From NCBI RefSeq assembly GCF_018449545.1, contig NZ_JAAVUR010000006.1:62001-126000 (forward strand): a stretch of 64,000 nucleotides of DNA, in the 5' to 3' direction. The translations under genes were made by a program, and so were the position numbers. Shown here piece by piece: positions 1 through 64,000 of the stretch (position 1 is its first letter; every line of letters begins with the position of its first letter). The notes beneath the pieces are model-generated. The model was not told the DNA's origin. It made no database searches and worked only from the letters and a program-made list of their open reading frames with translations. The stretch is from Granulicella sp. dw_53 (lineage in GTDB: Bacteria > Acidobacteriota > Terriglobia > Terriglobales > Acidobacteriaceae).

Positions 1-5
1 CCATT

Positions 6-293
6 GTGTATTACAACTTATCTTTTACTAGAACGTATGAAGGTCTGCTAAGAGTTACCGCCGCGATCGATTCAGCCCAAGAAGAAGCCTTGGCGATCTT
101 CGAAGACGACAGAGCATTTCTGTCACTCGTCAAACACAGCGGGCTTGGACCTGAAGCTGTGGCCACGGTCGAGAGGGCCGTGGTCATAGCTTTTAGTCCA
201 TCCGGTCCGCCTACTTACTGCGAGCAACTGCAACTCACAGACCAACAACTCCGATTCCTCCGTCTCGGAATGGCCCTTAAGCTATCAGCATAA
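6..293 (+). CDS. Hypothetical protein, possibly 5'-truncated by the window edge
   Basis: This reading frame of 95 codons opens with GTG at the very left edge, so the true start may lie outside the window. No family is recognised. The product is soluble and acidic in its first half (AQEEALAIFEDD around residues 24-35), has no signal peptide or membrane segment, and ends in a leucine-rich stretch. Base composition is less GC-rich than in selO downstream, hinting at accessory DNA. It is separated from selO by 76 bases and is read in the same direction. The ORF could be spurious, but its composition and clean stop make a small real gene plausible. Confidence 0.4.
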   Translation: MYYNLSFTRTYEGLLRVTAAIDSAQEEALAIFEDDRAFLSLVKHSGLGPEAVATVERAVVIAFSPSGPPTYCEQLQLTDQQLRFLRLGMALKLSA

Positions 294-369
294 CCAGCTC
301 AGTAGCAGCCTCTTACGAACCGGAACGAAGCATCTAACCCATGCATACGATAGACACGTAGAATAGATC

Positions 370-1908
370 ATGCCTTTCCCACATGCTCCCGCGAGCACGT
401 CTTCCATCACCTCCGGCCCCCATCCAATCCGCTTCAACTTCGAAAACACCTACGCCCGCTTGCCGGAGCGCTTCTACTCCCGCCTCAATCCGACGGCCGT
501 CCCGACCCCACGCCTGATCAAGGTAAATGTAGAACTAGCCCGAGCCCTGGGGCTGGATCCTGAAGCTCTTGCAAGCCCAGAGGGCGTGCAGGTCCTGTCC
601 GGCAACCGCCTAGCCGAGGGGTCCGAGCCTCTGGCCATGGCCTACGCCGGACATCAGTTCGGGTACTTCGTGCCTCAGCTCGGCGATGGCCGCGCCAACC
701 TGCTCGGAGAGGTGGTTGGATCTAACGGCCTGCGCTACGACATCCAGCTCAAAGGCTCCGGCCCTACCCCCTTCTCCCGCCGCGGCGACGGCAGAGCCTC
801 GCTTGGTCCAGTCCTGCGCGAGTACATCGTAAGCGAGGCCATGGCGGCACTCGGCGTCCCAACAACGCGTGCCCTGGCCGCGGTCACCACCGGCGAAGAG
901 GTCCTGCGCGAAGAGGCCTTTCCCGGAGCCATTCTGACCCGTGTCGCAGCGAGCCACCTGCGCGTGGGCACCTTCCAGTACTTCTCCGCACAGGACGATG
1001 TAGAAGGGACGCGCATACTCGCGGACTACGCCATCGCCCGCCACTACCCTGGCGCGGCACACACGAAGCATCCATACCGGGCTCTGCTGGACGGCGTGAT
1101 CGCCCGGCACGCGGCACTGGTCGCACAATGGATGCTCCTTGGCTTCGTTCACGGCGTGATGAACACCGACAACACCTCCATCTCCGGCGAGACCATCGAC
1201 TACGGCCCTTGCGCCTTCATGGAGAACTACGATCCCAACACGGTCTTCAGCTCGATCGACCATCAAGAACGCTACGCCTATAGCAACCAACCCCGCGTCG
1301 CGCTTTGGAACCTGACCCGCCTCGCCGAGACATTGCTACCCGTCTTCGCGCAGGAACTGGGCGACGAAGCGTCCGCACTAGCCTCAGCCAAAGAAGCGCT
1401 CGCTGCCTTCACTCCCCAATTCGAAGCAGCTCGCCTCGCCGGTCTGCGCCGCAAACTTGGCCTCGTCACCGAGCGCAAAGAAGATGCGGCACTGGCAGAG
1501 GACCTCCTGAATCGCATGGCCGCCAACCGCGCCGACTTCACCTTAACCTTCCGCCGCCTCTGCGGCGCAGCGGCAGGACCAGAAGGAGACAAAGAAGTTC
1601 GCACCCTCTTCTCCGACCCAGGCGCCTATGATGCATGGGCCACTGGATGGCGCAGACGCTTGGAAGAAGAGCCCATCGCCTCGGCACAACGCGCCGCAAC
1701 AATGCGCATGGCAAACCCTGCCTTCATCCCCCGCAACCACATGGTAGAGGCAGCGCTCGACGCCGCCGTCGAGCAACAAAATCTTCAGCCATTCGAAGAC
1801 TTACTGGACGTAGTGTCGCGTCCCTACGAGGACAGGCCAAATCTGGAGCGGTACACCAAACCAGCCCGCCCCGAAGAGCGCGTCAACCATACCTTCTGCG
1901 GAACATAA
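370..1908 (+). CDS. selO: Protein adenylyltransferase SelO (YdiU/UPF0061 family)
   Basis: SelO proteins are pseudokinases that bind ATP in a flipped orientation and transfer AMP to Ser, Thr or Tyr of target proteins, with a role in redox stress. The 512-residue product has the usual bacterial length. Conserved blocks are visible in order: [17 protein letters not shown] (about 93-109), the lysine of [17 protein letters not shown] (near 128), GVPTTRALA, and the active-site region HGVMNTDN (261-268) followed by DYGPC (277-281) with the metal- and catalysis-linked Asn and Asp residues. The protein ends FCGT, keeping the C-terminal cysteine that is selenocysteine in some eukaryotic relatives. The ATG start lacks a strong Shine-Dalgarno. 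It appears monocistronic. Confidence 0.93.
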
Positions 1909-2234
1909 GTGCCGGGAAGGTAGAACCACGCAAACCTTCTTCTCTTCAAAAAACTACCCGGTGCTGCGTCTCAACAGCACAACCCTGATACATCGGAACG
2001 AGTTATCAATCTTCGAGGCGAAAAACCTTGTTGGCTTAAGATGTCGTGGAATCAAAACGCTTGCCCATTGTTATTCAATCGCTCGCTAGTAGTTGTTCTC
2101 GCGAGTTAAGTCTACGAAGAAGGATTGGATTTCTACCTGCATGTGGAAGTCGGCGCGGCTGTAGCGATTTATTTACCACTCCACTAGGTAGAAGCGAAGC
2201 TACCAATCTGCATCTTTATTTGAGGTAAGTCTGG
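1909..2234. other. Intergenic stretch without recognisable gene
   Basis: The gap of about 325 bases between selO and the next ORF is AT-richer than its surroundings. I see no terminator-like hairpin with a T tract, no RNA gene and no repeat shared with the rest of the window. A short open frame here (2046-2228) has no coding character that I can support. Confidence 0.4.
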
Positions 2235-3269
2235 ATGCGTAAGCCACACATCAAATCAGTTATCGACAGTTTGAGAGAGCCTTGGTTCATCGGATCTCCG
2301 CTAGGGCCGAAATACGGTGTTCTTCTGACCGACGCCTTGGCCCTGCGCCAGGATAGAGACGCCTTGGAAAGAGCGTTGGCCTTGGGTGATTACAATGTAC
2401 ACACTGCGTCCAATAAGAATCAGAGGATGGCCTTAAGGGCCGTGTTACTCGCTTCATTCCTGATGAAACAGCACCCCCTTTCCTTACGGAACCGGCTGTA
2501 CGACAGATATAAAGACGTAGATGTGCCCTTCCTGGTACAAGGGTTTAAACATCTGTTTCCTGCCATCGTTGACACAAATCGAAGCTCTTGGGCGCCCAAT
2601 AATCTCACTGACCCGACAACACTAAACCCATACCTGAGACCTAGAGACTGGACAACTGGTGGAGCGCCGCTCTATAGATTTATAGTCCACGGTGTACGCC
2701 ACCAGTCGGAGGTTCTGGACGCACCAATACCCACGCTCTCAAGATGGTTGTGCATTAGCATGTGCTTGCTGAGCAACACCAAGCCAGCAAGCTTCTCCAA
2801 TCATGGTTTAATACTCGGCGTTCCCGCCACAAATATCATCACCACGTCGCCATCCGATCAATGGTTCGACAACTACGCTGGAACAGATAGAAGCATAAAA
2901 GCACCAGGCGTCTCCTTGTCCGACCATATTATTGACAAGAACCTCCGCATCGGGGGATTGCTGACGCCTACTCAAATCATCAATCGCCAAGGGACACAGG
3001 CCGCATTGCAAAACTTTGTCGGCGACGCGTTGACAGAGTATAACGAGATCATTGTCTGCGGCATTCCGAATATGGTGATGCCTTTTGGTGGCAGGACGGG
3101 TCCGCTGCAATTGCTGGGAACCTTCATACAAACGCGGATGAATGGCACTCTACCTGGTTTCTATGAAGGATCCCAAGGCAATTTTAAGTTAGTCGAAACG
3201 GCTGCTATGGCATGCGCTCGTCGACACAGCGTTCCTCTTCTCTATCTGCCAAACCCGGCTCTCGGATAA
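2235..3269 (+). CDS. Hypothetical protein of unknown family (accessory, lower GC)
   Basis: The 344-residue product is not recognised. It lacks a signal peptide and clear membrane helices. The N-terminal third is helical and basic (RQDRDALERALALGDYN near 38-54), followed by a mid-section with several Trp and Tyr residues. The C-terminal third carries GLILGVPATNIITTSPSDQW (about 193-212) and YNEIIVCG (near 275-282), a layout loosely reminiscent of some toxin or ADP-ribosyltransferase-like folds, but this is weak inference and no catalytic triad can be assigned. Composition is clearly less GC-rich than the neighbouring housekeeping genes, as in the other accessory loci at 7.4-9.7 kb and 18.7-19.9 kb. 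It stands alone between selO and the convergent TonB receptor. Confidence 0.6.
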   Translation: MRKPHIKSVIDSLREPWFIGSPLGPKYGVLLTDALALRQDRDALERALALGDYNVHTASNKNQRMALRAVLLASFLMKQHPLSLRNRLYDRYKDVDVPFLVQGFKHLFPAIVDTNRSSWAPNNLTDPTTLNPYLRPRDWTTGGAPLYRFIVHGVRHQSEVLDAPIPTLSRWLCISMCLLSNTKPASFSNHGLILGVPATNIITTSPSDQWFDNYAGTDRSIKAPGVSLSDHIIDKNLRIGGLLTPTQIINRQGTQAALQNFVGDALTEYNEIIVCGIPNMVMPFGGRTGPLQLLGTFIQTRMNGTLPGFYEGSQGNFKLVETAAMACARRHSVPLLYLPNPALG

Positions 3270-3362
3270 CTAGCGCGTTCGTACCACCAGAACGTAGCAG
3301 CTGGCTTCAAGCGATAACTACAGCGATTGGGCGGACCCATGGAATCAGGTCCGCCCGATCGG

Positions 3363-6300
3363 TTAGAAGTGGAGCCGCAACACGAACTCCATGGTGCGAG
3401 GATCGGTTGTGGTGGTCACCTGACCGAAATTGTTCCCTAAAGGCGGGTAGCTTCCGTCTGGAAGAGGAGCGCCCAGCGTAGCGACGTTCGAAGAGCCGAC
3501 CGAGAAGAACGACAGATGGTTTGGAACGTTGAACATCTCGGCCCGGAACTCCAGTCCAATCTGTTCATGAATCGCAATGTTCTTCTGCAGCGCTGCATCC
3601 CAGTTGTTGAACAGCGGTCCCTTGATGGCGTCGTAACCCAGGTTGCCATAGGTCCCTGGAGCCGGCGCTGCGAAGGCGGAAGCGTTCAAATATTGCTTGC
3701 CGTTATGAGCGTATGGATTGCCAATCAGATTCGGACGTTGCTGCGCGACGTTGGAAGTAGTTACCAGGTTTCCAGCGACCGACAGGCCGGAGGGTTGAAC
3801 CACATTGATTGGCAGACCGTTCGCGATGCGGGTAATTCCCGAGAGCTGCCAACCACCCAGGACCTGTTTATACCACTCGTGCTCATGCTGCCAGAACGGA
3901 ATGGGATAGACATAGCTGGCGACGAAGATCTTCGGCTGGTTGTAGTTCGCCGGACCGTAGTCGCCATGGATGTTGTTGCTGTCCTGCGGCTGGAAATCGA
4001 AGGTAGAGCCATCGGTCAACGCCTTGGACCAGGTATACGACAGAGTGACGAGGCCGCCCTTGCTGAAGCGCGTCTGCAAGCGTGCCTGCAGCGAGTTGTA
4101 GTTGGAGTGTGCACCGTTGGTGTACTGGTAGATCTCGCCGTAGCCCTTGAAGGGGCGCAGAGCATTTCGGGCCACAGTAGGATTTGCATTCTCGATGCCC
4201 GCGGGTCCCTGGTTGAGATCCTTGCGATAGGTGAGATTCGTGGAACGTGACCCCACATAGTTCACCTCGACCGAGGTGTTGTCGAACAGCTTATGCTGTA
4301 CGCCAACGCTGTAGTTGTGAATCCGCGGCGGTGCAAGATTGTGATCCGCCGAGTTGGAGATGTTGGTCGGCGCAGAGCTGTTGACGCCGATGGCGCCCAG
4401 GTTATCCGCATTGCCGGCACTGGCGAGCGAAGCCACAGCGGTGAACGGCAACTGAGAAACCGCGCCGTAGATGTAGTTGCCTTCGACACGCTCGTACGAC
4501 ATGCCATAACCGCCATGTACAACAGTCTGCTGCTTCCCGGTCAGGTCATAAGCAAATCCAACGCGCGGAGCAAAGGTGTTGTAAACGGTATTCACGATGC
4601 CACCGGGCAGGCCGTGGAACAGCGCCTGCACCTGGGGATTGTTGTACACGCTCGGCGCAACCACTTGCTTCGCCTTATCGGAAAAGCCGGTTCCCGGCAG
4701 TACAAGGCCGTTGAATGGAGCCGGAGCAGCAGTGATCAGGCCAGTCGTAGGGTTGATGGTCGCAGCCTTTGTCGCATCGTAGAAGTTCGGGTCGAAGAAG
4801 GCGGTGTTATTCGGCCAACTGGAGATAGGAGGCATGTACTGCCAGCGAAGGCCCAGGTTCAAGGTCAGCCGGCGGCTCACGGTCCAGTCATCCTGCAGAT
4901 ACGTCTCGAACTGCACGAAGCGGGCTTGTACTTGCGGAATGTTGCTGCCTTCGGTGTAGTTGGCGAAGTTACCGCGAACCAGATTTTCGAGTGCCGATAT
5001 CGTTGTAGGAACGCCATTTATAATGGGAGCTGTCCCTGAGAACGTAAACGCACCATTCAGCTGCGGCGGCGCCGTCTGGTTCTTGCGGGCGCGCCAAAAA
5101 TATGCACCTGCCTTGACAGAGTGATTCCCCAGGATGCGGGAGAAGTCATCCTTCAGCGCATAGATACGCTGCGAGTTATCGAACTGCCGGGGAGTCACGC
5201 CCGGAATACTATACCCCGTAACCGTGATCTGCGGAATGGTGGGCGAAGCGTTATACAGAGTGGCGTAGGTCAGGCCGTAGTCGGAACGGTTGATCGGCTT
5301 GTTGGCGAACTGGGAGTTTGGCCGAATGTTCCCACCCTCATTAATAATGTTTCCAGAGTAGGATCCCGTCGCAACATTCACTGTCTTGGAGTTGAAGGTG
5401 TGTGTCCAGGACAGAGAGGATGTAAGGCCCGGAATCGTTCGGTCATAGATGACATAGTTGGTTGGATTGCCGACGTTCAGCACGTTGTCGTGAACGAAGT
5501 GTCCGCTGATTTGGTTCTTCTCGTTCAGGTTGTAATCGACCTTGACCAGGTACTCCGACTGGTTGTTGTTCCCCAGGCTCAGGTAGCGGTAGTTGCCACT
5601 CGGGTCCGTCAGCACCGTCGCGGCCAAAGCACGGCCTGTTGCAGTCGACGGCCCAATGATTAAGTTTCTGGAGGGGTCAACGGGATTGATCGCAGCCGCA
5701 ATCGCCGTCGGCGTGGGGACCGGTACGGTTGTAACCGTGGACGTACGCAGACGCTTGTACTCCTGGGCCGCAAAGAAGAACAGCTTGTCCCGGTTCCGAT
5801 TCAGTAGACCCGGAATCCAGATGGGACCACCGATGGTGTACCCGAAGTCGTTGTACCGCAGCGGCGCTTTGATCGGAGCCTGGCTCAAAGAGCTGATCGC
5901 ACGGAAAGGATAAGCCTGAACGGCATCGTTACGGATGTACTCGTACGCGCTGCCATGGAAGTCGTGACCGCCGCTCTTGATCGCGACCGAGACAGTCGCG
6001 CCCGAAGTACCGCCGTAGCTGGCATCGTAGCTGGAGGCAACGTTACGAAACTGCTGCAACGAGTCCGGCGAGATGTTGACGAAGTTGTTGCCGCCGCCGC
6101 CGTTGTCCTTGTTGTCGACGCCATCGATGAAGTAGTTCGCCGAATCGGTACGAATACCGTTGACCGACTGCGAGTTGCCATTGACGCCGTACGTGCCGAA
6201 GATGGCGAAACCACTAGCCACCGTCTGCGAGACGCCAGGCTGCAGCGTCAACAGCTGAACATAATTGCGGCCGTTCAACTGGATCTGCGTGGCCTCTGTG

Positions 6301-6716
6301 CTTGTGATCACGCCGCCGATCTCCGCTGTCGTCGTCTGAATCAGCACTGTATCGGCTTTCACCGCGATCGACTCGGTCACCTGCCCGACCTCAAGCTGCA
6401 CCGGAACAGCAGGCTTACCGCCCACATCGACGTTCACGCCGCTGAGGATCGATTTCTTGAAACCCTGCATCACCGTCGTGACCGTGTACACACCGACCGG
6501 CAGGTTCAAGACGGTATAGTTGCCATCGTCGTTGGAGTGCACCGTGCGAGTGACGCGAGTCGCCTCATTGGTCGCGGTCACCTCCGCTTGGGGGACCGCA
6601 GCACCCGATGGATCGGTGACCACGCCAGAAATCTGCTGACTGTCCACAGCCTGGCCAAAAGCCAGACCTACGGACGATACGAATAAGACAAGTGCAATGA
6701 TAAGTACCCGCTTCAT
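3363..6716 (-). CDS. TonB-dependent receptor, Oar-like, with carboxypeptidase regulatory-like domain
   Basis: This 1117-residue outer-membrane protein begins with a signal peptide (MKRVLIIALVLFVSSVGLAF, cleaved near residue 21). A carboxypeptidase-regulatory-like beta-sandwich follows (about 28-110: GVVTDPSGAAVPQAEVTATN, then DGNYTVLNLPVGVYTV), then a plug domain (about 115-240, NGRNYVQLLTLQPGVSQ), and a long beta-barrel ending in the aromatic signature LRLHF. This architecture is the typical large receptor of Terriglobia and probably imports oligosaccharides or similar ligands energised by TonB. Substrate is not readable from the protein. A GGTCTAGACC palindrome lies about 175 bases upstream of the start and may be its operator. 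No SusD-like partner is adjacent. Confidence 0.93.
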   Translation of the reverse strand: MKRVLIIALVLFVSSVGLAFGQAVDSQQISGVVTDPSGAAVPQAEVTATNEATRVTRTVHSNDDGNYTVLNLPVGVYTVTTVMQGFKKSILSGVNVDVGGKPAVPVQLEVGQVTESIAVKADTVLIQTTTAEIGGVITSTEATQIQLNGRNYVQLLTLQPGVSQTVASGFAIFGTYGVNGNSQSVNGIRTDSANYFIDGVDNKDNGGGGNNFVNISPDSLQQFRNVASSYDASYGGTSGATVSVAIKSGGHDFHGSAYEYIRNDAVQAYPFRAISSLSQAPIKAPLRYNDFGYTIGGPIWIPGLLNRNRDKLFFFAAQEYKRLRTSTVTTVPVPTPTAIAAAINPVDPSRNLIIGPSTATGRALAATVLTDPSGNYRYLSLGNNNQSEYLVKVDYNLNEKNQISGHFVHDNVLNVGNPTNYVIYDRTIPGLTSSLSWTHTFNSKTVNVATGSYSGNIINEGGNIRPNSQFANKPINRSDYGLTYATLYNASPTIPQITVTGYSIPGVTPRQFDNSQRIYALKDDFSRILGNHSVKAGAYFWRARKNQTAPPQLNGAFTFSGTAPIINGVPTTISALENLVRGNFANYTEGSNIPQVQARFVQFETYLQDDWTVSRRLTLNLGLRWQYMPPISSWPNNTAFFDPNFYDATKAATINPTTGLITAAPAPFNGLVLPGTGFSDKAKQVVAPSVYNNPQVQALFHGLPGGIVNTVYNTFAPRVGFAYDLTGKQQTVVHGGYGMSYERVEGNYIYGAVSQLPFTAVASLASAGNADNLGAIGVNSSAPTNISNSADHNLAPPRIHNYSVGVQHKLFDNTSVEVNYVGSRSTNLTYRKDLNQGPAGIENANPTVARNALRPFKGYGEIYQYTNGAHSNYNSLQARLQTRFSKGGLVTLSYTWSKALTDGSTFDFQPQDSNNIHGDYGPANYNQPKIFVASYVYPIPFWQHEHEWYKQVLGGWQLSGITRIANGLPINVVQPSGLSVAGNLVTTSNVAQQRPNLIGNPYAHNGKQYLNASAFAAPAPGTYGNLGYDAIKGPLFNNWDAALQKNIAIHEQIGLEFRAEMFNVPNHLSFFSVGSSNVATLGAPLPDGSYPPLGNNFGQVTTTTDPRTMEFVLRLHF

Positions 6717-6888
6717 TTACGACCCCCTGAAATTCAAATAGTTCTTCGGTATACAGCGCCCGTGAACGTGCTCTCTTGAAGGTCGGCACGATTCAGTTCT
6801 GCTTTGCGCTTCTTTACTACGCGGGCGAAACTATATAGGGTTGGGCACTCACACTGTCAACAAAATAAATTCCACCCTGTATTGAGGC

Positions 6889-6898
6889 GGTCTAGACC
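6889..6898. promoter_or_regulatory. GGTCTAGACC palindrome, DasR/NagR-like operator candidate
   Basis: A perfect 10-base palindrome sits upstream of the TonB receptor. It matches the core of the GntR-family DasR/NagR operators (TGGTCTAGACCA), which control N-acetylglucosamine and chitin uptake. The outer bases match on the right side only. Regulation of the receptor by such a repressor is inference, since no GntR gene is present in the window. Confidence 0.4.
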
Positions 6899-7368
6899 AA
6901 GGGAAATATCTCAAAGTCACACAGGTCGCGTCAGAAGCGCCACCAATATGTCATTGCTGCACGATGAATAAAGACTCGCCCACCCAAAACCAGGTTTAGG
7001 TCGCAAATATCCCAAAGCTGCCCATAAGCCCTCGACAACCTCTGCGAAATCAATCTTAAGCTCGTTTATTTCGAGCCCCGTGCGATCTGCATGAAAGCCA
7101 GGGAAAGCAATCGAAAATTACCGCGAGCCATTCGCGAATCCTCTTCGCCATGACTTCCAGTTCGAGTATCTTGTCGGAAAGTAGTCAGAAGCCTATAGAG
7201 CCCTGATCGAGAAAACGATCGAGCGAGCTGCCAACAACAGCCACACTTAGAAGCATCGCAAGACTTACAAGCGGCATGGATGTTGTAGTCGATCAACACT
7301 TAGAGACTGCCGCCGTAAGCTTCTGGATGCCGCTGTCCTGGGCAAACATCCCCCTCTTCCTTGGATCC

Positions 7369-7400
7369 CTCGGCGAAGCGAGGAATCGCCCTACCTTGCC
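7369..7400. repeat. Left copy of an imperfect direct repeat bounding the RM island
   Basis: This 32-base segment matches 9708-9739 at 26 of 32 positions. Its core CTCGGCGAAGCGAGGAA can form a short hairpin. The right copy covers the last bases and stop codon of mnmE, so the pair may be attachment-site-like repeats left by insertion at the mnmE 3' end. Confidence 0.45.
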
Positions 7401-7488
7401 TTCTCCCACCCGGACTGGAAGTGCATTTCTAATGAATTGCCTGAGAATCCTGAAGGCACAAAAGAAATTCCCCCTAGGCAGATGCAGC

Positions 7489-8637
7489 TCAGAGCATCGT
7501 TGCGACAGATTCTGCAATCGCCCGACCGAGCAGTGGCGGTACAGCATTGCCTATCTGCTTTACTACCTGTGTACGATTCCCCGAAAAAAAGAAAGTGTCA
7601 TCGAAAGACTGTAATCTCGCTCCTTCACGAGGTGTCAGAGCTCGATCTTGAATCGGATGAATGCAGCGATTGGAAGCAGGATGGACGAAATTCACTGTAA
7701 TCGTCACGGCTGGTTCATCTCCATCAAGACGCGAATAGCAGGAGCTAAAACCACTCGAAATTAGATGGGACGGAATCGAGCTGATGTTCTTCCCAGAATG
7801 ACGGATTATTTCTAACATCTTGGGTGTGTGAGCCGTCGCGGAATGAAGACTGACCTGAGCCGATCTGCCCCGTCGACTAAGTTGATAGCCGTTTTGGACA
7901 TCGCGGTATCCCACAGCTGATTCTCCCGCCGCTATGGCAGGCAGATCCGAAATGGCCTCTAGCACAGAGACCGCCTTCTCTAGTGCGGCAGCTTTGGCAT
8001 TAAACAGATTCGGTTGCATAGGGGAGTGTAGACGAGATCGATCCTTGTGCCCGATCGTTGCCCCGCAAGATGAGTGCGTAGGGTTAGGAAACCTGATTTT
8101 TATTCCCTTTTGCGCGCCGATCATTATCAAGCGCTCTCGCTTCTGCGGAACACCATAGTGCGCTGCATTCAAGATGCGCCACTCCGTCTCATATCCTAGA
8201 GAGCGAAAACAAGCTTCCATGCTCTCTACGGTGTTACCGGATCGATGTGTCGCCAAGCCCACGACGTTTTCAAGAACAAAGACGGTCGGTCTGAAGTAAT
8301 TGACGAACGAAGCGTATTCTTCAAAGAGGCTGTTTCTCGGATCATCTTCGATAGAAGATCTGAAGGGCCGAATTGAAGAAAATCCTTGGCATGGAGGGCC
8401 ACCCAAAATCACATCTATTTGCCCCTTCTTAAGCTTCAGCTTCTCCGAAACTTCAATTCGCCTCAATCTGCGTATATCGCCCGTCAGCATAAGAGCATCG
8501 GGATGGTTGGCCTGAAACGTCTTTCCAGCAACGGGGAGTACATCGACACCTAAACATGTTTTGAATCCAAGTGCCGCTGATTCAAAGCCATAAGAAAACC
8601 CTCCGGTCCCGCAAAAAAGATCAAGAACGTTATACAT
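7489..8637 (-). CDS. C5-cytosine DNA methyltransferase of a type II restriction-modification system
   Basis: The 382-residue enzyme transfers a methyl group from S-adenosylmethionine to carbon 5 of cytosine in its recognition site. All ordered motifs are visible: motif I DLFCGTGGF (6-14), motif IV GGPPCQGFS (79-87) with catalytic Cys83, motif VI ENV (123-125), motif VIII QKRERL (165-170), a target-recognition region (about 190-325), motif IX RALTPREGARLQSF (332-345) and motif X QIGNAVPPLLG (361-371). The ATG is preceded by AGGAG at good spacing. The gene is divergent from an HTH-nuclease gene across about 100 bases that hold a perfect palindrome. GC content is lower than in flanking chromosomal genes, consistent with horizontal acquisition. 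The methylated sequence cannot be predicted from the protein. Confidence 0.95.
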   Translation of the reverse strand: MYNVLDLFCGTGGFSYGFESAALGFKTCLGVDVLPVAGKTFQANHPDALMLTGDIRRLRRIEVSEKLKLKKGQIDVILGGPPCQGFSSIRPFRSSIEDDPRNSLFEEYASFVNYFRPTVFVLENVVGLATHRSGNTVESMEACFRSLGYETEWRILNAAHYGVPQKRERLIMIGAQKGIKIRFPNPTHSSCGATIGHKDRSRLHSPMQPNLFNAKAAALEKAVSVLEAISDLPAIAAGESAVGYRDVQNGYQLSRRGRSAQVSLHSATAHTPKMLEIIRHSGKNISSIPSHLISSGFSSCYSRLDGDEPAVTITVNFVHPASNRCIHPIQDRALTPREGARLQSFDDTFFFSGNRTQVVKQIGNAVPPLLGRAIAESVATML

Positions 8638-8676
8638 ACCATCTCCTAAGCTAAGCGAATTTTAGCACCGCCGGTG

Positions 8677-8690
8677 GAGACTATAGTCTC
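8677..8690. promoter_or_regulatory. C-box-like operator between the divergent RM genes
   Basis: GAGACTATAGTCTC is a perfect 14-base palindrome in the middle of the divergent intergenic region. It closely resembles the GACT-spacer-AGTC boxes bound by controller (C) proteins of type II systems such as PvuII and AhdI. The adjacent HTH domain is the obvious candidate to bind it. Confidence 0.7.
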
Positions 8691-8737
8691 GTATCTTTCG
8701 GTGTGCTCTTTCTTCTAGCATTAGTCACAGATCTCAA

Positions 8738-9637
8738 ATGGACGAGCCCAGACACCCAATTGTTGATGTACTATTGCGTTTGTTGCGGACTCTCAGGGTT
8801 AAGCAGGGATTGACTCTCGAGGAAGTTGCAGATCGAGCTGGTATCCATAGAACACATCTTGGCCTGATCGAACGAATGGAGCGTCAACCCACGCTGAGCG
8901 TCGCCGTGCAAATCGCCAAATCGTTCGACTTGGATCTCTCGGACTTACTTCTAAAAGCAGAGCTGATACAAACCGGGAAGCTCCGGGAAGAAGAAGCTTT
9001 TAGAGACCTTTTCGTTCGGATTGAAAAGCCCGAATGTCTTCGGAATCTCGAACTCCTGGAGCTGCATACAGGTCTTTCGGGCGCGATGCTCTTGAAAGCA
9101 ATTCATGGCTGTTACACCATGCTGGATACCATCGACTCAGAGCTAGTCGCAAACGGATCTCCTCCAATTGGGGGGCTAGTAGAACTCGCGAACCTATCTT
9201 CTATGGTCGGCAATATGGTGGGTGGAGCGATTGCGGAAACTTCTGAAGGCCTGTATGCACGAAACAAACCGCATCATTATCCAGATCTCCTACCACTACG
9301 TGATCCTGCCAAAAACCTTGAGTTGAAGATGGCTTTAGAAACAAACAAGCCCAAGGGTCACCTACCGAAAGCGGGGACTTACATTACCATCCGCTATGTT
9401 CTGGGCGATAGAGCCGGTACCTACGCAAGAAAGACCCGAGGCAATACCGTATGGATTTGGGAGGTGAAGGTCGGCTTGATCAATATTGGGGACTTCGATA
9501 TAAGCAACACTGAAGGCGACTCAGGGAAAACGGCGGTTATAAAAACCACTGTGTTCAATGCAATGCCTCTGGTCTATTTTGATCCGTCATTTTGTCCGTA
9601 CGATGCAAGACGAGGAAGCTATCCGGGATTAAATTAG
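8738..9637 (+). CDS. HTH (XRE/controller-like) domain fused to a PD-(D/E)xK nuclease: probable type II restriction endonuclease
   Basis: Residues about 9-75 form an XRE/C-protein-type helix-turn-helix (VKQGLTLEEVADRAGIHRTH, then LIERMERQPTLS). The remaining 220 residues resemble no family I can name, but contain PD (182-183) followed 11 residues later by ELK (195-197), the spacing of a PD-(D/E)xK catalytic motif, and then beta-rich sequence (TYITIRYVL, TVWIWEVKVG). Together with the divergent C5 methyltransferase this is best read as the cognate restriction endonuclease carrying its own controller domain, so one polypeptide could both cut and regulate through the palindrome at 8677-8690. Specificity is unknown. 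A regulator that merely accompanies a lost nuclease is the alternative. Composition is low-GC like its partner. Confidence 0.75.
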   Translation: MDEPRHPIVDVLLRLLRTLRVKQGLTLEEVADRAGIHRTHLGLIERMERQPTLSVAVQIAKSFDLDLSDLLLKAELIQTGKLREEEAFRDLFVRIEKPECLRNLELLELHTGLSGAMLLKAIHGCYTMLDTIDSELVANGSPPIGGLVELANLSSMVGNMVGGAIAETSEGLYARNKPHHYPDLLPLRDPAKNLELKMALETNKPKGHLPKAGTYITIRYVLGDRAGTYARKTRGNTVWIWEVKVGLINIGDFDISNTEGDSGKTAVIKTTVFNAMPLVYFDPSFCPYDARRGSYPGLN

Positions 9638-9707
9638 TCTGTTTCGCTAGTCTCCGCTCTCCTCCCCCGGCAACTCTCCCCATCATAGATACGATGATTT
9701 AGATTTT

Positions 9708-9739
9708 CTCGGCAAAGCGAGGAACCGCTCTTACTTTCC
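9708..9739. repeat. Right copy of the island-bounding direct repeat, overlapping the mnmE stop
   Basis: This copy matches 7369-7400 at 26 of 32 positions. Its right end includes the mnmE stop codon and the Gly-Lys codons of the conserved CIGK terminus. The mnmE (trmE/thdF) 3' end is the known attachment site of Salmonella genomic island 1 and relatives, whose attB likewise covers the codons for FCIGK and stop. Confidence 0.45.
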
Positions 9740-11083
9740 GATGCAGAACTTACTAAAGATCAAATGCAGAATATCGTCGCTGCTCGTAGCCCCCGTCAAC
9801 GAGTCCAGCGCCTGCAATCCCTCATAAAGATCCAGCAGCGCCATCTCATGCGGAACATCCCCCGCCACTGCCCCTCGCGCCCGCATCAACGCAGCGATCG
9901 CCGCCACCACTGCCTGCTGTTGTCGCAGATTCGTAATCATCCCCTGCGAACTAGCTATCGCGCCACCCGTCACCACTCCCAAAATGGCCTGCCGTAACTC
10001 TGCAATCCCCTCACCCGTCAACGCCGAGGTGGCAACACCCTCTAGCCCCGCAGACATCGGAGCCAGATCGCTCTTATTCCAAACCACAAGATGCGCCCGC
10101 TCACCAAGCCCCTCGATCAAACTCTCTTCCTCGCTCCCAATCCCCTCGCTCGCATCCACCACCACCAGCACTACATCCGCATCCGCCATCGCCTCACGCG
10201 ACTTCGCAATCCCCAGCGCCTCCGCCTCCTCCACCGCCACCCGCAACCCAGCCGTATCGATCAGCTCCACCGGAATCCCCTCCAGCGAAATCCTCTCCGT
10301 CACCAGGTCCCGCGTCGTCCCCGGCCTCGCCGTTACAATCGCGCGCTCCCGCTCCACCAGCCGGTTAAACAGCGACGACTTCCCCGCATTCGGTCGTCCC
10401 ACAATCGCCAGCGAGAACCCCTCCCGCACCACACGCCCGTACGAAAAACTCCGCGCCAGATCCTCCAGCGGCGCAACCACCTCATCCACCCGCGCCACAA
10501 TTTCATCTGCGGGCATCACATCGATGTCATCCTCCGCAAAGTCGATCCCCGCCTCTAGCCCGGCAATCAGTCCCACCAGCCTCTCCTTCACCGGCCCCAC
10601 CACCCGCGACAACGCACCACCCAACTGCTGCGCCGCCACCCGCGCCTGCTCCAGCGTCTGCGATTGGATTAGGTCATCCACCGCCTCCGCCTGCGTCAGG
10701 TCCAGCCGTCCCCGCAAAAACGCCCGCTGCGTAAACTCCCCCGGCTCCGCCAGCCGTGCGCCACCCGCGCAGCACTCCCGCACCACATACTCCAGCAGCG
10801 CCGGTGAGCCATGCACCGCAATCTCCACCACATCCTCAGTCGTATAGGAGTGCGGCGCGGCAAAGTAAGTCACCACCGCCTCATCCAACACCTGCCCACT
10901 CACTCGATCCACCAGCCTGCCGAACCGCGCCCGCCCCGCAACCATTGGCCGCGTCAGCGTGACCAACACCTCCGCAATCCCCCGAGCCAATGCACCCGAC
11001 AGCCGCACAATCCCAATCCCACCCCGCCCTGGCGGCGTAGAGACCGCTACAATCGTGTCCTCATCCAACAACATCTCGGCCAT
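9731..11083 (-). CDS. mnmE: tRNA modification GTPase MnmE (TrmE)
   Basis: MnmE works with MnmG to install the 5-carboxymethylaminomethyl-type modification on wobble uridine of certain tRNAs, using GTP and a formyl-folate derivative. The 450-residue protein has the N-terminal tetrahydrofolate-binding domain (about 1-120), a helical domain, and an inserted GTPase with G1 GRPNAGKSS (229-237), the G2 threonines in PGTTRD, G3 DTAG (276-279) and G4 NKSD (336-339). It ends in the invariant FCIGK, whose cysteine is needed for modification. It is the last gene of a leftward run (SPFH protein, nucleoside permease, mnmE), 15 bases after the permease. Its 3' end coincides with the repeat bounding the restriction island. 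Confidence 0.97.
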   Translation of the reverse strand: MAEMLLDEDTIVAVSTPPGRGGIGIVRLSGALARGIAEVLVTLTRPMVAGRARFGRLVDRVSGQVLDEAVVTYFAAPHSYTTEDVVEIAVHGSPALLEYVVRECCAGGARLAEPGEFTQRAFLRGRLDLTQAEAVDDLIQSQTLEQARVAAQQLGGALSRVVGPVKERLVGLIAGLEAGIDFAEDDIDVMPADEIVARVDEVVAPLEDLARSFSYGRVVREGFSLAIVGRPNAGKSSLFNRLVERERAIVTARPGTTRDLVTERISLEGIPVELIDTAGLRVAVEEAEALGIAKSREAMADADVVLVVVDASEGIGSEEESLIEGLGERAHLVVWNKSDLAPMSAGLEGVATSALTGEGIAELRQAILGVVTGGAIASSQGMITNLRQQQAVVAAIAALMRARGAVAGDVPHEMALLDLYEGLQALDSLTGATSSDDILHLIFSKFCIGK

Positions 11084-11098
11084 TAATCCAGCCTACTA

Positions 11099-12145
11099 CT
11101 ACCGTCCCGGAACACTACCTTCATACCGGTCCCAATGCGTGACCAGCTCCCGCACCACCACATTCCCCACCACCCACTCCGTCTCAAACGCCGTCGATTG
11201 AACATACGGCGCAGTCACACTCTCCACCGCCGTCATCCCCGGAGCCTGCATGCTGTAGTTCGACCCCACCCGCACCACCATCAACCGCTGATAGTCCACA
11301 CGGTGCATCCTCTGCAGCCGCTTCAACGCCTCCGCAATCCCCGAGTCCTCCATATTCGACATCGTGAAGTTGCCCTTCCCCTTCGTCCACAACGTCACCC
11401 AGTCGTTCGCATACTGCGTCATCACCTTCCCATGCCAATACGTATCCGCGGTAAAACTATCCCCTCGAATCACCACCGGAGCCTTCATAGCATTCGGAAA
11501 ACCCACCCACTGCTCCCTGTCTGCTTTCATCGCGGCATTATCAGGCAGCTTCAAATCCTTCGTCAGACCATACGCCCAGCCAGCCAACCCCGCATTCAGC
11601 GGATAGCTATTGTCCGTCATTGGCTTCGCCGGAATCTCGTTCGGCCCCTTCGCTCCAATCACGAACAAGCCATACGGCCATCCCGCCGGCTTCTCCGTCG
11701 AATCCACCTGCCGGCTCACATCGTTCACCACATAGCTCGCCCACGCCGCCGTGCCAATCGTCCCATCCGCCGGATCGACACCCGCAATCCCATCCACCAG
11801 CCAGTACGCATGGCTCAGGTCAAACCGCGGATCCAACCCCAGCGCCATAATCGAAGGCCCCGCATTCGCCAGCGTCATTCCCGTCACAATACCCAGCACA
11901 TCGTGTGCCGCATTCATCCGCAGCGCCCGTACGCCACCAGGAAAATCCAACTTCTCCGTCAGCTTCTCCCGCTCTACCCAATATTGAAACTCCCCCGGCG
12001 CATCTCCCGTATCCTCACCCTGCTCAAACGTAGTGACGACCACCACCTTGATCTTCAACGGCCCAGCCGCACCCTGCGCCCCACCCGACAAACAACCCAG
12101 AGCCCCAACAAACATCACCACAAAACACTTCAGCAACTTCCCCAT
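11099..12145 (-). CDS. Purine nucleoside permease (NUP family) precursor
   Basis: The product resembles the NUP family of fungal and bacterial proteins linked to purine nucleoside uptake, whose fold is related to nucleoside phosphorylases. A signal peptide (LLKCFVVMFVGALGCLSGG) is followed by the family block KIKVVVVTTFEQGEDTGDAP and later LANAGPSIMALGLDPRFDLS, where glycine-rich and Asp-containing segments correspond to the nucleoside-binding site. I take the ATG at 12145 because GGAG lies nine bases upstream; an ATG and a TTG slightly upstream are alternatives. The protein is probably periplasmic, and 'permease' may be a misnomer in bacteria. It lies 52 bases downstream of the SPFH gene and 15 bases upstream of mnmE, in one orientation. 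Confidence 0.85.
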   Translation of the reverse strand: MGKLLKCFVVMFVGALGCLSGGAQGAAGPLKIKVVVVTTFEQGEDTGDAPGEFQYWVEREKLTEKLDFPGGVRALRMNAAHDVLGIVTGMTLANAGPSIMALGLDPRFDLSHAYWLVDGIAGVDPADGTIGTAAWASYVVNDVSRQVDSTEKPAGWPYGLFVIGAKGPNEIPAKPMTDNSYPLNAGLAGWAYGLTKDLKLPDNAAMKADREQWVGFPNAMKAPVVIRGDSFTADTYWHGKVMTQYANDWVTLWTKGKGNFTMSNMEDSGIAEALKRLQRMHRVDYQRLMVVRVGSNYSMQAPGMTAVESVTAPYVQSTAFETEWVVGNVVVRELVTHWDRYEGSVPGR

Positions 12146-12197
12146 TACACTCATCTCCAACGAATCCCGAAAATTTACAAAGTACCTCGAAGATACA

Positions 12198-13142
12198 TCA
12201 CCCTCGCGGCGGCACCGCCGCTATTGGAACTCCCGCATGACCCGCCCCACCCCGCAATCCCGCCAGTATCTGCGTAAGAAAATCTCCCGCAGCCCCAGGA
12301 TTGCTCGGCAGAAACAAAGTATTCGTGCCTGACTTCGTTCCAATATCCTTCAAAGTATCGAAGTACTGCGTCAGCAGCACCAGCGCCATCACATCCTCCG
12401 CCGTCGCACCCGGCACCGCCTCGCGAAAGTGCTCGATCGAGCTCCGCAGCCCATCGATAATTGCCTGCCGCTCCGCCGCAATTCCCTTACCCTGCAGAGC
12501 CTTACTCTCCGCCTCTGCCTCGGCCTGCTTCACCTTCAGCGTCTTCTCCGCCTCCCCTCTAGCCTGCGCCGCCACCTGTGCCCGCTGCGCCGCGTTGATG
12601 TCGTTCATCGCCGCCTTCACCTTCACATCCGGAATGATGTCCGTCACCAGCGCCGTCAGAATATTGAACCCGAATCCCGACATGATCGTGTCCAACTCCG
12701 TCTTCACATTAATTGAGATCCCCGACTGCTGTTCGAACGTCTCATCCAGCGTCAGCTTCGGCACATGCCCCAAAATCGAATTGAACACGAAACTCTCAAT
12801 CTGCTTCTGCGGACTCGAAAGCTTATAGAAGGCGTCGTAGATCTTCTCATCCAGAACCTGGTACTGCACGCTCACCGGAATCTGCACGAACACGTTATCC
12901 CGCGTCTTCGTCTCCACGCTGAACTGCGCCTGCTTTACCTGCAGATCCACAATGAACACCCGCTCCGCCCACGGCACAAGCACATGCAGACCGGGCCGCA
13001 CAATCCGGTTGAACTTGCCGAACCGCTCTACCACCCCGGCACTCGCCGTCCGCACCGTGAACAGCGTCTTCAGCACCGTCACCAACGCCACAACGCCGAA
13101 GATCACCAGCACCACTACCAGCAACGTACTCACAGGTTCCAT
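12198..13142 (-). CDS. SPFH/Band 7 (stomatin-like) membrane protein
   Basis: SPFH proteins assemble on membranes into scaffolding rings and influence membrane-protein quality control. After an N-terminal hydrophobic helix (STLLVVVLVIFGVVALVTV) the protein has the SPFH core (VERFGKFNRIVRPGLHVLVP, then VDLQVKQAQFSVETKTRDNV) and an Ala/Glu-rich coiled coil (AQRAQVAAQARGEAEKTLKV to about residue 225). A short C-terminal tail is rich in Gly and Pro. The ATG at 13142, preceded by GAGG, places the membrane helix at the N-terminus; a longer frame upstream has no good signal. The length of 314 residues fits the stomatin/paraslipin type. It lies upstream of the purine nucleoside permease gene and mnmE in the same orientation. 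Confidence 0.92.
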   Translation of the reverse strand: MEPVSTLLVVVLVIFGVVALVTVLKTLFTVRTASAGVVERFGKFNRIVRPGLHVLVPWAERVFIVDLQVKQAQFSVETKTRDNVFVQIPVSVQYQVLDEKIYDAFYKLSSPQKQIESFVFNSILGHVPKLTLDETFEQQSGISINVKTELDTIMSGFGFNILTALVTDIIPDVKVKAAMNDINAAQRAQVAAQARGEAEKTLKVKQAEAEAESKALQGKGIAAERQAIIDGLRSSIEHFREAVPGATAEDVMALVLLTQYFDTLKDIGTKSGTNTLFLPSNPGAAGDFLTQILAGLRGGAGHAGVPIAAVPPRG

Positions 13143-13265
13143 CGATAGACCTCGCCCCGAGAATACATCACCGTATGGCTCTGCACTCCGCAAGGTACCG
13201 AAGGAGTCCGTCTCTTACACCCGTAAAACCTCTGTCAAACCGCAGCTACCCTTAACACACGGACA

Positions 13266-14072
13266 TCAAGACGCGAACATCAAAAGATTCGGGCTAGGGT
13301 AACAAGCAGCATCCGTCCCCACACAGAACGTCAGGTTCCATCCGGTCGTCGTATTCGCCAACGCCTTCGGCACATCGACCGTAAAGGAGACGCGGTCCCC
13401 CGCCTTCCAGTTCCCCTGCAGCTCGGGATAAATCTTGCTCTTAACGCGCTCCCGGTTAGCAAGCTGCGTGCAGTAGATCTTGACCGTATTGAAGACCGCA
13501 CTGTTCGGTTCACTCGGAACCGTGAAGGAGACTTGAAACCTCACTCCATCCGCCGAGGGCGCCTTGGACACCTTGATCCCCATATCGGTCGAAGCAGTCA
13601 CACTCTGTGCAACCGCCACCCCCGAAGCAGCGCTCGCCACACTAACCGCAGGCGCAGCTGCAGCACTCGCCGCGGCCGCCGAAAACGGAATCTCCGTCTG
13701 CGGCAGCGGATATAGACACTCCTGCGTAATCTTCCCCTTCCTGTCGACCAGCAGAGCCGTATCGATAAAGAACAGTAAGTTCCTGCAGGACTGCTGCAAG
13801 CTATGCGTATTCACCGCCTGCTGAATCAGGTCCGACTGCATCTTGGCCCGATTCAGCTCGCGCGTATTGCGATCGTTATACCAGGCCACCGTAAAGTTGC
13901 CGAAGAGCCCCAACGCCGCGGCAAACAATCCAATCACCGCCGGGCTGCTCCACTTGAGATTGCCGGAAGACCGATCCTCTGGCGAAGATTTATCCAACAA
14001 CTTTTCAGCGACACCCTCTGAAGCTTGACCCTCAAAAGAGAGCCCCGGAGTTTCCATCTCAGTCTCGGCCAT
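13266..14072 (-). CDS. Hypothetical single-pass membrane protein with Ala/Ser-rich linker
   Basis: The 268-residue product has a short acidic N-terminus, one transmembrane helix (AVIGLFAAALGLFGNFTVAW, near 45-64), a helical stretch (NTRELNRAKMQSDLIQQAVN) and a low-complexity Ala/Val/Ser linker. The C-terminal domain of about 100 residues is beta-rich with three or four cysteines (KIYCTQLANRERVK, LTFCVGTDAACY). The topology suggests a cytoplasmic tail and an exported domain, or the reverse. No family is recognised. ATG 14072 has GGGAG five bases upstream and is preferred over an earlier in-frame start. The gene stands upstream of the SPFH gene with a gap of 120 bases and may not be co-transcribed with it. 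Confidence 0.65.
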   Translation of the reverse strand: MAETEMETPGLSFEGQASEGVAEKLLDKSSPEDRSSGNLKWSSPAVIGLFAAALGLFGNFTVAWYNDRNTRELNRAKMQSDLIQQAVNTHSLQQSCRNLLFFIDTALLVDRKGKITQECLYPLPQTEIPFSAAAASAAAAPAVSVASAASGVAVAQSVTASTDMGIKVSKAPSADGVRFQVSFTVPSEPNSAVFNTVKIYCTQLANRERVKSKIYPELQGNWKAGDRVSFTVDVPKALANTTTGWNLTFCVGTDAACYPSPNLLMFAS

Positions 14073-14301
14073 CGTATCTCCCGCCCGTAGCGCGGCTGTA
14101 TCTCTCAACCATTCCGCACGACAACTTCTCACAGCAGGTAACTCAGCACCCCGCATCAAAACCCGCAGACCGCCAAGCCAACCTACTCCGCTGAACTAAA
14201 CACCTTACTAAACACCTTAGCCAGGAAAGTATTCCGTCTCCTGCACCATGGAATGCGTTAAGCCAGCCACACACCAGCAGCACAGCGCGGCCTATCCGAA
14301 A

Positions 14302-14337
14302 TACGACAATCATCGTTAACATACGACGCAAGTCGTA
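14302..14337. promoter_or_regulatory. BlaI-type operator: palindrome plus degenerate second copy
   Basis: TACGACGCAAGTCGTA (14322-14337) is an inverted repeat ending 14 bases before the blaI start, and TACGACAATCATCGTT (14302-14317) repeats the left arm with a weaker right arm. Twin dyads next to the gene are typical of autoregulated BlaI/MecI repressors. A TACTAT sequence overlapping the operator end could be the -10 element, which would make the transcript leaderless or nearly so. Confidence 0.65.
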
Positions 14338-14351
14338 CTATTGTTCTTCAC

Positions 14352-14753
14352 ATGAAGAAACGCGAACAACCGAAGCCCACTCTCCCCCTTCCCACCGAGG
14401 CCGAACTCGAGGTCCTCAATATCCTCTGGACTACCGGACCCGCCACCGTTCGCGAGGTGCATACTGCCTTGAGCGGCAAACAAACCGGCTACACCACCGT
14501 GCTGAAGCAGATGCAGGTCATGGCGGAGAAAGGTCTGCTGGCGCGCAGCGAACGCTTCCGCTCGCACGTCTATGAAGCCCGCCTCCCCAAAGAACAGACC
14601 CAGCAACAGCTAGCGAAGAACCTCCTTCAACGAGCCTTCGACGGCTCCACCAAGAACCTCGTCCTCGGCGCGCTCTCCTCTCAAAAAGTCTCCTCCACAG
14701 AGTTAGCCGAGATCCGGAAGATACTCGACGACTTCGAGAAAGGCTCCCGATGA
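14352..14753 (+). CDS. BlaI/MecI/CopY-family transcriptional repressor
   Basis: The 133-residue protein is a winged-helix repressor that binds paired inverted repeats and is inactivated when its partner BlaR1-type protease triggers its cleavage. The N-terminal wing-helix block reads LPTEAELEVLNILWTTGPAT, followed by REVHTAL and TGYTTVLKQMQVMAEKGLLA. The C-terminal half is the dimerisation helix region (QQQLAKNLLQRAFDGSTKNL). The gene overlaps the downstream M56 peptidase gene by four bases (ATGA), so the two are translationally coupled. A clear dyad lies just upstream, and there is no evident Shine-Dalgarno before the ATG, fitting a very short leader. The signal sensed is unknown. Confidence 0.93.
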   Translation: MKKREQPKPTLPLPTEAELEVLNILWTTGPATVREVHTALSGKQTGYTTVLKQMQVMAEKGLLARSERFRSHVYEARLPKEQTQQQLAKNLLQRAFDGSTKNLVLGALSSQKVSSTELAEIRKILDDFEKGSR

Positions 14754-16732
14754 TAAACCTCATAAGCCCGACAAGCCTGATAACCCACACGCCCCTCTCC
14801 GCACAGGAACTCGTCCACGCCCTAGGCTGGACGCTACTTCACTTCTGCTGGCAGGGAGCGCTCGTCGCGACCATACTGTGGTGCCTTCTCACTCTACTAA
14901 GCAATCGCTCACCTCAAACGCGCTACGTAGCCGCCTGCTGTGCTTTGGCCCTCATGACTGCACTTCCCCTGCTAACCTTCGCGCACCTCATCACCTCGCA
15001 CAACACGCCTTACGCAACAAGAATCACCCTCGTCCCGAACAGCCCTCTCACCAACCTTCACGACGGCTCCGGTCCCTCAGAACCCTTACTCAACCACATC
15101 GCCCGAGTCCTCGATCAATCCATGCCCAGGCTACTCCCCATCTGGTTCGCCGGCGTGGTCCTCCTCCTAGCGCGCCTGAGCATCGGATTGATCGTCGCCA
15201 ATCGAATGAAGTCCGCCGCAACACAAACACCCTCCCTCGAACTGCATCGCACCTTCCATCAACTCGCCCGCCGCCTCGAAGTCACCCGCTCCGTCATTCT
15301 GATGCACTCCACACTCGTACAAGTCCCTACCGTCATTGGCTGGCTGCGTCCCATCGTCCTTCTGCCTCTTAGCTGCCTCGCAGGCCTATCCACCATTCAG
15401 GTCGAAGCCATCCTCGCTCACGAGCTCGCCCACATCCGCCGCCACGACTACCTCGTAGGCATCCTGCAATTCATCGTAGAAGCCCTGCTCTTCTATCACC
15501 CCGCCGTCTGGTGGGTCTCGAAGCAGATTCGCAAAGAGCGCGAACACTGCTGCGACGACCTCGCCGTGCGCATCGGCGGCGACGCCCTCACCTACGCCAA
15601 GGCGCTGTCCTTCCTCGAAGAGCAGCGTTCACCCTCACCCGCAGTCGCACTAGGAGCAAATGGAGGAATACTCGCAATGAGAATCAGACGCATCCTCGGA
15701 TCGAAACAAACTCCCGCAGTCTCTCAACCCACAGCCCTCGTACTCCTCAGCGCCACAGTTCTCGTCGTAGGCCTTGGCATCGGCACGGTAGCCCGCGCAC
15801 AACCCGGCCCACAGCTACAGGAGATACCCACAACCAATGGGCACACTCCCACCGGCCAGTATCTCGCATGGCTCGACGAAGACGTCCTCTGGATCATCTC
15901 CCCCGCCGAGCGCGCCGCCTTCATCCAGCTCACCAGCAACGCAGAGCGCGATCACTTCATCGAGCAGTTCTGGCTGCGCCGCGACCCCACACTCGGCGAC
16001 TCCAAGCTCTCCTACCGGGAAGAGCACTACCGCCGCATCGCCTACGCGAACCAGCACTTTGCAACCACGGTCGACGGATGGAAGACCGATCGCGGCCGAA
16101 TCTACATCGTCTACGGAACACCCGACACCATCGACGCCTACCCCGCCGGCGCACCCGAGTTCTCCGGCAAGCCCGCCGAGGCCTGGCACTACCGCTCACT
16201 CATCGGCGTCGGCCAGAACATCGAAGTAAGGTTCGTCGATCTCTGCAACTGCGGCAACTACCAATTGCAGTCTCAGACAGCCTCGGGAAAAAGCCTCTCC
16301 AACGCATCCAGTCCAAACGAACCACTAACAGTTCAGACTCAAATGACACATAGGCCCATCATTCGCAAAGTGGCCTACAGCAGCCCAGCTAGAGACACGC
16401 AACCAACGGCCTCAACAGATCCTGCACAAAACACCAGCACAGTTCCTAGAAGGATCGGCAACGGCGTCTCCGCTCCAACGATCCTCTACGCGCCAATACC
16501 CGAGTACACAGAGTCCGCCAAGCAGGAAAAGATAAGCGGCCCCGTACTGCTCAACCTATGGGTCGACGAACAAGGCAAGCCCAGCCATGTGCATGTGCTT
16601 CGCGGAATCGACAAGGGCCTCGACGAGAAGGCCATCGAAGCAGTAAAGCAATACAAGTTCAAGCCGGCCATGCAGGACGATAAACCGGTCCTGGTTCAAC
16701 TGAACATCGAGGTTAATTTGAAAGTCTTCTAA
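14750..16732 (+). CDS. BlaR1-like M56 metallopeptidase fused to GWxTD and TonB C-terminal domains
   Basis: The 660-residue membrane protein starts with several transmembrane helices and the zinc peptidase motif HELAHIRRHD (His224-Glu-Leu-Ala-His228), with the downstream REREHCCDDLAV block near 263. A further helix (about 325-345) leads outside the cytoplasm. Instead of the beta-lactam-binding domain of classical BlaR1, it carries a GWxTD-type domain (about 372-470: FIEQFWLRRDPTLGDSKLSY, then DRGRIYIVYGTPD), a linker, and a TonB-like C-terminal domain (about 575-660: GPVLLNLWVDEQGKPSH, AIEAVKQYKFKPA). Coupling to the BlaI gene suggests it senses an envelope signal and relieves repression. The TonB module could contact outer-membrane receptors, which is inference. 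The architecture recurs in Acidobacteria but its ligand is unknown. Confidence 0.88.
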   Translation: MINLISPTSLITHTPLSAQELVHALGWTLLHFCWQGALVATILWCLLTLLSNRSPQTRYVAACCALALMTALPLLTFAHLITSHNTPYATRITLVPNSPLTNLHDGSGPSEPLLNHIARVLDQSMPRLLPIWFAGVVLLLARLSIGLIVANRMKSAATQTPSLELHRTFHQLARRLEVTRSVILMHSTLVQVPTVIGWLRPIVLLPLSCLAGLSTIQVEAILAHELAHIRRHDYLVGILQFIVEALLFYHPAVWWVSKQIRKEREHCCDDLAVRIGGDALTYAKALSFLEEQRSPSPAVALGANGGILAMRIRRILGSKQTPAVSQPTALVLLSATVLVVGLGIGTVARAQPGPQLQEIPTTNGHTPTGQYLAWLDEDVLWIISPAERAAFIQLTSNAERDHFIEQFWLRRDPTLGDSKLSYREEHYRRIAYANQHFATTVDGWKTDRGRIYIVYGTPDTIDAYPAGAPEFSGKPAEAWHYRSLIGVGQNIEVRFVDLCNCGNYQLQSQTASGKSLSNASSPNEPLTVQTQMTHRPIIRKVAYSSPARDTQPTASTDPAQNTSTVPRRIGNGVSAPTILYAPIPEYTESAKQEKISGPVLLNLWVDEQGKPSHVHVLRGIDKGLDEKAIEAVKQYKFKPAMQDDKPVLVQLNIEVNLKVF

Positions 16733-16773
16733 AAAGAAAAACAAATCCAGCTCCAAGACATAGCAACGGTCTC

Positions 16774-16805
16774 TGCGTAGGGCCATCAGTTGTTGGCCCT
16801 ACGCA
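16774..16805. terminator. Strong hairpin after the peptidase gene
   Basis: TGCGTAGGGCCA pairs perfectly with TGGCCCTACGCA across an eight-base loop, 41 bases after the peptidase stop. On the + strand it is followed by an A-rich rather than T-rich run, so it may act as an mRNA 3' end stabiliser or atypical terminator. Confidence 0.5.
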
Positions 16806-16936
16806 AAATTAAAAAAAATAGAGATAGAGAAACAGACATAAAGCCATAGGGAATAAACCTCTCCACGCAGGTGTCTACTACACAGCAAACATGATAAGCA
16901 TCATGCTTTAGCTCGACACCGTATCGGAGAAGATAA

Positions 16937-17689
16937 ATGAAGCTGCAGAACAAGAACGCATTGATCACAGGAGGCGACCGCGGCGTCGGTCTGGCAACCG
17001 CTCGGCTCTTTATCGACGAGGGCGCAAAGGTCATCATCACCGGAAAAGACCGGCTGACACTCGACGCAGCCGCCCAACAACTTGGCCCCAATGCACTCGC
17101 CCTGCAATCAGACATAACAAGGTCCAGCGAACGCAAGGAACTCTTCAAAGCCGTCGCCGAGCACCTAGGCAAGCTCGACATCGTCTTCGCCAACACCAGC
17201 AGCGGCCAAAAGACAGCCCTCGGAGAGACCACCGAAGAGCTCTTCGAACAGGTCCTCAACATCAACCTCACCAGCGTCTTCTTCATCGTGCAGTCGGCCC
17301 TTCCACTCCTGCGCGATCAGGCCTCGATCATCCTCCACGGATCGTCGGTAGCCACGCTAGGCCACCCAGGCTACTCCGCATTCGCAGCGGGCAAGGCAGG
17401 CATCAGGGCAATCGCCCGCACCCTCGTCGGAGAACTCTCGCCCCGCGCAATCCGCGTCAACACCGTCGTCTCTGGAGCCATCCTCCCGATCACGCCAGAA
17501 CTCGCCGGCGAAGTAGCAGATCGAATCACCGGCCGCATCCCCCTCGCCCGCTGGGCGGACGCCTCAGAGATCGCACAGGCAGTCCTCTTCCTCGCATCCA
17601 GCGACGCCTCCTACATGCAAGGCACCGAGGTCATCGTAGACGGCGGAGCCACCAGCGCCCCCTTCAGCGGCCCCGCCAGCCGAATCTAG
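16937..17689 (+). CDS. Short-chain dehydrogenase/reductase (SDR) family oxidoreductase
   Basis: This is a classical 250-residue SDR. The Rossmann cofactor motif is ITGGDRGVGLATA (TGxxxGxG, about 9-21), with an acidic DEGAKVIITGK strand end. The active site shows the catalytic serine in HGSSVATLG and the YxxxK-type motif YSAFAAGKAG (Tyr and Lys separated by six residues rather than the textbook three, so the active-site spacing deserves checking). The C-terminal FLASSDASYMQGTEVIVDGG is standard for the family. Substrate cannot be assigned. It follows the peptidase gene by about 200 bases and appears to be an independent transcription unit. Confidence 0.88.
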   Translation: MKLQNKNALITGGDRGVGLATARLFIDEGAKVIITGKDRLTLDAAAQQLGPNALALQSDITRSSERKELFKAVAEHLGKLDIVFANTSSGQKTALGETTEELFEQVLNINLTSVFFIVQSALPLLRDQASIILHGSSVATLGHPGYSAFAAGKAGIRAIARTLVGELSPRAIRVNTVVSGAILPITPELAGEVADRITGRIPLARWADASEIAQAVLFLASSDASYMQGTEVIVDGGATSAPFSGPASRI

Positions 17690-17758
17690 ACGCACAAAGA
17701 GAACCGCGCAAAGAAGCGATGGAAGCCGATTAGTATGCAGAGCCCGCATATCCAGGCC

Positions 17759-18136
17759 TCATCGCCTCCTGCTCACGATCGCAGTAAGCTGCTCCAGCGG
17801 TTCACCCTTCCTGATCCGCGCAGCCTGTCTCAGTAAGTGCTTTCTCGGATCCTTCTGATCGCCCGCATCCTGACCATCGACATCTTCTTCCAACATCTCG
17901 GTAATCACATGTTTCGCAGGCGGCTCCACAATACTTTGAAGCTGATGGAGCGCATTCCCCAACGACGTCGAACTCGGACAGAAACCAGGATCTCTATCTC
18001 CACCGCGTCTCCTCCGTCGCCATCGACGACGTTGAAAGACGAAGACACACGCTACAAAAAAACAAAACAGATACAGCTGCACCAAAAGATACAGACCACG
18101 CCTCGCCTCAAAACATCGGCTAGAGCCTGACAACAC
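17759..18136 (-). CDS. Small hypothetical membrane protein with basic juxtamembrane tract
   Basis: The 125-residue product has one transmembrane helix (LYLLVQLYLFCFFVACVFVF, about 15-34) followed directly by an Arg/Trp-rich tract, which predicts the C-terminus in the cytoplasm. The soluble tail is acidic then basic (EMLEEDVDGQDAGDQKDP). No family is recognised. I use the GTG at 18136 because GAGGG is eight bases upstream; that ribosome-binding site falls inside the right arm of a hairpin (18137-18172 in + coordinates), which could restrict translation. It is downstream of and parallel to another small membrane protein. Confidence 0.55.
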   Translation of the reverse strand: MLSGSSRCFEARRGLYLLVQLYLFCFFVACVFVFQRRRWRRRRRGGDRDPGFCPSSTSLGNALHQLQSIVEPPAKHVITEMLEEDVDGQDAGDQKDPRKHLLRQAARIRKGEPLEQLTAIVSRRR

Positions 18137-18172
18137 AACGATCCCTCGAAAGCCGTAGCCTTCAGGATCGTT
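18137..18172 (-). promoter_or_regulatory. Hairpin covering the ribosome-binding site of the downstream small gene
   Basis: Eight-base arms AACGATCC and GGATCGTT flank a partly paired interior. On the leftward transcript the 3' arm contains the GAGGG Shine-Dalgarno and abuts the GTG start at 18136. It could gate translation, or simply end the upstream transcript, although no T tract is present. Confidence 0.4.
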
Positions 18173-18188
18173 AGATCAGAGACAGCAG

Positions 18189-18509
18189 CTAGCTTTTAGA
18201 AGGTGGAGGAAGCTGGAAGAGCATGGGGCGACTGATAGATGGATTGAGAGGCAGATAGCCAGCAGAGAACCAGAACGCAGCAATCTCACGCAGAACCACC
18301 AACCCAAAAAGAAAGACAGGTACAAGGGCGAAGTAGAACAAGACAGCGCCCTCATGGTGAACGCCATGAGGAGCAAGCAGCAAGAGCAAAAGGCTCAAAG
18401 CCACCGCTATCAGCAAAACTCCCGACAACCCTTGAAGGACTCTCTTCACACACGCAGTATAGCGGCACCCGCTACCGGGAAAAGATCTTTCCCCATCAGA
18501 CTCAATCAA
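18189..18509 (-). CDS. Small hypothetical two-helix membrane protein
   Basis: The 106-residue product has two hydrophobic helices (GVLLIAVALSLLLLLLAPHG, about 30-49, and VLFYFALVPVFLFGLVVL, about 56-73) joined by a short His-containing loop, and ends in a proline-rich tail (PMLFQLPPPSKS). No family is recognised. The start is uncertain: the annotated ATG gives a hydrophilic 20-residue leader, and an internal GTG just before the first helix would also work. It lies 52 bases upstream of the other small membrane protein in the same orientation, and the two may be co-transcribed. Confidence 0.5.
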   Translation of the reverse strand: MIESDGERSFPGSGCRYTACVKRVLQGLSGVLLIAVALSLLLLLLAPHGVHHEGAVLFYFALVPVFLFGLVVLREIAAFWFSAGYLPLNPSISRPMLFQLPPPSKS

Positions 18510-18713
18510 GCCGACCAGTTAGGTGGATAACCAACCCGCGCCTTGATCCCAGCCTAATCGTACCGACCGGTCAGAGAGACCATAAGCTGTGAACAGCTTC
18601 GGTACATTTGTGTCTTCGAATACCTGTAGTCCGCTTGGGGAATAAAAGACGCTGCCTCCGGGTTTCATCCCAATGAATCTCTTTTAGAGAGACGACCGTA
18701 TTATGCACGCTTC

Positions 18714-19898
18714 ATGGGAATTGGTCCGATGGTCAATCTTTCAGATTCGAGCAACGGACGAACAACCAGATTAGGAGACACCCCCGTGCCTGCGATCAAC
18801 GATATCCCCACAAGCCACGATTTTAAGGTTCTCATTGGTCGAACGGGCATCTCCGGTGTAATCAAGAAACACGATGCAAACATCACAAATATCTTGCGTC
18901 TTCTTCAGAATGTTCAACCGTATCGAGATCAATCCACCCAAGCGGCACTAGCTCCACTCCGTGCTCTAAGGAAAGAATGCATCGCTTGGGTGATGGCAAA
19001 CCTTAGCCGGCGTCGAGCATCACGTCCGCACATCCTGGAGTTGCTGAACGCCGTACATCGGCGAATAGGGAACGTGATTGAAGCCGTATTCGCAGATCGA
19101 GTGATAAGACAACCGCGTGAAAACTGGCAAATCCTCAAAGAAAGATCAAACCTGGAAATGAACAGCCGACGGGTTGGAAGGAGCGTGGATCCCGCCTTCC
19201 TCATCGAAAGAGCAACCCCTTCGCACGTATCTGCCTTCCCTTTTGAACCTGCCTTCAATCAGTACAGAGAGGCGCAGACAGGATTAAAGTTCGAAACATG
19301 GATGGAGCAGGTTTTAATACCGCAAAGCGAAGAAGACCCTTTTAAGGTCTACTTCAACACCGGCGGCCATGTCCCCTCATTTTTGATCACACGTTTACGC
19401 CAACCCCAGCGCGTCAAATACTGCAACGAGACGGAACGCAACGATTATGTAATTACCTTGGAACAAGGTGTATTCAGAAACGCCTCAGGCGACCTCTTTC
19501 ACACCGGAAATATGGGGACGGGTACAGCCGGACCCGGTTGGGCAATTTTCGTCATTGGGATGGACAATACCTTCTACGGAGGCTCCCACCGTACGGGTCA
19601 ATTTCACCACTCAAGCTTTTTGTCAGCGGCGCCAGTTCAGGCAGCAGGCGAGATCGCGGTCAATAAAGGAAAAGTGATTGGCCTCACCAATAAGACTGGC
19701 CACTACAAATCACGCTCCGCCGAATTAGTCCGCACGCTCTTCCTCTTAAAGCGGGGTGGGGTCGATATAAATTCAATACGCGTAAATGATCCATTCAGGG
19801 CCGCAGGTATCTGGATCTCAGGCGAAGAATGTTTGAAAGCAGATGGGATTTTCACGGGTAAAACTGGAGGCGCCAAACCAATCCAGGTACCCGTTTAA
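18714..19898 (+). CDS. Hypothetical protein with IQM-like C-terminal domain (accessory)
   Basis: The N-terminal half of this 394-residue protein is helical and basic (LLQNVQPYRDQSTQAALAPL, RKECIAWVMANLSRRRAS). The C-terminal half contains WAIFVIGMDNTFYGGSH (276-292), HHSSFLSAAPVQAAGE (298-313) and NKTGHYK (326-332), followed by a helix ending GVDINSIRV. This pattern closely resembles the conserved core of plant IQM calmodulin-binding proteins and scattered bacterial relatives (HSSFL, AAG, SGHY), whose biochemical function is unknown. The family link is from memory of motifs, not a search. The gene is isolated, lower in GC than neighbours, and lacks a signal peptide. An effector or toxin role is possible but unproven. 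A second in-frame ATG lies five codons downstream. Confidence 0.65.
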   Translation: MGIGPMVNLSDSSNGRTTRLGDTPVPAINDIPTSHDFKVLIGRTGISGVIKKHDANITNILRLLQNVQPYRDQSTQAALAPLRALRKECIAWVMANLSRRRASRPHILELLNAVHRRIGNVIEAVFADRVIRQPRENWQILKERSNLEMNSRRVGRSVDPAFLIERATPSHVSAFPFEPAFNQYREAQTGLKFETWMEQVLIPQSEEDPFKVYFNTGGHVPSFLITRLRQPQRVKYCNETERNDYVITLEQGVFRNASGDLFHTGNMGTGTAGPGWAIFVIGMDNTFYGGSHRTGQFHHSSFLSAAPVQAAGEIAVNKGKVIGLTNKTGHYKSRSAELVRTLFLLKRGGVDINSIRVNDPFRAAGIWISGEECLKADGIFTGKTGGAKPIQVPV

Positions 19899-20184
19899 AA
19901 TCTCGTTGGCCGATGGCGATATCGAATGCATCGCGTCTAAACCGGCTGGATTGTAATTGGTTATTCTTCCGCAGCAGAAATTCACCAACTTTGACCCACT
20001 ACCTACGCAACAGCCTCTCGCTTCCATCGCAAACTCTACTACTATTCCCGGAGTCAGAAGGGCACACGTAAACGCGTGCCAAAGCCACGCCGAAGGCGTA
20101 ACCGCTCTGCCGAAGGCCCGAGTGAAGGCGAAGCCGAAACGACAGATCTATCGCCGTTGTTGTTGCCTTTGCTTTTGTTCTCCC

Positions 20185-20476
20185 AAAAACCTCAGCAAAA
20201 TCACATGTCAACCCCCAAAACCACCCAAGCCCATCAAAACAAAAGAAATAAAAGTGGCACGTTAGTTTCGCCCAATCCCATAAAATAGAACTAGAGACAA
20301 AAAGCCCCGCCGAAAGGCCGGGGCTTTCTATTTAAAAAACGAAGGAAGACCGTAACTCAAGCTGGCTGAAGAATTTGGACACAACTCGCATGAAATCAGC
20401 CACATACGAGGGACTATCACCCGTAAGCCGAACATAAGAAACGGCTTGCGCCCAAATACCCCCAGGGGGGGGTAAC
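20185..20476 (+). repeat. Long dispersed intergenic repeat, copy 1
   Basis: The element begins with a TGTCAA-CCCC block after an A-rich run, has a variable middle, then a GTGGCAC-TTAGTTT block and an ATAAAATAGAACTAGAGA block, and ends about 155 bases later in a G8 tract. Copies 2 (34517-34760, + strand) and 3 (46130-46452, - strand) share the same blocks in the same order. Confidence 0.65.
20301..20336 (+). terminator. Rho-independent terminator-like hairpin
   Basis: AAAGCCCCG pairs with CGGGGCTTT around a CC-GAAA-GG inner helix, with one bulged C, followed by CTATTT. It lies inside repeat copy 1 and is 400 bases from the nearest upstream gene, so what it terminates is unclear. Confidence 0.6.
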
Positions 20477-20501
20477 CCCCTCAAACCAGAGTTAGGATGC
20501 T

Positions 20502-21197
20502 ATGGCCACACCGCACTTCTCCGACAAATCGCTCAAGTTCCTCCGCGGCCTCAAGCGCAACAACGACCGCGAATGGTTCGAGCCCCGCAAGCCCATCTAC
20601 GAGGCCGAACTCAAGGCCCCTATGCTCAGCGTCATCGACGCCATCAACCAGGCCATGCTCGACTTCGCCCCCGAAAACGTCCACCCGCCCCAGAAGTGCA
20701 TGATGCGCATCTACCGCGACGTCCGCTTCAGCGCCGACAAGAGCCCCTACAAGTCCCGCGTCTCCGCCTGGTGGGCCCGCGCCGGCCTGGAGAAGACCTC
20801 CGGCGGCGGCTTCTACTTCAGCCTCAGCACCACCGACGTCACCATCGCCGCAGGCGTCTACATGCCGGAGCGCGAACAGCTCCTCGCCATCCGCCGCTAC
20901 CTCGTCGATCACCACCAGGAGCTGCGCGCACTCCTCGCTGGCAAGAAACTCCGCGCCAAGCTTCAGGAGTTCGAAGGCCTCCGCCTCACTCGCCCTCCCA
21001 AAGGCTTCAACCCCGACGATCCCGCCATGGACCTGCTCCTTTGCCGCCAATGGGGAATCGCAGCCACCCTGCCCGTCGAAACCGCCACCTCACCAGCCCT
21101 GGTAAAGGAGATCGTGGCTCGTTTCCGCCTCGCCGCCCCAGTCGTCGCGCTGCTCAACCGGCCTCTTCTCGGCAAGCCAAAACAGCCGCTTTTCTAA
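20502..21197 (+). CDS. DUF2461 domain-containing protein
   Basis: The 231-residue soluble protein matches the DUF2461 family (TIGR02453-type), whose function is unknown. Recognisable family blocks are FLRGLKRNNDREWFEPRKP near the N-terminus, the RIYRDVRFSADKSPYKS segment with invariant Arg, Asp, Lys and Tyr residues, and GGGFYFSLSTTDVTIAAGVY, in which glycine-rich strands are typical. Length is standard. The ATG at 20502 has AGGAT just upstream. It is followed by HU with about 235 bases between, which hold no gene, so the two are probably separate transcription units. Confidence 0.9.
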   Translation: MATPHFSDKSLKFLRGLKRNNDREWFEPRKPIYEAELKAPMLSVIDAINQAMLDFAPENVHPPQKCMMRIYRDVRFSADKSPYKSRVSAWWARAGLEKTSGGGFYFSLSTTDVTIAAGVYMPEREQLLAIRRYLVDHHQELRALLAGKKLRAKLQEFEGLRLTRPPKGFNPDDPAMDLLLCRQWGIAATLPVETATSPALVKEIVARFRLAAPVVALLNRPLLGKPKQPLF

Positions 21198-21433
21198 GGA
21201 TTGCCACTACATTTCCGTGAAAATGAACCAAAAACCGGACAAACCCGAAGAAAACCGCAAAAAAACGGTGGAAAGCCTTGAATTGACGTTGACAAAGCCT
21301 TCGGAAAGGTTGAAGGTAAATTGCGGTAGGGTCTCCACACCCGCATGAACATTGGGGATTTCGCAACTGGAAATTACTCGCGGTGTGAAGAACGAATCCG
21401 CATACATCTTGAGAAGAACGAAGGAGAAACATA

Positions 21434-21730
21434 ATGGCAAAGGGAATGACAAAGACAGCGCTCGTCCGTGTACTGGCCGAGAAGCTCGAGCTCACCAACA
21501 AGCAGACCGCGGCTTTCCTCGAACTGCTCGCTGAGACAGCAGTCAAAGAGACCAAGAAGAACGGCGAGTTCACCATCCCCGGAATCGGCAAGCTCGTCAA
21601 GGCAGAGCGCAAGGCTCGTCTCGGTCGCAATCCTCAGACAGGCGAGACCATCAAGATCAAGGCCAAGACCGTGGTCAAGTTCCGCGTTGCCAAGGTAGCG
21701 AAGGACACCATCGCTCCTGTAAAGAAGTAG
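21434..21730 (+). CDS. HU-family histone-like DNA-binding protein
   Basis: The 98-residue protein is the bacterial nucleoid protein HU/IHF type, a dimer that bends DNA. The helical N-terminal half includes MTKTALVRVLAEKLELTNKQ. The beta-arm region GEFTIPGIGKLVKAERKARL-GRNPQTGE contains the intercalating-arm signature GRNPQTGE, and the C-terminus (KAKTVVKFRVAKVAKDTI) is close to the family pattern. A strong AAGGAGA ribosome-binding site precedes the ATG. The gene is monocistronic, with convergent transcription from the leftward methyltransferase gene downstream. Confidence 0.95.
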   Translation: MAKGMTKTALVRVLAEKLELTNKQTAAFLELLAETAVKETKKNGEFTIPGIGKLVKAERKARLGRNPQTGETIKIKAKTVVKFRVAKVAKDTIAPVKK

Positions 21731-21888
21731 TCTTCACCACAGGCGATCGCGCGGCTTCCGCCGCAACCTCGTCTCGCCGGCAGTAGCCCTCCCGGTACTA
21801 ACAGATCCTCGCGCACAAGGCCCTAACGCCGCACGCGAGAACAGAAAAATAGCCCGTTGTGCCCTGGCAAAGCCGGAGCGCAGCGGGT

Positions 21889-22605
21889 TTACTTCTTGGG
21901 ATTGAAAGCGAGCGAGATCAGGTAGACCCCTAGCGAGATAATGACGCCCTGCAAGATCAACTGAGCGTTGTACCGCCATCCCGCAACCGCGAACGAAACA
22001 GCAACACCCCAGAAGTACAGCTCGCCAAGCAAAGCAAAGCTCCACCGCGGCTGCACCGCCGAAGCAGGAACCCGCGCCGCAAGCGCAGGAAGCAGCCTCG
22101 GAACCGCCCGCTGATAGGCAAGATAGCTCTCTCCCTGCCTCGCTGTAAGAAACGCCTCTTCAGCCCCTATCAGCCGAAGCTCCAGAATCCAAACCACCAC
22201 GATGCAAAACACCGCGCCACTCGGCGGCATCAGCAACGCCAGCGCCAGCGTATGCAATATCGTCCCCAGGTACAGCGGATTCCGCACAAACCGGTAAGGT
22301 CCCGCCGCCATCACCTCGTCCGCCCGCAAGCCCCGGTCCTGCACCACCGCCGTACCGAGAAAAGCAGTTCCCCACGTCCGCAGCCCCGCCGCCGCAAACG
22401 CAAAGACAATACCCAGCACCAGCACCGCAATCGTAGCCGTGCTGAAGCTCAACCACCCCTGCCGCGCCACCGTCGCCGCCAGCAACTGCCAGGTACGGAT
22501 CGTATCGAGATGAAACACATAGTTCCACGGCGAAAAAAATGCAATCACATACACGATCACATGAATCAGAAAGCGAAATCGAAACTCAAGAGCCGTAGCT
22601 TTCAT
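21889..22605 (-). CDS. Isoprenylcysteine carboxyl methyltransferase-like (ICMT/PEMT) membrane protein
   Basis: The 238-residue integral membrane protein has about five hydrophobic helices. Its conserved C-terminal part GPYRFVRNPLYLGTILHTLA is the hallmark of the ICMT/PEMT family, in which Arg, Asn, Pro and His residues build the S-adenosylmethionine site, and EEAFLTARQGESYLAYQRAV completes it. Bacterial members methylate lipids or small hydrophobic substrates that are mostly unknown. The gene lies 46 bases after parB in the same direction and may be the distal gene of the folC-to-parB run. The substrate cannot be inferred. Confidence 0.85.
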   Translation of the reverse strand: MKATALEFRFRFLIHVIVYVIAFFSPWNYVFHLDTIRTWQLLAATVARQGWLSFSTATIAVLVLGIVFAFAAAGLRTWGTAFLGTAVVQDRGLRADEVMAAGPYRFVRNPLYLGTILHTLALALLMPPSGAVFCIVVVWILELRLIGAEEAFLTARQGESYLAYQRAVPRLLPALAARVPASAVQPRWSFALLGELYFWGVAVSFAVAGWRYNAQLILQGVIISLGVYLISLAFNPKK

Positions 22606-22651
22606 GGCAGCGCGAAGCGCGAAGATCCTTTCGAGTATTGCTGCGACAGCT

Positions 22652-23575
22652 CTAGTCTTCGCCCAGCGTGCTAAGAATGTGATCGAAATCTTCCAATCCG
22701 GAGTACTCGATAATCACTCGGCCTTTGCCCTTCTTATCCTCGATACGAACCTTGAGCCCCAAAGTCCGCTGCAGACGGTTCTGAGCCTCCTTGACGTTAG
22801 GATCCTGCTCGTCGAGCGTGGACTTATCCGCCTTCGCCGCCTTCTTCTCCGGATTCAGCAGCCCCTGAACATAGCTCTCCGTCTGCCGAACCGAGAAGGA
22901 CAGAGCCAACACCTTCTGCGCCGCCGCAGTAATAGCCTCGGCATTGTCCAGTGCCAGCAGCGTGCGCGCGTGCCCAAACGACAACTCACCCGCCTCCACC
23001 CGCAACTGCACGCCCTCCGGTAAACGCAACAAACGAAGGAAGTTAGACACCGAAGCGCGCTCTTTCCCGGTCCGCGTCGCCATCTGCTCCTGAGTCATCT
23101 TGAACTCCTGGCTCAGACGTTGATAGGCCCGCGCTTGCTCCATCGGATTGAGATCCGCACGTTGAAGATTCTCTACGATGGTCATCTCAAGTGCCTGCTC
23201 ATCAGACACTTGCCGAACGATCGCCGGAATCGTCTCTTTCCCCGCCTTGCGTGAAGCCAGCCAGCGCCGCTCGCCGGTGATGAGCTGAAAGCTGTTCTCG
23301 CCCAGCCGTTTTACGACGATCGGTTGCACGACTCCCGACGCAGCGATCGACTGCGCCAACTCCTGCAGCTGCGCCTCATCGAAGTGCGACCGTGTCTGGA
23401 AAGGATTGCGCACGATCTGGTCGAGCGGAATCTCAAGCGGCTTCCCCGAAGTATCCGGCGGAGGAGTCGCCGGGGCTGGCGCAGGAGGAGCCGGACGTTG
23501 AGGAAGAAGCGACTCCAGGCCCTTGCCTAGAGCGCGACGTTTGGGATCGTGATTGGATTGCGAAGGCTGGGCCAT
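22652..23575 (-). CDS. parB: Chromosome-partitioning protein ParB (Spo0J family)
   Basis: ParB is a CTP-dependent DNA clamp that loads at parS and spreads to organise the origin region. The 307-residue protein shows the N-terminal ParB/sulfiredoxin-like domain (IPLDQIVRNPFQTRSHFDEA, VVKRLGENSFQLITGERRWL with the GERRW box near 118), a helix-turn-helix (MTQEQMATRTGKERASVSNF, about 178-197) and a C-terminal dimerisation region (RLQRTLGLKVRIEDKKGKGR). The first 50 residues are proline/alanine-rich. It is encoded 59 bases downstream of parA. Matching parS sites lie upstream of parA at 24756 and 24792. Confidence 0.97.
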   Translation of the reverse strand: MAQPSQSNHDPKRRALGKGLESLLPQRPAPPAPAPATPPPDTSGKPLEIPLDQIVRNPFQTRSHFDEAQLQELAQSIAASGVVQPIVVKRLGENSFQLITGERRWLASRKAGKETIPAIVRQVSDEQALEMTIVENLQRADLNPMEQARAYQRLSQEFKMTQEQMATRTGKERASVSNFLRLLRLPEGVQLRVEAGELSFGHARTLLALDNAEAITAAAQKVLALSFSVRQTESYVQGLLNPEKKAAKADKSTLDEQDPNVKEAQNRLQRTLGLKVRIEDKKGKGRVIIEYSGLEDFDHILSTLGED

Positions 23576-23634
23576 AGGGATGTACTTTCTGCGATCTGAA
23601 TGTGGGTATGGTGCAAATGTAGGGACGGGACCCT

Positions 23635-24600
23635 TTACTTCGTGTAAGGCCAGAAGCGGACCTTCTTCTTCTCAGGAGCGCTCTTCGCCGCCTCTGCCTC
23701 CGCGGCCTGGCGTTTCTTCTGCTCCGGACTTTCAATCTTGTTTCGCCCTAAAAGCTCGAGAGCCAGCTCCCGGTAAGATTCAGCCCCTCGAGAGCGAGGA
23801 TCGTAGATCGCAACCGGCTTACCGTGGCTAGGCGCCTCCGCCAGGCGGATATTGCGCGGAATGGTCGTCTTGAGTAGCTTATCGGCGAAGAAGCCCCGCA
23901 GATTCTCAGTGACCTGCTGCGAAAGATTCGTTCGATCGTCGTACATGGTCAAAAGAACCCCTTCGAGCGCCAAACCCGGATTGAAAGCCTGGGCGACCCG
24001 GTCGAGCGTAGACATCAGCTCCGAGATCCCTTCCAGCGCGAAGTACTCCGCCTGCATCGGAACCAGCAACCCATCCGCAGCCACCAGCGAGTTGAGTGTA
24101 AGCAGGTCGAGCGCTGGTGGGCAGTCCAGCAGGATAAAAGGATAGTTCGACCTTATAGGCACCAAAGCATCGCGAAGCCGAAACTCCCGGCGCTCCTGGC
24201 TGACCAGCTCCAGGTTCGCCCCGATAAGGTTCTTGCTTCCCGGAATCAGCGAAAGCAACGGCACCTCGGTGGCAACGGTAGCCTCGGAGGCCGGATTATG
24301 CCCGAGCAGGACATCGTAGATGGAGATGCGGTTCTCGTCCCTCGCAAAGCCCAGGCCCCCGGTGGTGTTGGCCTGGGGATCGCAGTCGATCAGCAACGTA
24401 GCGAGGCCCTCCAGGGCGAGCGCCGCGGCAAGATTGATCGCCGTGGTCGTCTTTCCTACTCCACCCTTTTGATTCACCACGGCAATGACCTTGGCAGGAA
24501 CGACCGAAGCAACCGCAGGTTTCTCAGATATCTCGGCAGGCGAGCCCTTGAGAGGCTGCGACGGTTGGATCGGCTTATTTGTAGGGTGAATGGTGATCAT
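23635..24600 (-). CDS. parA: Chromosome-partitioning ATPase ParA (Soj family)
   Basis: ParA is a deviant-Walker ATPase that forms nucleoid-bound gradients and moves ParB-parS complexes. The P-loop is [19 protein letters not shown] with the signature lysine, followed by [13 protein letters not shown], the switch region [20 protein letters not shown] and the family's [21 protein letters not shown] place the start at the ATG 24600; an upstream GTG at 24672 would add 24 residues and neither has a good ribosome-binding site. The core domain is preceded by a poorly conserved proline-rich leader. It sits directly downstream of rsmG in the same orientation, the usual origin-linked order. Confidence 0.97.
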
Positions 24601-24755
24601 TGCAATAGGACCAAGGGTATTTGGAGTCGAGAAAGGAGGCAATGGGCCGTGCCTTGTGGAGAAGCCATCCACCCTGTGGAATATTTGTGGAATGCGCTAA
24701 TTGCACCGTGAACTAGACACTTAGCTATCGTTCCGTGTGGAAATCTTTTTGCAAA

Positions 24756-24771
24756 TGTTCCACATGGAGCA
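24756..24771. other. Degenerate parS site
   Basis: TGTTCCACATGGAGCA matches the perfect parS 21 bases away at 14 of 16 positions. A more decayed third copy (11 of 16) is at 24729-24744. They lie between parA and rsmG and could form a small ParB-loading cluster. Confidence 0.65.
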
Positions 24772-24781
24772 TCTTGTCGGC

Positions 24782-25393
24782 TTAAATCGACTGTTCCACG
24801 TGGAACATCTGCAGATGAAGTACCCCGGATGCCGATCGAGGCAATTTTAAGATTCTTCCGCCCTCAGGAGCCAGAAATTCCGTAGTAAGAAGCGCCCGTT
24901 CACCTCCGGCAGCCACCCTTGCCGTAGCTGCCGGTAAGGCAACCTCCATGTTGTCTACAGCCCGCAGACAAACAACATCGAACCGGCGCTCCGAAGGCAT
25001 ACTCTCCACCCGATCCCCCCAAACCTCAGTCTTTAGAGCAAGCGTCCGCACCATCTCTCGCAGGAAACTGACTTTTTTATTCTGAGATTCCGCCAAAGTC
25101 ACGACAATCTCGGGTCGGAGCAGTTGAATCGGTAGGCCCGGAAAGCCAGCGCCAGAACCGAAGTCCAAAAGCGTGGCACAAGATCCAAGGTGTCGCCCAG
25201 CGAAGAGACTCTCCCCGAAGTGCCTCTGGACGATCTCCTCTGGGTCGCGGATCGCCGTCAGATTCGTCCGGGCATTCCACTTCAGCAGCAGATCAAGGTA
25301 TCCCGACAGTTGGGCGTACAGAAGAGGTGTCCCCGCATCGCCCAGGTAAGGAGCGAGCAGGTCCGCAATCGTTGCTTCAGAAAGCGTAGCCAT
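24782..25393 (-). CDS. rsmG: 16S rRNA (guanine527-N7)-methyltransferase RsmG (GidB)
   Basis: RsmG methylates N7 of G527 in 16S rRNA using S-adenosylmethionine. The 203-residue protein has the N-terminal helical part (YLDLLLKWNARTNLTAIRDP), the SAM-binding LLDFGSGAGFPGLPIQLLRP (DFGSGAGFPG near 97-106) and the strand region FDVVCLRAVDNMEVALP. The C-terminus reads MFHVEQ, whose codons constitute a perfect parS sequence. The gene begins three bases after the upstream glutamine amidotransferase-like gene, so the two are probably coupled. Confidence 0.95.
   Translation of the reverse strand: MATLSEATIADLLAPYLGDAGTPLLYAQLSGYLDLLLKWNARTNLTAIRDPEEIVQRHFGESLFAGRHLGSCATLLDFGSGAGFPGLPIQLLRPEIVVTLAESQNKKVSFLREMVRTLALKTEVWGDRVESMPSERRFDVVCLRAVDNMEVALPAATARVAAGGERALLTTEFLAPEGGRILKLPRSASGVLHLQMFHVEQSI
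24792..24807. other. Perfect parS centromere site
   Basis: TGTTCCACGTGGAACA is a perfect 16-base palindrome matching the broadly conserved ParB-binding parS sequence. It lies inside the last codons of rsmG, encoding FHVEQ, about 200 bases upstream of the parA start. Confidence 0.92.
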
Positions 25394-25396
25394 GCG

Positions 25397-26176
25397 TCAG
25401 GCCACGGAGGTATGAATCGGCCGGGGGACCCAGACGGCAGCCTCGGCAATCAGGCGCTGGAAGATCGCCGCAGAGGTAGGGCTGATATCGTAGCTACGCT
25501 CCGGGTGCCACTGCACCCCGAGGACGAAGTGTGCAGTCGCCCCTTCCGAGGCCTGTCCACCCTCCACTGCCTCAATCACGGCATCCTGCGGACAACGAGC
25601 CGAGACACGAAGGCCGTCTCCGGAAATGGCGATCGCCTGGTGATGGCTGGAGTTGACCGGAAGCCGGAGAAAACCATCCCGATCCGGAGCCTCCTGCCGA
25701 TCGACGATCGAGCCAAGCAGCGAATCCGGCGCAATCGCCACCGAATGCGCCACAGCGACAGCCTTTCCCGCAGGATGATTCACCGGCAGGATACTGAGGT
25801 GCTGCACCAGCGTGCCACCGCGCCAGACGTTCAAGGACTGCACCCCAAAGCAGATACCCAGCAGAGGTTTGTAGAGATTATGGGCGTCCTGCAGCAAAAG
25901 TTCATCCACCGCTTCGCGCGAGGCGTCCGCCGGAGCGCACTCCTCAATCGGTTCCTGGCCAAACTTCTGCGGATTCACATCCGCTCCGCTACCGGGCAGC
26001 AGAACTCCCTGGCAGGTATTGATGAGGTTCGCGATCGTATCCTGCGCAAGGCCCAGGGGTATCTTCACGGCTTCGCCCCCAGCGTGTTCGACCGCCGCCG
26101 CATACTGCGGCCAGGAGCGTTCGCTGTACTCAAGATCGGTGGAGTGGGGAACGGGAATGGCGATTCGTGGCTTCAT
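25397..26176 (-). CDS. Gamma-glutamyl-gamma-aminobutyrate hydrolase-like class I glutamine amidotransferase (PuuD family)
   Basis: The 259-residue protein has the class I amidotransferase triad: the nucleophile elbow GICFGVQ with its cysteine, and HPER near the C-terminus supplying His and Glu (GVQWHPERS). The sequence VLLPGSGADVNPQKFGQEPI is typical of PuuD-like hydrolases, which cleave gamma-glutamyl bonds in polyamine breakdown or related compounds. The start ATG at 26176 is preferred because an upstream in-frame option would run back into plsC. The gene is 34 bases downstream of plsC and three bases before rsmG. No polyamine genes are nearby, so its physiological substrate is open. Confidence 0.88.
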   Translation of the reverse strand: MKPRIAIPVPHSTDLEYSERSWPQYAAAVEHAGGEAVKIPLGLAQDTIANLINTCQGVLLPGSGADVNPQKFGQEPIEECAPADASREAVDELLLQDAHNLYKPLLGICFGVQSLNVWRGGTLVQHLSILPVNHPAGKAVAVAHSVAIAPDSLLGSIVDRQEAPDRDGFLRLPVNSSHHQAIAISGDGLRVSARCPQDAVIEAVEGGQASEGATAHFVLGVQWHPERSYDISPTSAAIFQRLIAEAAVWVPRPIHTSVA

Positions 26177-26210
26177 AGACACTCTATGATACGGCCTGAG
26201 CGCGGCAAGA

Positions 26211-27026
26211 CTATCGAGCGGAACCGTCGTGATGCTCTCTGTACGTCTCCCGAATGGTCTCAAACAGCCTCTGAGTCAGCGCATCGGCGTCCCGCGTCGT
26301 CATGCCAGCCGTGGAGATCGGATCTCCCACCACAATCTTCAACGGACAAGGGTTCAGGTAGAGCGTATGGATGGGCAGCAACTCATAGGTCCCAACCAAG
26401 GTGAGAGGAACCAGCGGAACTCCCGCCTTGATCGCCATAAATGCGCATCCAGAGAGAAAGGCCTGCGTCTGTCCATCGGCGGCCCGTCCACCCTCTGGGA
26501 AGATCACCAGCGGCAGACCCGCCTTCAGGGCTGCAACCCCGCGGCTAAGGCTGGTAACAGCAGACCGGGAGCTCGACTGATCCACCGCCACCTGGCCCGA
26601 ACGGTGAAGATACCAGCCAATGAAAGGAATCTTCCAAAGCGATTGCTTCGCCATAATCCGGAACTGGAACGGCAACGTCGCAAACAGCACCGGCGTGTCG
26701 TAGTAGCTCAGATGGTTGGAGGCGTAGACCGCCACCTCATGCAGATGCAGCTTCTCTCTCCCAATCAGCTCAACCCGCGAGAGACTCAGCATCACGAGAA
26801 CCTTCGCCCAGACGTGAGCAATCGCATGCTGTTGGCGTCCCGACCGATCCCACAGGCCACACACCAGCGACACACAACCAAACGCAATGGTGGCCAGGGA
26901 GACGAGAGGAAGCAGCAGGAAGTAGGTAAGCCAGCGAATCGCCGGCTTCTTCCGGCGACGCTTACCTCTTGGCGCCTCTTCCTGCCTTACCTCGTCCACC
27001 TCTGCGGGATTTGGGCTAAGGGTCAT
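26211..27026 (-). CDS. plsC: 1-acyl-sn-glycerol-3-phosphate acyltransferase (PlsC-like)
   Basis: This 271-residue membrane enzyme transfers an acyl group to lysophosphatidic acid to make phosphatidic acid. It shows an N-terminal hydrophobic segment (LTYFLLLPLVSLATIAFGCV), the catalytic HX4D motif NHLSYYD, the substrate-binding FPEGGR and the later VPLTLVGTYELLPI. A basic stretch RGKRRRKKP precedes the membrane helix. The start codon overlaps the stop of folC by four bases (ATGA), showing translational coupling. The gene belongs to the leftward run folC-plsC-glutamine amidotransferase-rsmG. Confidence 0.92.
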   Translation of the reverse strand: MTLSPNPAEVDEVRQEEAPRGKRRRKKPAIRWLTYFLLLPLVSLATIAFGCVSLVCGLWDRSGRQQHAIAHVWAKVLVMLSLSRVELIGREKLHLHEVAVYASNHLSYYDTPVLFATLPFQFRIMAKQSLWKIPFIGWYLHRSGQVAVDQSSSRSAVTSLSRGVAALKAGLPLVIFPEGGRAADGQTQAFLSGCAFMAIKAGVPLVPLTLVGTYELLPIHTLYLNPCPLKIVVGDPISTAGMTTRDADALTQRLFETIRETYREHHDGSAR

Positions 27027-28534
27027 GTCTGGAGAGCCAGCTCGCGGAGTTCACCAATCAGATACACGGAGCCGGTAGCAATGATTAGACCATCTGGTGG
27101 AGTCACCTGCCGGGCCTGGGCGAGCGCGGCCGCCACATGCGGCGCAGCATGCGCAGGAATACCCAGAGCATGGGCAGCAGCCATCAGGTCCTCCACCGAC
27201 GAGGCGCGCGGACTATCGATCGGAGCGAAGATCACATGATCCTGCGGCCGCGACGGAGAGCCGTCCGAAGAGGAATCGAAGAGCGGCAGCAGAATCCGCG
27301 CCATCTCCGTCAGCGATTTGTCGCGAAGACAGCTAAAGATCAGAGTGCGTGGCCGCTCCTCCGGCAGTTGCGCGATCGCCGCCCGCAGCGTCCAAGCGCC
27401 CGCCGGATTATGAGCCACATCCAGCAGAATCTCAGGCGTACCAGCAATCAGCTCCAGCCTACCCGGCCAGCGAGTATTGCGAATCCCCGCTTCAATCGCG
27501 GCGTTGCTTATATTGTAACTATGCTTGTTACCTGAACCGTTTGATTTGTCACCAGAACCGTTACGTAACTCAAGCGCCGCCGCGATCGCCAACGCGATAT
27601 TGCGTTGCTGATGCTGTCCCGGCAGCGGCGAATCGACCCGCAAGGGCTGATGATCGACCGACAAGGTATAGCGGTTCGCAGGCAACGAAGCCCCGCCCTC
27701 GCCTCCACTACCAGCGAAAACATGCTGGGGAGTCGGCGGAGTAAGATCCGCGGCGCTGATGGCCCGCAGGTTGAGCGTGGCAGCCACCTCTCCAATAGCC
27801 TGGTTCGCCTCCGGATGCTGCGGCAGCGTGATGAGCGTGCCATTGGGCCGCAGGATACCGGCCTTCTCCCGAGTAATCTCCGCAATGGTCGTTCCCAGGA
27901 AGTCCATATGGTCGAGAGCGATATCCGTAATGATCGAGAGCAGCGGATCGACGATATTGGTAGCGTCCAAACGCCCGCCCAGCCCAACCTCCAGAACCGC
28001 AATATCCACCTTGCTCTCCGCGAAGTAGCAGAAGGCCAGTGCAGTCACCGTCTCGAAGTAGCTGGGCTCCTGGGGGAGCTTGCCTGCTTCCACCAGCTCC
28101 CGTCCAGCATGATCCACCTGAAAGTACAGCCGCGCAAAGTCCTCATCCGGGATGGTGTGCATCTCCCCGGGGCCTGCACTCGCCGGAACGTCCGCTGAGG
28201 CATACTCCGTGGGATCGACCGCGGAGCTGATCTGGATCCGCTCATTGATCCTTGCCAGATGCGGTGAGGTATACAGCGCCGTACGATAGCCCGCCGCAGC
28301 CAGAATGCTCGCCAGCGTAGCGCAAGTGGAGCCCTTGCCGTTAGTTCCGGCAATCAACACCGATGGAAAGCTGCGCTGAGGATCACCCAGGGCCGCAGCC
28401 AGAACGCGCATATGGTCGAGATCGAACTTGGGACGGGGTCGGGGAGGGGCATCCGGTGAAGACTGAGGAGGAGGCGCCAACTCCAGCCCGCGGGCGTTCA
28501 AATGGTCAACAGCTACTGCGTAAGACAAAGACAT
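27023..28534 (-). CDS. folC: Bifunctional folylpolyglutamate synthase/dihydrofolate synthase
   Basis: FolC adds glutamate to dihydropteroate and to reduced folates. The P-loop is IAGTNGKGSTCATLASILAA, followed by YTSPHLARINERIQ, the central VLEVGLGGRLDATN and ITDIALDHMDFLGTTIAEI, and the C-terminal Mur-ligase-like domain with LLDVAHNPAGAWTLRAA. At 503 residues it is a little longer than usual because of inserted Gly/Ser-rich segments (SGDKSNGSGNKHSYN near 320). I choose ATG 28534; a GTG two codons earlier is equally possible. It heads the leftward run that continues through plsC and rsmG to parA and parB. Confidence 0.95.
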   Translation of the reverse strand: MSLSYAVAVDHLNARGLELAPPPQSSPDAPPRPRPKFDLDHMRVLAAALGDPQRSFPSVLIAGTNGKGSTCATLASILAAAGYRTALYTSPHLARINERIQISSAVDPTEYASADVPASAGPGEMHTIPDEDFARLYFQVDHAGRELVEAGKLPQEPSYFETVTALAFCYFAESKVDIAVLEVGLGGRLDATNIVDPLLSIITDIALDHMDFLGTTIAEITREKAGILRPNGTLITLPQHPEANQAIGEVAATLNLRAISAADLTPPTPQHVFAGSGGEGGASLPANRYTLSVDHQPLRVDSPLPGQHQQRNIALAIAAALELRNGSGDKSNGSGNKHSYNISNAAIEAGIRNTRWPGRLELIAGTPEILLDVAHNPAGAWTLRAAIAQLPEERPRTLIFSCLRDKSLTEMARILLPLFDSSSDGSPSRPQDHVIFAPIDSPRASSVEDLMAAAHALGIPAHAAPHVAAALAQARQVTPPDGLIIATGSVYLIGELRELALQT

Positions 28535-28758
28535 ACCCACATTTTAGGCGATGCAGCATTCCGTCGGGAGGCTGTACCACCAAGGGGCCCCGCTCTGACC
28601 AAAAGGTGCTATGCCTCAGACGGAAGTGGGATAGCGGCGCATTTCAAAGCAGGAGATATTGAATACATCGCCGATGGAGACATCGGGCCTAAGGTGTACT
28701 TCAACGTGGTGCTTCCGAATTGCAAGCCATCAGGCCGCAACGGAAAGAGGAGATTAAT

Positions 28759-28893
28759 ATGCATGTAGCAATGGCAATTGCTTTTTCCATGATTCTGGTA
28801 GCTCCGTTCTTCGGGCGCTGGCGCGCTAATGCCTGGCTGAAGGCGAACGTGCCTGCTGGACGTGCTACTTCGACCCTCCACGAAACGGCGTAG
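28759..28893 (+). CDS. Small membrane protein (44 residues)
   Basis: A short frame of 44 codons follows a strong AGGAGATT ribosome-binding site with good spacing. The product begins MHVAMAIAFSMILVAPFFG, a single hydrophobic helix, and ends in a small, mostly polar tail (ANVPAGRATSTLHETA). A terminator-like hairpin follows within 25 bases, so it looks like an independent small transcription unit between folC and tspO. No family is recognised. Confidence 0.55.
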   Translation: MHVAMAIAFSMILVAPFFGRWRANAWLKANVPAGRATSTLHETA

Positions 28894-28914
28894 TTTTCTT
28901 TGCAACTCACCAAT

Positions 28915-28947
28915 GGACCGTTGCCGGGCTGGCGCGGTCCTATTTTT
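28915..28947 (+). terminator. Terminator after the 44-residue ORF
   Basis: GGACCG pairs with CGGTCC, with an inner GCC/GGC pairing, followed by TATTTTT. It is positioned between the small ORF and the convergent tspO gene and could serve transcripts from the left. Confidence 0.7.
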
Positions 28948-28968
28948 CTGCCCCAATGCCCAAAGCCT

Positions 28969-29544
28969 CTAGTTCCGGCGTAGCAGCGCCAGGTTCAGAG
29001 CGATCGCGAACGATACCCACCCCAGATACGGAAGCATCAGCGCCCCTGCCAGGGGACGTACCCGCCAGAACAGCACCATCGTCGCCACAATCGCGATCCA
29101 CAGCGCCAGAATCACCACCACCGCCACCAGCAGCCGGTGATAGTGAAAGAAGATCGGCGTCCACAGAAAATTGAAGAAAAGCTGAATGCCGAAGACCACC
29201 AGCGCATCCAGCCGGGCCGAGCCCTGCGTATCCTCAATCGATTGCAGCGAGCCCCTGCGCCCCGCTCGCCGCGGAGTCCGCCACACCAGCCACGCCGCAA
29301 TCGCCATCACCGTATAGAGAATCGTCCAGACCGGAGCGAAGATCCAGTTCGGAGGATTGAACTGCGGCTTGACCAGCCCCGCATACCACGTAGGGATCGA
29401 GTGCGCCGCCGAAGCCGCGCCCACCGCGGCGACCGCAAAGCAAAGAATCAGGAAGGCTGCAAGGGCGAGGATTGGACGACCGCCATGAGACGGGGAAGGA
29501 CGAGTTTGCACCGCGATGCTCCTGAGTTGAGTCGTCAGAAGCAT
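28969..29544 (-). CDS. TspO/MBR family membrane protein
   Basis: TspO proteins are five-helix membrane proteins that bind porphyrins and affect tetrapyrrole and stress responses. The 191-residue product shows WYAGLVKPQFNPPNWIFAPV and WTILYTVMAIAAWLVWR, then LFFNFLWTPIFFHYHR with the conserved Asn-Trp region, and LPYLGWVSFAIALNLALL at the end. It is longer than the usual 150-160 residues because of a polar loop rich in Arg and Gly (about 90-112) and a 25-residue N-terminal extension. It is monocistronic, convergent with the small ORF. Confidence 0.92.
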   Translation of the reverse strand: MLLTTQLRSIAVQTRPSPSHGGRPILALAAFLILCFAVAAVGAASAAHSIPTWYAGLVKPQFNPPNWIFAPVWTILYTVMAIAAWLVWRTPRRAGRRGSLQSIEDTQGSARLDALVVFGIQLFFNFLWTPIFFHYHRLLVAVVVILALWIAIVATMVLFWRVRPLAGALMLPYLGWVSFAIALNLALLRRN

Positions 29545-29610
29545 CCATTGTGCAGCAAACTCCAGAGCCCGGGGGAGACATTTTCCGCCTCACCCCGGTT
29601 CTGCAAAACT

Positions 29611-29880
29611 TTAGCGCGCTATATCGGGAAGTCCGCCGAGCAGGGCAGCGCCCGAAAACCGGGCAAGTCCGCTCCAACTGGGAATATTGAACGCCGCTAC
29701 CGGGTGTGCTTTCCCCTCGGCTTCGGTCTTGTGGTGGTCACTGAGAGCCTGCTGGATCTTCCCGAGGGTCTCGTGCCGCTCGGTCCGGCTAGTGCGCTCC
29801 CAATAAAGAAGAAAGCCTTCTCCGCATACGGGACAGCGGACGTCGGACGAACTTTGGGAGGGTTGGCACACAACTTGCAT
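29611..29880 (-). CDS. Small zinc-ribbon-like protein, paralogue of the gene at 30081
   Basis: The 89-residue product has CPVCGEGFLLYWERTSR near its N-terminus and SWSGLARFSGAALLGGLPD near its C-terminus. The same two blocks occur in the upstream neighbour, so the pair arose by tandem duplication. The single CxxC knuckle could bind zinc in a dimer or together with His residues in ALSDHHKTEAEGKAHP. No family name is recognised and the function is unknown. The genes are parallel, about 200 bases apart, and upstream of tspO. Confidence 0.7.
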   Translation of the reverse strand: MQVVCQPSQSSSDVRCPVCGEGFLLYWERTSRTERHETLGKIQQALSDHHKTEAEGKAHPVAAFNIPSWSGLARFSGAALLGGLPDIAR

Positions 29881-30080
29881 TGGTATCTCCTTCCGTTAAG
29901 CGCATGATTTGCGTCTCTAGGTAGATGCCGGAGTGGCATGGCACGCTGCTTCTGCTTCCCCAAGGGTAAGCACCGCGAAGGATAAGGCTGTGAATGCTGC
30001 AAAAATATTGTGCTTACCCCGGAACAAATCCTGCGGGTACGCACTAAGTGAACTTAGATCATACGTTACGAATCAAGCCC

Positions 30081-30380
30081 CTATGAATCTAATTTTGGAT
30101 CCGCGATCCGGTGAAAACCCGAGAGCCCGCCAAGCATCGCGGCACCCGAGAACTGCGGAGAACCCGACCACTCCGGAACCGTAAACGGAGCCGTAGGATG
30201 CACCTCAGAGGTGAAATCGCTCCCATGCTGCTTGCTCAGCGCCTCCAGCACAGCCTCCCGCATGATCACCTGCTCCTCCAGCGAGGTGCGCTCCCAATAC
30301 AGCCGAAAGCCCTGCCCGCAGACACCGCACTTAATATCTTCCCGTTCATCCGACTTCCGAAGTAAGACCTGCATAGCCAT
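30081..30380 (-). CDS. Small zinc-ribbon-like protein, paralogue of the gene at 29611
   Basis: The 99-residue product has CGVCGQGFRLYWERTSLEEQ and a C-terminal PEWSGSPQFSGAAMLGGLSG, matching the gene at 29611 in order and spacing. The middle, a predicted helix followed by a His- and acid-containing segment (LEALSKQHGSDFTSEVHP), is less conserved. It likely folds as a small metal-binding module. It carries an additional ten residues at the C-terminus. Function is unknown. Confidence 0.7.
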   Translation of the reverse strand: MAMQVLLRKSDEREDIKCGVCGQGFRLYWERTSLEEQVIMREAVLEALSKQHGSDFTSEVHPTAPFTVPEWSGSPQFSGAAMLGGLSGFHRIADPKLDS

Positions 30381-30527
30381 AGACTGCTCCTTATATTTCG
30401 TGGTCCTTATGTTCCATCGCTGGACTCGTAAATCTAGACTCGTAAATTTTTCAATACTTTAACTCGTTGTCCCTCCCATTATGGGCCGCTACCAAGCTGC
30501 CTCCAACGCCCATCCGTGGTACCAGGC

Positions 30528-30557
30528 TGCCACGAAGGTGGCACGCAGTTGGTGCGT
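30528..30557 (+). promoter_or_regulatory. Two adjacent hairpins in the thrS leader
   Basis: TGCCAC-GAAG-GTGGCA and ACGCA-GTTGG-TGCGT are consecutive perfect stem-loops 47-76 bases before the thrS start. A preceding pair of TACCA-GCTGCC repeats (30490 and 30519) may form alternative pairings. E. coli thrS is autoregulated by leader hairpins that mimic tRNA-Thr, so this is a candidate control element, though no anticodon-like CGU loop is obvious. Confidence 0.35.
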
Positions 30558-30603
30558 CGTTGCCAAAGGAAATATGCTTGTAGATCACGATAGGAGTTAA
30601 CAC

Positions 30604-32637
30604 TTGATTAGGATTCAGCTTCCCGACGGTTCAGTGCGCGAGGTTCCGCGCGGTACAACACCACACGACGTTGCAACGAGCATCTCCCCCCGGCTCGCCG
30701 CAGCGGTCGTCGTAGCCCGGGTGCGCCCGCTGAATGCGAATCCTGAGACTACTGGCACGGAAGAGGTCGCCTCCGAGGCTGCTATGTACGGAGCCGCACA
30801 TGCCGGAGAGCGCCTGGTCGACCTCTCCTCTCCCCTCACCGAAGACGTCTCCCTCGAGCTCCTCAAGGAGAACGACGAAGCCGCCTTGCGCGTCGTTCGC
30901 CACTCCGCCGCCCACGTCATGGCCACCGCCATCCTGGAGCTCTTCCCCGAGACCAAGCTCGGCCACGGCCCCGCCACCGACTCCGGCTTCTTCTACGACG
31001 TCTACCGCGAGACACCCTTCAGCGACGAAGACCTCGCCGCCATCGAAGCCCGCATGGCCGAGGTCGTCGCGCGAAACGAGAAGTTTGTGCGCGTCGAAGA
31101 ATCACGCGACAAGGGCCTCACCGACTACTCCGCCCAGGGCGAGTTCATGAAGGTCTACTTCATCGAGAAGTTCACACAGCCCGGCGACGACATCTCCGTC
31201 TACCGCAACGGCAACTTCGTCGACTTCTGCCGCGGCCCGCACGTCCCCTCCACCAACTGGGTCAAGGCCTTCAAGATCACCTCCGTCGCCGGAGCCTACT
31301 GGCTCGGAGACGAGAACAACCAGCAACTCCAGCGCATCTACGGCACCGCCTTCTTCAACACCAAGGACCTCGACGCCCACTTCAAGCGTCTCGAAGAGAT
31401 CAAGGCCCGCGACCACCGCGTCCTCGGCAAGCAGCTCGACCTCTTCTCCATCCAGGAGGTCGCCGGCTCCGGCCTCATCTTCTGGCACCCCAAGGGCGGC
31501 CTCATCCGCAAGACCATGGAAGATTGGATGCGCGAGGAGTGTATCCGTCGTGGTTACAATATGGTCTACACCCCGCACATCATGCGCCGCGACCTCTGGA
31601 AGATCTCCGGCCACGAGGGCTTCTACTCGCAGAACATGTACCCGCCCATGGAGCTCGACGACGCAGAGTACCGCCTCAAGCCCATGAACTGCCCCGGCCA
31701 CATCCTCATCTACAAGAACTCCCCGCGCAGCTACCGCGACCTGCCCGTCCGCTACGCAGAGCTCGGCAACGTCTACCGCTACGAGCGCTCCGGCACCATG
31801 CACGGCCTGCTGCGCGTCCGCGGCTTCACCCAGGACGACGCCCACATCTTCTGCACTCCCTCGCAGATCGAGGATGAGGTCGTAGCCTGCGTCGAGTTCG
31901 CCCAGAGCGTCCTCGAGACCTTCGGCTTCGAAGAGTTCAAGGTCGAGCTCTCCACCTGGGACCCCAACGACCCGAAGAGCTACACCGGCAGCGCCGCCGA
32001 CTGGGACCTCGCCATCAGCGGCCTCAAGAACGCGCTCGACCGCAAGAGCATCCCCTACAAGACCATCCCCGGCGAAGCCGCCTTCTACGGCCCCAAGATC
32101 GACATCAAGCTCGTCGACGTCCTCGGCCGCATGTGGCAGCTCTCCACCGTGCAGTTCGACTTCAACCTGCCCAAGCGCTTCGAGCTCGAATACAAGGGCG
32201 AAGACGGCGAACTCCATCAGCCCGTCATGGTCCACCGCGCCCTCTTCGGCTCGGTGGAGCGCTTCTTCGGCGTGCTCATCGAGCACTACGCCGGCGCGTT
32301 CCCTCTCTGGCTCGCGCCCGTACAGGTCGGCTTGGTTCCCATCTCCGAGAAGCACCTCGAGTACGCCGAGAAGGTAAAGGCCAGACTCGAAGACGCAGGC
32401 CTCCGCGTCGAGCTAGACGCCCGCAACGAGAAGATGAACGCCAAGATCCGCGAGTTCACCTTGCAGAAGGTCCCCTTCGTCCTCATCATGGGCGATAAAG
32501 AAGCCGCAGGCGACGCCGTCAGCGTACGCACCCGCGGCAAGGGCGACGAGGGCAGCGTAACCGTGGAAGAGTTCATCGCCCGCGCCACCGGACTACAGGC
32601 CTCCAAAGCAGTTGGACTTAACCCGGTCGAGCTCTAA
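30604..32637 (+). CDS. thrS: Threonyl-tRNA synthetase
   Basis: This class II synthetase of 677 residues charges tRNA-Thr. Domains in order are TGS (1-60, IRIQLPDGSVREVPRG), the editing domain with HSAAHVMATAILELFP near 100 and its zinc-type HxxxH motif, the catalytic core with MNCPGH (361-366, zinc-ligand Cys363), motif 2 around RYERSGTMHGLLRVRGF and motif 3 HRALFGSVERFFGVL, and the C-terminal anticodon-binding domain (about 560-660). The start is TTG at 30604, supported by AGGAG ten bases upstream and by the family N-terminus. The coding strand here is C-rich, as expected left of the origin. It is monocistronic with a structured leader. Confidence 0.97.
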   Translation: MIRIQLPDGSVREVPRGTTPHDVATSISPRLAAAVVVARVRPLNANPETTGTEEVASEAAMYGAAHAGERLVDLSSPLTEDVSLELLKENDEAALRVVRHSAAHVMATAILELFPETKLGHGPATDSGFFYDVYRETPFSDEDLAAIEARMAEVVARNEKFVRVEESRDKGLTDYSAQGEFMKVYFIEKFTQPGDDISVYRNGNFVDFCRGPHVPSTNWVKAFKITSVAGAYWLGDENNQQLQRIYGTAFFNTKDLDAHFKRLEEIKARDHRVLGKQLDLFSIQEVAGSGLIFWHPKGGLIRKTMEDWMREECIRRGYNMVYTPHIMRRDLWKISGHEGFYSQNMYPPMELDDAEYRLKPMNCPGHILIYKNSPRSYRDLPVRYAELGNVYRYERSGTMHGLLRVRGFTQDDAHIFCTPSQIEDEVVACVEFAQSVLETFGFEEFKVELSTWDPNDPKSYTGSAADWDLAISGLKNALDRKSIPYKTIPGEAAFYGPKIDIKLVDVLGRMWQLSTVQFDFNLPKRFELEYKGEDGELHQPVMVHRALFGSVERFFGVLIEHYAGAFPLWLAPVQVGLVPISEKHLEYAEKVKARLEDAGLRVELDARNEKMNAKIREFTLQKVPFVLIMGDKEAAGDAVSVRTRGKGDEGSVTVEEFIARATGLQASKAVGLNPVEL

Positions 32638-32664
32638 AGAATAGGAATGGCTTCCTGTGGAAGC

Positions 32665-32742
32665 GGCAGGTTTGTGTAAAGAAACTTGACCACAAATTCT
32701 GTTGTGTAAAGAAAACAGCGTTTTTCTTTACACAAACCTGCC
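32665..32742. repeat. Inverted repeat with two alternative pairings
   Basis: A 20-base left arm (32665-32684) pairs perfectly with the right arm at 32723-32742. A second partial copy of the left arm (32702-32715) also pairs perfectly over 14 bases with 32722-32735 across a six-base loop. The two structures exclude each other. The element sits between thrS and the HNH-like gene, 28 bases after the thrS stop. Confidence 0.75.
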
Positions 32743-32776
32743 AGCTCCACGCAAGCCAACAGCCCCAGGAGACATC

Positions 32777-33133
32777 ATGCCTGCTCTGAGTGACGATGAT
32801 CGTGCCAAAGCGATTCAGATCCTCGAGCAGGTACGAACGCAGCTCAACCAAATCGCCGGCGAAGACCCGGACCTTCGCTTCCAGCTCAGGCGATACATCC
32901 TTAAGCGCCTGGAGTTCGACGAGCGCGGAACCCCCACGCAACGCCGCAAGCTCAAAGAGCTCAAGCGAAAGTTTCAGCGCGGCCTCTGCTTCCAGTGCGC
33001 CACGCCCCTGCCCGTAAAGGGCGCGGAGCTGCATCGCCTCCTCGCCATAGAAGGCTACACCGAGGCCAACACCCAACTGCTCTGCCGCTCCTGCCACGAA
33101 AAGGCCCAGCAGGAAACCTCCCCGCCCTTATAG
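32777..33133 (+). CDS. HNH-endonuclease-like zinc protein
   Basis: The 118-residue product starts with an acidic helical stretch (DDRAKAIQILEQVRTQLNQI), then carries CFQCATPLPVKGAELHRLLA and ANTQLLCRSCHEKAQ. This is the HNH/zinc-finger layout: two CxxC pairs, a His in ELHR, an Asn in ANTQLL and a final CH, suggesting an HNH nuclease or a related nucleic-acid-binding zinc protein. The usual catalytic His is present but a second conserved one cannot be identified with certainty. The start at 32777 is preferred because AGGAG is six bases upstream; an upstream in-frame start would run into the inverted repeat. No partner is evident. Confidence 0.6.
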   Translation: MPALSDDDRAKAIQILEQVRTQLNQIAGEDPDLRFQLRRYILKRLEFDERGTPTQRRKLKELKRKFQRGLCFQCATPLPVKGAELHRLLAIEGYTEANTQLLCRSCHEKAQQETSPPL

Positions 33134-33225
33134 CCATCTAGACTCACAGATCCACATCCATAGACCTCGCGATGGGAAGATCATCGTCCGCCATCAGGCG
33201 CGGCGGTTAAGAACGGCGGGCGCCC

Positions 33226-33705
33226 TTGCTCTATACCATCAGCGACTCCACCCTCGTCGACGCGCCGCTGGATCGCTGTTTTCTTCTCTCCACCAGCATC
33301 GACCTCGTCGCGAAGACCTTGCGGATGCGCCCTCTCTCCGGCAGGCTCAGCGGCCTCATCCAACCCAACGACCAGCTCCTCTGGCACGGCTGGAAGTTCG
33401 GTCTTCCGCACAGACACCAGACTCTCATCACCGCCTACGATCGCCCCAACCACTTTCAGGACACCATGGGCCGCGGCAGCTTCCAACACTTCCAGCACGA
33501 TCACACCTTCATACAGGTCGCCGGACAAACCCGCCTGCACGACACCATCCAGTTCTCGCTTCCTCTGGGGTGGGCCGGGGCTCAGGTAGCAAAACACATC
33601 ATGGTCCCCTACATCACCCAACTCCTGCGTCGCCGTCTGCAAACCCTCAAACAGGTCGCGGAGAGCGAAGAGTGGAGGCAGTACCTACCCGAGCCGCTGC
33701 AATAG
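33226..33705 (+). CDS. SRPBCC/START-like domain protein
   Basis: The 159-residue protein has the helix-grip fold pattern of SRPBCC proteins: DSTLVDAPLDRCFLLSTSID at the N-terminus and a beta-sheet core (DQLLWHGWKFGLPHRHQTLI, NHFQDTMGRGSFQHFQHDHT), ending in a long helix (LLRRRLQTLKQVAESEEWRQ). The family binds hydrophobic ligands and no ligand can be assigned. The TTG at 33226 is the first possible start after an in-frame stop six codons upstream. It closely resembles the next SRPBCC gene, with the same SLxVD and AESEEWxxYL elements, so the two are tandem paralogues about 230 bases apart. Confidence 0.75.
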   Translation: MLYTISDSTLVDAPLDRCFLLSTSIDLVAKTLRMRPLSGRLSGLIQPNDQLLWHGWKFGLPHRHQTLITAYDRPNHFQDTMGRGSFQHFQHDHTFIQVAGQTRLHDTIQFSLPLGWAGAQVAKHIMVPYITQLLRRRLQTLKQVAESEEWRQYLPEPLQ

Positions 33706-33936
33706 ATACGGCACAACTGCGTCTCTTCTTTTTACCTGCAGCTCTTTTTTCATAGATGCACTTCCGCTTTTGGCACGTCCAATCCATGTGCCTGGCTGAA
33801 CCGGAGGCAAAGAGCAACCTCTTGCATCTAAACTTGTTGAACGTATCAACAACATCTTCGATCGAGCCAGTACGAGCCGGTCATAAAGAGAATCTCTCTT
33901 AGTGAGATCAGCGGTATCGAGGTAGAAGCAGGGCCT

Positions 33937-34470
33937 ATGGGAAAGATCCGTTCGATGACACTGGTGGATGCGCCCGTAGAGCGATGCTTCCAACTCTCCC
34001 TCAGCGTCGACCTCCACAAGGCAGCGACCGGCGAAGCAGCCATCGCCGGAGTAACCGAAGGGCTGATCGGTCCCGGCTCCCGCATCACATGGCAGGGCCG
34101 CGGTAAAACCAGCGAGAGCCTCGTCTCCGCATGGCGTCCCTTTATCTACTTTCGCGAAGTCCTTACCGCGGGTTGGTTTCAGACCTACCAGCACGACCAT
34201 CACTTCGCCCCCATGAACGACGGCACCCGCATCCGCGACGAGATCGAGTTCACCCTCCCCAAAGGCTTCACCGCGCGCCTCGCCTTTCGATTCTTCATCC
34301 GAAAAAGACTGGTCCGTCTCCTCAAGCAGAGAAACGCCATGATCAAGAGCGTCGCGGAGTCCGAAGAGTGGCACCGATACCTCGACGGTCAACCCGAGAT
34401 CGATCGCCGCGTCTATCAGGCCATCACACCGCCGTTCGCGGAAAAAGCGAAACCAGCCTACGCCGACTAG
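33937..34470 (+). CDS. SRPBCC/START-like domain protein, paralogue of the gene at 33226
   Basis: The 177-residue protein repeats the pattern of its neighbour: MTLVDAPVERCFQLSLSVDL, a sheet core with FIYFREVLTAGWFQTYQHDH, and a C-terminal helix ending VAESEEWHRYLDG. A further 20 residues, mostly charged, follow. SRPBCC members bind or transform hydrophobic ligands; here none can be predicted. The ATG at 33937 fits the family. Copy 2 of the long intergenic repeat begins 46 bases after the stop. Confidence 0.8.
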   Translation: MGKIRSMTLVDAPVERCFQLSLSVDLHKAATGEAAIAGVTEGLIGPGSRITWQGRGKTSESLVSAWRPFIYFREVLTAGWFQTYQHDHHFAPMNDGTRIRDEIEFTLPKGFTARLAFRFFIRKRLVRLLKQRNAMIKSVAESEEWHRYLDGQPEIDRRVYQAITPPFAEKAKPAYAD

Positions 34471-34810
34471 CGGCGCGCCTAAACCAACTCCAGTCAGGCT
34501 TTACAGCCACGCCACTAAAAATCCCCGGCAAAATCCCTTGTCAAGCCCCAAAGCAGCCTAACCACTTGCAAATCATTGACTTCCATGTGGCACTTTAGTT
34601 ATGTCCCACTCGTTAAAATAGAAGTAGAGATCAAATCAGTTCCTGCTCCGCTCAGCGCGGAGAGAGCACCACGTTCTTTCCAAACCGGTCCGGAAGTCCA
34701 AAGCGAAGCCTCTCCAAATCAGGATTTTGCGCAAAACAGGGGGGGAGGGGGTCCACCAGGGAAGCCACACACCTGGGGCTTCAGTATCAGACCGCAGGGA
34801 CCTCGACTCC
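34471..34810. other. Non-coding gap holding dispersed repeat copy 2
   Basis: Most of this 340-base gap is occupied by the long intergenic repeat (34517-34760), ending in G7AG5. A GAAGCC/GGCTTC hairpin (34771-34792) precedes the 3' end of the convergent khpB gene and may serve as its terminator. No coding sequence is supported. Confidence 0.6.
34517..34760 (+). repeat. Long dispersed intergenic repeat, copy 2
   Basis: The blocks are shared with copy 1: GCAAAATC then TGTCAAGCCCC, a variable middle, GTGGCACTTTAGTT, TTAAAATAGAAGTAGAGA, and a G7AG5 run about 105 bases downstream. Orientation is the same as copy 1 and opposite to copy 3. Confidence 0.65.
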
Positions 34811-35419
34811 CTACCGCCGCCGGAAAGAGTTGCGAATAGCATGAGCGCGGTCAGGAACCGGCACCGGAGCAGGAGCAGTTGGCGTGGTGTTCACATCATG
34901 CCCCTCCGGGTAGAGAACCACGAACCGGCGCGGAATCTCGCCGCTGGAAGCCGTCGGAAGCCCCGAACCGCTGAGCGCAAGATGCAGCAACCGGCGCTCC
35001 CGCGAGGTCATCGGCGGAAACGAGTACGGTCGGCCAGTACGCCGCACCACCTCGATCGCCTCCTCCGCGGCCCTGCTCACCGCTCGGTCGCGATTCGCCT
35101 TGTAAGAGTCGGCATCGAAGGAGATGCGGTCGTGATCCTCAGGCTCCAACTGCAGCGCCTTCGCCGCGATATGCTCCAGCGCGTGAAGCAGCTCCCCGTT
35201 GCGGGCAGTCAGTAGCGGAGTATCGGCTCCGGAAAACTCGACGTAGATCCGGTCCTTAGCGACGGATGGAACGGCAGCTCCATCCTCCCCGGAACCATCT
35301 GAACCCTCGGAAACCACGTCCCCCGAGACAGTGAAACTAAGCTGAAACCCCGCGCAACCGATGATCGTCTGGAGCACACCGCTGACCGTCTCTTTTTCCG
35401 TGGCCGATATATTCATCAC
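34811..35419 (-). CDS. khpB: RNA-binding protein KhpB (Jag/EloR family), KH plus R3H domains
   Basis: This is the Jag-type protein usually encoded after yidC. The central KH domain carries TPLLTARNGELLHALEHIAA (about 70-90), and the R3H domain has NRDRAVSRAAEEAIEVVRRT and MTSRERRLLHLALS. The N-terminal jag domain is reduced, and the tail is proline-rich (TTPTAPAPVPVPDRA). At 202 residues it is shorter than many homologues. Members bind RNA and influence cell elongation in Gram-positives. Either of two consecutive ATG codons could start translation. The gene follows yidC by 27 bases in the leftward block. Confidence 0.88.
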   Translation of the reverse strand: MMNISATEKETVSGVLQTIIGCAGFQLSFTVSGDVVSEGSDGSGEDGAAVPSVAKDRIYVEFSGADTPLLTARNGELLHALEHIAAKALQLEPEDHDRISFDADSYKANRDRAVSRAAEEAIEVVRRTGRPYSFPPMTSRERRLLHLALSGSGLPTASSGEIPRRFVVLYPEGHDVNTTPTAPAPVPVPDRAHAIRNSFRRR

Positions 35420-35446
35420 GAGATTGATATTACCAATCAGCTCGTT

Positions 35447-37240
35447 TTATCTTCGTCCCTGCAAGGTCGGTGGCGTTCCAGCCTTGCGCCGCGCGCGTTT
35501 CGCCGCTATCTCACGCATCTCGCGGCCCAGGCTCGTGCGGTTCATCACCGCTTGTTGGATGATGCCGATCAGGTTTCCTACCGACCAGTAAAGCGCCAGT
35601 CCAGAGGCATAGTTCCAGGTCATGTAGCCCGAGAACGCTGGCATCATGAACGCCATCATCTTCTGCTGCTGCGGATCGACGCCCGGTGAAGGCGTATAGA
35701 ACTGCACCAGGAACTGGCTGATCACCATGACGATCGGAAGGATATGGTAAGGATCCGCGGCCGTAAGATCAGGCAGCCAGAACCAGTGCGCATGGCGAAG
35801 TTCGACTACCTTCGGCAGCATTCCGAAGAACGCGAATAGCAGAGGAAGCTGAATCAGCGTCGGAATACAGCCTCCGAACATGTTCACGCCATTGTCCTTC
35901 TGCAGCTTCACGATCTCGGCGTTCATCTCGTTGCGCTTCGGATCGGTCACCTTGTACTTCTTGTACTTCTCTTTGATGGCATCCATCTGCGGCTGAATCC
36001 GCTGCATCTTCAACCCGCTCTGCATGGTCTTCACCCGCAGCGGAAGAATCAGCAGGTTGATCAGCACCGTCAGAATCACGATCGACCAGCCCCAGTTCGG
36101 AGCGATGTGCGCATGGATGAACTGCAGCGCAAGGAACAGGTACTTTCCGATGTAGCCGAAGAAGCCGAACTCCACCAGCGGCTCCAGCGTGACATCGGTA
36201 TTGGTGGCGTGAATTGCCTTCAACACGCTCACAGCCTTCGGTCCGGCATAGATACGCGTCACCGTATGTCCGCTGACGTCGCCCAGCGCCGTTCCCAGAA
36301 TCGGCACCATCACGGAGCCTTTGGCAGGCGATCCGGAGCCCAGACCGGTCCGGCGTATCGTCTTCGCGACGTCAAGCTCGTTGTGCAGCGTCACCACCGT
36401 CGCCGAGTTCGGCGACTCAGGTAGAAACACCGCCGCAAAGTAGGGATCGCTCGCGCCGGCCCAGTCGATCGGTCCGTTCAGCGTATCGCCGCCCGCGACT
36501 TTCTTGAACGCCAGATGATCCACCTTGGCGTCACGCATCAGGTCGATCTGAGCGCCGTTGTAGGCCTCCGCATTGTTCTGGTCACCGAATCCGCCCGGCC
36601 AGCTCAGCAGCGCCCGCACCGGAGCGCCATTGCGCGTGACCTGAACGTCGACCTTCAGCACGTAGGTCTCATCGAAGGAGAACGTCTTGGTCACCTGCGT
36701 AGCGCCGTCCGAGAAGGTAAACGTCAGCGAAGCAGGAGCTGCCAGCGAACCCGTCGCCGACGGAACATACAGCGCCTGGCGAAGTGCGGTCGTCAGCGTG
36801 GCGTCGTACGTATAGAGCGAAAGTGGATAGCCCAACTGCTGCGCTGCCTGCGTATGAACCAGGTTCAAGGGCTTGCCGTCGCTGTCGGTGAACCGCTTGA
36901 GCTGCCAGTTCACTACCTGCGCTCCGCGGTTGGAGAACTCGATGCGGTACAGCTCGTTCTCGACCACCGTGGTCGACTCCGCCGTACCCTTGACGACCGG
37001 AACCGCTTGCGAGGCGACAGCAGCCCCAGCCGCGGGAGCCGCGCTCGGCGGCGGCGCGGATGCCTGATTGGTGGTGGAGGCCGGAGCACTCTGGGTAGAG
37101 CTGGGCAACGCCGTCTGCGGATTCTTCTTCGAACGGTAGAACTGAAGACCGAAGAAGACCGTGATCATGACCAGAGCCATGACCAGAAGCGACTTATTAT
37201 CCTGCCCGCCTTGTTGACCGGGGTTCTTAAACTCTGCCAA
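35447..37240 (-). CDS. yidC: Membrane protein insertase YidC
   Basis: YidC inserts inner-membrane proteins with or without Sec. The 597-residue Gram-negative form has an N-terminal helix (SLLVMALVMITVFFGLQFY), a Pro/Ala-rich linker and a large periplasmic beta-supersandwich (about 75-360). The conserved insertase core follows, including NWGWSIVILTVLINLLILPL, VKTMQSGLKMQRIQPQMDAI, GVNMFGGCIPTLIQLPLLFA and the final hydrophobic helices with TWNYASGLALYWSVGNLIGI. The basic C-terminus (KRARRKAGTPP) may contact ribosomes. Its order, rpmH-rnpA-yidD-yidC-khpB, is canonical for origin regions. Confidence 0.97.
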   Translation of the reverse strand: MAEFKNPGQQGGQDNKSLLVMALVMITVFFGLQFYRSKKNPQTALPSSTQSAPASTTNQASAPPPSAAPAAGAAVASQAVPVVKGTAESTTVVENELYRIEFSNRGAQVVNWQLKRFTDSDGKPLNLVHTQAAQQLGYPLSLYTYDATLTTALRQALYVPSATGSLAAPASLTFTFSDGATQVTKTFSFDETYVLKVDVQVTRNGAPVRALLSWPGGFGDQNNAEAYNGAQIDLMRDAKVDHLAFKKVAGGDTLNGPIDWAGASDPYFAAVFLPESPNSATVVTLHNELDVAKTIRRTGLGSGSPAKGSVMVPILGTALGDVSGHTVTRIYAGPKAVSVLKAIHATNTDVTLEPLVEFGFFGYIGKYLFLALQFIHAHIAPNWGWSIVILTVLINLLILPLRVKTMQSGLKMQRIQPQMDAIKEKYKKYKVTDPKRNEMNAEIVKLQKDNGVNMFGGCIPTLIQLPLLFAFFGMLPKVVELRHAHWFWLPDLTAADPYHILPIVMVISQFLVQFYTPSPGVDPQQQKMMAFMMPAFSGYMTWNYASGLALYWSVGNLIGIIQQAVMNRTSLGREMREIAAKRARRKAGTPPTLQGRR

Positions 37241-37436
37241 GAGAGACTTCCTATCTAGATGCCGATTGAGATCGTTTCACAACTAAAGACGCTGGTCGGC
37301 TCCGAGGAGACAACCACGTTGAAGCGGACGAAGTACCGCCAGTTCGACGAAGTAGCGTCACTTCCATGATAAATGCGCTCTGTGAAAAGTGCGCTGCAAG
37401 CGCGGCGAATGCTTCGCAAAGGTATCAAGGAGCGCC

Positions 37437-37667
37437 TCAGCGCTCCGGAACCGGATCGAAGCCTCCTTCGGCCAGCGGATGGCAGCGTCCCAGCCGCCGC
37501 AGCGCCATCGCGCCGCCGCGCAGCACGCCAAAGCGCTGCATCGCCACAAACGCATACTCCGAGCAAGTCGGCAGATAGATACAGCGCGATCGCCCAAAGC
37601 TATGCAGGATCGGCGAGACGATCCGGCCGTAGAATCCGAAGGCGAACCGCAGCAGAGCATCCTTCAT
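37437..37667 (-). CDS. yidD: Membrane protein insertion efficiency factor YidD
   Basis: The 76-residue protein shows the YidD signature: [20 protein letters not shown], then [20 protein letters not shown] and [19 protein letters not shown]. YidD associates with the membrane through an amphipathic helix and assists YidC-dependent insertion. It starts six bases after rnpA ends, so the two are co-transcribed. About 195 bases separate it from yidC, in which I find no convincing gene. Confidence 0.96.
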
Positions 37668-37673
37668 CGCGGG

Positions 37674-38087
37674 TTACCGGCTCTCCGGCCGCGATGCGTC
37701 CTTCGCGATCGCTGCCTGGATTCCCCGAAAGACCTGAGCGACCTCGCGTTCGAGCTTGGCAAACTCCAGCTCGATCACCAGACGCCGCGGATGGAGGATC
37801 ACATCGACCGGCGCGGTAATCAGCCCTGCGTTGCGACGTATGCACTCGCGCATGCGGCGCTTGATGCGATTGCGGTCCACGGCCTTCCCCATCACCTTGC
37901 CGACCGTCAGCCCAATCCGCGGCCCAGTCGTATCGCACCGCTGTGCCTTTCCATCCGGACCTTCGGCAGGCCGCAACGAGTAGAAAAAGCTCATCTGCTT
38001 CGCAAACTGCTTACGGCTGGAGGTGTAGACCCGCTGGTAGTCAGCATGCTTGCGCAGTCGCAGAGCCGAATTGGAGGTGGGAGACAT
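37674..38087 (-). CDS. rnpA: Ribonuclease P protein component
   Basis: RnpA is the protein subunit that helps the RNase P RNA cleave 5' leaders from pre-tRNAs. The 137-residue basic protein has the N-terminal LRKHADYQRVYTSSRKQFAK and the RNR motif region GKAVDRNRIKRRMRECIRR. An insertion of about 15 residues (RPAEGPDGKAQRCDTTG) lengthens the loop after the first strands. It is preceded by rpmH with about 105 bases between and followed by yidD at six bases. Confidence 0.96.
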   Translation of the reverse strand: MSPTSNSALRLRKHADYQRVYTSSRKQFAKQMSFFYSLRPAEGPDGKAQRCDTTGPRIGLTVGKVMGKAVDRNRIKRRMRECIRRNAGLITAPVDVILHPRRLVIELEFAKLEREVAQVFRGIQAAIAKDASRPESR

Positions 38088-38193
38088 AGGGCAGATCGAC
38101 GACCATTTGCAAAGGCAAACACAACAAGGCGACCGGCTGAGGAAATCCGGTCGCCCTTGTTAGATCAGAGTGAAACTAACGCAATGCGGCGAA

Positions 38194-38349
38194 CTAGTCG
38201 CGGAAGCCTGCGCTGACGGCGATCTTGTGACGGCCCTTCGCGCGGCGGCGGCTCAGTACGGCGGCGCCGGACTTGGTCTTCATGCGGGTAAGAAACCCAT
38301 GGGTCTTCGCACGGTGGCGGCGGTTGGGTTGAAAGGTACGCTTCGGCAT
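38194..38349 (-). CDS. rpmH: 50S ribosomal protein L34
   Basis: A 51-codon frame on the minus strand encodes a product starting [20 protein letters not shown], then [20 protein letters not shown] and [11 protein letters not shown]. This is ribosomal protein L34 with a C-terminal extension of a few residues. It is the first gene of the leftward rpmH-rnpA-yidD-yidC-khpB block, opposite dnaA. Confidence 0.96.
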
Positions 38350-38857
38350 GTCACTGAACTCCTGAACTTTTGCTGATCGCGAGGCCTAGGAAAATGGCGA
38401 TCTACGCGGATCAATCTTTGGGCTGTTGCAACAATCTCTGAGTATACGCGAGGTTTGCGCTTCCGGCAAAGAATCCACCCGGCTGCGGGTTGCCGAATGT
38501 TGGGCATCCAACCGATGTTTTTGGCTTTCACCGGGAATGGTGCAACTTCTTTTTTATGGTCTGATAGCTTGAAAAGGGGTTGGTTTTCCGTGCTACTATC
38601 GAACCCGTTTAGTAAGACGTTTTTCTGCAGGTCCAGCTGCTCCGCACTCTGCCGCATATTGAACAAACTCCTCTCCGCAAAGCCGCTGAAATGGTTCAGC
38701 CCCGGCGGAGGGACCTCTGGCAACACAGCATCATCTTCACTCGCCTGATGGCGGGGAAGGATGTCCATTGCTTTTCACCGCGCTCCTTTCGCCGCGGGTT
38801 TTACAAAGTGCACACAGTTTGGGTTGGGACAGGGAAAAAAGACAAGGAAACTAAAGA
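38350..38857. other. rpmH-dnaA intergenic region
   Basis: About 500 bases separate divergent rpmH and dnaA. It holds both promoters and T-rich stretches (around 38515-38600), but I find no canonical TTATCCACA DnaA box on either strand and no protein-coding gene. It is one of two candidate origin locations, but less likely than the gap before dnaN. Confidence 0.5.
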
Positions 38858-40300
38858 ATGTCATTCGTTCCGACGGCAACGGCCGTATTGAATTATTGGG
38901 TGCGTATCCTCGCTGCTCTTGAAAAAAAGATCAACCGGCAATCATATGAAACCTGGTTGAAGCCAACGCGGTTCTCGCACCTTGCGGGGAAGACGCTCTA
39001 CGTGCGTATTCCCTCTGCAGACTTCCAGCATGTAGGCGATCGTTACGCAGACCTCATCCAGGAGGCCATCGACAACCTCGGCCTCGATATCGAAACCGTC
39101 ACCTTCACCACGCCGCAACAGGATCCAACCACTCCAAAGCTCCGCGAAGACGGTGGATTTGCCCCGCTTCCAAGCCACAGTCCCAACGCCCCAAACCCCA
39201 GCTCGAAGCTTAGCCGTCCCAGTCTCAGCAGCCAGTCGATTCAAGGCCCGATGCCGGAGCAATCCCGCTTCGACTGGAGCGCCGCATCGCAGCTCAACCC
39301 GAAGTACATGTTCGACGCCTTCGTCATCGGCAGCGGAAACCAGTTCGCCATGGCCGCCGCGCAGGCCGTCGCTGAGCGTCCGTCCAAGGCCTACAACCCT
39401 CTCTTCCTCTATGGCGGAGTCGGAATGGGCAAGACCCATCTGATGCACGCGATCGGCCACGATGTGAAACGCCGTCAGCCCCACGCCTCCATCTGCTACG
39501 TCTCGGGCGAGAAGTTTACGAACGAGATGATCAACTCGGTCCGTTATGACAAGATGACCAGCTTCCGCGATAAGTTCCGCAACGTGGACGTTCTGCTCAT
39601 CGACGACATTCAGTTTCTCGCAGGCAAGGAGCGCACCCAGGAGGAGTTCTTTCACACCTTCAACGCGCTCCACGAGAGCATGAAGCAGATCGTCATTGCC
39701 TCCGACCGGCCTCCCAAAGAGCTCGCCGACTTCGAGGATCGCCTGCGCTCGCGCTTTGAGTGGGGACTCATCGCCGACATCCAACCGCCCGATCTGGAGA
39801 CCAAGGTCGCCATCCTCCAGAAGAAGGCGGAGTCCGAACAGACGCAGCTCCCTACCGATGTTGCGCTCTTCATCGCCTCCAACGTACGCACCAACGTACG
39901 TGAGCTCGAAGGCGCTCTGGTGCGGCTCATCGCCTGGTGCAGCATGCACGGGGTCGAGATCACGCTCGCGGTCACACAACAGTGCCTCAAGCAGTTCATC
40001 GACACGCAAGTACGCAAGATCACCATCGAGACCATCCAGCGGACCGTAGCCGAGCAGTTTGGCATGCGGGTCGCCGAACTCAAGCAGAAGAACAACTCCC
40101 GCCAGATCGTGGTGCCTCGTCAGATCGCGATGTATCTCGCCAAGCAGCTCACCGAAGCCTCGCTTCCTGAGATCGGACGCCAGTTCGGGGGCAAGCATCA
40201 CACGACCGTCATGCACTCCATCTCGAAGATCGACGAACAGCGTCGAGCGGATAAAGATCTCAACCGCACACTCAACAAGCTCATGGAGACTTTGAGCTAA
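38858..40300 (+). CDS. dnaA: Chromosomal replication initiator DnaA
   Basis: DnaA binds DnaA boxes and opens the origin in its ATP form. The 480-residue protein has domain I (ALEKKINRQSYETWLKPTRF), a proline/serine-rich domain II (about 95-140), AAA+ domain III with Walker A GGVGMGKT (186-193), Walker B LLIDDIQFL near 245 and sensor residues around RLRSRFEWGL, and domain IV with the DNA-binding signature GRQFGGKHHTTVMHSI. Length and order are normal. The ATG is preceded by GGAAACTAAAGA. It is followed by a strong bidirectional terminator and is not co-transcribed with dnaN, unlike in many bacteria. Confidence 0.98.
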   Translation: MSFVPTATAVLNYWVRILAALEKKINRQSYETWLKPTRFSHLAGKTLYVRIPSADFQHVGDRYADLIQEAIDNLGLDIETVTFTTPQQDPTTPKLREDGGFAPLPSHSPNAPNPSSKLSRPSLSSQSIQGPMPEQSRFDWSAASQLNPKYMFDAFVIGSGNQFAMAAAQAVAERPSKAYNPLFLYGGVGMGKTHLMHAIGHDVKRRQPHASICYVSGEKFTNEMINSVRYDKMTSFRDKFRNVDVLLIDDIQFLAGKERTQEEFFHTFNALHESMKQIVIASDRPPKELADFEDRLRSRFEWGLIADIQPPDLETKVAILQKKAESEQTQLPTDVALFIASNVRTNVRELEGALVRLIAWCSMHGVEITLAVTQQCLKQFIDTQVRKITIETIQRTVAEQFGMRVAELKQKNNSRQIVVPRQIAMYLAKQLTEASLPEIGRQFGGKHHTTVMHSISKIDEQRRADKDLNRTLNKLMETLS

Positions 40301-40329
40301 ATTCCGTAAGAAGAAGCCTGTTTCGAACA

Positions 40330-40359
40330 AACTCCTGCCTGACCGGCAGGAGTTTTTGT
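40330..40359. terminator. Bidirectional terminator between dnaA and the NAD(P)-binding gene
   Basis: AACTCCTGCC and GGCAGGAGTT form a perfect ten-base stem around TGACC. A T run follows on the + strand, serving dnaA. An A-rich flank on the other side gives T residues on the minus strand for the convergent gene. Confidence 0.85.
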
Positions 40360-40362
40360 TTC

Positions 40363-41001
40363 TTACCAGGAGATATAAACTCCCCGGCGCACCCACTCCG
40401 CGCCGTTGACCTGAAGCATCATAAAATCGGCCAACTCCGCGCGAGAGATACCTACGCCGTTGCGTGGGAGCGCCTCGCCGTCGATCCGGTAGCTGCGGCG
40501 GGGGGCGCTATCGCGAAGCATGGGAGGCATCACCATGGTCCAGTCCAGGTTGCTGGCCGAGAGCGCCTTGTACTGGGCGCGCTGCGACGTTACAGGCCAC
40601 TTCAGCGCGGTCTTGTACAGGATGTTCTCGGCGATCCAGCGGCGGTAAGCGGGCTGCTTGTCCAGAGACGTGGATACCGCGCCGGCGGAGCCAACGACGA
40701 TGATGCGGCGGACCTTCTGCTCCTGCATCGCAGTGATGATGAGTGGAACCGCAGTCTCCAGCAGATCTTCCCGCTTCCAGGACTTTGCACCCAGGGCGCT
40801 GAGAACCAGATCGCTTCCGCGAATCGTCTGTCTTACTGCGGTTAGATCACGGGCGTCGCCAGTAATGGCTTCAACATAGCCTGCAAGGGAGAAGCTGCGG
40901 GGATCCCGGGCGAGAATTCTGACCGTGTACCCGGCGCTCAGACAGCGCTCGGTTAACAACTTGCCAGTCGCTCCGGTGGCCCCGAAGATGGAGACGTTCA
41001 T
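40363..41001 (-). CDS. NAD(P)-binding atypical SDR (NmrA/biliverdin reductase B-like)
   Basis: The 212-residue protein begins MNVSIFGATGATGKLLTERC, with the GATGATG dinucleotide-binding loop of NmrA-like proteins. It continues with a first acidic strand (ITGDARDLTAVRQTIRGSD), LVLSALGAKSW and IIVVGSAGAVST. No YxxxK dyad is present, so it may be a sensor or a reductase of the flavin/biliverdin type. The ATG at 41001 is the family start; an upstream in-frame extension has no support. It is transcribed toward dnaA and lies between dnaA and dnaN, opposite to both. Confidence 0.88.
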   Translation of the reverse strand: MNVSIFGATGATGKLLTERCLSAGYTVRILARDPRSFSLAGYVEAITGDARDLTAVRQTIRGSDLVLSALGAKSWKREDLLETAVPLIITAMQEQKVRRIIVVGSAGAVSTSLDKQPAYRRWIAENILYKTALKWPVTSQRAQYKALSASNLDWTMVMPPMLRDSAPRRSYRIDGEALPRNGVGISRAELADFMMLQVNGAEWVRRGVYISW

Positions 41002-41569
41002 GAAAATGGGCCTCGGAAATACCTCCCGATTATCCTCCGGGTTTCGACAACTGTGTGAAAAAAGTGGACGCGCTAAACACATTCCTTTTGTGGCACTTCA
41101 ACTCGATATACACGTTCCGCACCTGGTCTTCTCAGAAAGGCGCGGAACGCATTGTGAAGAACTCGGAGAACTGGATCGTTCGTTCGAGAAGCGCGGCCAG
41201 TCTTCCTCTGCTTGCGTTCTGCGCGGCTCGTTTTTCTAAATCTGGATAGCGTACTAACCTAAATATTTGCTATGAGATAGGAGAGAAATCCACTTTTCAA
41301 GCGACAACGAGTACTACTACTAGTATTTTAGTTCTTTTAAATCTAGTTTCTTAGAAGCAGTACGCGGCTCGTTTCCATTTTTGCCTGTCCGGAGACCCTA
41401 CGTGCGTCACACACAAGCACCCTTGCTTTCCACAAAGAAAACTATCGCGCTGCAGACCGCTTCCCCCTAGAATCGAACAAGCAGTAGAGCGTCAACGTGC
41501 AGAATCGGCTCGATTCGGTGTACAGTTTGGCCAGCTACCCTTCAGCAACCCCCAAACGGAGAGACGACA
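41002..41569. other. oriC: AT-rich gap upstream of dnaN, candidate replication origin
   Basis: The gap contains, in order, an ATCCAC core (41288-41293) resembling the centre of a DnaA box, a moderately GC-rich spacer, three consecutive CTA triplets (41314-41322), and an AT-rich tract (41323-41354). A TTTCCACAA-like sequence lies near 41430. By eye the + strand turns from C-rich to G-rich over 40-42 kb. No canonical TTATCCACA box is present, so the assignment is inference. Confidence 0.5.
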
Positions 41570-42754
41570 GTGACGATTGCGACCACCAGCGCTACTCAAG
41601 AGCCCGAGACGACCGCGGCACCAACCGGAAACCTTGAGATCACCGTCTCGCGCGCAGAGCTGCTGCGGGAGCTGACGGCGGCTCAGTCGGTCGTGGAACG
41701 CAAGACCACGATCCCGATTCTGTCGAACTTCCTCTTCGAGGCCGCTGACGACAAGCTGACCATCACGGCGACCGATCTGGACCAGAGCCTCAAGACGAGC
41801 TGCGCGGCCAAGGTCAAGAAGCCCGGCGCGTGCACGATTCCGGCGCGCAAGCTGTATGACTACATCAAGCTGCTGCCCGAGGGCGACATCTCCATCAAGC
41901 TGATGGACAACCACTGGGTGCAGATTCGCGCGGGCCGCTCGAACACCAAGATGGTTGGAATGGCGCGGGCCAACTTTCCGCAGGTCGCCGAGTTCCCTGC
42001 CTCCGGCGCCTTCAAGATCTCCGTGCCGTCGCTCAAGAACATGGTCTCGAAGACCATCTTCGCCATCTCCAACGAGGAGTCCCGCTATACGCTGAACGGC
42101 GCCTTGCTGGTGCTGAAGGCCGAGAGCATGGCCATGGTCGCGACCGACGGACATCGCCTGGCGCACATCGAGAAGCTGGGTGAGACCCTGGAAGGCGTCT
42201 CGGGCGAGAAGAAGACCTTGATCCCTCGCAAGGCGTTGAGCGAGCTCTCCGGCCTGCTGAGCAATACAGACTCCGAGACCCTGGAGTTTGCCGACGACGA
42301 CCAGACGCTGTTCTTCAAGATCGGTGGAAGGGTATTGACCAGTCGCAAGCTAACCGGCCAGTTCCCCAACTACGAGGCCGTCCTGCCACGCGACAACACT
42401 AAGTTCGTTATCGTCCGCAGCGAGGATCTGATGGGCTGCATCCAGCGTGTCGCGCAGTTCGCGGACGAGCGTTCGGGCGCGATCAAGATCCGGCTGGAGC
42501 AAAACGAGTTGAAGCTCTCTTCCTCATCGACCGATGCGGGCGAGTCTGAGGACACCATTGAGACACCGTACAACTACGACCCGCTAGTAGTCGGCTTCAA
42601 CAGCCAGTACCTGATCGACTTCCTGAAGGCGATCGGCAATACAGGCGAGGTGCGGCTGGAGTTCAAAGACGCCCAGTCTGCCGGCCAGATGCGTCCGGAA
42701 GACGCCAACGAGGACGTAAAGTACCGCTACATCCTTATGCCCATGCGCATCTGA
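41570..42754 (+). CDS. dnaN: DNA polymerase III beta sliding clamp
   Basis: DnaN forms a dimeric ring that tethers polymerase III to DNA. The 394-residue protein shows the three-domain clamp pattern: NLEITVSRAELLRELTAAQS, TTIPILSNFLFEAADDKLTI, then FKISVPSLKNMVSKTIFAIS, the VATDGHRLAHIEKLGE segment, and a C-terminal KYRYILMPMRI tail for partner binding. Translation starts at GTG 41570 with GGAGAG upstream. A threonine-rich extension of about 18 residues precedes the conserved start. It is monocistronic, separated from dnaA by an opposing gene. Confidence 0.97.
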   Translation: MTIATTSATQEPETTAAPTGNLEITVSRAELLRELTAAQSVVERKTTIPILSNFLFEAADDKLTITATDLDQSLKTSCAAKVKKPGACTIPARKLYDYIKLLPEGDISIKLMDNHWVQIRAGRSNTKMVGMARANFPQVAEFPASGAFKISVPSLKNMVSKTIFAISNEESRYTLNGALLVLKAESMAMVATDGHRLAHIEKLGETLEGVSGEKKTLIPRKALSELSGLLSNTDSETLEFADDDQTLFFKIGGRVLTSRKLTGQFPNYEAVLPRDNTKFVIVRSEDLMGCIQRVAQFADERSGAIKIRLEQNELKLSSSSTDAGESEDTIETPYNYDPLVVGFNSQYLIDFLKAIGNTGEVRLEFKDAQSAGQMRPEDANEDVKYRYILMPMRI

Positions 42755-42771
42755 GTGGACCTCAGAATGAG

Positions 42772-42799
42772 GTTTAGCAACGTAGTCTGGTTGCTAAAC
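42772..42799. terminator. Hairpin downstream of dnaN
   Basis: GTTTAGCAAC and GTTGCTAAAC form a perfect ten-base stem 18 bases after the dnaN stop. No T tract follows, so it may be an imperfect intrinsic terminator or a 3' end stabiliser between the convergent genes. Confidence 0.55.
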
Positions 42800-42855
42800 T
42801 TCATCCGCTTCGATGTGCTTTGTAGCGTTATCTACTGAACGGTCCGTAATGCCGT

Positions 42856-43344
42856 CTATCCCGTTACAACGCCCATTGCCAGGACGGCGCATACGACCGC
42901 GAAGATGTCTTCTGCTACCGCTACGTGCCAGTCCTTGCAACCCAGCTTCTCCACTAGGTCCCGGCGTATCAGGTAGCCTGCGAACGCTCCCATCAATGCG
43001 CCCGCCGCGCCTAAAAAGATGCCTTCGAAGAGGGATCCGTCCAGCGAGGTCGCGGCGATTGCGCCGATCAAGCCTCCGACCACCACCCGCGCCACCAAAG
43101 GTGCGGGAGCCGTGCGGTTCTGGGCTCGCGGCAGCTTGTCACCGATATACTCACCCACGGCCAGCACAGAGAAGATCACCGCCGTAACGAGATGTCCCGT
43201 CCACGCAGTCCATGTTCCATCCACCGGGAGATCGCCTCGGTAGGCGAACCAACACAACACCATGATCGATGTAAACGTGCGGAGTCCTGTTACCACGCCT
43301 AAAAGCGGAATCGCGATAAGCCATGTCAATACTGCCATCGTCAT
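42856..43344 (-). CDS. DUF4126-like integral membrane protein
   Basis: The 162-residue product has four or five hydrophobic segments: WLIAIPLLGVVTGLRTFTSI at the N-terminus, HLVTAVIFSVLAVGEYIGDK, LVARVVVGGLIGAIAATSLD, FLGAAGALMGAFAGYLIRRD and a C-terminal AVAEDIFAVVCAVLAMGVVT. The GLRTFTSI and glycine-rich helices resemble DUF4126 proteins, of unknown function. The assignment is from motif memory. It is convergent with dnaN. Confidence 0.65.
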   Translation of the reverse strand: MTMAVLTWLIAIPLLGVVTGLRTFTSIMVLCWFAYRGDLPVDGTWTAWTGHLVTAVIFSVLAVGEYIGDKLPRAQNRTAPAPLVARVVVGGLIGAIAATSLDGSLFEGIFLGAAGALMGAFAGYLIRRDLVEKLGCKDWHVAVAEDIFAVVCAVLAMGVVTG

Positions 43345-43646
43345 CTGCTCTTCTCCACGCTCGAGTTCGGTTGGAACCGGAGACTTGCTATTGCATCTCC
43401 GAATAGCCAGACCGTCAAGTACGACAGCTCAAAATCCTCACCATTTTGACGGAATTGTCCTTCTCTGCGGTATCCGTGGTGTCATGATAGCCCGATGGAA
43501 GTCCAGGAAAGGCTGAGATTCATAGCCGATCCTTCCCCACCCACCTTACATGGAGACGACCTCAATTGGAGAATCTCCGAAGTTCGTTTCCATGCTAACT
43601 ACAGGAAATTACCGTCCGGAAGTCGCGCTTCCGGACGGATACCGCA
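43345..43646. other. Gap between glyA and the DUF4126-like gene
   Basis: The 300-base gap contains the glyA terminator hairpin (43612-43638) and the promoter region of the DUF4126-like gene. I see no coding sequence or repeat. Confidence 0.5.
43612..43638 (-). terminator. glyA terminator
   Basis: CCGTCCGGAAG and CTTCCGGACGG pair perfectly over 11 bases around a TCGCG loop, just past the glyA stop on the minus strand. The following minus-strand bases TAATTTCC give only a weak T tract. Confidence 0.75.
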
Positions 43647-44912
43647 TCAGCCCTGGCGAAGAAACTCGTATAGCGGAAAGCGCTCGGCCAGCTCCGCTAC
43701 TTCATGCCGAATCTGCTCCAGCTTTCCTGTATTGGTGTGATTCTCGAGTGCCTGAGCGATCCATCCGGCGACCAGCTTCATCTCTGGCTCTTTCATTCCC
43801 CGCGTCGTCAATGCAGGCGTTCCGATCCGGATTCCGCTGGGCTTCATCGGAGGGTTCTGGTCGTAAGGAATCGCATTCTTGTTCACGGTAATGCCAGCGG
43901 AGCCAAGAGCATGCTCGGCTTCGGATCCGAGAATTCCCTTCTCGAAGACGTCCACAAGCATCAGGTGCGTATCGGTGCCGCCGGAGATGATGCGATAGCC
44001 CTTCGCGGCAAGCGCCTCCGCGAGCACCTTGGCATTTGTAACTACCTGTGCGGCATATGTGGCGAACTCGGGTTCCAGAGCCTCTTTGAAGGCGACTGCC
44101 TTGGCTGCGACGATGTGCATCAAGGGACCGCCCTGCTGGCCGGGAAATACGCTGCGGTCGATTCCGGCGGCGAACTCCTGGCGGGAGAGGATCATTCCGC
44201 TGCGTGGTCCGCGCAGTGTCTTGTGCGTGGTGGTCGTGACTACGTGCGCGTGCGGGACTGGCGAAGGATGCACTCCACCGGCTACCAGGCCGGCGAAGTG
44301 GGCCATGTCGACCAGAAAGTAGGCTCCGACCTTGTCGGCGATGGCGCGCATGCGCTCGAAGTCGAACTGGCGCGGATAGGCGCTGCCGCCGCCGATGATC
44401 ATCTTCGGCTTCTCGCGGACGGCGGTCGCTTCCAGCTCGTCGTAGTCGATGGTCTCGGTGTCCTTGCGGACCTGATAGCCGACGACGCGGTAGAGCTTGC
44501 CGGAGAAGTTGAGCTTATGGCCGTGGGTCAGGTGACCGCCGTGGGCGAGGTCTAGGCCGAGGATGCAATCGCCGGGCGTCAGCAGCGCCATGTAAGCCGC
44601 GGCGTTGGCCTGCGAGCCGGAGTGCGGCTGGACGTTGACGTGTTCGGCTCCGAAGATGCGCTTGGCGCGGTCGCGGGCGAGGGTCTCGATGACGTCGGCG
44701 AACTCGCATCCGCCGTAGTAGCGCTTGCCGGGGTAGCCTTCGGCGTACTTGTTGGTGAATACGGTTCCGGCTGCCTCGAGGACGGCGCGGCTGACGAAGT
44801 TCTCGGAGGCGATCATCTCCAGGCCTTCGTGCTGGCGTGCGATTTCGTTGGTAATCTGGGCGGCAGTTTCGGGATCGGAGGCGGCTAGAGTCGCATTCAG
44901 GTCAATAGGCAT
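43647..44912 (-). CDS. glyA: Serine hydroxymethyltransferase
   Basis: GlyA converts serine and tetrahydrofolate to glycine and 5,10-methylene-tetrahydrofolate using pyridoxal phosphate. The 421-residue protein has [20 protein letters not shown], the [18 protein letters not shown] substrate segment, the cofactor-binding [12 protein letters not shown], and the Schiff-base lysine in [16 protein letters not shown]. The C-terminal domain ([20 protein letters not shown]) is standard. It lies 15 bases downstream of the hydrolase gene in the same orientation and has a good terminator. Confidence 0.98.
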
Positions 44913-44927
44913 TTGCTTATTTTATCC

Positions 44928-46118
44928 TCAGGCTGTGGATGCAACTGGGGCCTTGCCAACGGCTTGCTGGGCGAGGCGCTTGAAGGATTCGTAGACGAAC
45001 GATCCAAGGTACCAGCCGTCCATATATTTGTAGGGCGTTTCGCCGGTGGTGTAGTGGCCGCAAGGCAGGACCTTGGAGACGTAGTCGACTTTGTGACGAT
45101 CGAAGTTGGCGAGGACGTCGAGGGAGAACTCGCGCAGGAAGGTCAGGTCGTAGGTCGCGTGGACGACCAGGACCCGCTTCGGGTTCGCGGCAAATCGTTC
45201 CATGTAGGACATGGGGCTGATGCCGGTGAAGACCTCGCGGATCTGGTCGCGGTTGAGGCCTGCCTGCTCGAAGGCGGCGCGGACGTGGCGCGTGCTTTGG
45301 CCGGTCCAGACGACGTCGCCGAACCAGGTCGAGGCGTGGTTGAAGGCGCAGACCTTGAGGCGGGCGTCGTGAGCCGCGGCGATGAAGGCGTAGCAGCTTC
45401 CCAGGCTGGTGCCGAGGATGCCGAACTGCTCGTAGCCTTGCGATTCGAGCCAGTCGAGGCAACTGCGGATGTCGACGACCGCCTGGCGACAGGCTGCGGT
45501 GGTGCGGCCGATGTTGGAGCTGACCGCGTAGTCGGAGCGCTCCAGCTCGGCTGGGCGACGAATGTCGTGGTAAGGCTTCGATAGGCGCAGGGCGGAGATG
45601 CCGAAGCGGTTGAAGAGCGTGCAGAGCGCGTTGTGGCTGAAGGCGTCTGCGTTCCACTGCGGCATGACGATGATGGCCTGCTTCGGCTTGCCTGCTTGTT
45701 TCTCCGCCGGAGCGGGGTACCAGCGGGCGTTGACGACGTCGTTCTCCGGGTAGGGAGTGGCGACAGGCGAGGTGAAGCGGAGGAACTCGGCCTCTTCGAG
45801 CTCGCCGATGGCGGCCTGGAGCTTCAGCTCAGCGTCCTGGGCGAGGGTCTCGGGCCGGACGTTGGTGGGAAAGAGCTGCGGGTGGCGCATCTCCAGGCGG
45901 AAGTCCGTCGGCGTCTTATAGCCGAAGAAGTCGTCGGAGCAGGCGACGATCTGGCGGTTGAGTTCGACCATTGTCTGAAGGTCGTCTGGACCGTCGTGGC
46001 TGAAGTCGCTGAGCCAGTCGAAGCCCCATTCGAGGGGGCGGACGATGCGGTTGGTGTCCCGGGTGGTGAGCGCGGTCTCCCAGGAGAACATCCACTTCGC
46101 GTAGAGCTTGGAGAGCAT
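44928..46118 (-). CDS. Alpha/beta hydrolase
   Basis: The 396-residue protein has an N-terminal region (YAKWMFSWETALTTRDTNRI, VRPLEWGFDWL) followed by the hydrolase core, with IIVMPQWNADAFSH and the nucleophile elbow LGTSLGSC (Ser238). An acidic residue lies in HATYDLTFLREFS and a His in VLPCGHYTTGETP, giving the catalytic triad. The overall pattern is like the ABHD18/DUF2048-type hydrolases, whose substrates are unknown. No signal peptide is evident, so it is probably cytoplasmic or peripheral. It is the gene before glyA in the same leftward unit. The start ATG has GGGGAG directly upstream, an unusually short spacing. Confidence 0.85.
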   Translation of the reverse strand: MLSKLYAKWMFSWETALTTRDTNRIVRPLEWGFDWLSDFSHDGPDDLQTMVELNRQIVACSDDFFGYKTPTDFRLEMRHPQLFPTNVRPETLAQDAELKLQAAIGELEEAEFLRFTSPVATPYPENDVVNARWYPAPAEKQAGKPKQAIIVMPQWNADAFSHNALCTLFNRFGISALRLSKPYHDIRRPAELERSDYAVSSNIGRTTAACRQAVVDIRSCLDWLESQGYEQFGILGTSLGSCYAFIAAAHDARLKVCAFNHASTWFGDVVWTGQSTRHVRAAFEQAGLNRDQIREVFTGISPMSYMERFAANPKRVLVVHATYDLTFLREFSLDVLANFDRHKVDYVSKVLPCGHYTTGETPYKYMDGWYLGSFVYESFKRLAQQAVGKAPVASTA

Positions 46119-46129
46119 CTCCCCAGTTT

Positions 46130-46452
46130 ACCAAGGGTCTATTTGGCCGGGGCTACCCCCACCCCCCCTATGCCGCGTGTAAGCGGTTTGTTAGCAGCGG
46201 GTTGCGGGGCTGGACCCTTGCTAAATTCCTCTAAACAATCGGGTTGTGGCCAAATATGTGCAGGAAAAGGGGTTAGCCTTTCGATGCTTTGATTGTTATT
46301 TTTCTGTTTCTAAGATCTATTTTATTGGTTTGAGGTTAACTAAAGTGCCATTTGGTTAGGGGATATTTTTGGTTCGTATGTGTCTGTTTCTTTTGGGTTT
46401 GCTGGTTTTGGAGGAGGTGTAAGTTGTTGGTGGGGGGTTGACAGATTTTGTT
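46130..46452 (-). repeat. Long dispersed intergenic repeat, copy 3
   Basis: Read on the minus strand, it shows CTGTCAACCCCCC, a variable middle, ATGGCACTTTAGTT, ATAAAATAGATCTTAGA and, about 150 bases on, a G7TG5TA run. The blocks and their order match copies 1 and 2. Confidence 0.65.
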
Positions 46453-46516
46453 GGGTGCTCGGCTTAGCGATGAGGAGACTGTCGAAGGTGGGTACTTGGC
46501 TGGGTTGGGGTTTACA

Positions 46517-46718
46517 TCCCACCCTTCGCTAGAGACAAAGGCGCGAAGGATGGGGCACCCGGGCGGTTGGGGCTGGGTGAGGAGGACGGTTGGGCTTTGG
46601 AGGTTGGGATAGGAGTGCGGTCGGGCTTTCCACCCCAACGAGCAAAAAACGCTCGTCGGGGACCCCGGTTTGCCCGATACCCCACCCTATTTGCGATGAG
46701 ACTGCAAAAAGGGTGGGG
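46517..46718. repeat. Hairpin-repeat block A: three stem-loops
   Basis: Three imperfect palindromes are present: 46517-46556 (TCCCACCCTTCGC with GCGAAGGATGGGG), 46633-46661 (CCCCAACGAGC with GCTCGTCGGGG) and 46680-46718 (CCCCACCCTATTTGC with GCAAAAAGGGTGGGG). The first and third recur in block B at 51002-51133, with a shared GGGGCACCCGGG-CGGTTGGGG connecting segment. Confidence 0.75.
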
Positions 46719-46788
46719 CACCCGGATTGTGCTGCCCCGGATTGTGCTGCTTCGTGGGTTACGAGATTGTGAGGCCGGACGTTATGGG

Positions 46789-47547
46789 CTATGGGAGTTG
46801 GTGTTGGCCGGCTATGACGTTTGAGAGGGCTGTCCAGAGGGGAGTTCGGCCGATGGGGATTCTTAGTTGGTTGAGGGCGTAGATGAGGGGGGCGGCCCAG
46901 AGGGTGGAGCGGTGGATTCGGCGGAGGGAGATGAGGTCGTAGGTTACGGGCAGTAAGAGGAAGGCCAGGTAGGCCCAGCTATGGGCTGCGAAGGTTAAGC
47001 CGACTGCCTCGTAGGGCCAGCGGTCGAGTGCGGCGTCCATGATGCTCAGCGTGGCGAAGAGGACCAGGCGCTTGTGCGATTCGGGGCGGCGGCGGGCCAG
47101 GTAGGAGGCCACGATGAGGATCGAGAAGGAGACCATGTCCATCAAGGAGATGGCGAAGGAGACGTTGGGATCGTTGGAGCCGATTCTGCCGCCGCGGCGG
47201 AGGGAGTCGGTTGCGGCGAGGATGCCGAAGACAACTACGAGCACGGCCACATAGTAGCTATAGAGACCGAAGCGCTGGTGCCAACGCAGGCGTCCTGCCG
47301 GGATGAGGAAGGTCTGGACCATGAGCAGGACGAACCATAGCGAGAAGATGGCTCCGTGGATGTGAATCATCTTGCTGGGTAGAGGAGCGCGGATAGTGCC
47401 GGCGAGGAAGTAGCTCTTTGCGAATCCAAGCACGACGGAGGCGGTGAGCAGGATCGCCATACCTCCGAAGAAGAGGCGGTCTTGGCGCGGACTGGCTCGG
47501 CGTATGGGGTGTGGTGCGGGGATGGAAGGCATGGCAGCGGTGGTCAT
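46789..47547 (-). CDS. Hypothetical polytopic membrane protein
   Basis: The 252-residue product has about seven hydrophobic segments, including LFFGGMAILLTASVVLGFAK, MIHIHGAIFSLWFVLLMVQT, FGLYSYYVAVLVVVFGILAA, MVSFSILIVASYLARRR, LTFAAHSWAYLAFLLLPVTY and a final WAAPLIYALNQLRIPI. Histidines in KMIHIHG and in LRWHQRFG could ligate a haem or metal, as in some quinol or cytochrome-like membrane proteins, but no family is recognised. The start at 47547 has AGGGAAG upstream; an earlier in-frame ATG adds a poorly conserved leader. It stands alone. Confidence 0.7.
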   Translation of the reverse strand: MTTAAMPSIPAPHPIRRASPRQDRLFFGGMAILLTASVVLGFAKSYFLAGTIRAPLPSKMIHIHGAIFSLWFVLLMVQTFLIPAGRLRWHQRFGLYSYYVAVLVVVFGILAATDSLRRGGRIGSNDPNVSFAISLMDMVSFSILIVASYLARRRPESHKRLVLFATLSIMDAALDRWPYEAVGLTFAAHSWAYLAFLLLPVTYDLISLRRIHRSTLWAAPLIYALNQLRIPIGRTPLWTALSNVIAGQHQLP

Positions 47548-47736
47548 CGCTGACTTCCCTGTGCGGTCTGTCGTGTTGTGTTTGGCCTCATGAGTTCTCT
47601 CGTCATGAATTAACACGGCGGGCGCGGTGGTATTTCCGTTGGTGCTTTCGCATTTCCAAAAACGTGTAGTGGTGTGGCGCTTCGAGCGAAATACAAATAC
47701 AGGGGTCCTTCACTGCGTTCAGGATGACGGCGTAAA

Positions 47737-47764
47737 ACAAACAACAAACAACAAACAACAAACA
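47737..47764. repeat. ACAAACA tandem heptamer, four units
   Basis: Four perfect heptamers follow one another, flanked by further CAACAA-rich sequence. The short period suggests a slippage-prone microsatellite between two leftward genes. Confidence 0.8.
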
Positions 47765-47899
47765 ACTGCCACTGCGACAACAACAACAGCTAATGACGAG
47801 ATCGACGGTAAGGGCAGAGCGAAAACAAAAATACGTTCGCCTTCGCTGCGCTCAGGACGGCGGTGTAAACGAACAAGACAAGATTAATGGCAACAACAA

Positions 47900-47945
47900 A
47901 GCGCTGCGGGCACCCCGGAGATTCGGGTACCCACAGCGAGGAGAA
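47900..47945 (-). terminator. Terminator of the beta-helix gene
   Basis: On the minus strand CGCTGTGGGTACCCG pairs with CGGGGTGCCCGCAGCG, allowing small mismatches, and is followed by CTTTGTTGTTG. It lies just past the stop of the gene ending at 47967. Confidence 0.65.
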
Positions 47946-47966
47946 GTGACAGCCCTAAGGATTGCG

Positions 47967-49661
47967 TTAGAAGCAGGCGTATCCGAGTTGGTAGGTGGTG
48001 GAGTCTGCCAGGGGTACTGGGCCGGTGGAGATGACGAAGCCGGTGGTGGCGGGCGAGGTAATGATCAGGTTGTTCAGTGCGGTTGCGGTTGCTTGATTTT
48101 GAGCGGTGGGGATGCAGACGTTGGGGGCTTGTGCCAAAGGAGTTGCGAAGAGGACCGACATCGTGGCGGAGGAGGCTGCGGGCGCTGCTCCGGTTGTGAA
48201 GAGCACTGTGCCGGAGACGTTGGTGCTTCCGGGGGTGAGTGCGACTCCGGTGGGAAATGTGCCTGCTCCGGGCCCTGGGGCGAGGGTGGGGATGATGGAG
48301 TTGCCGATGAATTGGGTAGCTGCGATCTGCCCTGCTTTTAGAGGAGCGGAGGAGTCCGCGTAGGTTCCGTTGCCGATGCACAGCTTCATGATTCCTCCTC
48401 CGCATGGAGACATGCCAAGGAAGTTGGCGTTGGCGGTGGGGTTGACCGACCATCCTAAGACGTAGGTGCTTCCGTCGACGCGGAGGTTGCTGGGGGAGAT
48501 GAGTGCCCGGGTGGTGGTGCCCCAGACGAGGCGTTGATTGCCGTCGAGCGCCCATTCGGTTCGGGTGCCGGTGTTGTTCAACTGCGTGGTGCCTTGCCAG
48601 TGGAAGATTGCGCCGGTAGCGATGCTGGTCTTCATGGTGACGCCGAGTGCGTTCATGAATCCGTTGGCGGTGAATTGGGTGGTGGCTCCCATCTTGAGCA
48701 GGGTTGCGCCGGTGCAGGAGCCGGAGCCGTTCACGCACTCGGCGCGGATGAACAGTACGTCGTCGCCTTGGTTGCCGCCGACTTTGCCGGTGCCGCTGAT
48801 GGACATGACTGTGCCGCTGGCGTCGGAGGTCTCAAGAATTCCGTCGATGTAGCTGTGGTAGAGGAAGGTGTTGTCTTCGACGGAGAAGCCGACTTGATTG
48901 GTTCTGATGCCGGCGCGAAAGCCGCGGATGGAGGTGTATCCGAAGCTGTTGCTGAAGGATGTGCCGGCGCTGTTGGTGAAGCGCATGGCGATGGAGCTAT
49001 TGCCGGAGGTGATGTCGACGAGGGCCAGGCCTTCCGTGAAGCCGGCGGTGTTGTCGAACCAGAAGGAGGAGGAGGTGGGTGTGCCGTTGAAGTTGTTGAT
49101 TGCGACGTTGGTGAGGTGAACCTTGGCGATGTCGCCGGCGTGGATGCCGCTGATGGCGGTCGCCGAGGTGCTGTAGATGGAGCAGTTGTCGACGGAGGGC
49201 CCTTGGTTAGGCTGGGTCTGCGCAGCCCCTGAGACCAGCGCGCTGGGGCGAATGCGAATGGCGTCTCCAGAGCCGGTGTAGGTCAAGATGACGCCGGGTT
49301 CGCAGTGCAGATTGACGTAGGGCGAGTCGAGCACGATGGTGGTGCTGAAGTCGTAGTTCCCTGCCGCGTTGTAGTAAGGGATGGTGACGGAACCACGCTT
49401 CCAGGTCTGTCCGTTCTGCGTCACGGTGGGGAGGGTGGCGATGACGGCGTTGACCCAGGCTCCGATGTCTACGTTCTGAGGAGGTGAGTCTACGCCGGTT
49501 AGTCCCTTGACTTGCATGAAGCTGTCGGTGGCTGGTGGAGTCAGCGTAGCTACGGTTTCGGTTGCATCGTTGGTGGGAGCGGAGGAGGCGTTTGTGGGTG
49601 CCTCGGCGAATGCGATTGAGGCGGAGAGACAGAGTACGGACAACATGACCAGCTTCTTCAT
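47967..49661 (-). CDS. Secreted beta-helix (pectin-lyase-like) protein with phage-fibre-like C-terminus
   Basis: The 564-residue product has a signal peptide (MKKLVMLSVLCLSASIAFA), then a repetitive beta-rich region with right-handed beta-helix character (VDNCSIYSTSATAISGIHAG, VHLTNVAINNFNGTPTSSSF, TSIRGFRAGIRTNQVGFSVE). It ends in a domain of about 100 residues (GSTNVSGTVLFTTGAAPAAS, CIPTAQNQATATALNN, TTYQLGYAC) that matches the composition of tail-fibre C-terminal modules in phages. Such proteins often bind or cleave polysaccharides. Many Thr and Ser residues and few charges fit an extracellular location. It lies just left of a decayed prophage and could derive from it, though the signal peptide argues for a chromosomal role. 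Confidence 0.75.
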   Translation of the reverse strand: MKKLVMLSVLCLSASIAFAEAPTNASSAPTNDATETVATLTPPATDSFMQVKGLTGVDSPPQNVDIGAWVNAVIATLPTVTQNGQTWKRGSVTIPYYNAAGNYDFSTTIVLDSPYVNLHCEPGVILTYTGSGDAIRIRPSALVSGAAQTQPNQGPSVDNCSIYSTSATAISGIHAGDIAKVHLTNVAINNFNGTPTSSSFWFDNTAGFTEGLALVDITSGNSSIAMRFTNSAGTSFSNSFGYTSIRGFRAGIRTNQVGFSVEDNTFLYHSYIDGILETSDASGTVMSISGTGKVGGNQGDDVLFIRAECVNGSGSCTGATLLKMGATTQFTANGFMNALGVTMKTSIATGAIFHWQGTTQLNNTGTRTEWALDGNQRLVWGTTTRALISPSNLRVDGSTYVLGWSVNPTANANFLGMSPCGGGIMKLCIGNGTYADSSAPLKAGQIAATQFIGNSIIPTLAPGPGAGTFPTGVALTPGSTNVSGTVLFTTGAAPAASSATMSVLFATPLAQAPNVCIPTAQNQATATALNNLIITSPATTGFVISTGPVPLADSTTYQLGYACF

Positions 49662-50192
49662 CGCGACGATCTCTTTTCTAATCTAGATCCCATAGCTACC
49701 TGGGCAAATCGATAAGGGACGTGTAAGTGTTGCTGAGGGGGTGCATCGGAGCCAGTGTGTCTCGCGATGTGGCGACTTTGTAAGTCGCGATCGCCAGAGC
49801 AACGTAGTTACGACGTCCGTTCAACAGAGACAGGTCCTTGTCAATCTCGTGATGAGCTATATCGTTTGGCGTTGAAGGCAAGGAAGGTTAATTTACTGTC
49901 TATAAGTCGTCATTTACGGTAAACGACTTATGTTTTTGGTAGCTCAGTTGCAATATTTTGCAAGATGTAAGTCGCGGGGGAGTTACTCGGGTTGGCTTGA
50001 TGTAACTACTGCGAGTAAGTCTTTTCTTAGGAATTTCAAGCCTTCGTGGAGTTATGAAGAATTCTGGCGTTGTTTTTTTCTTCGCTTCAGATGGCGACCT
50101 AAGAAGGACTCAGGTAAGACAAAAAAAATGCAGACGTATCCGTCCGGCTTCTCTGAAGCTGGGTTGTTGTGGTTGAAGCAACGGTGAAGTTT
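49662..50192. other. AT-richer non-coding gap with nested inverted repeat
   Basis: The gap upstream of the beta-helix gene holds its promoter, a nested inverted repeat at 49902-49931 and several TAAGTCG words (49778, 49903, 49967 and an inverted copy at 49924). Open frames of up to 85 codons lack coding character. Composition is clearly AT-richer than in the adjacent genes. Confidence 0.5.
49902..49931. repeat. Nested inverted repeat, operator-like
   Basis: ATAAGTCG and CGACTTAT flank TTTACGGTAAA, which is itself a dyad around a central G. The two nested symmetric elements resemble a regulatory site or a small hairpin. It lies about 240 bases upstream of the beta-helix gene start. Confidence 0.5.
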
Positions 50193-50490
50193 CTAGAACT
50201 CGGAGAAGACCATGCAGACGCGACCGACGATGTAGTCGGAGGGGGACTCTTGCGCGGCGAGAGGAAGGAGCTGGACGGGAAAGGTCATGGAGTAGGGACG
50301 GAGGATGAGGTTGCCTTCGTCCAGCTCGATGAAGCGCATGACGAGCGAGGCTCCGGAGCGGACGGCGTAGAGGTTGGGTTGGTGGGCGCGGTAGGGGGCG
50401 AGGGAGTTGTAGTGGCGATCGAGGACGACGATCGCTCCGGGCTGGAGGAGAGGCTCCATGGCTGCGGCTTGCTGGGCGTCGGTGCGGATG
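50193..50490 (-). pseudogene. Truncated S24-type repressor/peptidase fragment
   Basis: The last 88-95 codons of a leftward gene read MEPLLQPGAIVVLDRHYNSL, PNLYAVRSGASLVMRFIELD and PSDYIVGRVC. This is the C-terminal half of a LexA/cI-like S24 protein, with the active-site Met-Glu-Pro region and the conserved D-R-H strand. No helix-turn-helix precedes it: upstream sequence belongs to the terminase fragment on the other strand. The gene has therefore lost its N-terminal half by a junction near 50485-50492. It was probably the repressor of the adjacent prophage. Confidence 0.65.
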
Positions 50491-50491
50491 C

Positions 50492-50956
50492 GACTTCGCG
50501 GCAGTGCAGGTGATCGAGCTGAGGACGGGGTTGCAGTGCGCGGAGCTGCAGCAGCGGCTTCCGGTGCTGGAGCTGGCTCGGGTGGCAGCGGAGCTGGGGC
50601 GCGAGTATGGCATGGGGCGGGAGAGCTTGATTGCGGTGGAACGGAACAATCATGGGGCTGCTGTGCTGGCATATCTGGATGCGGTGGAGCGGTACTCGCG
50701 AGTGTGGGCTCAGGGTGGTATGGCGGGGTGGTTGACGACGGCGGGGAACAAGCCGGGGATGGTAAGCCGGATTGGGGCTTTGCTGGTGGAGTCGCCCTGG
50801 ATCTTCGCCAGCAAGAGGCTGCTGGCGGAGTGCCGGAGCTTTGTGAGTCATGCGGGAGGAAGGACAGGGGCGGCGAATGGTGCACATGACGATTGTCTGA
50901 TGGCTATGGCGGTCGCGCAGGCGGTTCGGGCAGAGTGGTTGGTGCGGCGGAGGTAA
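50492..50956 (+). pseudogene. Truncated phage terminase large subunit (C-terminal nuclease domain)
   Basis: The open frame encodes the C-terminal part of a large terminase: FAAVQVIELRTGLQCAELQQ, the conserved SLIAVERNNHGAAVLAYL, GWLTTAGNKPGM and the final GAHDDCLMAMAVAQAVRAEW, whose Asp-Asp pair belongs to the RNase H-like nuclease site. The ATPase domain and the first nuclease strand are missing. The gene is broken at its 5' end, head-to-head with the S24 fragment. It marks a deleted prophage whose portal gene follows at 53055. Confidence 0.8.
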
Positions 50957-51001
50957 GTTTGGTTTGGTTGGGCGAGGAGAACCAAGAGCTGGCGTTGTAC
51001 G

Positions 51002-51133
51002 TCCCACCCTATCCGACGATGAGGCTGCCGGATAGGATGGGGCACCCGGGACGGTTGGGGTCGGGTGAGGAAGGCGGTCGTGCTTCGCACGATACCCCAC
51101 CCTATTTGCGGTGAGACTGCAAAAAGGATGGGG
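51002..51133. repeat. Hairpin-repeat block B: two stem-loops
   Basis: Two palindromes are seen: 51002-51042 (TCCCACCCTATCCG with CGGATAGGATGGGG) and 51095-51133 (CCCCACCCTATTTGC with GCAAAAAGGATGGGG). The connecting sequence shares GGGGCACCCGGG and CGGTTGGGG with block A at 46517-46718. The block lies between the terminase fragment and the HipA-like gene. Confidence 0.75.
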
Positions 51134-51209
51134 CACCCGCGGTTTTGGCGGGGAGGAATTTGGCGTCACGTATTCTGCTAAGGCGAGGTTGGTTTTGGCG
51201 GTTTTGGCG

Positions 51210-52061
51210 GTGCAGGCGATTCGTCGGATGCGGGGTGGGGCGCAGAGCCAGTTGATGCTGGGGGCGGATGGGAATCTTTGGGTGGTGAAGTTTCAGAACA
51301 ATCCGCAGCATCTGCGGGTGCTGGCGAATGAGCTGATCGCGACGCGGCTGGCGGCGGCGGTGGGGTTGACGGTGCCGGCGAGCGATGTGGTGGAGGTGAC
51401 GGAGTGGCTGGTGGCGAACTCGCCCGAGATGCACGTCGAGCTGCCACGCAATGGGCGGGAGCGGTACCGGGCGGGGCTGCAGTTCGGCAGCAGGTTTGTG
51501 GGTGGGTTGATGCCGGGGCAGGTGGTGGACTATCTGCCGGAGCCGCAGTTGCAGGAGGTGCGCAACCTGGGGGAGTTCGCCGGGATGCTGTGTCTCGATA
51601 AGTGGGCGGGGAACTGCAATGGGCGGCAGGCGGTCTTCGAGAGGAGGCCACGGGAGCGGAGGTATCGGGCCAGCTTTATCGACCAGGGGTACTGCTTCAA
51701 TGGCGGGGAGTGGACGTTTCCGGATAGTCTGCTGCGCGGGGTGTACCAACGGAACACGGTGTACGCGGGAGTGACGGGGTGGGAGAGCTTCGAGCCGTGG
51801 TTGAGCCGGATCGAGGCGATGGAGGCGGGGACGCTGTGGGAGATCGCCGAGGAGGTTCCGCCGGAGTGGTACGGCGGGGATACGGCGACGCTGGAGCGGC
51901 TGGTGGAGCAGATGTTGATGCGGCGGCAGCGGGTGCGAGAGCTGATTGGGATGTTTCGCGACTCGGACCGGAGGCCGTTACCGATGTGGGTGCGGAGGGA
52001 GACGGTGGGGGTACAAGAGGAGTTTGCGAAGCTGGGTGAGGCGGGTAAATTTGTAATGTAG
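51210..52061 (+). CDS. HipA-like kinase (HipA_2 type), partner of a DUF3037 protein
   Basis: The 283-residue product resembles HipA-like kinases that phosphorylate cellular targets or act as toxins. It shows a candidate nucleotide-binding strand with a lysine (LWVVKFQNNPQHLRVLANEL), the catalytic loop DKWAGNCNGRQAVFE and a DQG segment (FIDQGYCFNGGEW). The start is uncertain: I chose the GTG giving MQAIRRMRGGAQSQLMLG because the region upstream is the hairpin repeat; an ATG six codons later is also possible. It is followed 13 bases later by the DUF3037 gene, the familiar partner of this kinase type. The pair interrupts a phage gene order (terminase to portal). A toxin-antitoxin or defence role is inference. 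Confidence 0.75.
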   Translation: MQAIRRMRGGAQSQLMLGADGNLWVVKFQNNPQHLRVLANELIATRLAAAVGLTVPASDVVEVTEWLVANSPEMHVELPRNGRERYRAGLQFGSRFVGGLMPGQVVDYLPEPQLQEVRNLGEFAGMLCLDKWAGNCNGRQAVFERRPRERRYRASFIDQGYCFNGGEWTFPDSLLRGVYQRNTVYAGVTGWESFEPWLSRIEAMEAGTLWEIAEEVPPEWYGGDTATLERLVEQMLMRRQRVRELIGMFRDSDRRPLPMWVRRETVGVQEEFAKLGEAGKFVM

Positions 52062-52074
52062 GGTGAGGGGCTTG

Positions 52075-52944
52075 ATGGAGCGGCTGGCGTGCGAGTTCTT
52101 CCTGATCCGGTATGTGCCGGATGTGGTGAAGGGCGAGTTTACGAATATCGGGGTGGTGCTGCGCAAGGCTGGGCCGTCGGCTGGCGGCGCGGCGGCAGTG
52201 CGGTTTACGCGCGACTGGAGCCGGGTGCGGTGCATGGACGCCGACGCGGATGTGGGGCTACTGGAGTCGCTGGAGGGAGAGATTGCGGCGCGGCTGCGCT
52301 CGGATACGGGCGAGACGAAGCTGGTGATGGAGCTGCTCTCCGACACGCTCTCGAATGCGCTGCAGGTGACTCCGGTGAAGGCCTGCCTGGCGGAGAGCAT
52401 GGCGGCGGAGATGGAGCAGTTGATGCGGATGTACGTGGAGCCGCTGAAGGTGAAGGTAGAGCGCAAGCGTACGGGAAGGGCGGCGATCGCGGGGGCGATG
52501 CGGACGGAGTTCGAGCGGGCCGGGGTTTGGGGGCTGATGCGGAAGCGAATCGCGGCGGCGACGTATACGCGGGCCGGCGATCCGATGCGGATCGATTGCG
52601 GGTACCGGGTGGGTGTGGAGCAGGCGGGTGCAGACGGGCTGATCCGGATGTTCCAGGCGGTGTCGCTGGAGGGGGATGTGGAGACGGCGAAGGTCCTGGC
52701 CTACTCGGCTCCGCAGCTGCGGGATGGGGTGGCGCGGGTGGAGAGAGCGAGGCTGGAGCTGACGGCGGTGGTGGAACCTCTCCGGCTGGTGTCGTTTGGC
52801 AAGGATGCGGAAGAGGATGCGGATGAGGCGACGGAGCGGTACCGGTTTGGCGTGGAGGCGATGGAGCGGCAGGAGATTCGGGTGATGACGGTGAACGATC
52901 TGGCCAGGATGGCGGAGACGGCCAGAGCTGAGTTGAGGGTATAG
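52075..52944 (+). CDS. DUF3037 protein paired with a HipA-like kinase
   Basis: The 289-residue protein starts FFLIRYVPDVVKGEFTNIGV, the diagnostic block of DUF3037 (also CEFFL and NIGVVL). It continues with a helical central region (LESLEGEIAARLRSDTGETK) and an acidic, Glu/Asp-rich C-terminal half. The family function is unknown, but it is habitually adjacent to HipA-like kinases. I choose ATG 52075 with GAGGGG five bases upstream; a GTG four codons earlier is the alternative. The stop is followed immediately by an array of G4 tracts. Confidence 0.8.
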   Translation: MERLACEFFLIRYVPDVVKGEFTNIGVVLRKAGPSAGGAAAVRFTRDWSRVRCMDADADVGLLESLEGEIAARLRSDTGETKLVMELLSDTLSNALQVTPVKACLAESMAAEMEQLMRMYVEPLKVKVERKRTGRAAIAGAMRTEFERAGVWGLMRKRIAAATYTRAGDPMRIDCGYRVGVEQAGADGLIRMFQAVSLEGDVETAKVLAYSAPQLRDGVARVERARLELTAVVEPLRLVSFGKDAEEDADEATERYRFGVEAMERQEIRVMTVNDLARMAETARAELRV

Positions 52945-52980
52945 AGGGGTTAGGGGTTAGGGGTTAGGGGTTAGGGGTTA
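52945..52980. repeat. GGGGTTA tandem array with quadruplex potential
   Basis: Five GGGG tracts separated by TTA form a telomere-like heptamer repeat directly after the DUF3037 stop codon. Four G tracts with three-base loops meet the usual criteria for an intramolecular G-quadruplex. The array lies between the DUF3037 and portal genes. Confidence 0.9.
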
Positions 52981-53054
52981 GATCGAGACGGTTGGCGCGG
53001 CCTTTTGGCTGTGCCTTTTTTTATTTGGGCTAAGGATTTTTTGGGGGGTGAGGG

Positions 53055-54305
53055 ATGGGGATGCAGGCGAAGGTGCGGGATGTTTGGCGGCGGGTTGTGG
53101 GGGTTGAGGCTGCGGCGGGGGATGGCGATGCGACCAAGGGGGAACGGAAGACGGCGATGTTGCCTTCGATCCTGAGTCCTTACAATCCGGCGGGGCGGAT
53201 GGGGCAGAGTGCGCTGCCGAAGCCTACTCCGGCGAATCTGCGCAGGCTGGCGGAGACGCCGGTGGTGCGGCGGGCGATCAATGTGGTGAAGGACCGGATC
53301 GCGAGCATGGACTGGCAGATTCGCGTGCGGCGGGGGTATCGCGAGGCGGAGGTGGAGGACGCTGCGGCCCGCATGGCGGTGTTGCGGCGGTGCTTGGAGG
53401 AGCCAAACGCGGCGGATAGCTTCCGTGTGCTGTGGGAGCAGGTGCTGGAGGATTTGCTGGTGGGCGGGTTTGGCGCGGTGGAGATGGAGGCGACGGGGGA
53501 TCTGCTACGTCCCTTTCACCTATGGGCGGTGGATGGGGCGACCATCCAGATCGATGGACGGTGGGATGGGAGTGCCGACAAGCCGCGCTATGCGCAGGCG
53601 ACGGGCCGGCTGGGGGCGGCTGGCCTGGTGCCGCTGCGCGACGACGAGTTGATGTATGTGCGGCTGAATCCGCGCACACACTCTTCGTTCGGGCTGGGGC
53701 GGCTGGAGGTGGCCTTCGAGACGGTGAACCAGTTTCTGTCGGCGAGCCGGTATGCGGGCCGCCTGGCAAGCAACTCGGTGGTGCAGTATGCGCTGTGGCT
53801 GAACGAGGCCACGCCGGAGCAGCACGACCGGCTGATCCGCTGGTGGCAGGACGAGATCGAAGGGACGGGGCGGGTTCCGCTGCTGAGCTGCGAGCAGAAG
53901 CCCGAGGTGCTGCGCTTCGCGGGCGGCACGGATGCGGACCTGCGGCTGGCCTGGCAGGAGGCGCTGATTCGCATGATTGCCAATGCGTTCGATCTGCCTC
54001 CCATGCTGCTAGGGCTGCAACAGGATGTGAACCGCTCGACGGCGGCGGAGATGGCGGACGAGGCGTTCCAAAGCGCGGTGGTTCCGGTGGCCAAGCTGCT
54101 GCAGGAGCACATCACGCGCGATCTCTTCGCGAAGAAGCTGGGCTGGCGGGAGTTCGAGTTTTGCTTCAACGAGCTGGAGAGCCGGGACGAGTTGGAGGAG
54201 GTGCAGATCCAGGCGGAGCTGCTCCGGGCCGGAGTGTTGACGGTGGATGAGGTGCGGGCCATGCGCGGCTTGTTGCCGCTTGCGGCGGCGGAGGTGGCGC
54301 GGTGA
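53055..54305 (+). CDS. Phage portal protein (HK97-like)
   Basis: Portal proteins form the dodecameric ring through which DNA enters the capsid. The 416-residue product has the HK97-type pattern: NLRRLAETPVVRRAINVVKD, RIASMDWQIRVRRG, VLWEQVLEDLLVGGFGAVEM, the ATGRLGAAGLVPLRDDELMY segment and ANAFDLPPMLLGLQQDVNRS near 300. The C-terminal region (ELESRDELEEVQIQAELLRA) matches phage portals. It overlaps the next gene by four bases (GTGA). No capsid, protease or head-tail adaptor genes follow, so the cluster is incomplete. The ORF itself is intact. Confidence 0.93.
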   Translation: MGMQAKVRDVWRRVVGVEAAAGDGDATKGERKTAMLPSILSPYNPAGRMGQSALPKPTPANLRRLAETPVVRRAINVVKDRIASMDWQIRVRRGYREAEVEDAAARMAVLRRCLEEPNAADSFRVLWEQVLEDLLVGGFGAVEMEATGDLLRPFHLWAVDGATIQIDGRWDGSADKPRYAQATGRLGAAGLVPLRDDELMYVRLNPRTHSSFGLGRLEVAFETVNQFLSASRYAGRLASNSVVQYALWLNEATPEQHDRLIRWWQDEIEGTGRVPLLSCEQKPEVLRFAGGTDADLRLAWQEALIRMIANAFDLPPMLLGLQQDVNRSTAAEMADEAFQSAVVPVAKLLQEHITRDLFAKKLGWREFEFCFNELESRDELEEVQIQAELLRAGVLTVDEVRAMRGLLPLAAAEVAR

Positions 54306-56617
54306 GGGTGAGCTTCGACAACCTGGATGGACGTGGTGCGGTGGACTATACGGGGCACATCTGCGTCGATGGGCCAGTGAAGATCGACCGCGCGTTGAAT
54401 GCGCCTTCGCGGTGCAGTGGAATGGTCGCGGTGGGCGGAAGCACGCTGGCGGCGCTGGTACGGCGGGCGCGGGTGGTGGTGACCTCGGACGATGGCACGG
54501 CTCTGTTTACGGGGTATGTGGCGACGGAGCCGCAGCAGATCTATGCGGGCACGGGAACGACGGGGCCGGTGTATCGCACCGCCTTCAGCGCGATCAGCGA
54601 TGAGTGGCTGCTCGATAAGCAGAGCGTCGCGACGAGTGGCGCGGGGCTGGGGCAGTCCGGCGGACAGGTGCTGACGACGCTGACGGATCGTGTGGACGCG
54701 GGGTTGTTTACAACCCAGGGCGTCGCGGCTGGGAGACAGGTTGGGGTGTTTCAGCCGGAGCCGACGCAGAACTGGTCGGAGAATGCGAGCGGCGTTGCGG
54801 CAGGCGCATATGCGGCGTACCGGGTGTTGGATGGCGCTTTGACGCTGCAGTCGGTGGGGACGGTGACGCATCCCTTGAGCGACGGCGATGGCACGTTGCA
54901 GATCGCGGCGTTGAGCCTGGGTTCGGTGAAGGAGCTGGCCAACGACGTAACGGTGAGCGGCGAGTTGGAGCCGGACGCGTATGTGAGCGAGCTGCTCATG
55001 GGCGATGGGACGACCGCGGCGTTCCAGTTGGCGGAGGCGCCGTTTCGTCCGAAGGCGGCAGGGAAGAGCTCTCAGTTGCTGTCGGAGAGCTTCGACCTGG
55101 GCGTCTTCGATGCGCGGGTGTGGACTGTGACCGATGGAGGGTCCCATCTGGGCTTCGGCGCGAACGGACTGGCGATGACGGGCGGCAACGGCCTCGACGG
55201 GCAGACGACGCTGACGGCGATCGATCCGGTCGAGATGGGTGGGACGCTGGTGGTGGAAGCCGGAAGCCTGCGTCTGGATGCGGCGAGCGATGGCGTGGTG
55301 TGCGGGCTTTATAGTGGTGCTGTTTTGAGGGAGAACTGCTTCGCGGGGTACAACGTCCGGCAGAGCGGAGGCTCGACGCTGGTGGTGCCGTTTGTGAATG
55401 GCGCGGAGGTGGGCACTGCGCTGACGGCGTTGCAGGGCCACGCCTATACGCTGCGCATCCGGCTGCACTGCGTGGAGACCGAGCGGGTACAGCAGCTCTA
55501 CTACGCGCTGGTGGATGGCGTGGTGAAGAGCTTTGGCGGGGGCCTGGTGGATGCGCCGATGATGGTCGTCTTTGAGCTGCAGGATCTGGGGGTCTCGTCG
55601 AATACGCCGGCCACGGTGCTGTACGACGGTGTGGTGACGGTCTCGCCCGCGACCTGCGGCTTCGCGGCGGTGAACAGTGTGCAGCTCTTCGGGTCGATGG
55701 GGTACTGCCGGGTGACGCAGGCGGGCTCGGCGTGGGTTAGGAGCACGTTGCCAAGCGGAGTGACTGGAACGCGGCTGATCGGCGTGGCGGGCGAGGGCGT
55801 CGACTGCATGGTAAATAGCACTGGATTGGTTACATTCCTGGCGGGCCGGATTCCGGTGGCGGGCGAGATTGTAACCGTCGCGTATCGCCGGGGCAGGCGG
55901 GCGGTGGCGCGGCTGGAGGATAGCGCAAGTGTCGCAACGGAGGCAGCGGGCGGGATGCCGGGCGCGGCGCGCTGGCTGGGGAAGGTGTTGCGGCCTGCGG
56001 CGCGCAGCTCTGTCGACTGTGAGAGCGCGGCGCTGGCGATCTTGAGCTTTGCGTCGAGCCGTGCGGCGGCGATTACGGGGAGTTACGAGGCGACCAATCC
56101 CGCGGACGTGTGGCCGGGGGATGTGCTGGCTCTGACGCGAGGCGGGCAGACGACGAATGTGCTGGTGCGGCGCGTGGGGATCGTGGACCGGATGTCCGCT
56201 CCTGAGGCGCTGACCTACCGCATGGAGTTCGCCAACGACTGGGCGGAGGGGTTGGGGTTGAGCTTGTCCGAGGCGATCGCGGAGGATGCGCTGCTGCCGG
56301 AGACCGCGCTCAGCGCACCGGGTGCCGCGCTGGCGAACCTGCAACTGCTGCAGGTGGTGAGCTCTACGGCGACCGTGTTGCAGGTGGATACGGGGACGGC
56401 TCCGCCTGCGGGTGGGGGCTTCGAAGTGCGGCGGCGGGATTGGGACTTCGAGCCGGGCGTGGATCAGGACCTGGTGCTGCGCAGCCCGGTGCGGAGCTTC
56501 GCGATTCCACGGGAGGGGCAGGTGGAGCGGTACTACGTGCGGATGTTTGATGGATCGACGCCGCCGGTGTACTCACGATTTTCAAGTGCGGTGTTTACGA
56601 ATCTTCCGGTCGGGTAA
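54302..56617 (+). CDS. Large phage tail/hub-like protein
   Basis: The 771-residue protein starts GHICVDGPVKIDRALNAPSR, VVVTSDDGTALFTGYVATEP, then contains repeated beta-rich, Gly/Thr/Ser-rich sequence with few charges. The first 130 residues resemble tail-tip or baseplate hub proteins of siphoviruses, and later segments (TLVVPFVNGAEVGTALTALQ) look like beta-sandwich insertions. The C-terminal domain ends SRFSSAVFTNLPVG. Translation is coupled to portal. No tape-measure or tail-tube gene is present. It has no signal peptide. Function outside a phage particle is unknown. Confidence 0.75.
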   Translation: MRVSFDNLDGRGAVDYTGHICVDGPVKIDRALNAPSRCSGMVAVGGSTLAALVRRARVVVTSDDGTALFTGYVATEPQQIYAGTGTTGPVYRTAFSAISDEWLLDKQSVATSGAGLGQSGGQVLTTLTDRVDAGLFTTQGVAAGRQVGVFQPEPTQNWSENASGVAAGAYAAYRVLDGALTLQSVGTVTHPLSDGDGTLQIAALSLGSVKELANDVTVSGELEPDAYVSELLMGDGTTAAFQLAEAPFRPKAAGKSSQLLSESFDLGVFDARVWTVTDGGSHLGFGANGLAMTGGNGLDGQTTLTAIDPVEMGGTLVVEAGSLRLDAASDGVVCGLYSGAVLRENCFAGYNVRQSGGSTLVVPFVNGAEVGTALTALQGHAYTLRIRLHCVETERVQQLYYALVDGVVKSFGGGLVDAPMMVVFELQDLGVSSNTPATVLYDGVVTVSPATCGFAAVNSVQLFGSMGYCRVTQAGSAWVRSTLPSGVTGTRLIGVAGEGVDCMVNSTGLVTFLAGRIPVAGEIVTVAYRRGRRAVARLEDSASVATEAAGGMPGAARWLGKVLRPAARSSVDCESAALAILSFASSRAAAITGSYEATNPADVWPGDVLALTRGGQTTNVLVRRVGIVDRMSAPEALTYRMEFANDWAEGLGLSLSEAIAEDALLPETALSAPGAALANLQLLQVVSSTATVLQVDTGTAPPAGGGFEVRRRDWDFEPGVDQDLVLRSPVRSFAIPREGQVERYYVRMFDGSTPPVYSRFSSAVFTNLPVG

Positions 56618-56646
56618 GGCTGGAGGTTGGAGAGTGGAGGTGGGAT

Positions 56647-56862
56647 ATGACGGAGTTCGAAGGGCAGGTATTGGCGGAGTTAAGCGTATTGCAGAGCCAG
56701 ATGAAGCAGTTGCTGGGGGTCGGGCAGCCGGGCAGGCTGACGCAACTGGAGGAGCGTGTGGAGCGGCACGAACAGACGGTGCAGCGGATGAAAGGGTTGG
56801 CCGGGGCCTTCGGCGCGGTGCTGACGATGATCCATCTGGCCATCGATATGCTGCGCCGCTAA
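56647..56862 (+). CDS. Small coiled-coil protein with C-terminal helix (XhlA-like)
   Basis: The 71-residue product has a heptad-like coiled coil (LAELSVLQSQMKQLLGVGQP, LTQLEERVERHEQTVQRMKG) and a C-terminal hydrophobic helix (AGAFGAVLTMIHLAIDML). This layout resembles XhlA/hemolysin-type phage accessory proteins that work with holins. The match is structural, not sequence-confirmed. It follows the hub gene by 29 bases and precedes another small phage-like gene. Confidence 0.6.
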   Translation: MTEFEGQVLAELSVLQSQMKQLLGVGQPGRLTQLEERVERHEQTVQRMKGLAGAFGAVLTMIHLAIDMLRR

Positions 56863-56875
56863 GGGGAGGAGCACG

Positions 56876-57139
56876 ATGGACTTTGATTTTATGAAGTTGT
56901 TTCTGCGGGCAGTCGCATTGGTGCCGGATGTGATCCATAGGACCGAGGCGCGGTTTGGCGAGAAGACGGGGGTGCAGAAGAGGGAGGCTGCGGTAGAGAT
57001 CGTAGGGGCCGCGATCGATGTGGCGAATGCGGTGTCGCTGAAGCATATCGCCGATTCGGGCCGCTTCACGGAGGGCCTGGGCCGGATCATCGATGGAGTG
57101 GTGGAGTGTTTGAACGCGAGCGTGTGGATGAAGTCGTAA
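56876..57139 (+). CDS. Small phage-associated hypothetical protein
   Basis: The 87-residue product, MDFDFMKLFLRAVALVPDVI onward, is helical with IVGAAIDVANAVSLKHIAD and LGRIIDGVVECLNASVWMKS. No lysozyme motif or strong membrane helix is present. It has AGGAG upstream. Its position right after the coiled-coil gene suggests a role in the same phage module, perhaps in lysis or tail assembly. The gene is followed by purE, so it marks the right border of the remnant. Confidence 0.55.
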   Translation: MDFDFMKLFLRAVALVPDVIHRTEARFGEKTGVQKREAAVEIVGAAIDVANAVSLKHIADSGRFTEGLGRIIDGVVECLNASVWMKS

Positions 57140-57190
57140 TGGGGTGTGGCCGGTGGCCGAGGTGGTGGCCTGAAACCGTATAATCGGGCC

Positions 57191-57733
57191 ATGAGCGCCG
57201 ATCCATTGGGTCCATTGGTTGGAGTTGTGATGGGAAGCCGTAGCGATTACACCGTGATGCGAGCTGCGGTGGAGATGCTGCGGGAGTTTGGCGTGGCGCA
57301 TGAGGCGCGGGTGGTCTCCGCCCACCGTACCCCGGACCTGCTGTTCGAGTACGCGGAGAGCGCGGTGGATCGCGGGCTGCGGGTGATCATCGCGGGAGCC
57401 GGTGGTGCGGCGCATCTGCCGGGAATGCTCGCGGCGAAGACCATCGTGCCGGTGTTGGGCGTGCCGGTCTCGGTGACGGCGTTGCAGGGGATGGACTCGC
57501 TGCTGAGTATTGTGCAGATGCCGAAGGGGGTTCCGGTAGGGACGATGGCGATTGGCGCGGCGGGTGCGGCGAACGCGGCGTTGCTGGCGGTGGCGATGCT
57601 GGCCGCCGCGGGCGATCTGGAGCTGCGGGCGAAGCTGGTGGCGTGGCGTGCGGCACGGCGCGACGAGGTGCTTGCGCAGGGTCTGGACGACCTTGCCGAG
57701 CTGGAAGTATCAACCAAAAAGGCCGGTGCTTAA
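57191..57733 (+). CDS. purE: 5-(carboxyamino)imidazole ribonucleotide mutase
   Basis: PurE converts N5-CAIR to CAIR in purine synthesis. The 180-residue protein shows [19 protein letters not shown] (substrate phosphate site), [35 protein letters not shown], and [21 protein letters not shown] choose ATG 57191 because the longer reading frame upstream is unconserved. It stops two bases before the purK start, and the two act consecutively. It is preceded by phage genes but is itself ordinary. Confidence 0.96.
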
Positions 57734-57735
57734 GC

Positions 57736-58911
57736 GTGTCTGGAATTGAGAGAACAAAACCTATCCTTCCGGGTGCGACGATCGGAATCTTTGGCGGCGG
57801 GCAGCTAGGCCGCATGACGGCGATGGCGGCGCGGGGCATGGGCTACCGGCTGCTGGTGCTGGATCCGGATCCGGCTTGTCCGGCGCGGTTTGTGGTGGAC
57901 GAGTGCATCGAGGCCGGGTGGGACGACAGCCGCGAGGCGGCGAACCTGGCGCGGGCCTGCGACGTGGTGACGCTCGAGATCGAGCAGATCGCCCCGGCGA
58001 GCATGGCGGCGGCGGCGAACTTCGCTCCGGTGAGGCCGGGGGGAGAGATGCTGGCCATCATCCAGAACCGCGTGGAGCAGAAGAACTGGCTGCGGCGCAA
58101 TCGCTTTCCGATAGGAGACTATCGGGCGGTGAACTCGCTCGAAGAGGTGCGCGAGGCGGTGGCCGCGCTCGGGGGCCGTTGCTTCTGCAAGAGCGCTACC
58201 GGCGGATACGATGGCCGCGGGCAGGGCAAGGTGGGCTTCAAGCCCGGCGTGCCGGTTGAAGACGAGGTGCGGGATGCCTGGGCGGCGCTCGGCGAAGGCC
58301 CCGGGGTCGTCGAGAAGGCGGTCGATCTGGAGCGCGAGATCTCGGTGCTGGTGGCGCGGTCCCCGGCGGGCGAGGTGAAGGTCTATCCGGCGGCGTGGAA
58401 CCATCATGAAGAGCAGATTCTCGCCTGGAGCGTGATGCCTGCGCCGCTTCCGGTGACGATGGCCGTGGAGGCGAGTGTGATCGCCGAAGCGATCGCGGAT
58501 ACCTTCCAACTGGAAGGAATTCTCGCCGTCGAGATGTTCTGCACCACGGAGGGCCAGTTGCTGGTCAACGAGCTCGCGCCGCGGCCACACAACAGCTACC
58601 ACTCCAGCGAGCGAGCCTGCCAGACCAGCCAGTTTGAGCAGTTGGTGCGGGCGGTGTGCTGTCTTCCGCTGGGCGATGTGGAGATCGTGCAGCCGGCGGC
58701 GATCGCGAATCTGTTGGGCGACCTCTGGATGGATGAGGACGGTCCGCGTGAGCCGCGCTTCGATGCGGCACTGGCGGTGCCCGGGGTTCGACTGCATCTG
58801 TACGAGAAGCTGCAGCCGCGCAAGGGAAGAAAGATGGGGCACCTCTCGGCGGTGGGCAGGACGACCGAGGAGGCCGTGGATCTGGTGCTGCAGGCGAAGG
58901 CGCTGCTGTAG
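57736..58911 (+). CDS. purK: 5-(carboxyamino)imidazole ribonucleotide synthase
   Basis: PurK carboxylates AIR with ATP and bicarbonate to N5-CAIR, feeding PurE. The ATP-grasp enzyme of 391 residues starts IGIFGGGQLGRMTAMAARGM, then has GGYDGRGQGKV, VVEKAVDLEREISVLVARSP and EMFCTTEGQLLVNELAPRPH-NSYHSSE at the metal-binding region. The start is GTG 57736, just after the purE stop. The run ends in a strong terminator. Together with PurE it indicates the two-step bacterial route. Confidence 0.96.
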   Translation: MSGIERTKPILPGATIGIFGGGQLGRMTAMAARGMGYRLLVLDPDPACPARFVVDECIEAGWDDSREAANLARACDVVTLEIEQIAPASMAAAANFAPVRPGGEMLAIIQNRVEQKNWLRRNRFPIGDYRAVNSLEEVREAVAALGGRCFCKSATGGYDGRGQGKVGFKPGVPVEDEVRDAWAALGEGPGVVEKAVDLEREISVLVARSPAGEVKVYPAAWNHHEEQILAWSVMPAPLPVTMAVEASVIAEAIADTFQLEGILAVEMFCTTEGQLLVNELAPRPHNSYHSSERACQTSQFEQLVRAVCCLPLGDVEIVQPAAIANLLGDLWMDEDGPREPRFDAALAVPGVRLHLYEKLQPRKGRKMGHLSAVGRTTEEAVDLVLQAKALL

Positions 58912-58941
58912 AAGGGTATTTCGGACAATAGGACAAGAAGA

Positions 58942-58977
58942 AGCGCGGCAGGCTCGATGAGCTTGCCGCGCTTTTTT
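58942..58977 (+). terminator. purEK terminator
   Basis: AGCGCGGCA-GGCTC pairs with GAGCT-TGCCGCGCT and is followed by six T residues. It lies about 30 bases after purK, facing the convergent E2 gene. Confidence 0.93.
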
Positions 58978-59000
58978 CGTTTCGGTGAGGAGAGATTGGA

Positions 59001-60659
59001 CTAGCCGATGTCTTCGGTCCAGTTCTCGAGGTAGGCTTTGAAGTCGGACATGAACTTGCCTGCGTCCGCGCCGTCGACGATGCGGTGATCGAAGCCCAGC
59101 GTGAAGCGCTGGATCGAGCGGATCGCAATCGACTCCTGGCCGTCCTTGTCGGTGACGACCTCGGCTTCCTTGTTGAGGCCGCCGATGCCGAGAATTGCCG
59201 CCTGCGGCTGAGCGATGATCGGCGTGCCGAACTGCTCACCGAAGATGCCGGAGTTGGTCAGGGTGAAGGTCCCGCCCGAGACCTCGTCCGGAGCGAGCTT
59301 CTTGTTGCGGGCGCGGTCGGCGAGATCGACGATGGAGCGAGTGATGCCGAGGAAGTTCTTCTCCTCGGTCTGCTTGATGACTGGGACGATCAGGCCCCAC
59401 TCCAGCGCGACGGCGATGCCGATGTTGATGCTCTTGTTATAGAGGATGGCCTCGCCCTGCACGGCGGCGTTGACGATGGGGTGCTTCTTCAACGCGACGA
59501 TGGCGGCGCGGGTGATGAAGGGCATGTACGTCAGCTTCACGCCGTTGCGCTGCTCGTACTTGTTCTTCTCCTTCTCGCGCAGCTTGACGATGCGGGTCAT
59601 GTCCACCTTGAAGACGGTGTGGACGTGCGGGCTGGTGCGCTTCGACTCGACCATGCGCTGGGCGATGATGGCGCGCATGCGGGTCATGGGGACCACTTCG
59701 CCGGGCAGAGGCTGCGCTGCAGCCGGGGCGGCGGGCCTGGCAGGTGCAGGAGCCGATGCAGCCGGAGATGGCGCTGCCGGAGCGACGGCGGCGGGCTTGG
59801 CTCCGCCTTCGAGATGGCCGACGATGTCGCTCTTGGTGACGCGGCCAGCGGCTCCCGAACCCGGGACCTGGGTGAGGTCGACGTTGTTGTCCTTGGCGAT
59901 CTTGCGGACCAGCGGCGAGGAGCGGACCTTCTCGCCCTCAGAGGCCGATGCAGCCGGCGCGGATGCCGCAGGGGCCGAGGCGGCCGGAGCAGCCGCAGCC
60001 GGGGCAGCAGGCTTCGCAGCCGGAGCACCCGCGCCACCGCCGATGACGGCGACCACGGTATTGATCTGAACGGTGGTGCCCTCGGTGACCTTGATCTCGG
60101 TGAGGACGCCGGCGACGGGCGAGGGAATCTCGGCGTCGACCTTGTCGGTCGAGATCTCGAAGATCGGCTCGTCGCGCTGGACGGTGTCGCCTACCTTTTT
60201 GAGCCACTTGGTGATGGTGCCCTCGGTGATGGACTCGCCCATCTGGGGCATGACGATGTCGGTTCCCGGACCGGCTGCTCCTGGACTGGCAGAGGCGGGC
60301 GGATTGCCCTGCGTGGCGGCGGGAGTATCGACGGCTGCCGGGGTCGCGGTATCGGCGGCGGGGGCAGCGGCTGTCTCGGCCTTGGCCGGGGTGGGGGTCG
60401 GAGCGGCAGCGCCGGAGGAGGCTCCCTCGGCGATGGTGCAGACTACGGTGTTGATCTGAACGGTGGTTCCCTCAGCGACCTTGATCTCTTCCAGGGTGCC
60501 CGCAGCGGGCGAGGGAATCTCGGCATCGACCTTATCGGTGGAGATCTCAAAGAGCGGTTCGTCCCGCTGAACGCTGTCGCCTGGCTTTTTCAGCCACTTG
60601 GTGATGGTGCCTTCGGTGATGGATTCGCCCATCTGGGGCATGACTACGTCGGTCGGCAT
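59001..60659 (-). CDS. 2-oxo acid dehydrogenase E2 component (two lipoyl domains)
   Basis: This 552-residue dihydrolipoamide acyltransferase is the core of a pyruvate-, 2-oxoglutarate- or branched-chain-dehydrogenase complex. Two tandem lipoyl domains (about 1-80 and 143-222) each carry EISTDKVDAEIP with the lipoylated lysine (Lys43 in the first). Pro/Ala linkers, the E1/E3-binding domain (SSPLVRKIAKDNNVDLTQVP) and the catalytic domain with GFDHRIVDGADAGKFM follow. The N-terminal PQMGESITEGTI is closer to the 2-oxoglutarate/branched-chain type, but the acyl specificity cannot be fixed. ATG 60659 has AAGGA upstream. The two lipoyl domains are nearly identical, suggesting recent duplication or gene conversion. 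Confidence 0.95.
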   Translation of the reverse strand: MPTDVVMPQMGESITEGTITKWLKKPGDSVQRDEPLFEISTDKVDAEIPSPAAGTLEEIKVAEGTTVQINTVVCTIAEGASSGAAAPTPTPAKAETAAAPAADTATPAAVDTPAATQGNPPASASPGAAGPGTDIVMPQMGESITEGTITKWLKKVGDTVQRDEPIFEISTDKVDAEIPSPVAGVLTEIKVTEGTTVQINTVVAVIGGGAGAPAAKPAAPAAAAPAASAPAASAPAASASEGEKVRSSPLVRKIAKDNNVDLTQVPGSGAAGRVTKSDIVGHLEGGAKPAAVAPAAPSPAASAPAPARPAAPAAAQPLPGEVVPMTRMRAIIAQRMVESKRTSPHVHTVFKVDMTRIVKLREKEKNKYEQRNGVKLTYMPFITRAAIVALKKHPIVNAAVQGEAILYNKSINIGIAVALEWGLIVPVIKQTEEKNFLGITRSIVDLADRARNKKLAPDEVSGGTFTLTNSGIFGEQFGTPIIAQPQAAILGIGGLNKEAEVVTDKDGQESIAIRSIQRFTLGFDHRIVDGADAGKFMSDFKAYLENWTEDIG

Positions 60660-60851
60660 GAGGGTCCTTATCCTGGTTGTACTTAGCACTCAGCGCGGCA
60701 TAATGCGATCAAGCCGCGCAATTCTGGATTATAAGTCGGTCAGTGGATAACTGGCATGTTTAGCCGATAATCGGCAGTGGGTGGGATGGCACGATCAACG
60801 GTCCGGCGCTGAACCTGAAGGATCGGCACCATTTAGCAATCGCCGGATGCG

Positions 60852-61796
60852 TTATTCGTCCTTCGCTGCGACTTCCAGGGCGGCTCGATCCCAGTGGGCA
60901 AGGTTCGCGGCCGCCTCGTAGGTGCTTTGCAAAAACTGAAGCAGGGCAGAATCCGGGTCCGCGGACTGGCGCAGCTCTTCATATGGCAGGACGAACTCGC
61001 CCAGCTTCGGGTCGAAGAAGGCCTGGGCGGGCGCGATTGCGCTCTCGGCATAGCCGGGCGGCTCTGGATAGGCGTAGCTGTAAAAGACCGCCTCCATGCC
61101 GGGCGCGCCGGGCCAGAATCCGCAGCTACTGACCTCGTGCGAATAGGCGTCGCGGGTAACGTGATCGGGCAGGCCAGCCATGCTGGGGTGCTCCGGCGCG
61201 GGACGGCCGGAGAAGCGCGTGCAGGCCAGATCGAGCGCTCCCCAGAAGAGATGGATGGGGCTTACCTTGCCGGTGAAGCGGGCGCGAAAGAGGGTGAAGA
61301 CCCGCGTGGTCTGCAGCAGAATGCGCCAAAAGCGTTGCGCGGACTCAGGGTCGTACGCCTGGTGCGTCTCGTCCTTCTCAAAGGCGATCGGCTCCGCGAC
61401 CTCAACCGGCATGTGCCAGATGCTGACGGGGGTACCAAGGTCTTCGAGCGCGGTCATCACCTGCTGGTAGAACGCCGCGACGGTCATGGGCTTGAGGGGC
61501 AGGGTGCTGCGGTGGCCCTCGCTGGTCTCCAGCACCAGCGTGTGATCGATGAAGTCGAAGTCGATCTGCAACATACGGGTGCCGTACGGCATGGGCGAGG
61601 TGGTGAGACCGCGCACCGTGGGGTAGAGCGTTACGTTCCAGGTATGGTTGATCTTAGGCATCAGTGCGAGCCGAACCTTACCCACGATCTGCATCCAGAG
61701 CTGCAGGGTGGCGCAGGTCTCACTCCACGCCGCCTGGGGAAGAGCGGGCCAGATGTCATCGGGACGGTTTGGCATATCGAGTTCGGTCGGCTGCAT
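60852..61796 (-). CDS. DUF5996 family protein
   Basis: The 314-residue protein matches DUF5996 (WPALPQAAWSETCATLQLWM, QIVGKVRLALMPKINHTWNV, LTTSPMPYGTRMLQIDFDFI, ARFTGKVSPIHLFWGALDLA, SHEVSSCGFWPG). The family is common in Acidobacteria and Actinobacteria with unknown function. Conserved His, Trp and Asp residues suggest an enzyme. The start is ATG 61796; the longer frame upstream would overlap the divergent transporter promoter. No signal peptide is seen. It is divergent from the DMT transporter gene by 40 bases, so they share a promoter region. Confidence 0.9.
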   Translation of the reverse strand: MQPTELDMPNRPDDIWPALPQAAWSETCATLQLWMQIVGKVRLALMPKINHTWNVTLYPTVRGLTTSPMPYGTRMLQIDFDFIDHTLVLETSEGHRSTLPLKPMTVAAFYQQVMTALEDLGTPVSIWHMPVEVAEPIAFEKDETHQAYDPESAQRFWRILLQTTRVFTLFRARFTGKVSPIHLFWGALDLACTRFSGRPAPEHPSMAGLPDHVTRDAYSHEVSSCGFWPGAPGMEAVFYSYAYPEPPGYAESAIAPAQAFFDPKLGEFVLPYEELRQSADPDSALLQFLQSTYEAAANLAHWDRAALEVAAKDE

Positions 61797-61836
61797 GGTT
61801 TTCGGCCCAAGAGTAACACGCGGAAGAATCAGAGAG

Positions 61837-62748
61837 ATGAACCGGATCACAAAGTTCTTGCCTTTCATGGCCCTTGCTGCTGGGGTGCTTGCCATCTCCT
61901 GGTCCGCGATCTTCGTACGCTGGACACGCATGCCGGGCGTCGCATCCGGTTTCTACCGAATGCTCATCGCCGCCGCTGCTCTCTGCACCATCCTGTTGGC
62001 CCGGAGAGTCCATCACGGCGCGATCTCTCGCAAGATGCTGCTACTCGCGATCTTAGGAGGGGTCTTCTTCGCGACAGATATCGGGTGCTACAACGTAGCC
62101 GTCTTACAGACGGGCGCGGGCAGCGCGACCTTCCTCGGCAACAACGCGCCTCTCATCGTCGGTCTCTTCACCTGGCTGCTGACAAGAAACCTTCCCTCAC
62201 GCAGCTTCTGGGTGGCCTTGCTCCTGGGATCGATTGGGGCCTGGTTGATCGTCTACGCCGATCACATCCACGCTCCCGCGAGGACCCGGGGTGATCTGCT
62301 TGCCACCTTTGCGTCGGTGTGTTTCGCGCTTTATCTTTTGGTGACGGAACGTGCCCGCGAACAAATGGGAACGCTGACCTTGGTCTCGCTCTCCACCATC
62401 GCGAGTACGGTTGTTCTATTTTTGTTTGCGATCGGTACGAAGACCAGCCTGGCGATTCCGTCTGGATCTTCGTTGGCATCGCTGCTGGGCCTAGGCGTCG
62501 TCTGCCAGCTCGCCGGATACCTCTGCCTGACGTACGCACTCGGACATCTCCCCGCAACCATCTCGTCCGTGGTTCTGCTGGCCGTCTCACCCCTCACTGC
62601 AGTCTGGGCGTTTCTTTGTTTCGGCGAACAAATGACGCCGCTTCAATGGTTCGGAGGATGCCTCATTCTCGCGGCAGTGTGGCTCGCGGGCAAGATGAAG
62701 GATAGAGCAGGCCTGCGGCGTGCGCCCACGATTCAGATAGGCGAGTAA
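61837..62748 (+). CDS. DMT superfamily (EamA) transporter
   Basis: The 303-residue protein has ten predicted helices in two EamA repeats. The N-terminal half includes LPFMALAAGVLAISWSAIFV and LLLAILGGVFFATDIGCYNV, and the C-terminal half includes LATFASVCFALYLLVTERAR and HLPATISSVVLLAVSPLTAV. Members export or import small metabolites such as amino acids or nucleotides and the substrate cannot be guessed. The start at ATG 61837 places a short basic N-terminus before the first helix. It has a weak AGAGAG ribosome-binding site. Confidence 0.92.
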   Translation: MNRITKFLPFMALAAGVLAISWSAIFVRWTRMPGVASGFYRMLIAAAALCTILLARRVHHGAISRKMLLLAILGGVFFATDIGCYNVAVLQTGAGSATFLGNNAPLIVGLFTWLLTRNLPSRSFWVALLLGSIGAWLIVYADHIHAPARTRGDLLATFASVCFALYLLVTERAREQMGTLTLVSLSTIASTVVLFLFAIGTKTSLAIPSGSSLASLLGLGVVCQLAGYLCLTYALGHLPATISSVVLLAVSPLTAVWAFLCFGEQMTPLQWFGGCLILAAVWLAGKMKDRAGLRRAPTIQIGE

Positions 62749-62778
62749 TCAACGACCGCCAAACTGTATTGGCGCGAG

Positions 62779-63203
62779 CTACTTGCGCGGCCCGCTCCGA
62801 ACAGGCGCCGCAGCCTGGGAGAGCGCGGCCTGCACCGTCTGATCGATAAGGTTAGGGTCATCGACGTTCACGCACCCCTTCTCGCTTACGACGAAGAAGG
62901 TCGGAGTATGGTAGACGCCGATGCGTGTCCCAAAGGCTCTGTCCGCGTTCACTTCGCGGGTCAGCGTATCGTTCGGGTCGATCACAAACGGTACGCTCTG
63001 GCCGTGACTTTGAAACCACCTGCGAGTGAAGTTGGAGAGGTCGTCCTTGCTCGCAATCCGCGCCTGCGAGGCGAAGATGTCGCGCCGCTCGGCGGCTTCA
63101 TGAGGAAGGTCTCCTTGTATCTGCCGTTCCCTGAGGAAGTTGGTTGAGCGAAGGAGGGGAGGCAGGCGCAGATCACAAATACCAACGTCAAAAACTTCTT
63201 CAT
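62779..63203 (-). pseudogene. Broken DsbA/thioredoxin-like secreted protein
   Basis: A signal peptide (MKKFLTLVFVICACLPSFAQ) begins in one reading frame at 63203. The body is in another frame: GDLPHEAAERRDIFASQARI, then NFTRRWFQSHGQSVPFVIDP and TRIGVYHTPTFFVVSE, with the cis-proline TPTF typical of thioredoxin-fold DsbA proteins. The 425-base length is not a multiple of three, and the N-terminal CxxC segment is absent. The gene has therefore suffered a deletion and a frameshift and cannot make a normal oxidoreductase. It is transcribed away from lipB. Confidence 0.75.
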
Positions 63204-63285
63204 GGATGGAGCCCTCTGGGGACTGATTTTAGCGGTCCACTTGACCGTCGGCGAGCGTCTTTTTATCAGCCTGCTCAGCAGCAGG

Positions 63286-64000
63286 TTACTGCTCGCCCGC
63301 AGCGACGCCTTCGAGGCCGCGCGTAGGATCGAGCAACGCCTCCACCGACTCGCACCACAGCATCTGCCGTCCGAAGACCCACCCGAAGTTGCGGCTGACG
63401 GAATTACCTGCGGATTCCATGGTCGGCTGACGCTCTGCCGGATCGTCCGAGTCGACCTCCAACTCCAGGCTCGTCACCTGCCGTCCCGTAAGCCCGCAGG
63501 GGATGATCCAGTCGAAGTCGCGAAGATCGGTCGTGACGTTCAGAGCAAAGCCGTGCGAGGTGACGCCTTGCGAGACGTGCACGCCGAGCGCCGCGATCTT
63601 CTTCTCGGGAATACTTCCTCCCGCGATCGTCCACACGCCGGTGAGCTTGGGGATGCGCTGGGCCATCACGCCGAAGTCGCCGCAGGTGCGGATCAGAACC
63701 TCTTCCAACAGGCGCATATAGTCCACCGGGCCAAGGTGCGGACCCTTCTTGCCCGGCAGGTCGCCGCGCAGGTCCACGATAGGGTATCCGACCAACTGGC
63801 CAGGGCCGTGATAGGTCACATCGCCGCCGCGGTTGATCTCGTGCAACTCCACTCCCCGGCTGGCGAGAAGCTCGTCGCTGGCGAGGATGTTGGAGCGGTG
63901 GGAGTTGCGTCCCAGGGTGATAACGGGAGGGTGCTCCAGCAGGAGGAGCGTGTCGGCGATGACGTTCTGCTTACGCGCCGCGATGACCTGCTGTTGGATC
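63286..64000 (-). CDS. lipB: Octanoyltransferase LipB (5' end beyond the window)
   Basis: LipB transfers octanoyl groups from acyl-carrier protein to lipoyl domains. The visible part, read from the right edge, contains TLLLLEHPPVITLGRNSHRS, EINRGGDVTYHGPGQLVGYP, IVDLRGDLPGKKG, AALGVHVSQGVTSHGFALNV and WIIPCGLTGRQVTSLE, with the catalytic Cys in PCGL. The start lies beyond position 64000, so the coding region is partial. The C-terminal tail is extended by about 50 residues compared with compact homologues. Lipoylated E2 domains encoded 3 kb away are its likely client. Confidence 0.95.
   Translation of the reverse strand, partial: IQQQVIAARKQNVIADTLLLLEHPPVITLGRNSHRSNILASDELLASRGVELHEINRGGDVTYHGPGQLVGYPIVDLRGDLPGKKGPHLGPVDYMRLLEEVLIRTCGDFGVMAQRIPKLTGVWTIAGGSIPEKKIAALGVHVSQGVTSHGFALNVTTDLRDFDWIIPCGLTGRQVTSLELEVDSDDPAERQPTMESAGNSVSRNFGWVFGRQMLWCESVEALLDPTRGLEGVAAGEQ

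Follow-up and report, generated by a model that had tools for sequence, protein, structure and literature searches.

A putative controller-nuclease fusion and a shared operator-like site in a probable restriction-modification cassette of Granulicella sp. dw_53

Introduction

Can one polypeptide be a restriction nuclease and also the controller of its own gene? The question is raised by a 299-residue protein encoded in a 64,000-nucleotide stretch of the Granulicella sp. dw_53 genome (the whole of which we call the window), next to a C5 cytosine DNA methyltransferase (M). The first-pass annotation, which was made from the sequence, read this protein as a restriction enzyme (R) that carries its own controller (C) protein as an N-terminal helix-turn-helix (HTH) domain, and remarked that the controller is mostly a separate gene. 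The remark agrees with the literature consulted, yet fusions of controller and restriction endonuclease (C-REase fusions) among PvuII orthologues were described by Liang and Blumenthal in 2013 (PMC3850674). Below we examine the two domains of the protein, its relatives and the DNA between the two genes, and then weigh what the cassette could be doing.

Results

The cassette and the N-terminal domain

The features of the cassette are collected in Table 1. The two genes are divergent, as the first-pass annotation had it, with their start codons 100 bp apart, and the nuclease gene is thus paired with a DNA methyltransferase gene, which is a trait of type II restriction-modification (RM) systems. 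A small separate C gene upstream of R, also typical of controlled systems, is not what the window has; here the C part is fused, and controller HTH and nuclease lie in one continuous frame.

Table 1. Features of the cassette, with positions in the window
Feature	Position	Strand	Basis
C5 cytosine DNA methyltransferase, 382 aa	7489..8637	-	PF00145 E 2.7e-66; TIGR00675
Candidate -10 TAAAAT of the methyltransferase gene (weak)	8659..8664	-	17-bp spacer would place the -35 in the operator
Proposed operator GGTGGAGACTATAGTCTCGT, perfect 14-bp palindrome at 8677-8690	8673..8692	.	conserved between M and R
Candidate -10 of the fusion gene (TAGCAT), its first base being the 24th past the operator end	8716..8721	+	TAnnnT at 22-24
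Putative C-REase fusion gene, 299 aa	8738..9637	+	ATG start, open frame to stop
XRE/HTH_3 controller-like domain, residues 16-70	8783..8947	+	Pfam, phmmer, VIA
Linker of about 20-25 residues (about 81-102), HTH to nuclease domain	8978..9043	+	alignment of relatives, secondary structure of the model
PD-(D/E)xK nuclease domain, residues 103-299	9044..9634	+	AF2 pLDDT 90, fold matches, conservation
E149, invariant glutamate of the preceding helix	9182..9184	+	invariant in two alignments
Active-site motif P182-D183 ... E195-L196-K197	9281..9328	+	P, D, E and K invariant

The XRE-type domain that had been claimed for the N-terminus is borne out by Pfam, where HTH_3 matches with E 6.5e-13, above the gathering score. 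The similarity of this domain to known C proteins is present at several levels. Its top match among PDB sequences is C.BclI (phmmer 5.4e-6), with a quorum-sensing regulator a close second (1.1e-5), and in VIA it matches C.Esp1396I at Z 12.3 (chains at Z 11-12 over about 76 residues), level with Stl (Z 12.4) and ClgR-like chains. The top Foldseek matches are ClgR-like and DdrO. Since these repressors from outside RM systems are equally close in fold, the C proteins are not singled out by fold alone. Two PADLOC 'Control_protein' models match the domain at 3.2e-8 and 7.9e-8, behind HTH_VI, the best PADLOC model (2e-12), which is no controller model. What supports the first-pass reading of a built-in C protein is that C.BclI is the best PDB sequence match, that cyanobacterial relatives have a separate C-like HTH gene directly upstream of the same nuclease, and that the DNA between the two genes holds a conserved operator-like site. 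The linker that follows the HTH was placed by the secondary structure of the model and by aligning the protein with relatives that have a shorter C part or a C gene of its own.

The nuclease domain

The PD and ELK motifs lie at exactly the residues that had been noted for them. As PD and E-[LI]-K they are conserved without exception, both in a first alignment of 17 nuclease rows (the window and 16 homologues, with the L014 and L015 frames damaged past the motif) and in the 16-row alignment A4, in which two viral-contig homologues were added and L014, L015 and L024 left out. The motif is more than chance, because it is kept in every aligned row despite identities to the window that go down to 41%, and the loss of these residues, which the first-pass annotation had named as a possible objection, was seen in none of the homologues aligned. 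By its conservation E149 is a candidate for a fourth catalytic residue. In the predicted model D183 immediately precedes the strand 184-186, while E195 and K197 fall within the strand 194-200; from invariance, model and fold matches together, the PD...(D/E)xK motif of the window domain sits on the beta hairpin of the common core.

The C-terminal 200 or so residues of the window protein matched no Pfam, NCBIfam or PADLOC model, so that the nuclease assignment rests on residue conservation, predicted fold and gene neighbourhood. The REase_II profile PDLC03564 gave weak matches to two relatives (L013 at 7.2e-5 and L026 at 1.6e-4) and none to the window protein. Because the VIA list for the whole protein was filled by HTH domains, the nuclease domain was folded (pLDDT 90, pTM 0.88) and searched alone. 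Foldseek then returned EcoRV at E 5e-4, the sole match below 0.001, and NaeI at 1.4e-3, with TM-scores of 0.3-0.5 for the matches of this domain. NaeI was first in VIA, at Z 10.3 over 152 residues at 3.5 Å. It was followed by SwaI (7.3), DpnI (7.2), NhoI (7.1), EcoRV (6.1), HincII (5.7) and PvuII (5.1), and the matches at Z 5-7 also included SfiI, NlaIV, BglI, MutH and an Hjc resolvase; Z 8 was reached by 3 of 996 chains, NaeI only, and lower values can reflect common arrangements. These proteins share the PD-(D/E)xK fold. The structure prediction that the first-pass annotation had proposed as a check thus gives an isolated domain resembling restriction enzymes of this fold, and the best structural matches are such enzymes, not a non-nuclease family.

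Two types of cassette among the relatives

Relatives were found at 15 genome loci, on one plasmid, on two viral contigs and on one phage; L031 is a further relative, as are L037 and L038, in which the nuclease is truncated. In 14 of the 15 genome loci the nuclease has a homologous methyltransferase as its neighbour; the exception is L015, where 175 bases of contig follow the match. The two genes are also paired on a 10-kb Psychrobacter plasmid. The loci fall into two types. The divergent type comprises L001-L010, L024, L025 and the window. In these 13 loci M and R point away from each other, and all but L006, which lacks the HTH-coding part, have the HTH fused to R. In the convergent type (L011-L014, L026 and L031, to which L015 is assigned from its C part) M points towards R. 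Here L012 and L031 have a fused C part, L013, L014 and L015 encode it as a gene of its own, and L011 and L026, as judged by eye, have none. Over the 15 genome loci this amounts to 10 fused, 3 separate and 2 without. The nuclease frames of L014 and L015 are damaged.

Both trees separate the divergent from the convergent type, with supports of 98/98 for R and 100/99 for M; L011, L025 and L026 have long branches in them. Within the convergent type the M tree places the fused L031 as sister to the separate L014 (96/89). The R tree, built without L014, groups the fused L012 and L031 (95/83), so that only one change of state is needed.

The methyltransferases of the convergent type (L011, L012, L013, L014, L026 and L031) bear an N-terminal HTH of their own, in an arrangement like that of SsoII and EcoRII; it was seen by eye, with a Pfam test in L011 only. 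HTH domains can thus sit on both partners in this type. Beside two of the cassettes, at L025:5576-5854 and L026:4329-4829, there are open reading frames that by eye resemble Vsr mismatch endonucleases.

The junction between C and R in cyanobacterial relatives

Where the convergent type has a TAATG-style junction, the divergent type has its linker of about 20-25 residues, which in the window holds no methionine. The C frame of L014 and L015 closes with GAG TAA TG, and the ATG of the nuclease shares one base with the stop codon; in L013 the C and R frames overlap by four bases. At the same place L031 reads GAA GTA ATG and L012 reads GGG GTA ATG, the frame being continuous in L031. Comparison of TAATG with GTAATG therefore puts a one-base difference between the separate state of L014 and L015 and the fused state of L031, with the proviso that four of the five junction loci (L012-L015 and L031) are metagenome assemblies by their titles, so that a base error is possible in any one of the five. 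A more distant cyanobacterial nuclease relative, at L033:1224-2220, has a separate C-like gene of 81 aa that overlaps the nuclease by 56 nt if the longest open reading frame is taken, or by 20 nt from the first ATG.

The intergenic site

The element GGTGGAGACTATAGTCTCGT is exact in 7 of the 13 divergent-type loci (the window, L005, L007, L008, L009, L010 and L024). It matches at 16-18 of its 20 positions in L001-L004 and L025 and at 14 of 20 in L006, which gives at least 16 of 20 in 12 of the 13 loci, window included; its 14-bp palindrome differs at 1-3 bases in L001-L004 and L025. It is the longest exact DNA match of the window cassette with L005, L008, L009, L010 and L024 and the second longest with L007, and is not the longest with L001-L004, L006 and L025; for L001, L002, L004, L006 and L025 it does not figure among the longest matches. 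When 13 loci were aligned on the element (L006 omitted, and L037, itself found with the operator as query, added), 14 of the 20 operator positions were invariant against 0 of 100 flanking positions. From this conservation GGTGGAGACTATAGTCTCGT is probably the operator of the fusion. The genome of the window holds the exact palindrome once and a one-mismatch copy once.

A TAnnnT box begins 22-24 bases past the operator in 12 of the 13 aligned loci; the best offset over 500 shuffles reached at most 7, and other non-overlapping offsets in the stretch at most 3. The -35 element is poor, and a sigma-70 scan of 8560-8800 gave 0 sites. The same scan flags the palindrome, which lies upstream of both genes, as terminator-like, with a 5-pair stem (0.1 expected in shuffles). 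The fusion gene has no visible Shine-Dalgarno sequence, and its leader would be about 10 nt if the -10 is correct. On the methyltransferase side the -10 is not at a fixed position in other loci.

Within 600 nt upstream of the nuclease in the HTH-less L011 and L026, the best matches to the operator were 11 and 12 of 20, which is shuffle level. The tandem pair of C-boxes that would precede a promoter under C control was not found in the divergent loci: a second C-box core reached at best 5-7 of 10 over the 13 loci, at shifting places, and a degenerate second site is possible. Some 12 nt past the operator there is a conserved GTCAA (9 of 13 loci at each of four positions) that might be a half-site. 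All five convergent loci with a C part, which are cyanobacterial, have tandem boxes, ACTTATAGTC-CGTR-GACTTATAGTC.

The element also works as a DNA probe. Its first 18 bases picked up three stretches on viral contigs, including a cassette with a broken nuclease. At L037:1424-3102 and L038:1442-3120 methyltransferase, operator and HTH are intact, and the nuclease gives way to an unrelated tail after about 65 residues; the two are alike in the part compared. The third stretch, L036:5790-5807, is on a locus with no M or R relative: an isolated, exact copy of the 18 bases stands there upstream of a gene that by eye is type I hsdM-like, and it may be a relic or a borrowed operator.

Distribution and mobility

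The nearest homologues are from Pandoraea and Pseudomonas, at 71% each. Among 61 genomes, its own included, the nuclease was found in the window's own genome only, the other matches spanning residues 5-105 on the HTH side, and in a phylum sample of 297 genomes there were two matches, the own genome and a distant relative. One relative is carried by a 10-kb mobilizable plasmid, and DNA identity with the relative G021 begins beside the cassette, exactly at the mnmE stop codon (9731). The few matches in the same phylum, the Pandoraea and Pseudomonas kin, the plasmid relative and the G021 boundary together make it probable that the cassette was acquired. A 32-nt direct repeat (81%) at 7369-7400 and 9708-9739 brackets the cassette, and its right-hand copy reaches into the 3' end of mnmE. 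We considered integration at mnmE and rejected it, as no second mnmE end was found in the window and the repeat may be a common hairpin of the genome.

Two further mobile elements carry related genes. In a Streptococcus suis phage (L027:3932-6617) a relative of the nuclease with a broken frame lies next to two genes labelled in the record, a nuclease (R.SnaBI) and a methylase (SinI). The Peribacillus plasmid pSHB26 (L065:3383-7445) has two nucleases related to the R.SnaBI-labelled one of the phage, divergent from two C5 methyltransferases, one of which is 58% identical to that of the window.

Discussion

The locus is most likely a type II RM cassette in which the 299-aa protein acts both as restriction nuclease and, through one operator, as its own controller. 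Domain order, active-site conservation, predicted fold, gene pairing, the conserved site and the fixed TAnnnT spacing come from the sequence, and we infer operator binding, the direction of regulation, cleavage and a specificity shared by M and R. The C5 methyltransferase would protect the host, and catalysis by the nuclease would fall to D183, E195 and K197, probably with E149. A dimer of the HTH would bind the single symmetric operator that separates the divergent genes at 8673-8692. This would place it some 45 bp ahead of the point where transcription of the fusion gene likely starts, a distance from which activators such as lambda CI work, and it could activate that gene; it would also cover the likely -35 of the methyltransferase and should repress it. 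The rise on the R side and the fall on the M side should both depend on GAGACTATAGTCTC. In a new host the methyltransferase would be made first, the fusion would accumulate slowly by positive feedback, and M would then be held down.

A bolder version, which we think unlikely, makes the protein a one-molecule switch whose chains dimerise either through the HTH on the operator, as controller, or through the nuclease domain, for cutting. Competitive dimerisation of this kind has been proposed for other C-REase fusions (PMC3850674). If the switch were true, one operator and one polypeptide would replace two C-boxes and a separate C gene in delaying restriction, and in the cyanobacterial relatives one base at the TAATG junction would switch between fusion and separation.

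Other explanations of the same locus have to be weighed against a fused controller. Given that NaeI is the best fold match of the nuclease domain and that HTH and nuclease share one chain, the HTH could be a second DNA-recognition or effector domain of the nuclease, as in type IIE enzymes like NaeI, whose extra domain binds DNA, and not a transcription regulator. This seems improbable when the same nuclease occurs by eye without an HTH in L011 and L026, when the HTH is a gene of its own in L013-L015, and when an operator-like site is conserved between the genes and missing upstream of L011 and L026. Those two loci also bear on a different account, in which the methyltransferase would control the promoters through the conserved site, as a target of methylation or cleavage, and the HTH would have another role. 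Methylation-controlled promoters are known in other RM systems (PMC12707154). However, L011 and L026 have M and R and lack both the HTH and the site, and in relatives where the C part differs the boxes differ too. The site moreover resembles C-box half-sites (GACT...AGTC), and we hold the account by methylation to be very unlikely.

One could also suppose that the protein has been reduced to regulating the methyltransferase, its nuclease domain being catalytically dead. Decay does occur in this family: L006 has no HTH part, L014, L015 and L027 have broken nuclease frames, and L037 and L038 retain M and HTH and not the nuclease. The window and its intact aligned relatives, however, keep the catalytic residues invariant and the frame open, and we give this idea hardly any credence.

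Comparison with known systems

In our searches of the literature on C-REase fusions, only PMC3850674 was found by title; a 2025 review mentions such fusions (PMC12707154). In CR.NsoJS138I both C and REase activities were shown in a single protein, and the same article describes fused, separate and C-less members within one family and names the overlap of C and R as easing fusion (PMC3850674). The window cassette is like the CR.NsoJS138I group in having an N-terminal controller HTH, a C-terminal nuclease and all three states in its family, and the linker of about 25 aa in the PvuII-group cyanobacterial fusions, as given there, is close to that of the window. Unlike the PvuII-type fusions it has a C5 methyltransferase as partner and one clear operator site between divergent genes, and the fused state is found in 10 of the 15 genome loci. 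Orthology to PvuII is not claimed: profile A2 run against PDB sequences found no PvuII at E<=10 and only an ankyrin protein at E 0.64. In fold, PvuII resembles the nuclease domain weakly (Z 5.1).

The HTH fold and the C-box-type half-sites are shared with C.Esp1396I, C.BclI and C.AhdI. Those controllers are separate small proteins whose operators have two dimer sites (PMC6237814), in contrast to the one clear site and the fused nuclease seen here. In Kpn2I the methyltransferase promoter overlaps divergent promoters and has its -35 blocked by the controller; in both the EcoRV and the Kpn2I circuits the controllers are separate proteins, and the Kpn2I site is within the C gene (PMC6237814). With the REase_II family PDLC03564 the relatives of the window nuclease have the PD...E-x-K pattern in common. 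The member of that family in the Streptococcus phage is the nuclease labelled R.SnaBI, which adjoins the broken relative of the window nuclease, and the methyltransferases beside it are of another C5 type, at 27% identity.

Within the literature searched, what seems to be new is a second nuclease family with C5 methyltransferase, single shared operator and one-base difference at the junction. The operator-like site is kept to the base between the window's genome and several gammaproteobacteria. The separate, fused and lost states form a natural series around one conserved nuclease, in which the effect of fusion on the timing of restriction can be studied. Set beside the PvuII orthologues, the cassette suggests that fusion of controller and REase is a recurrent solution, arrived at here by a nuclease family that the sequence search did not connect with PvuII.
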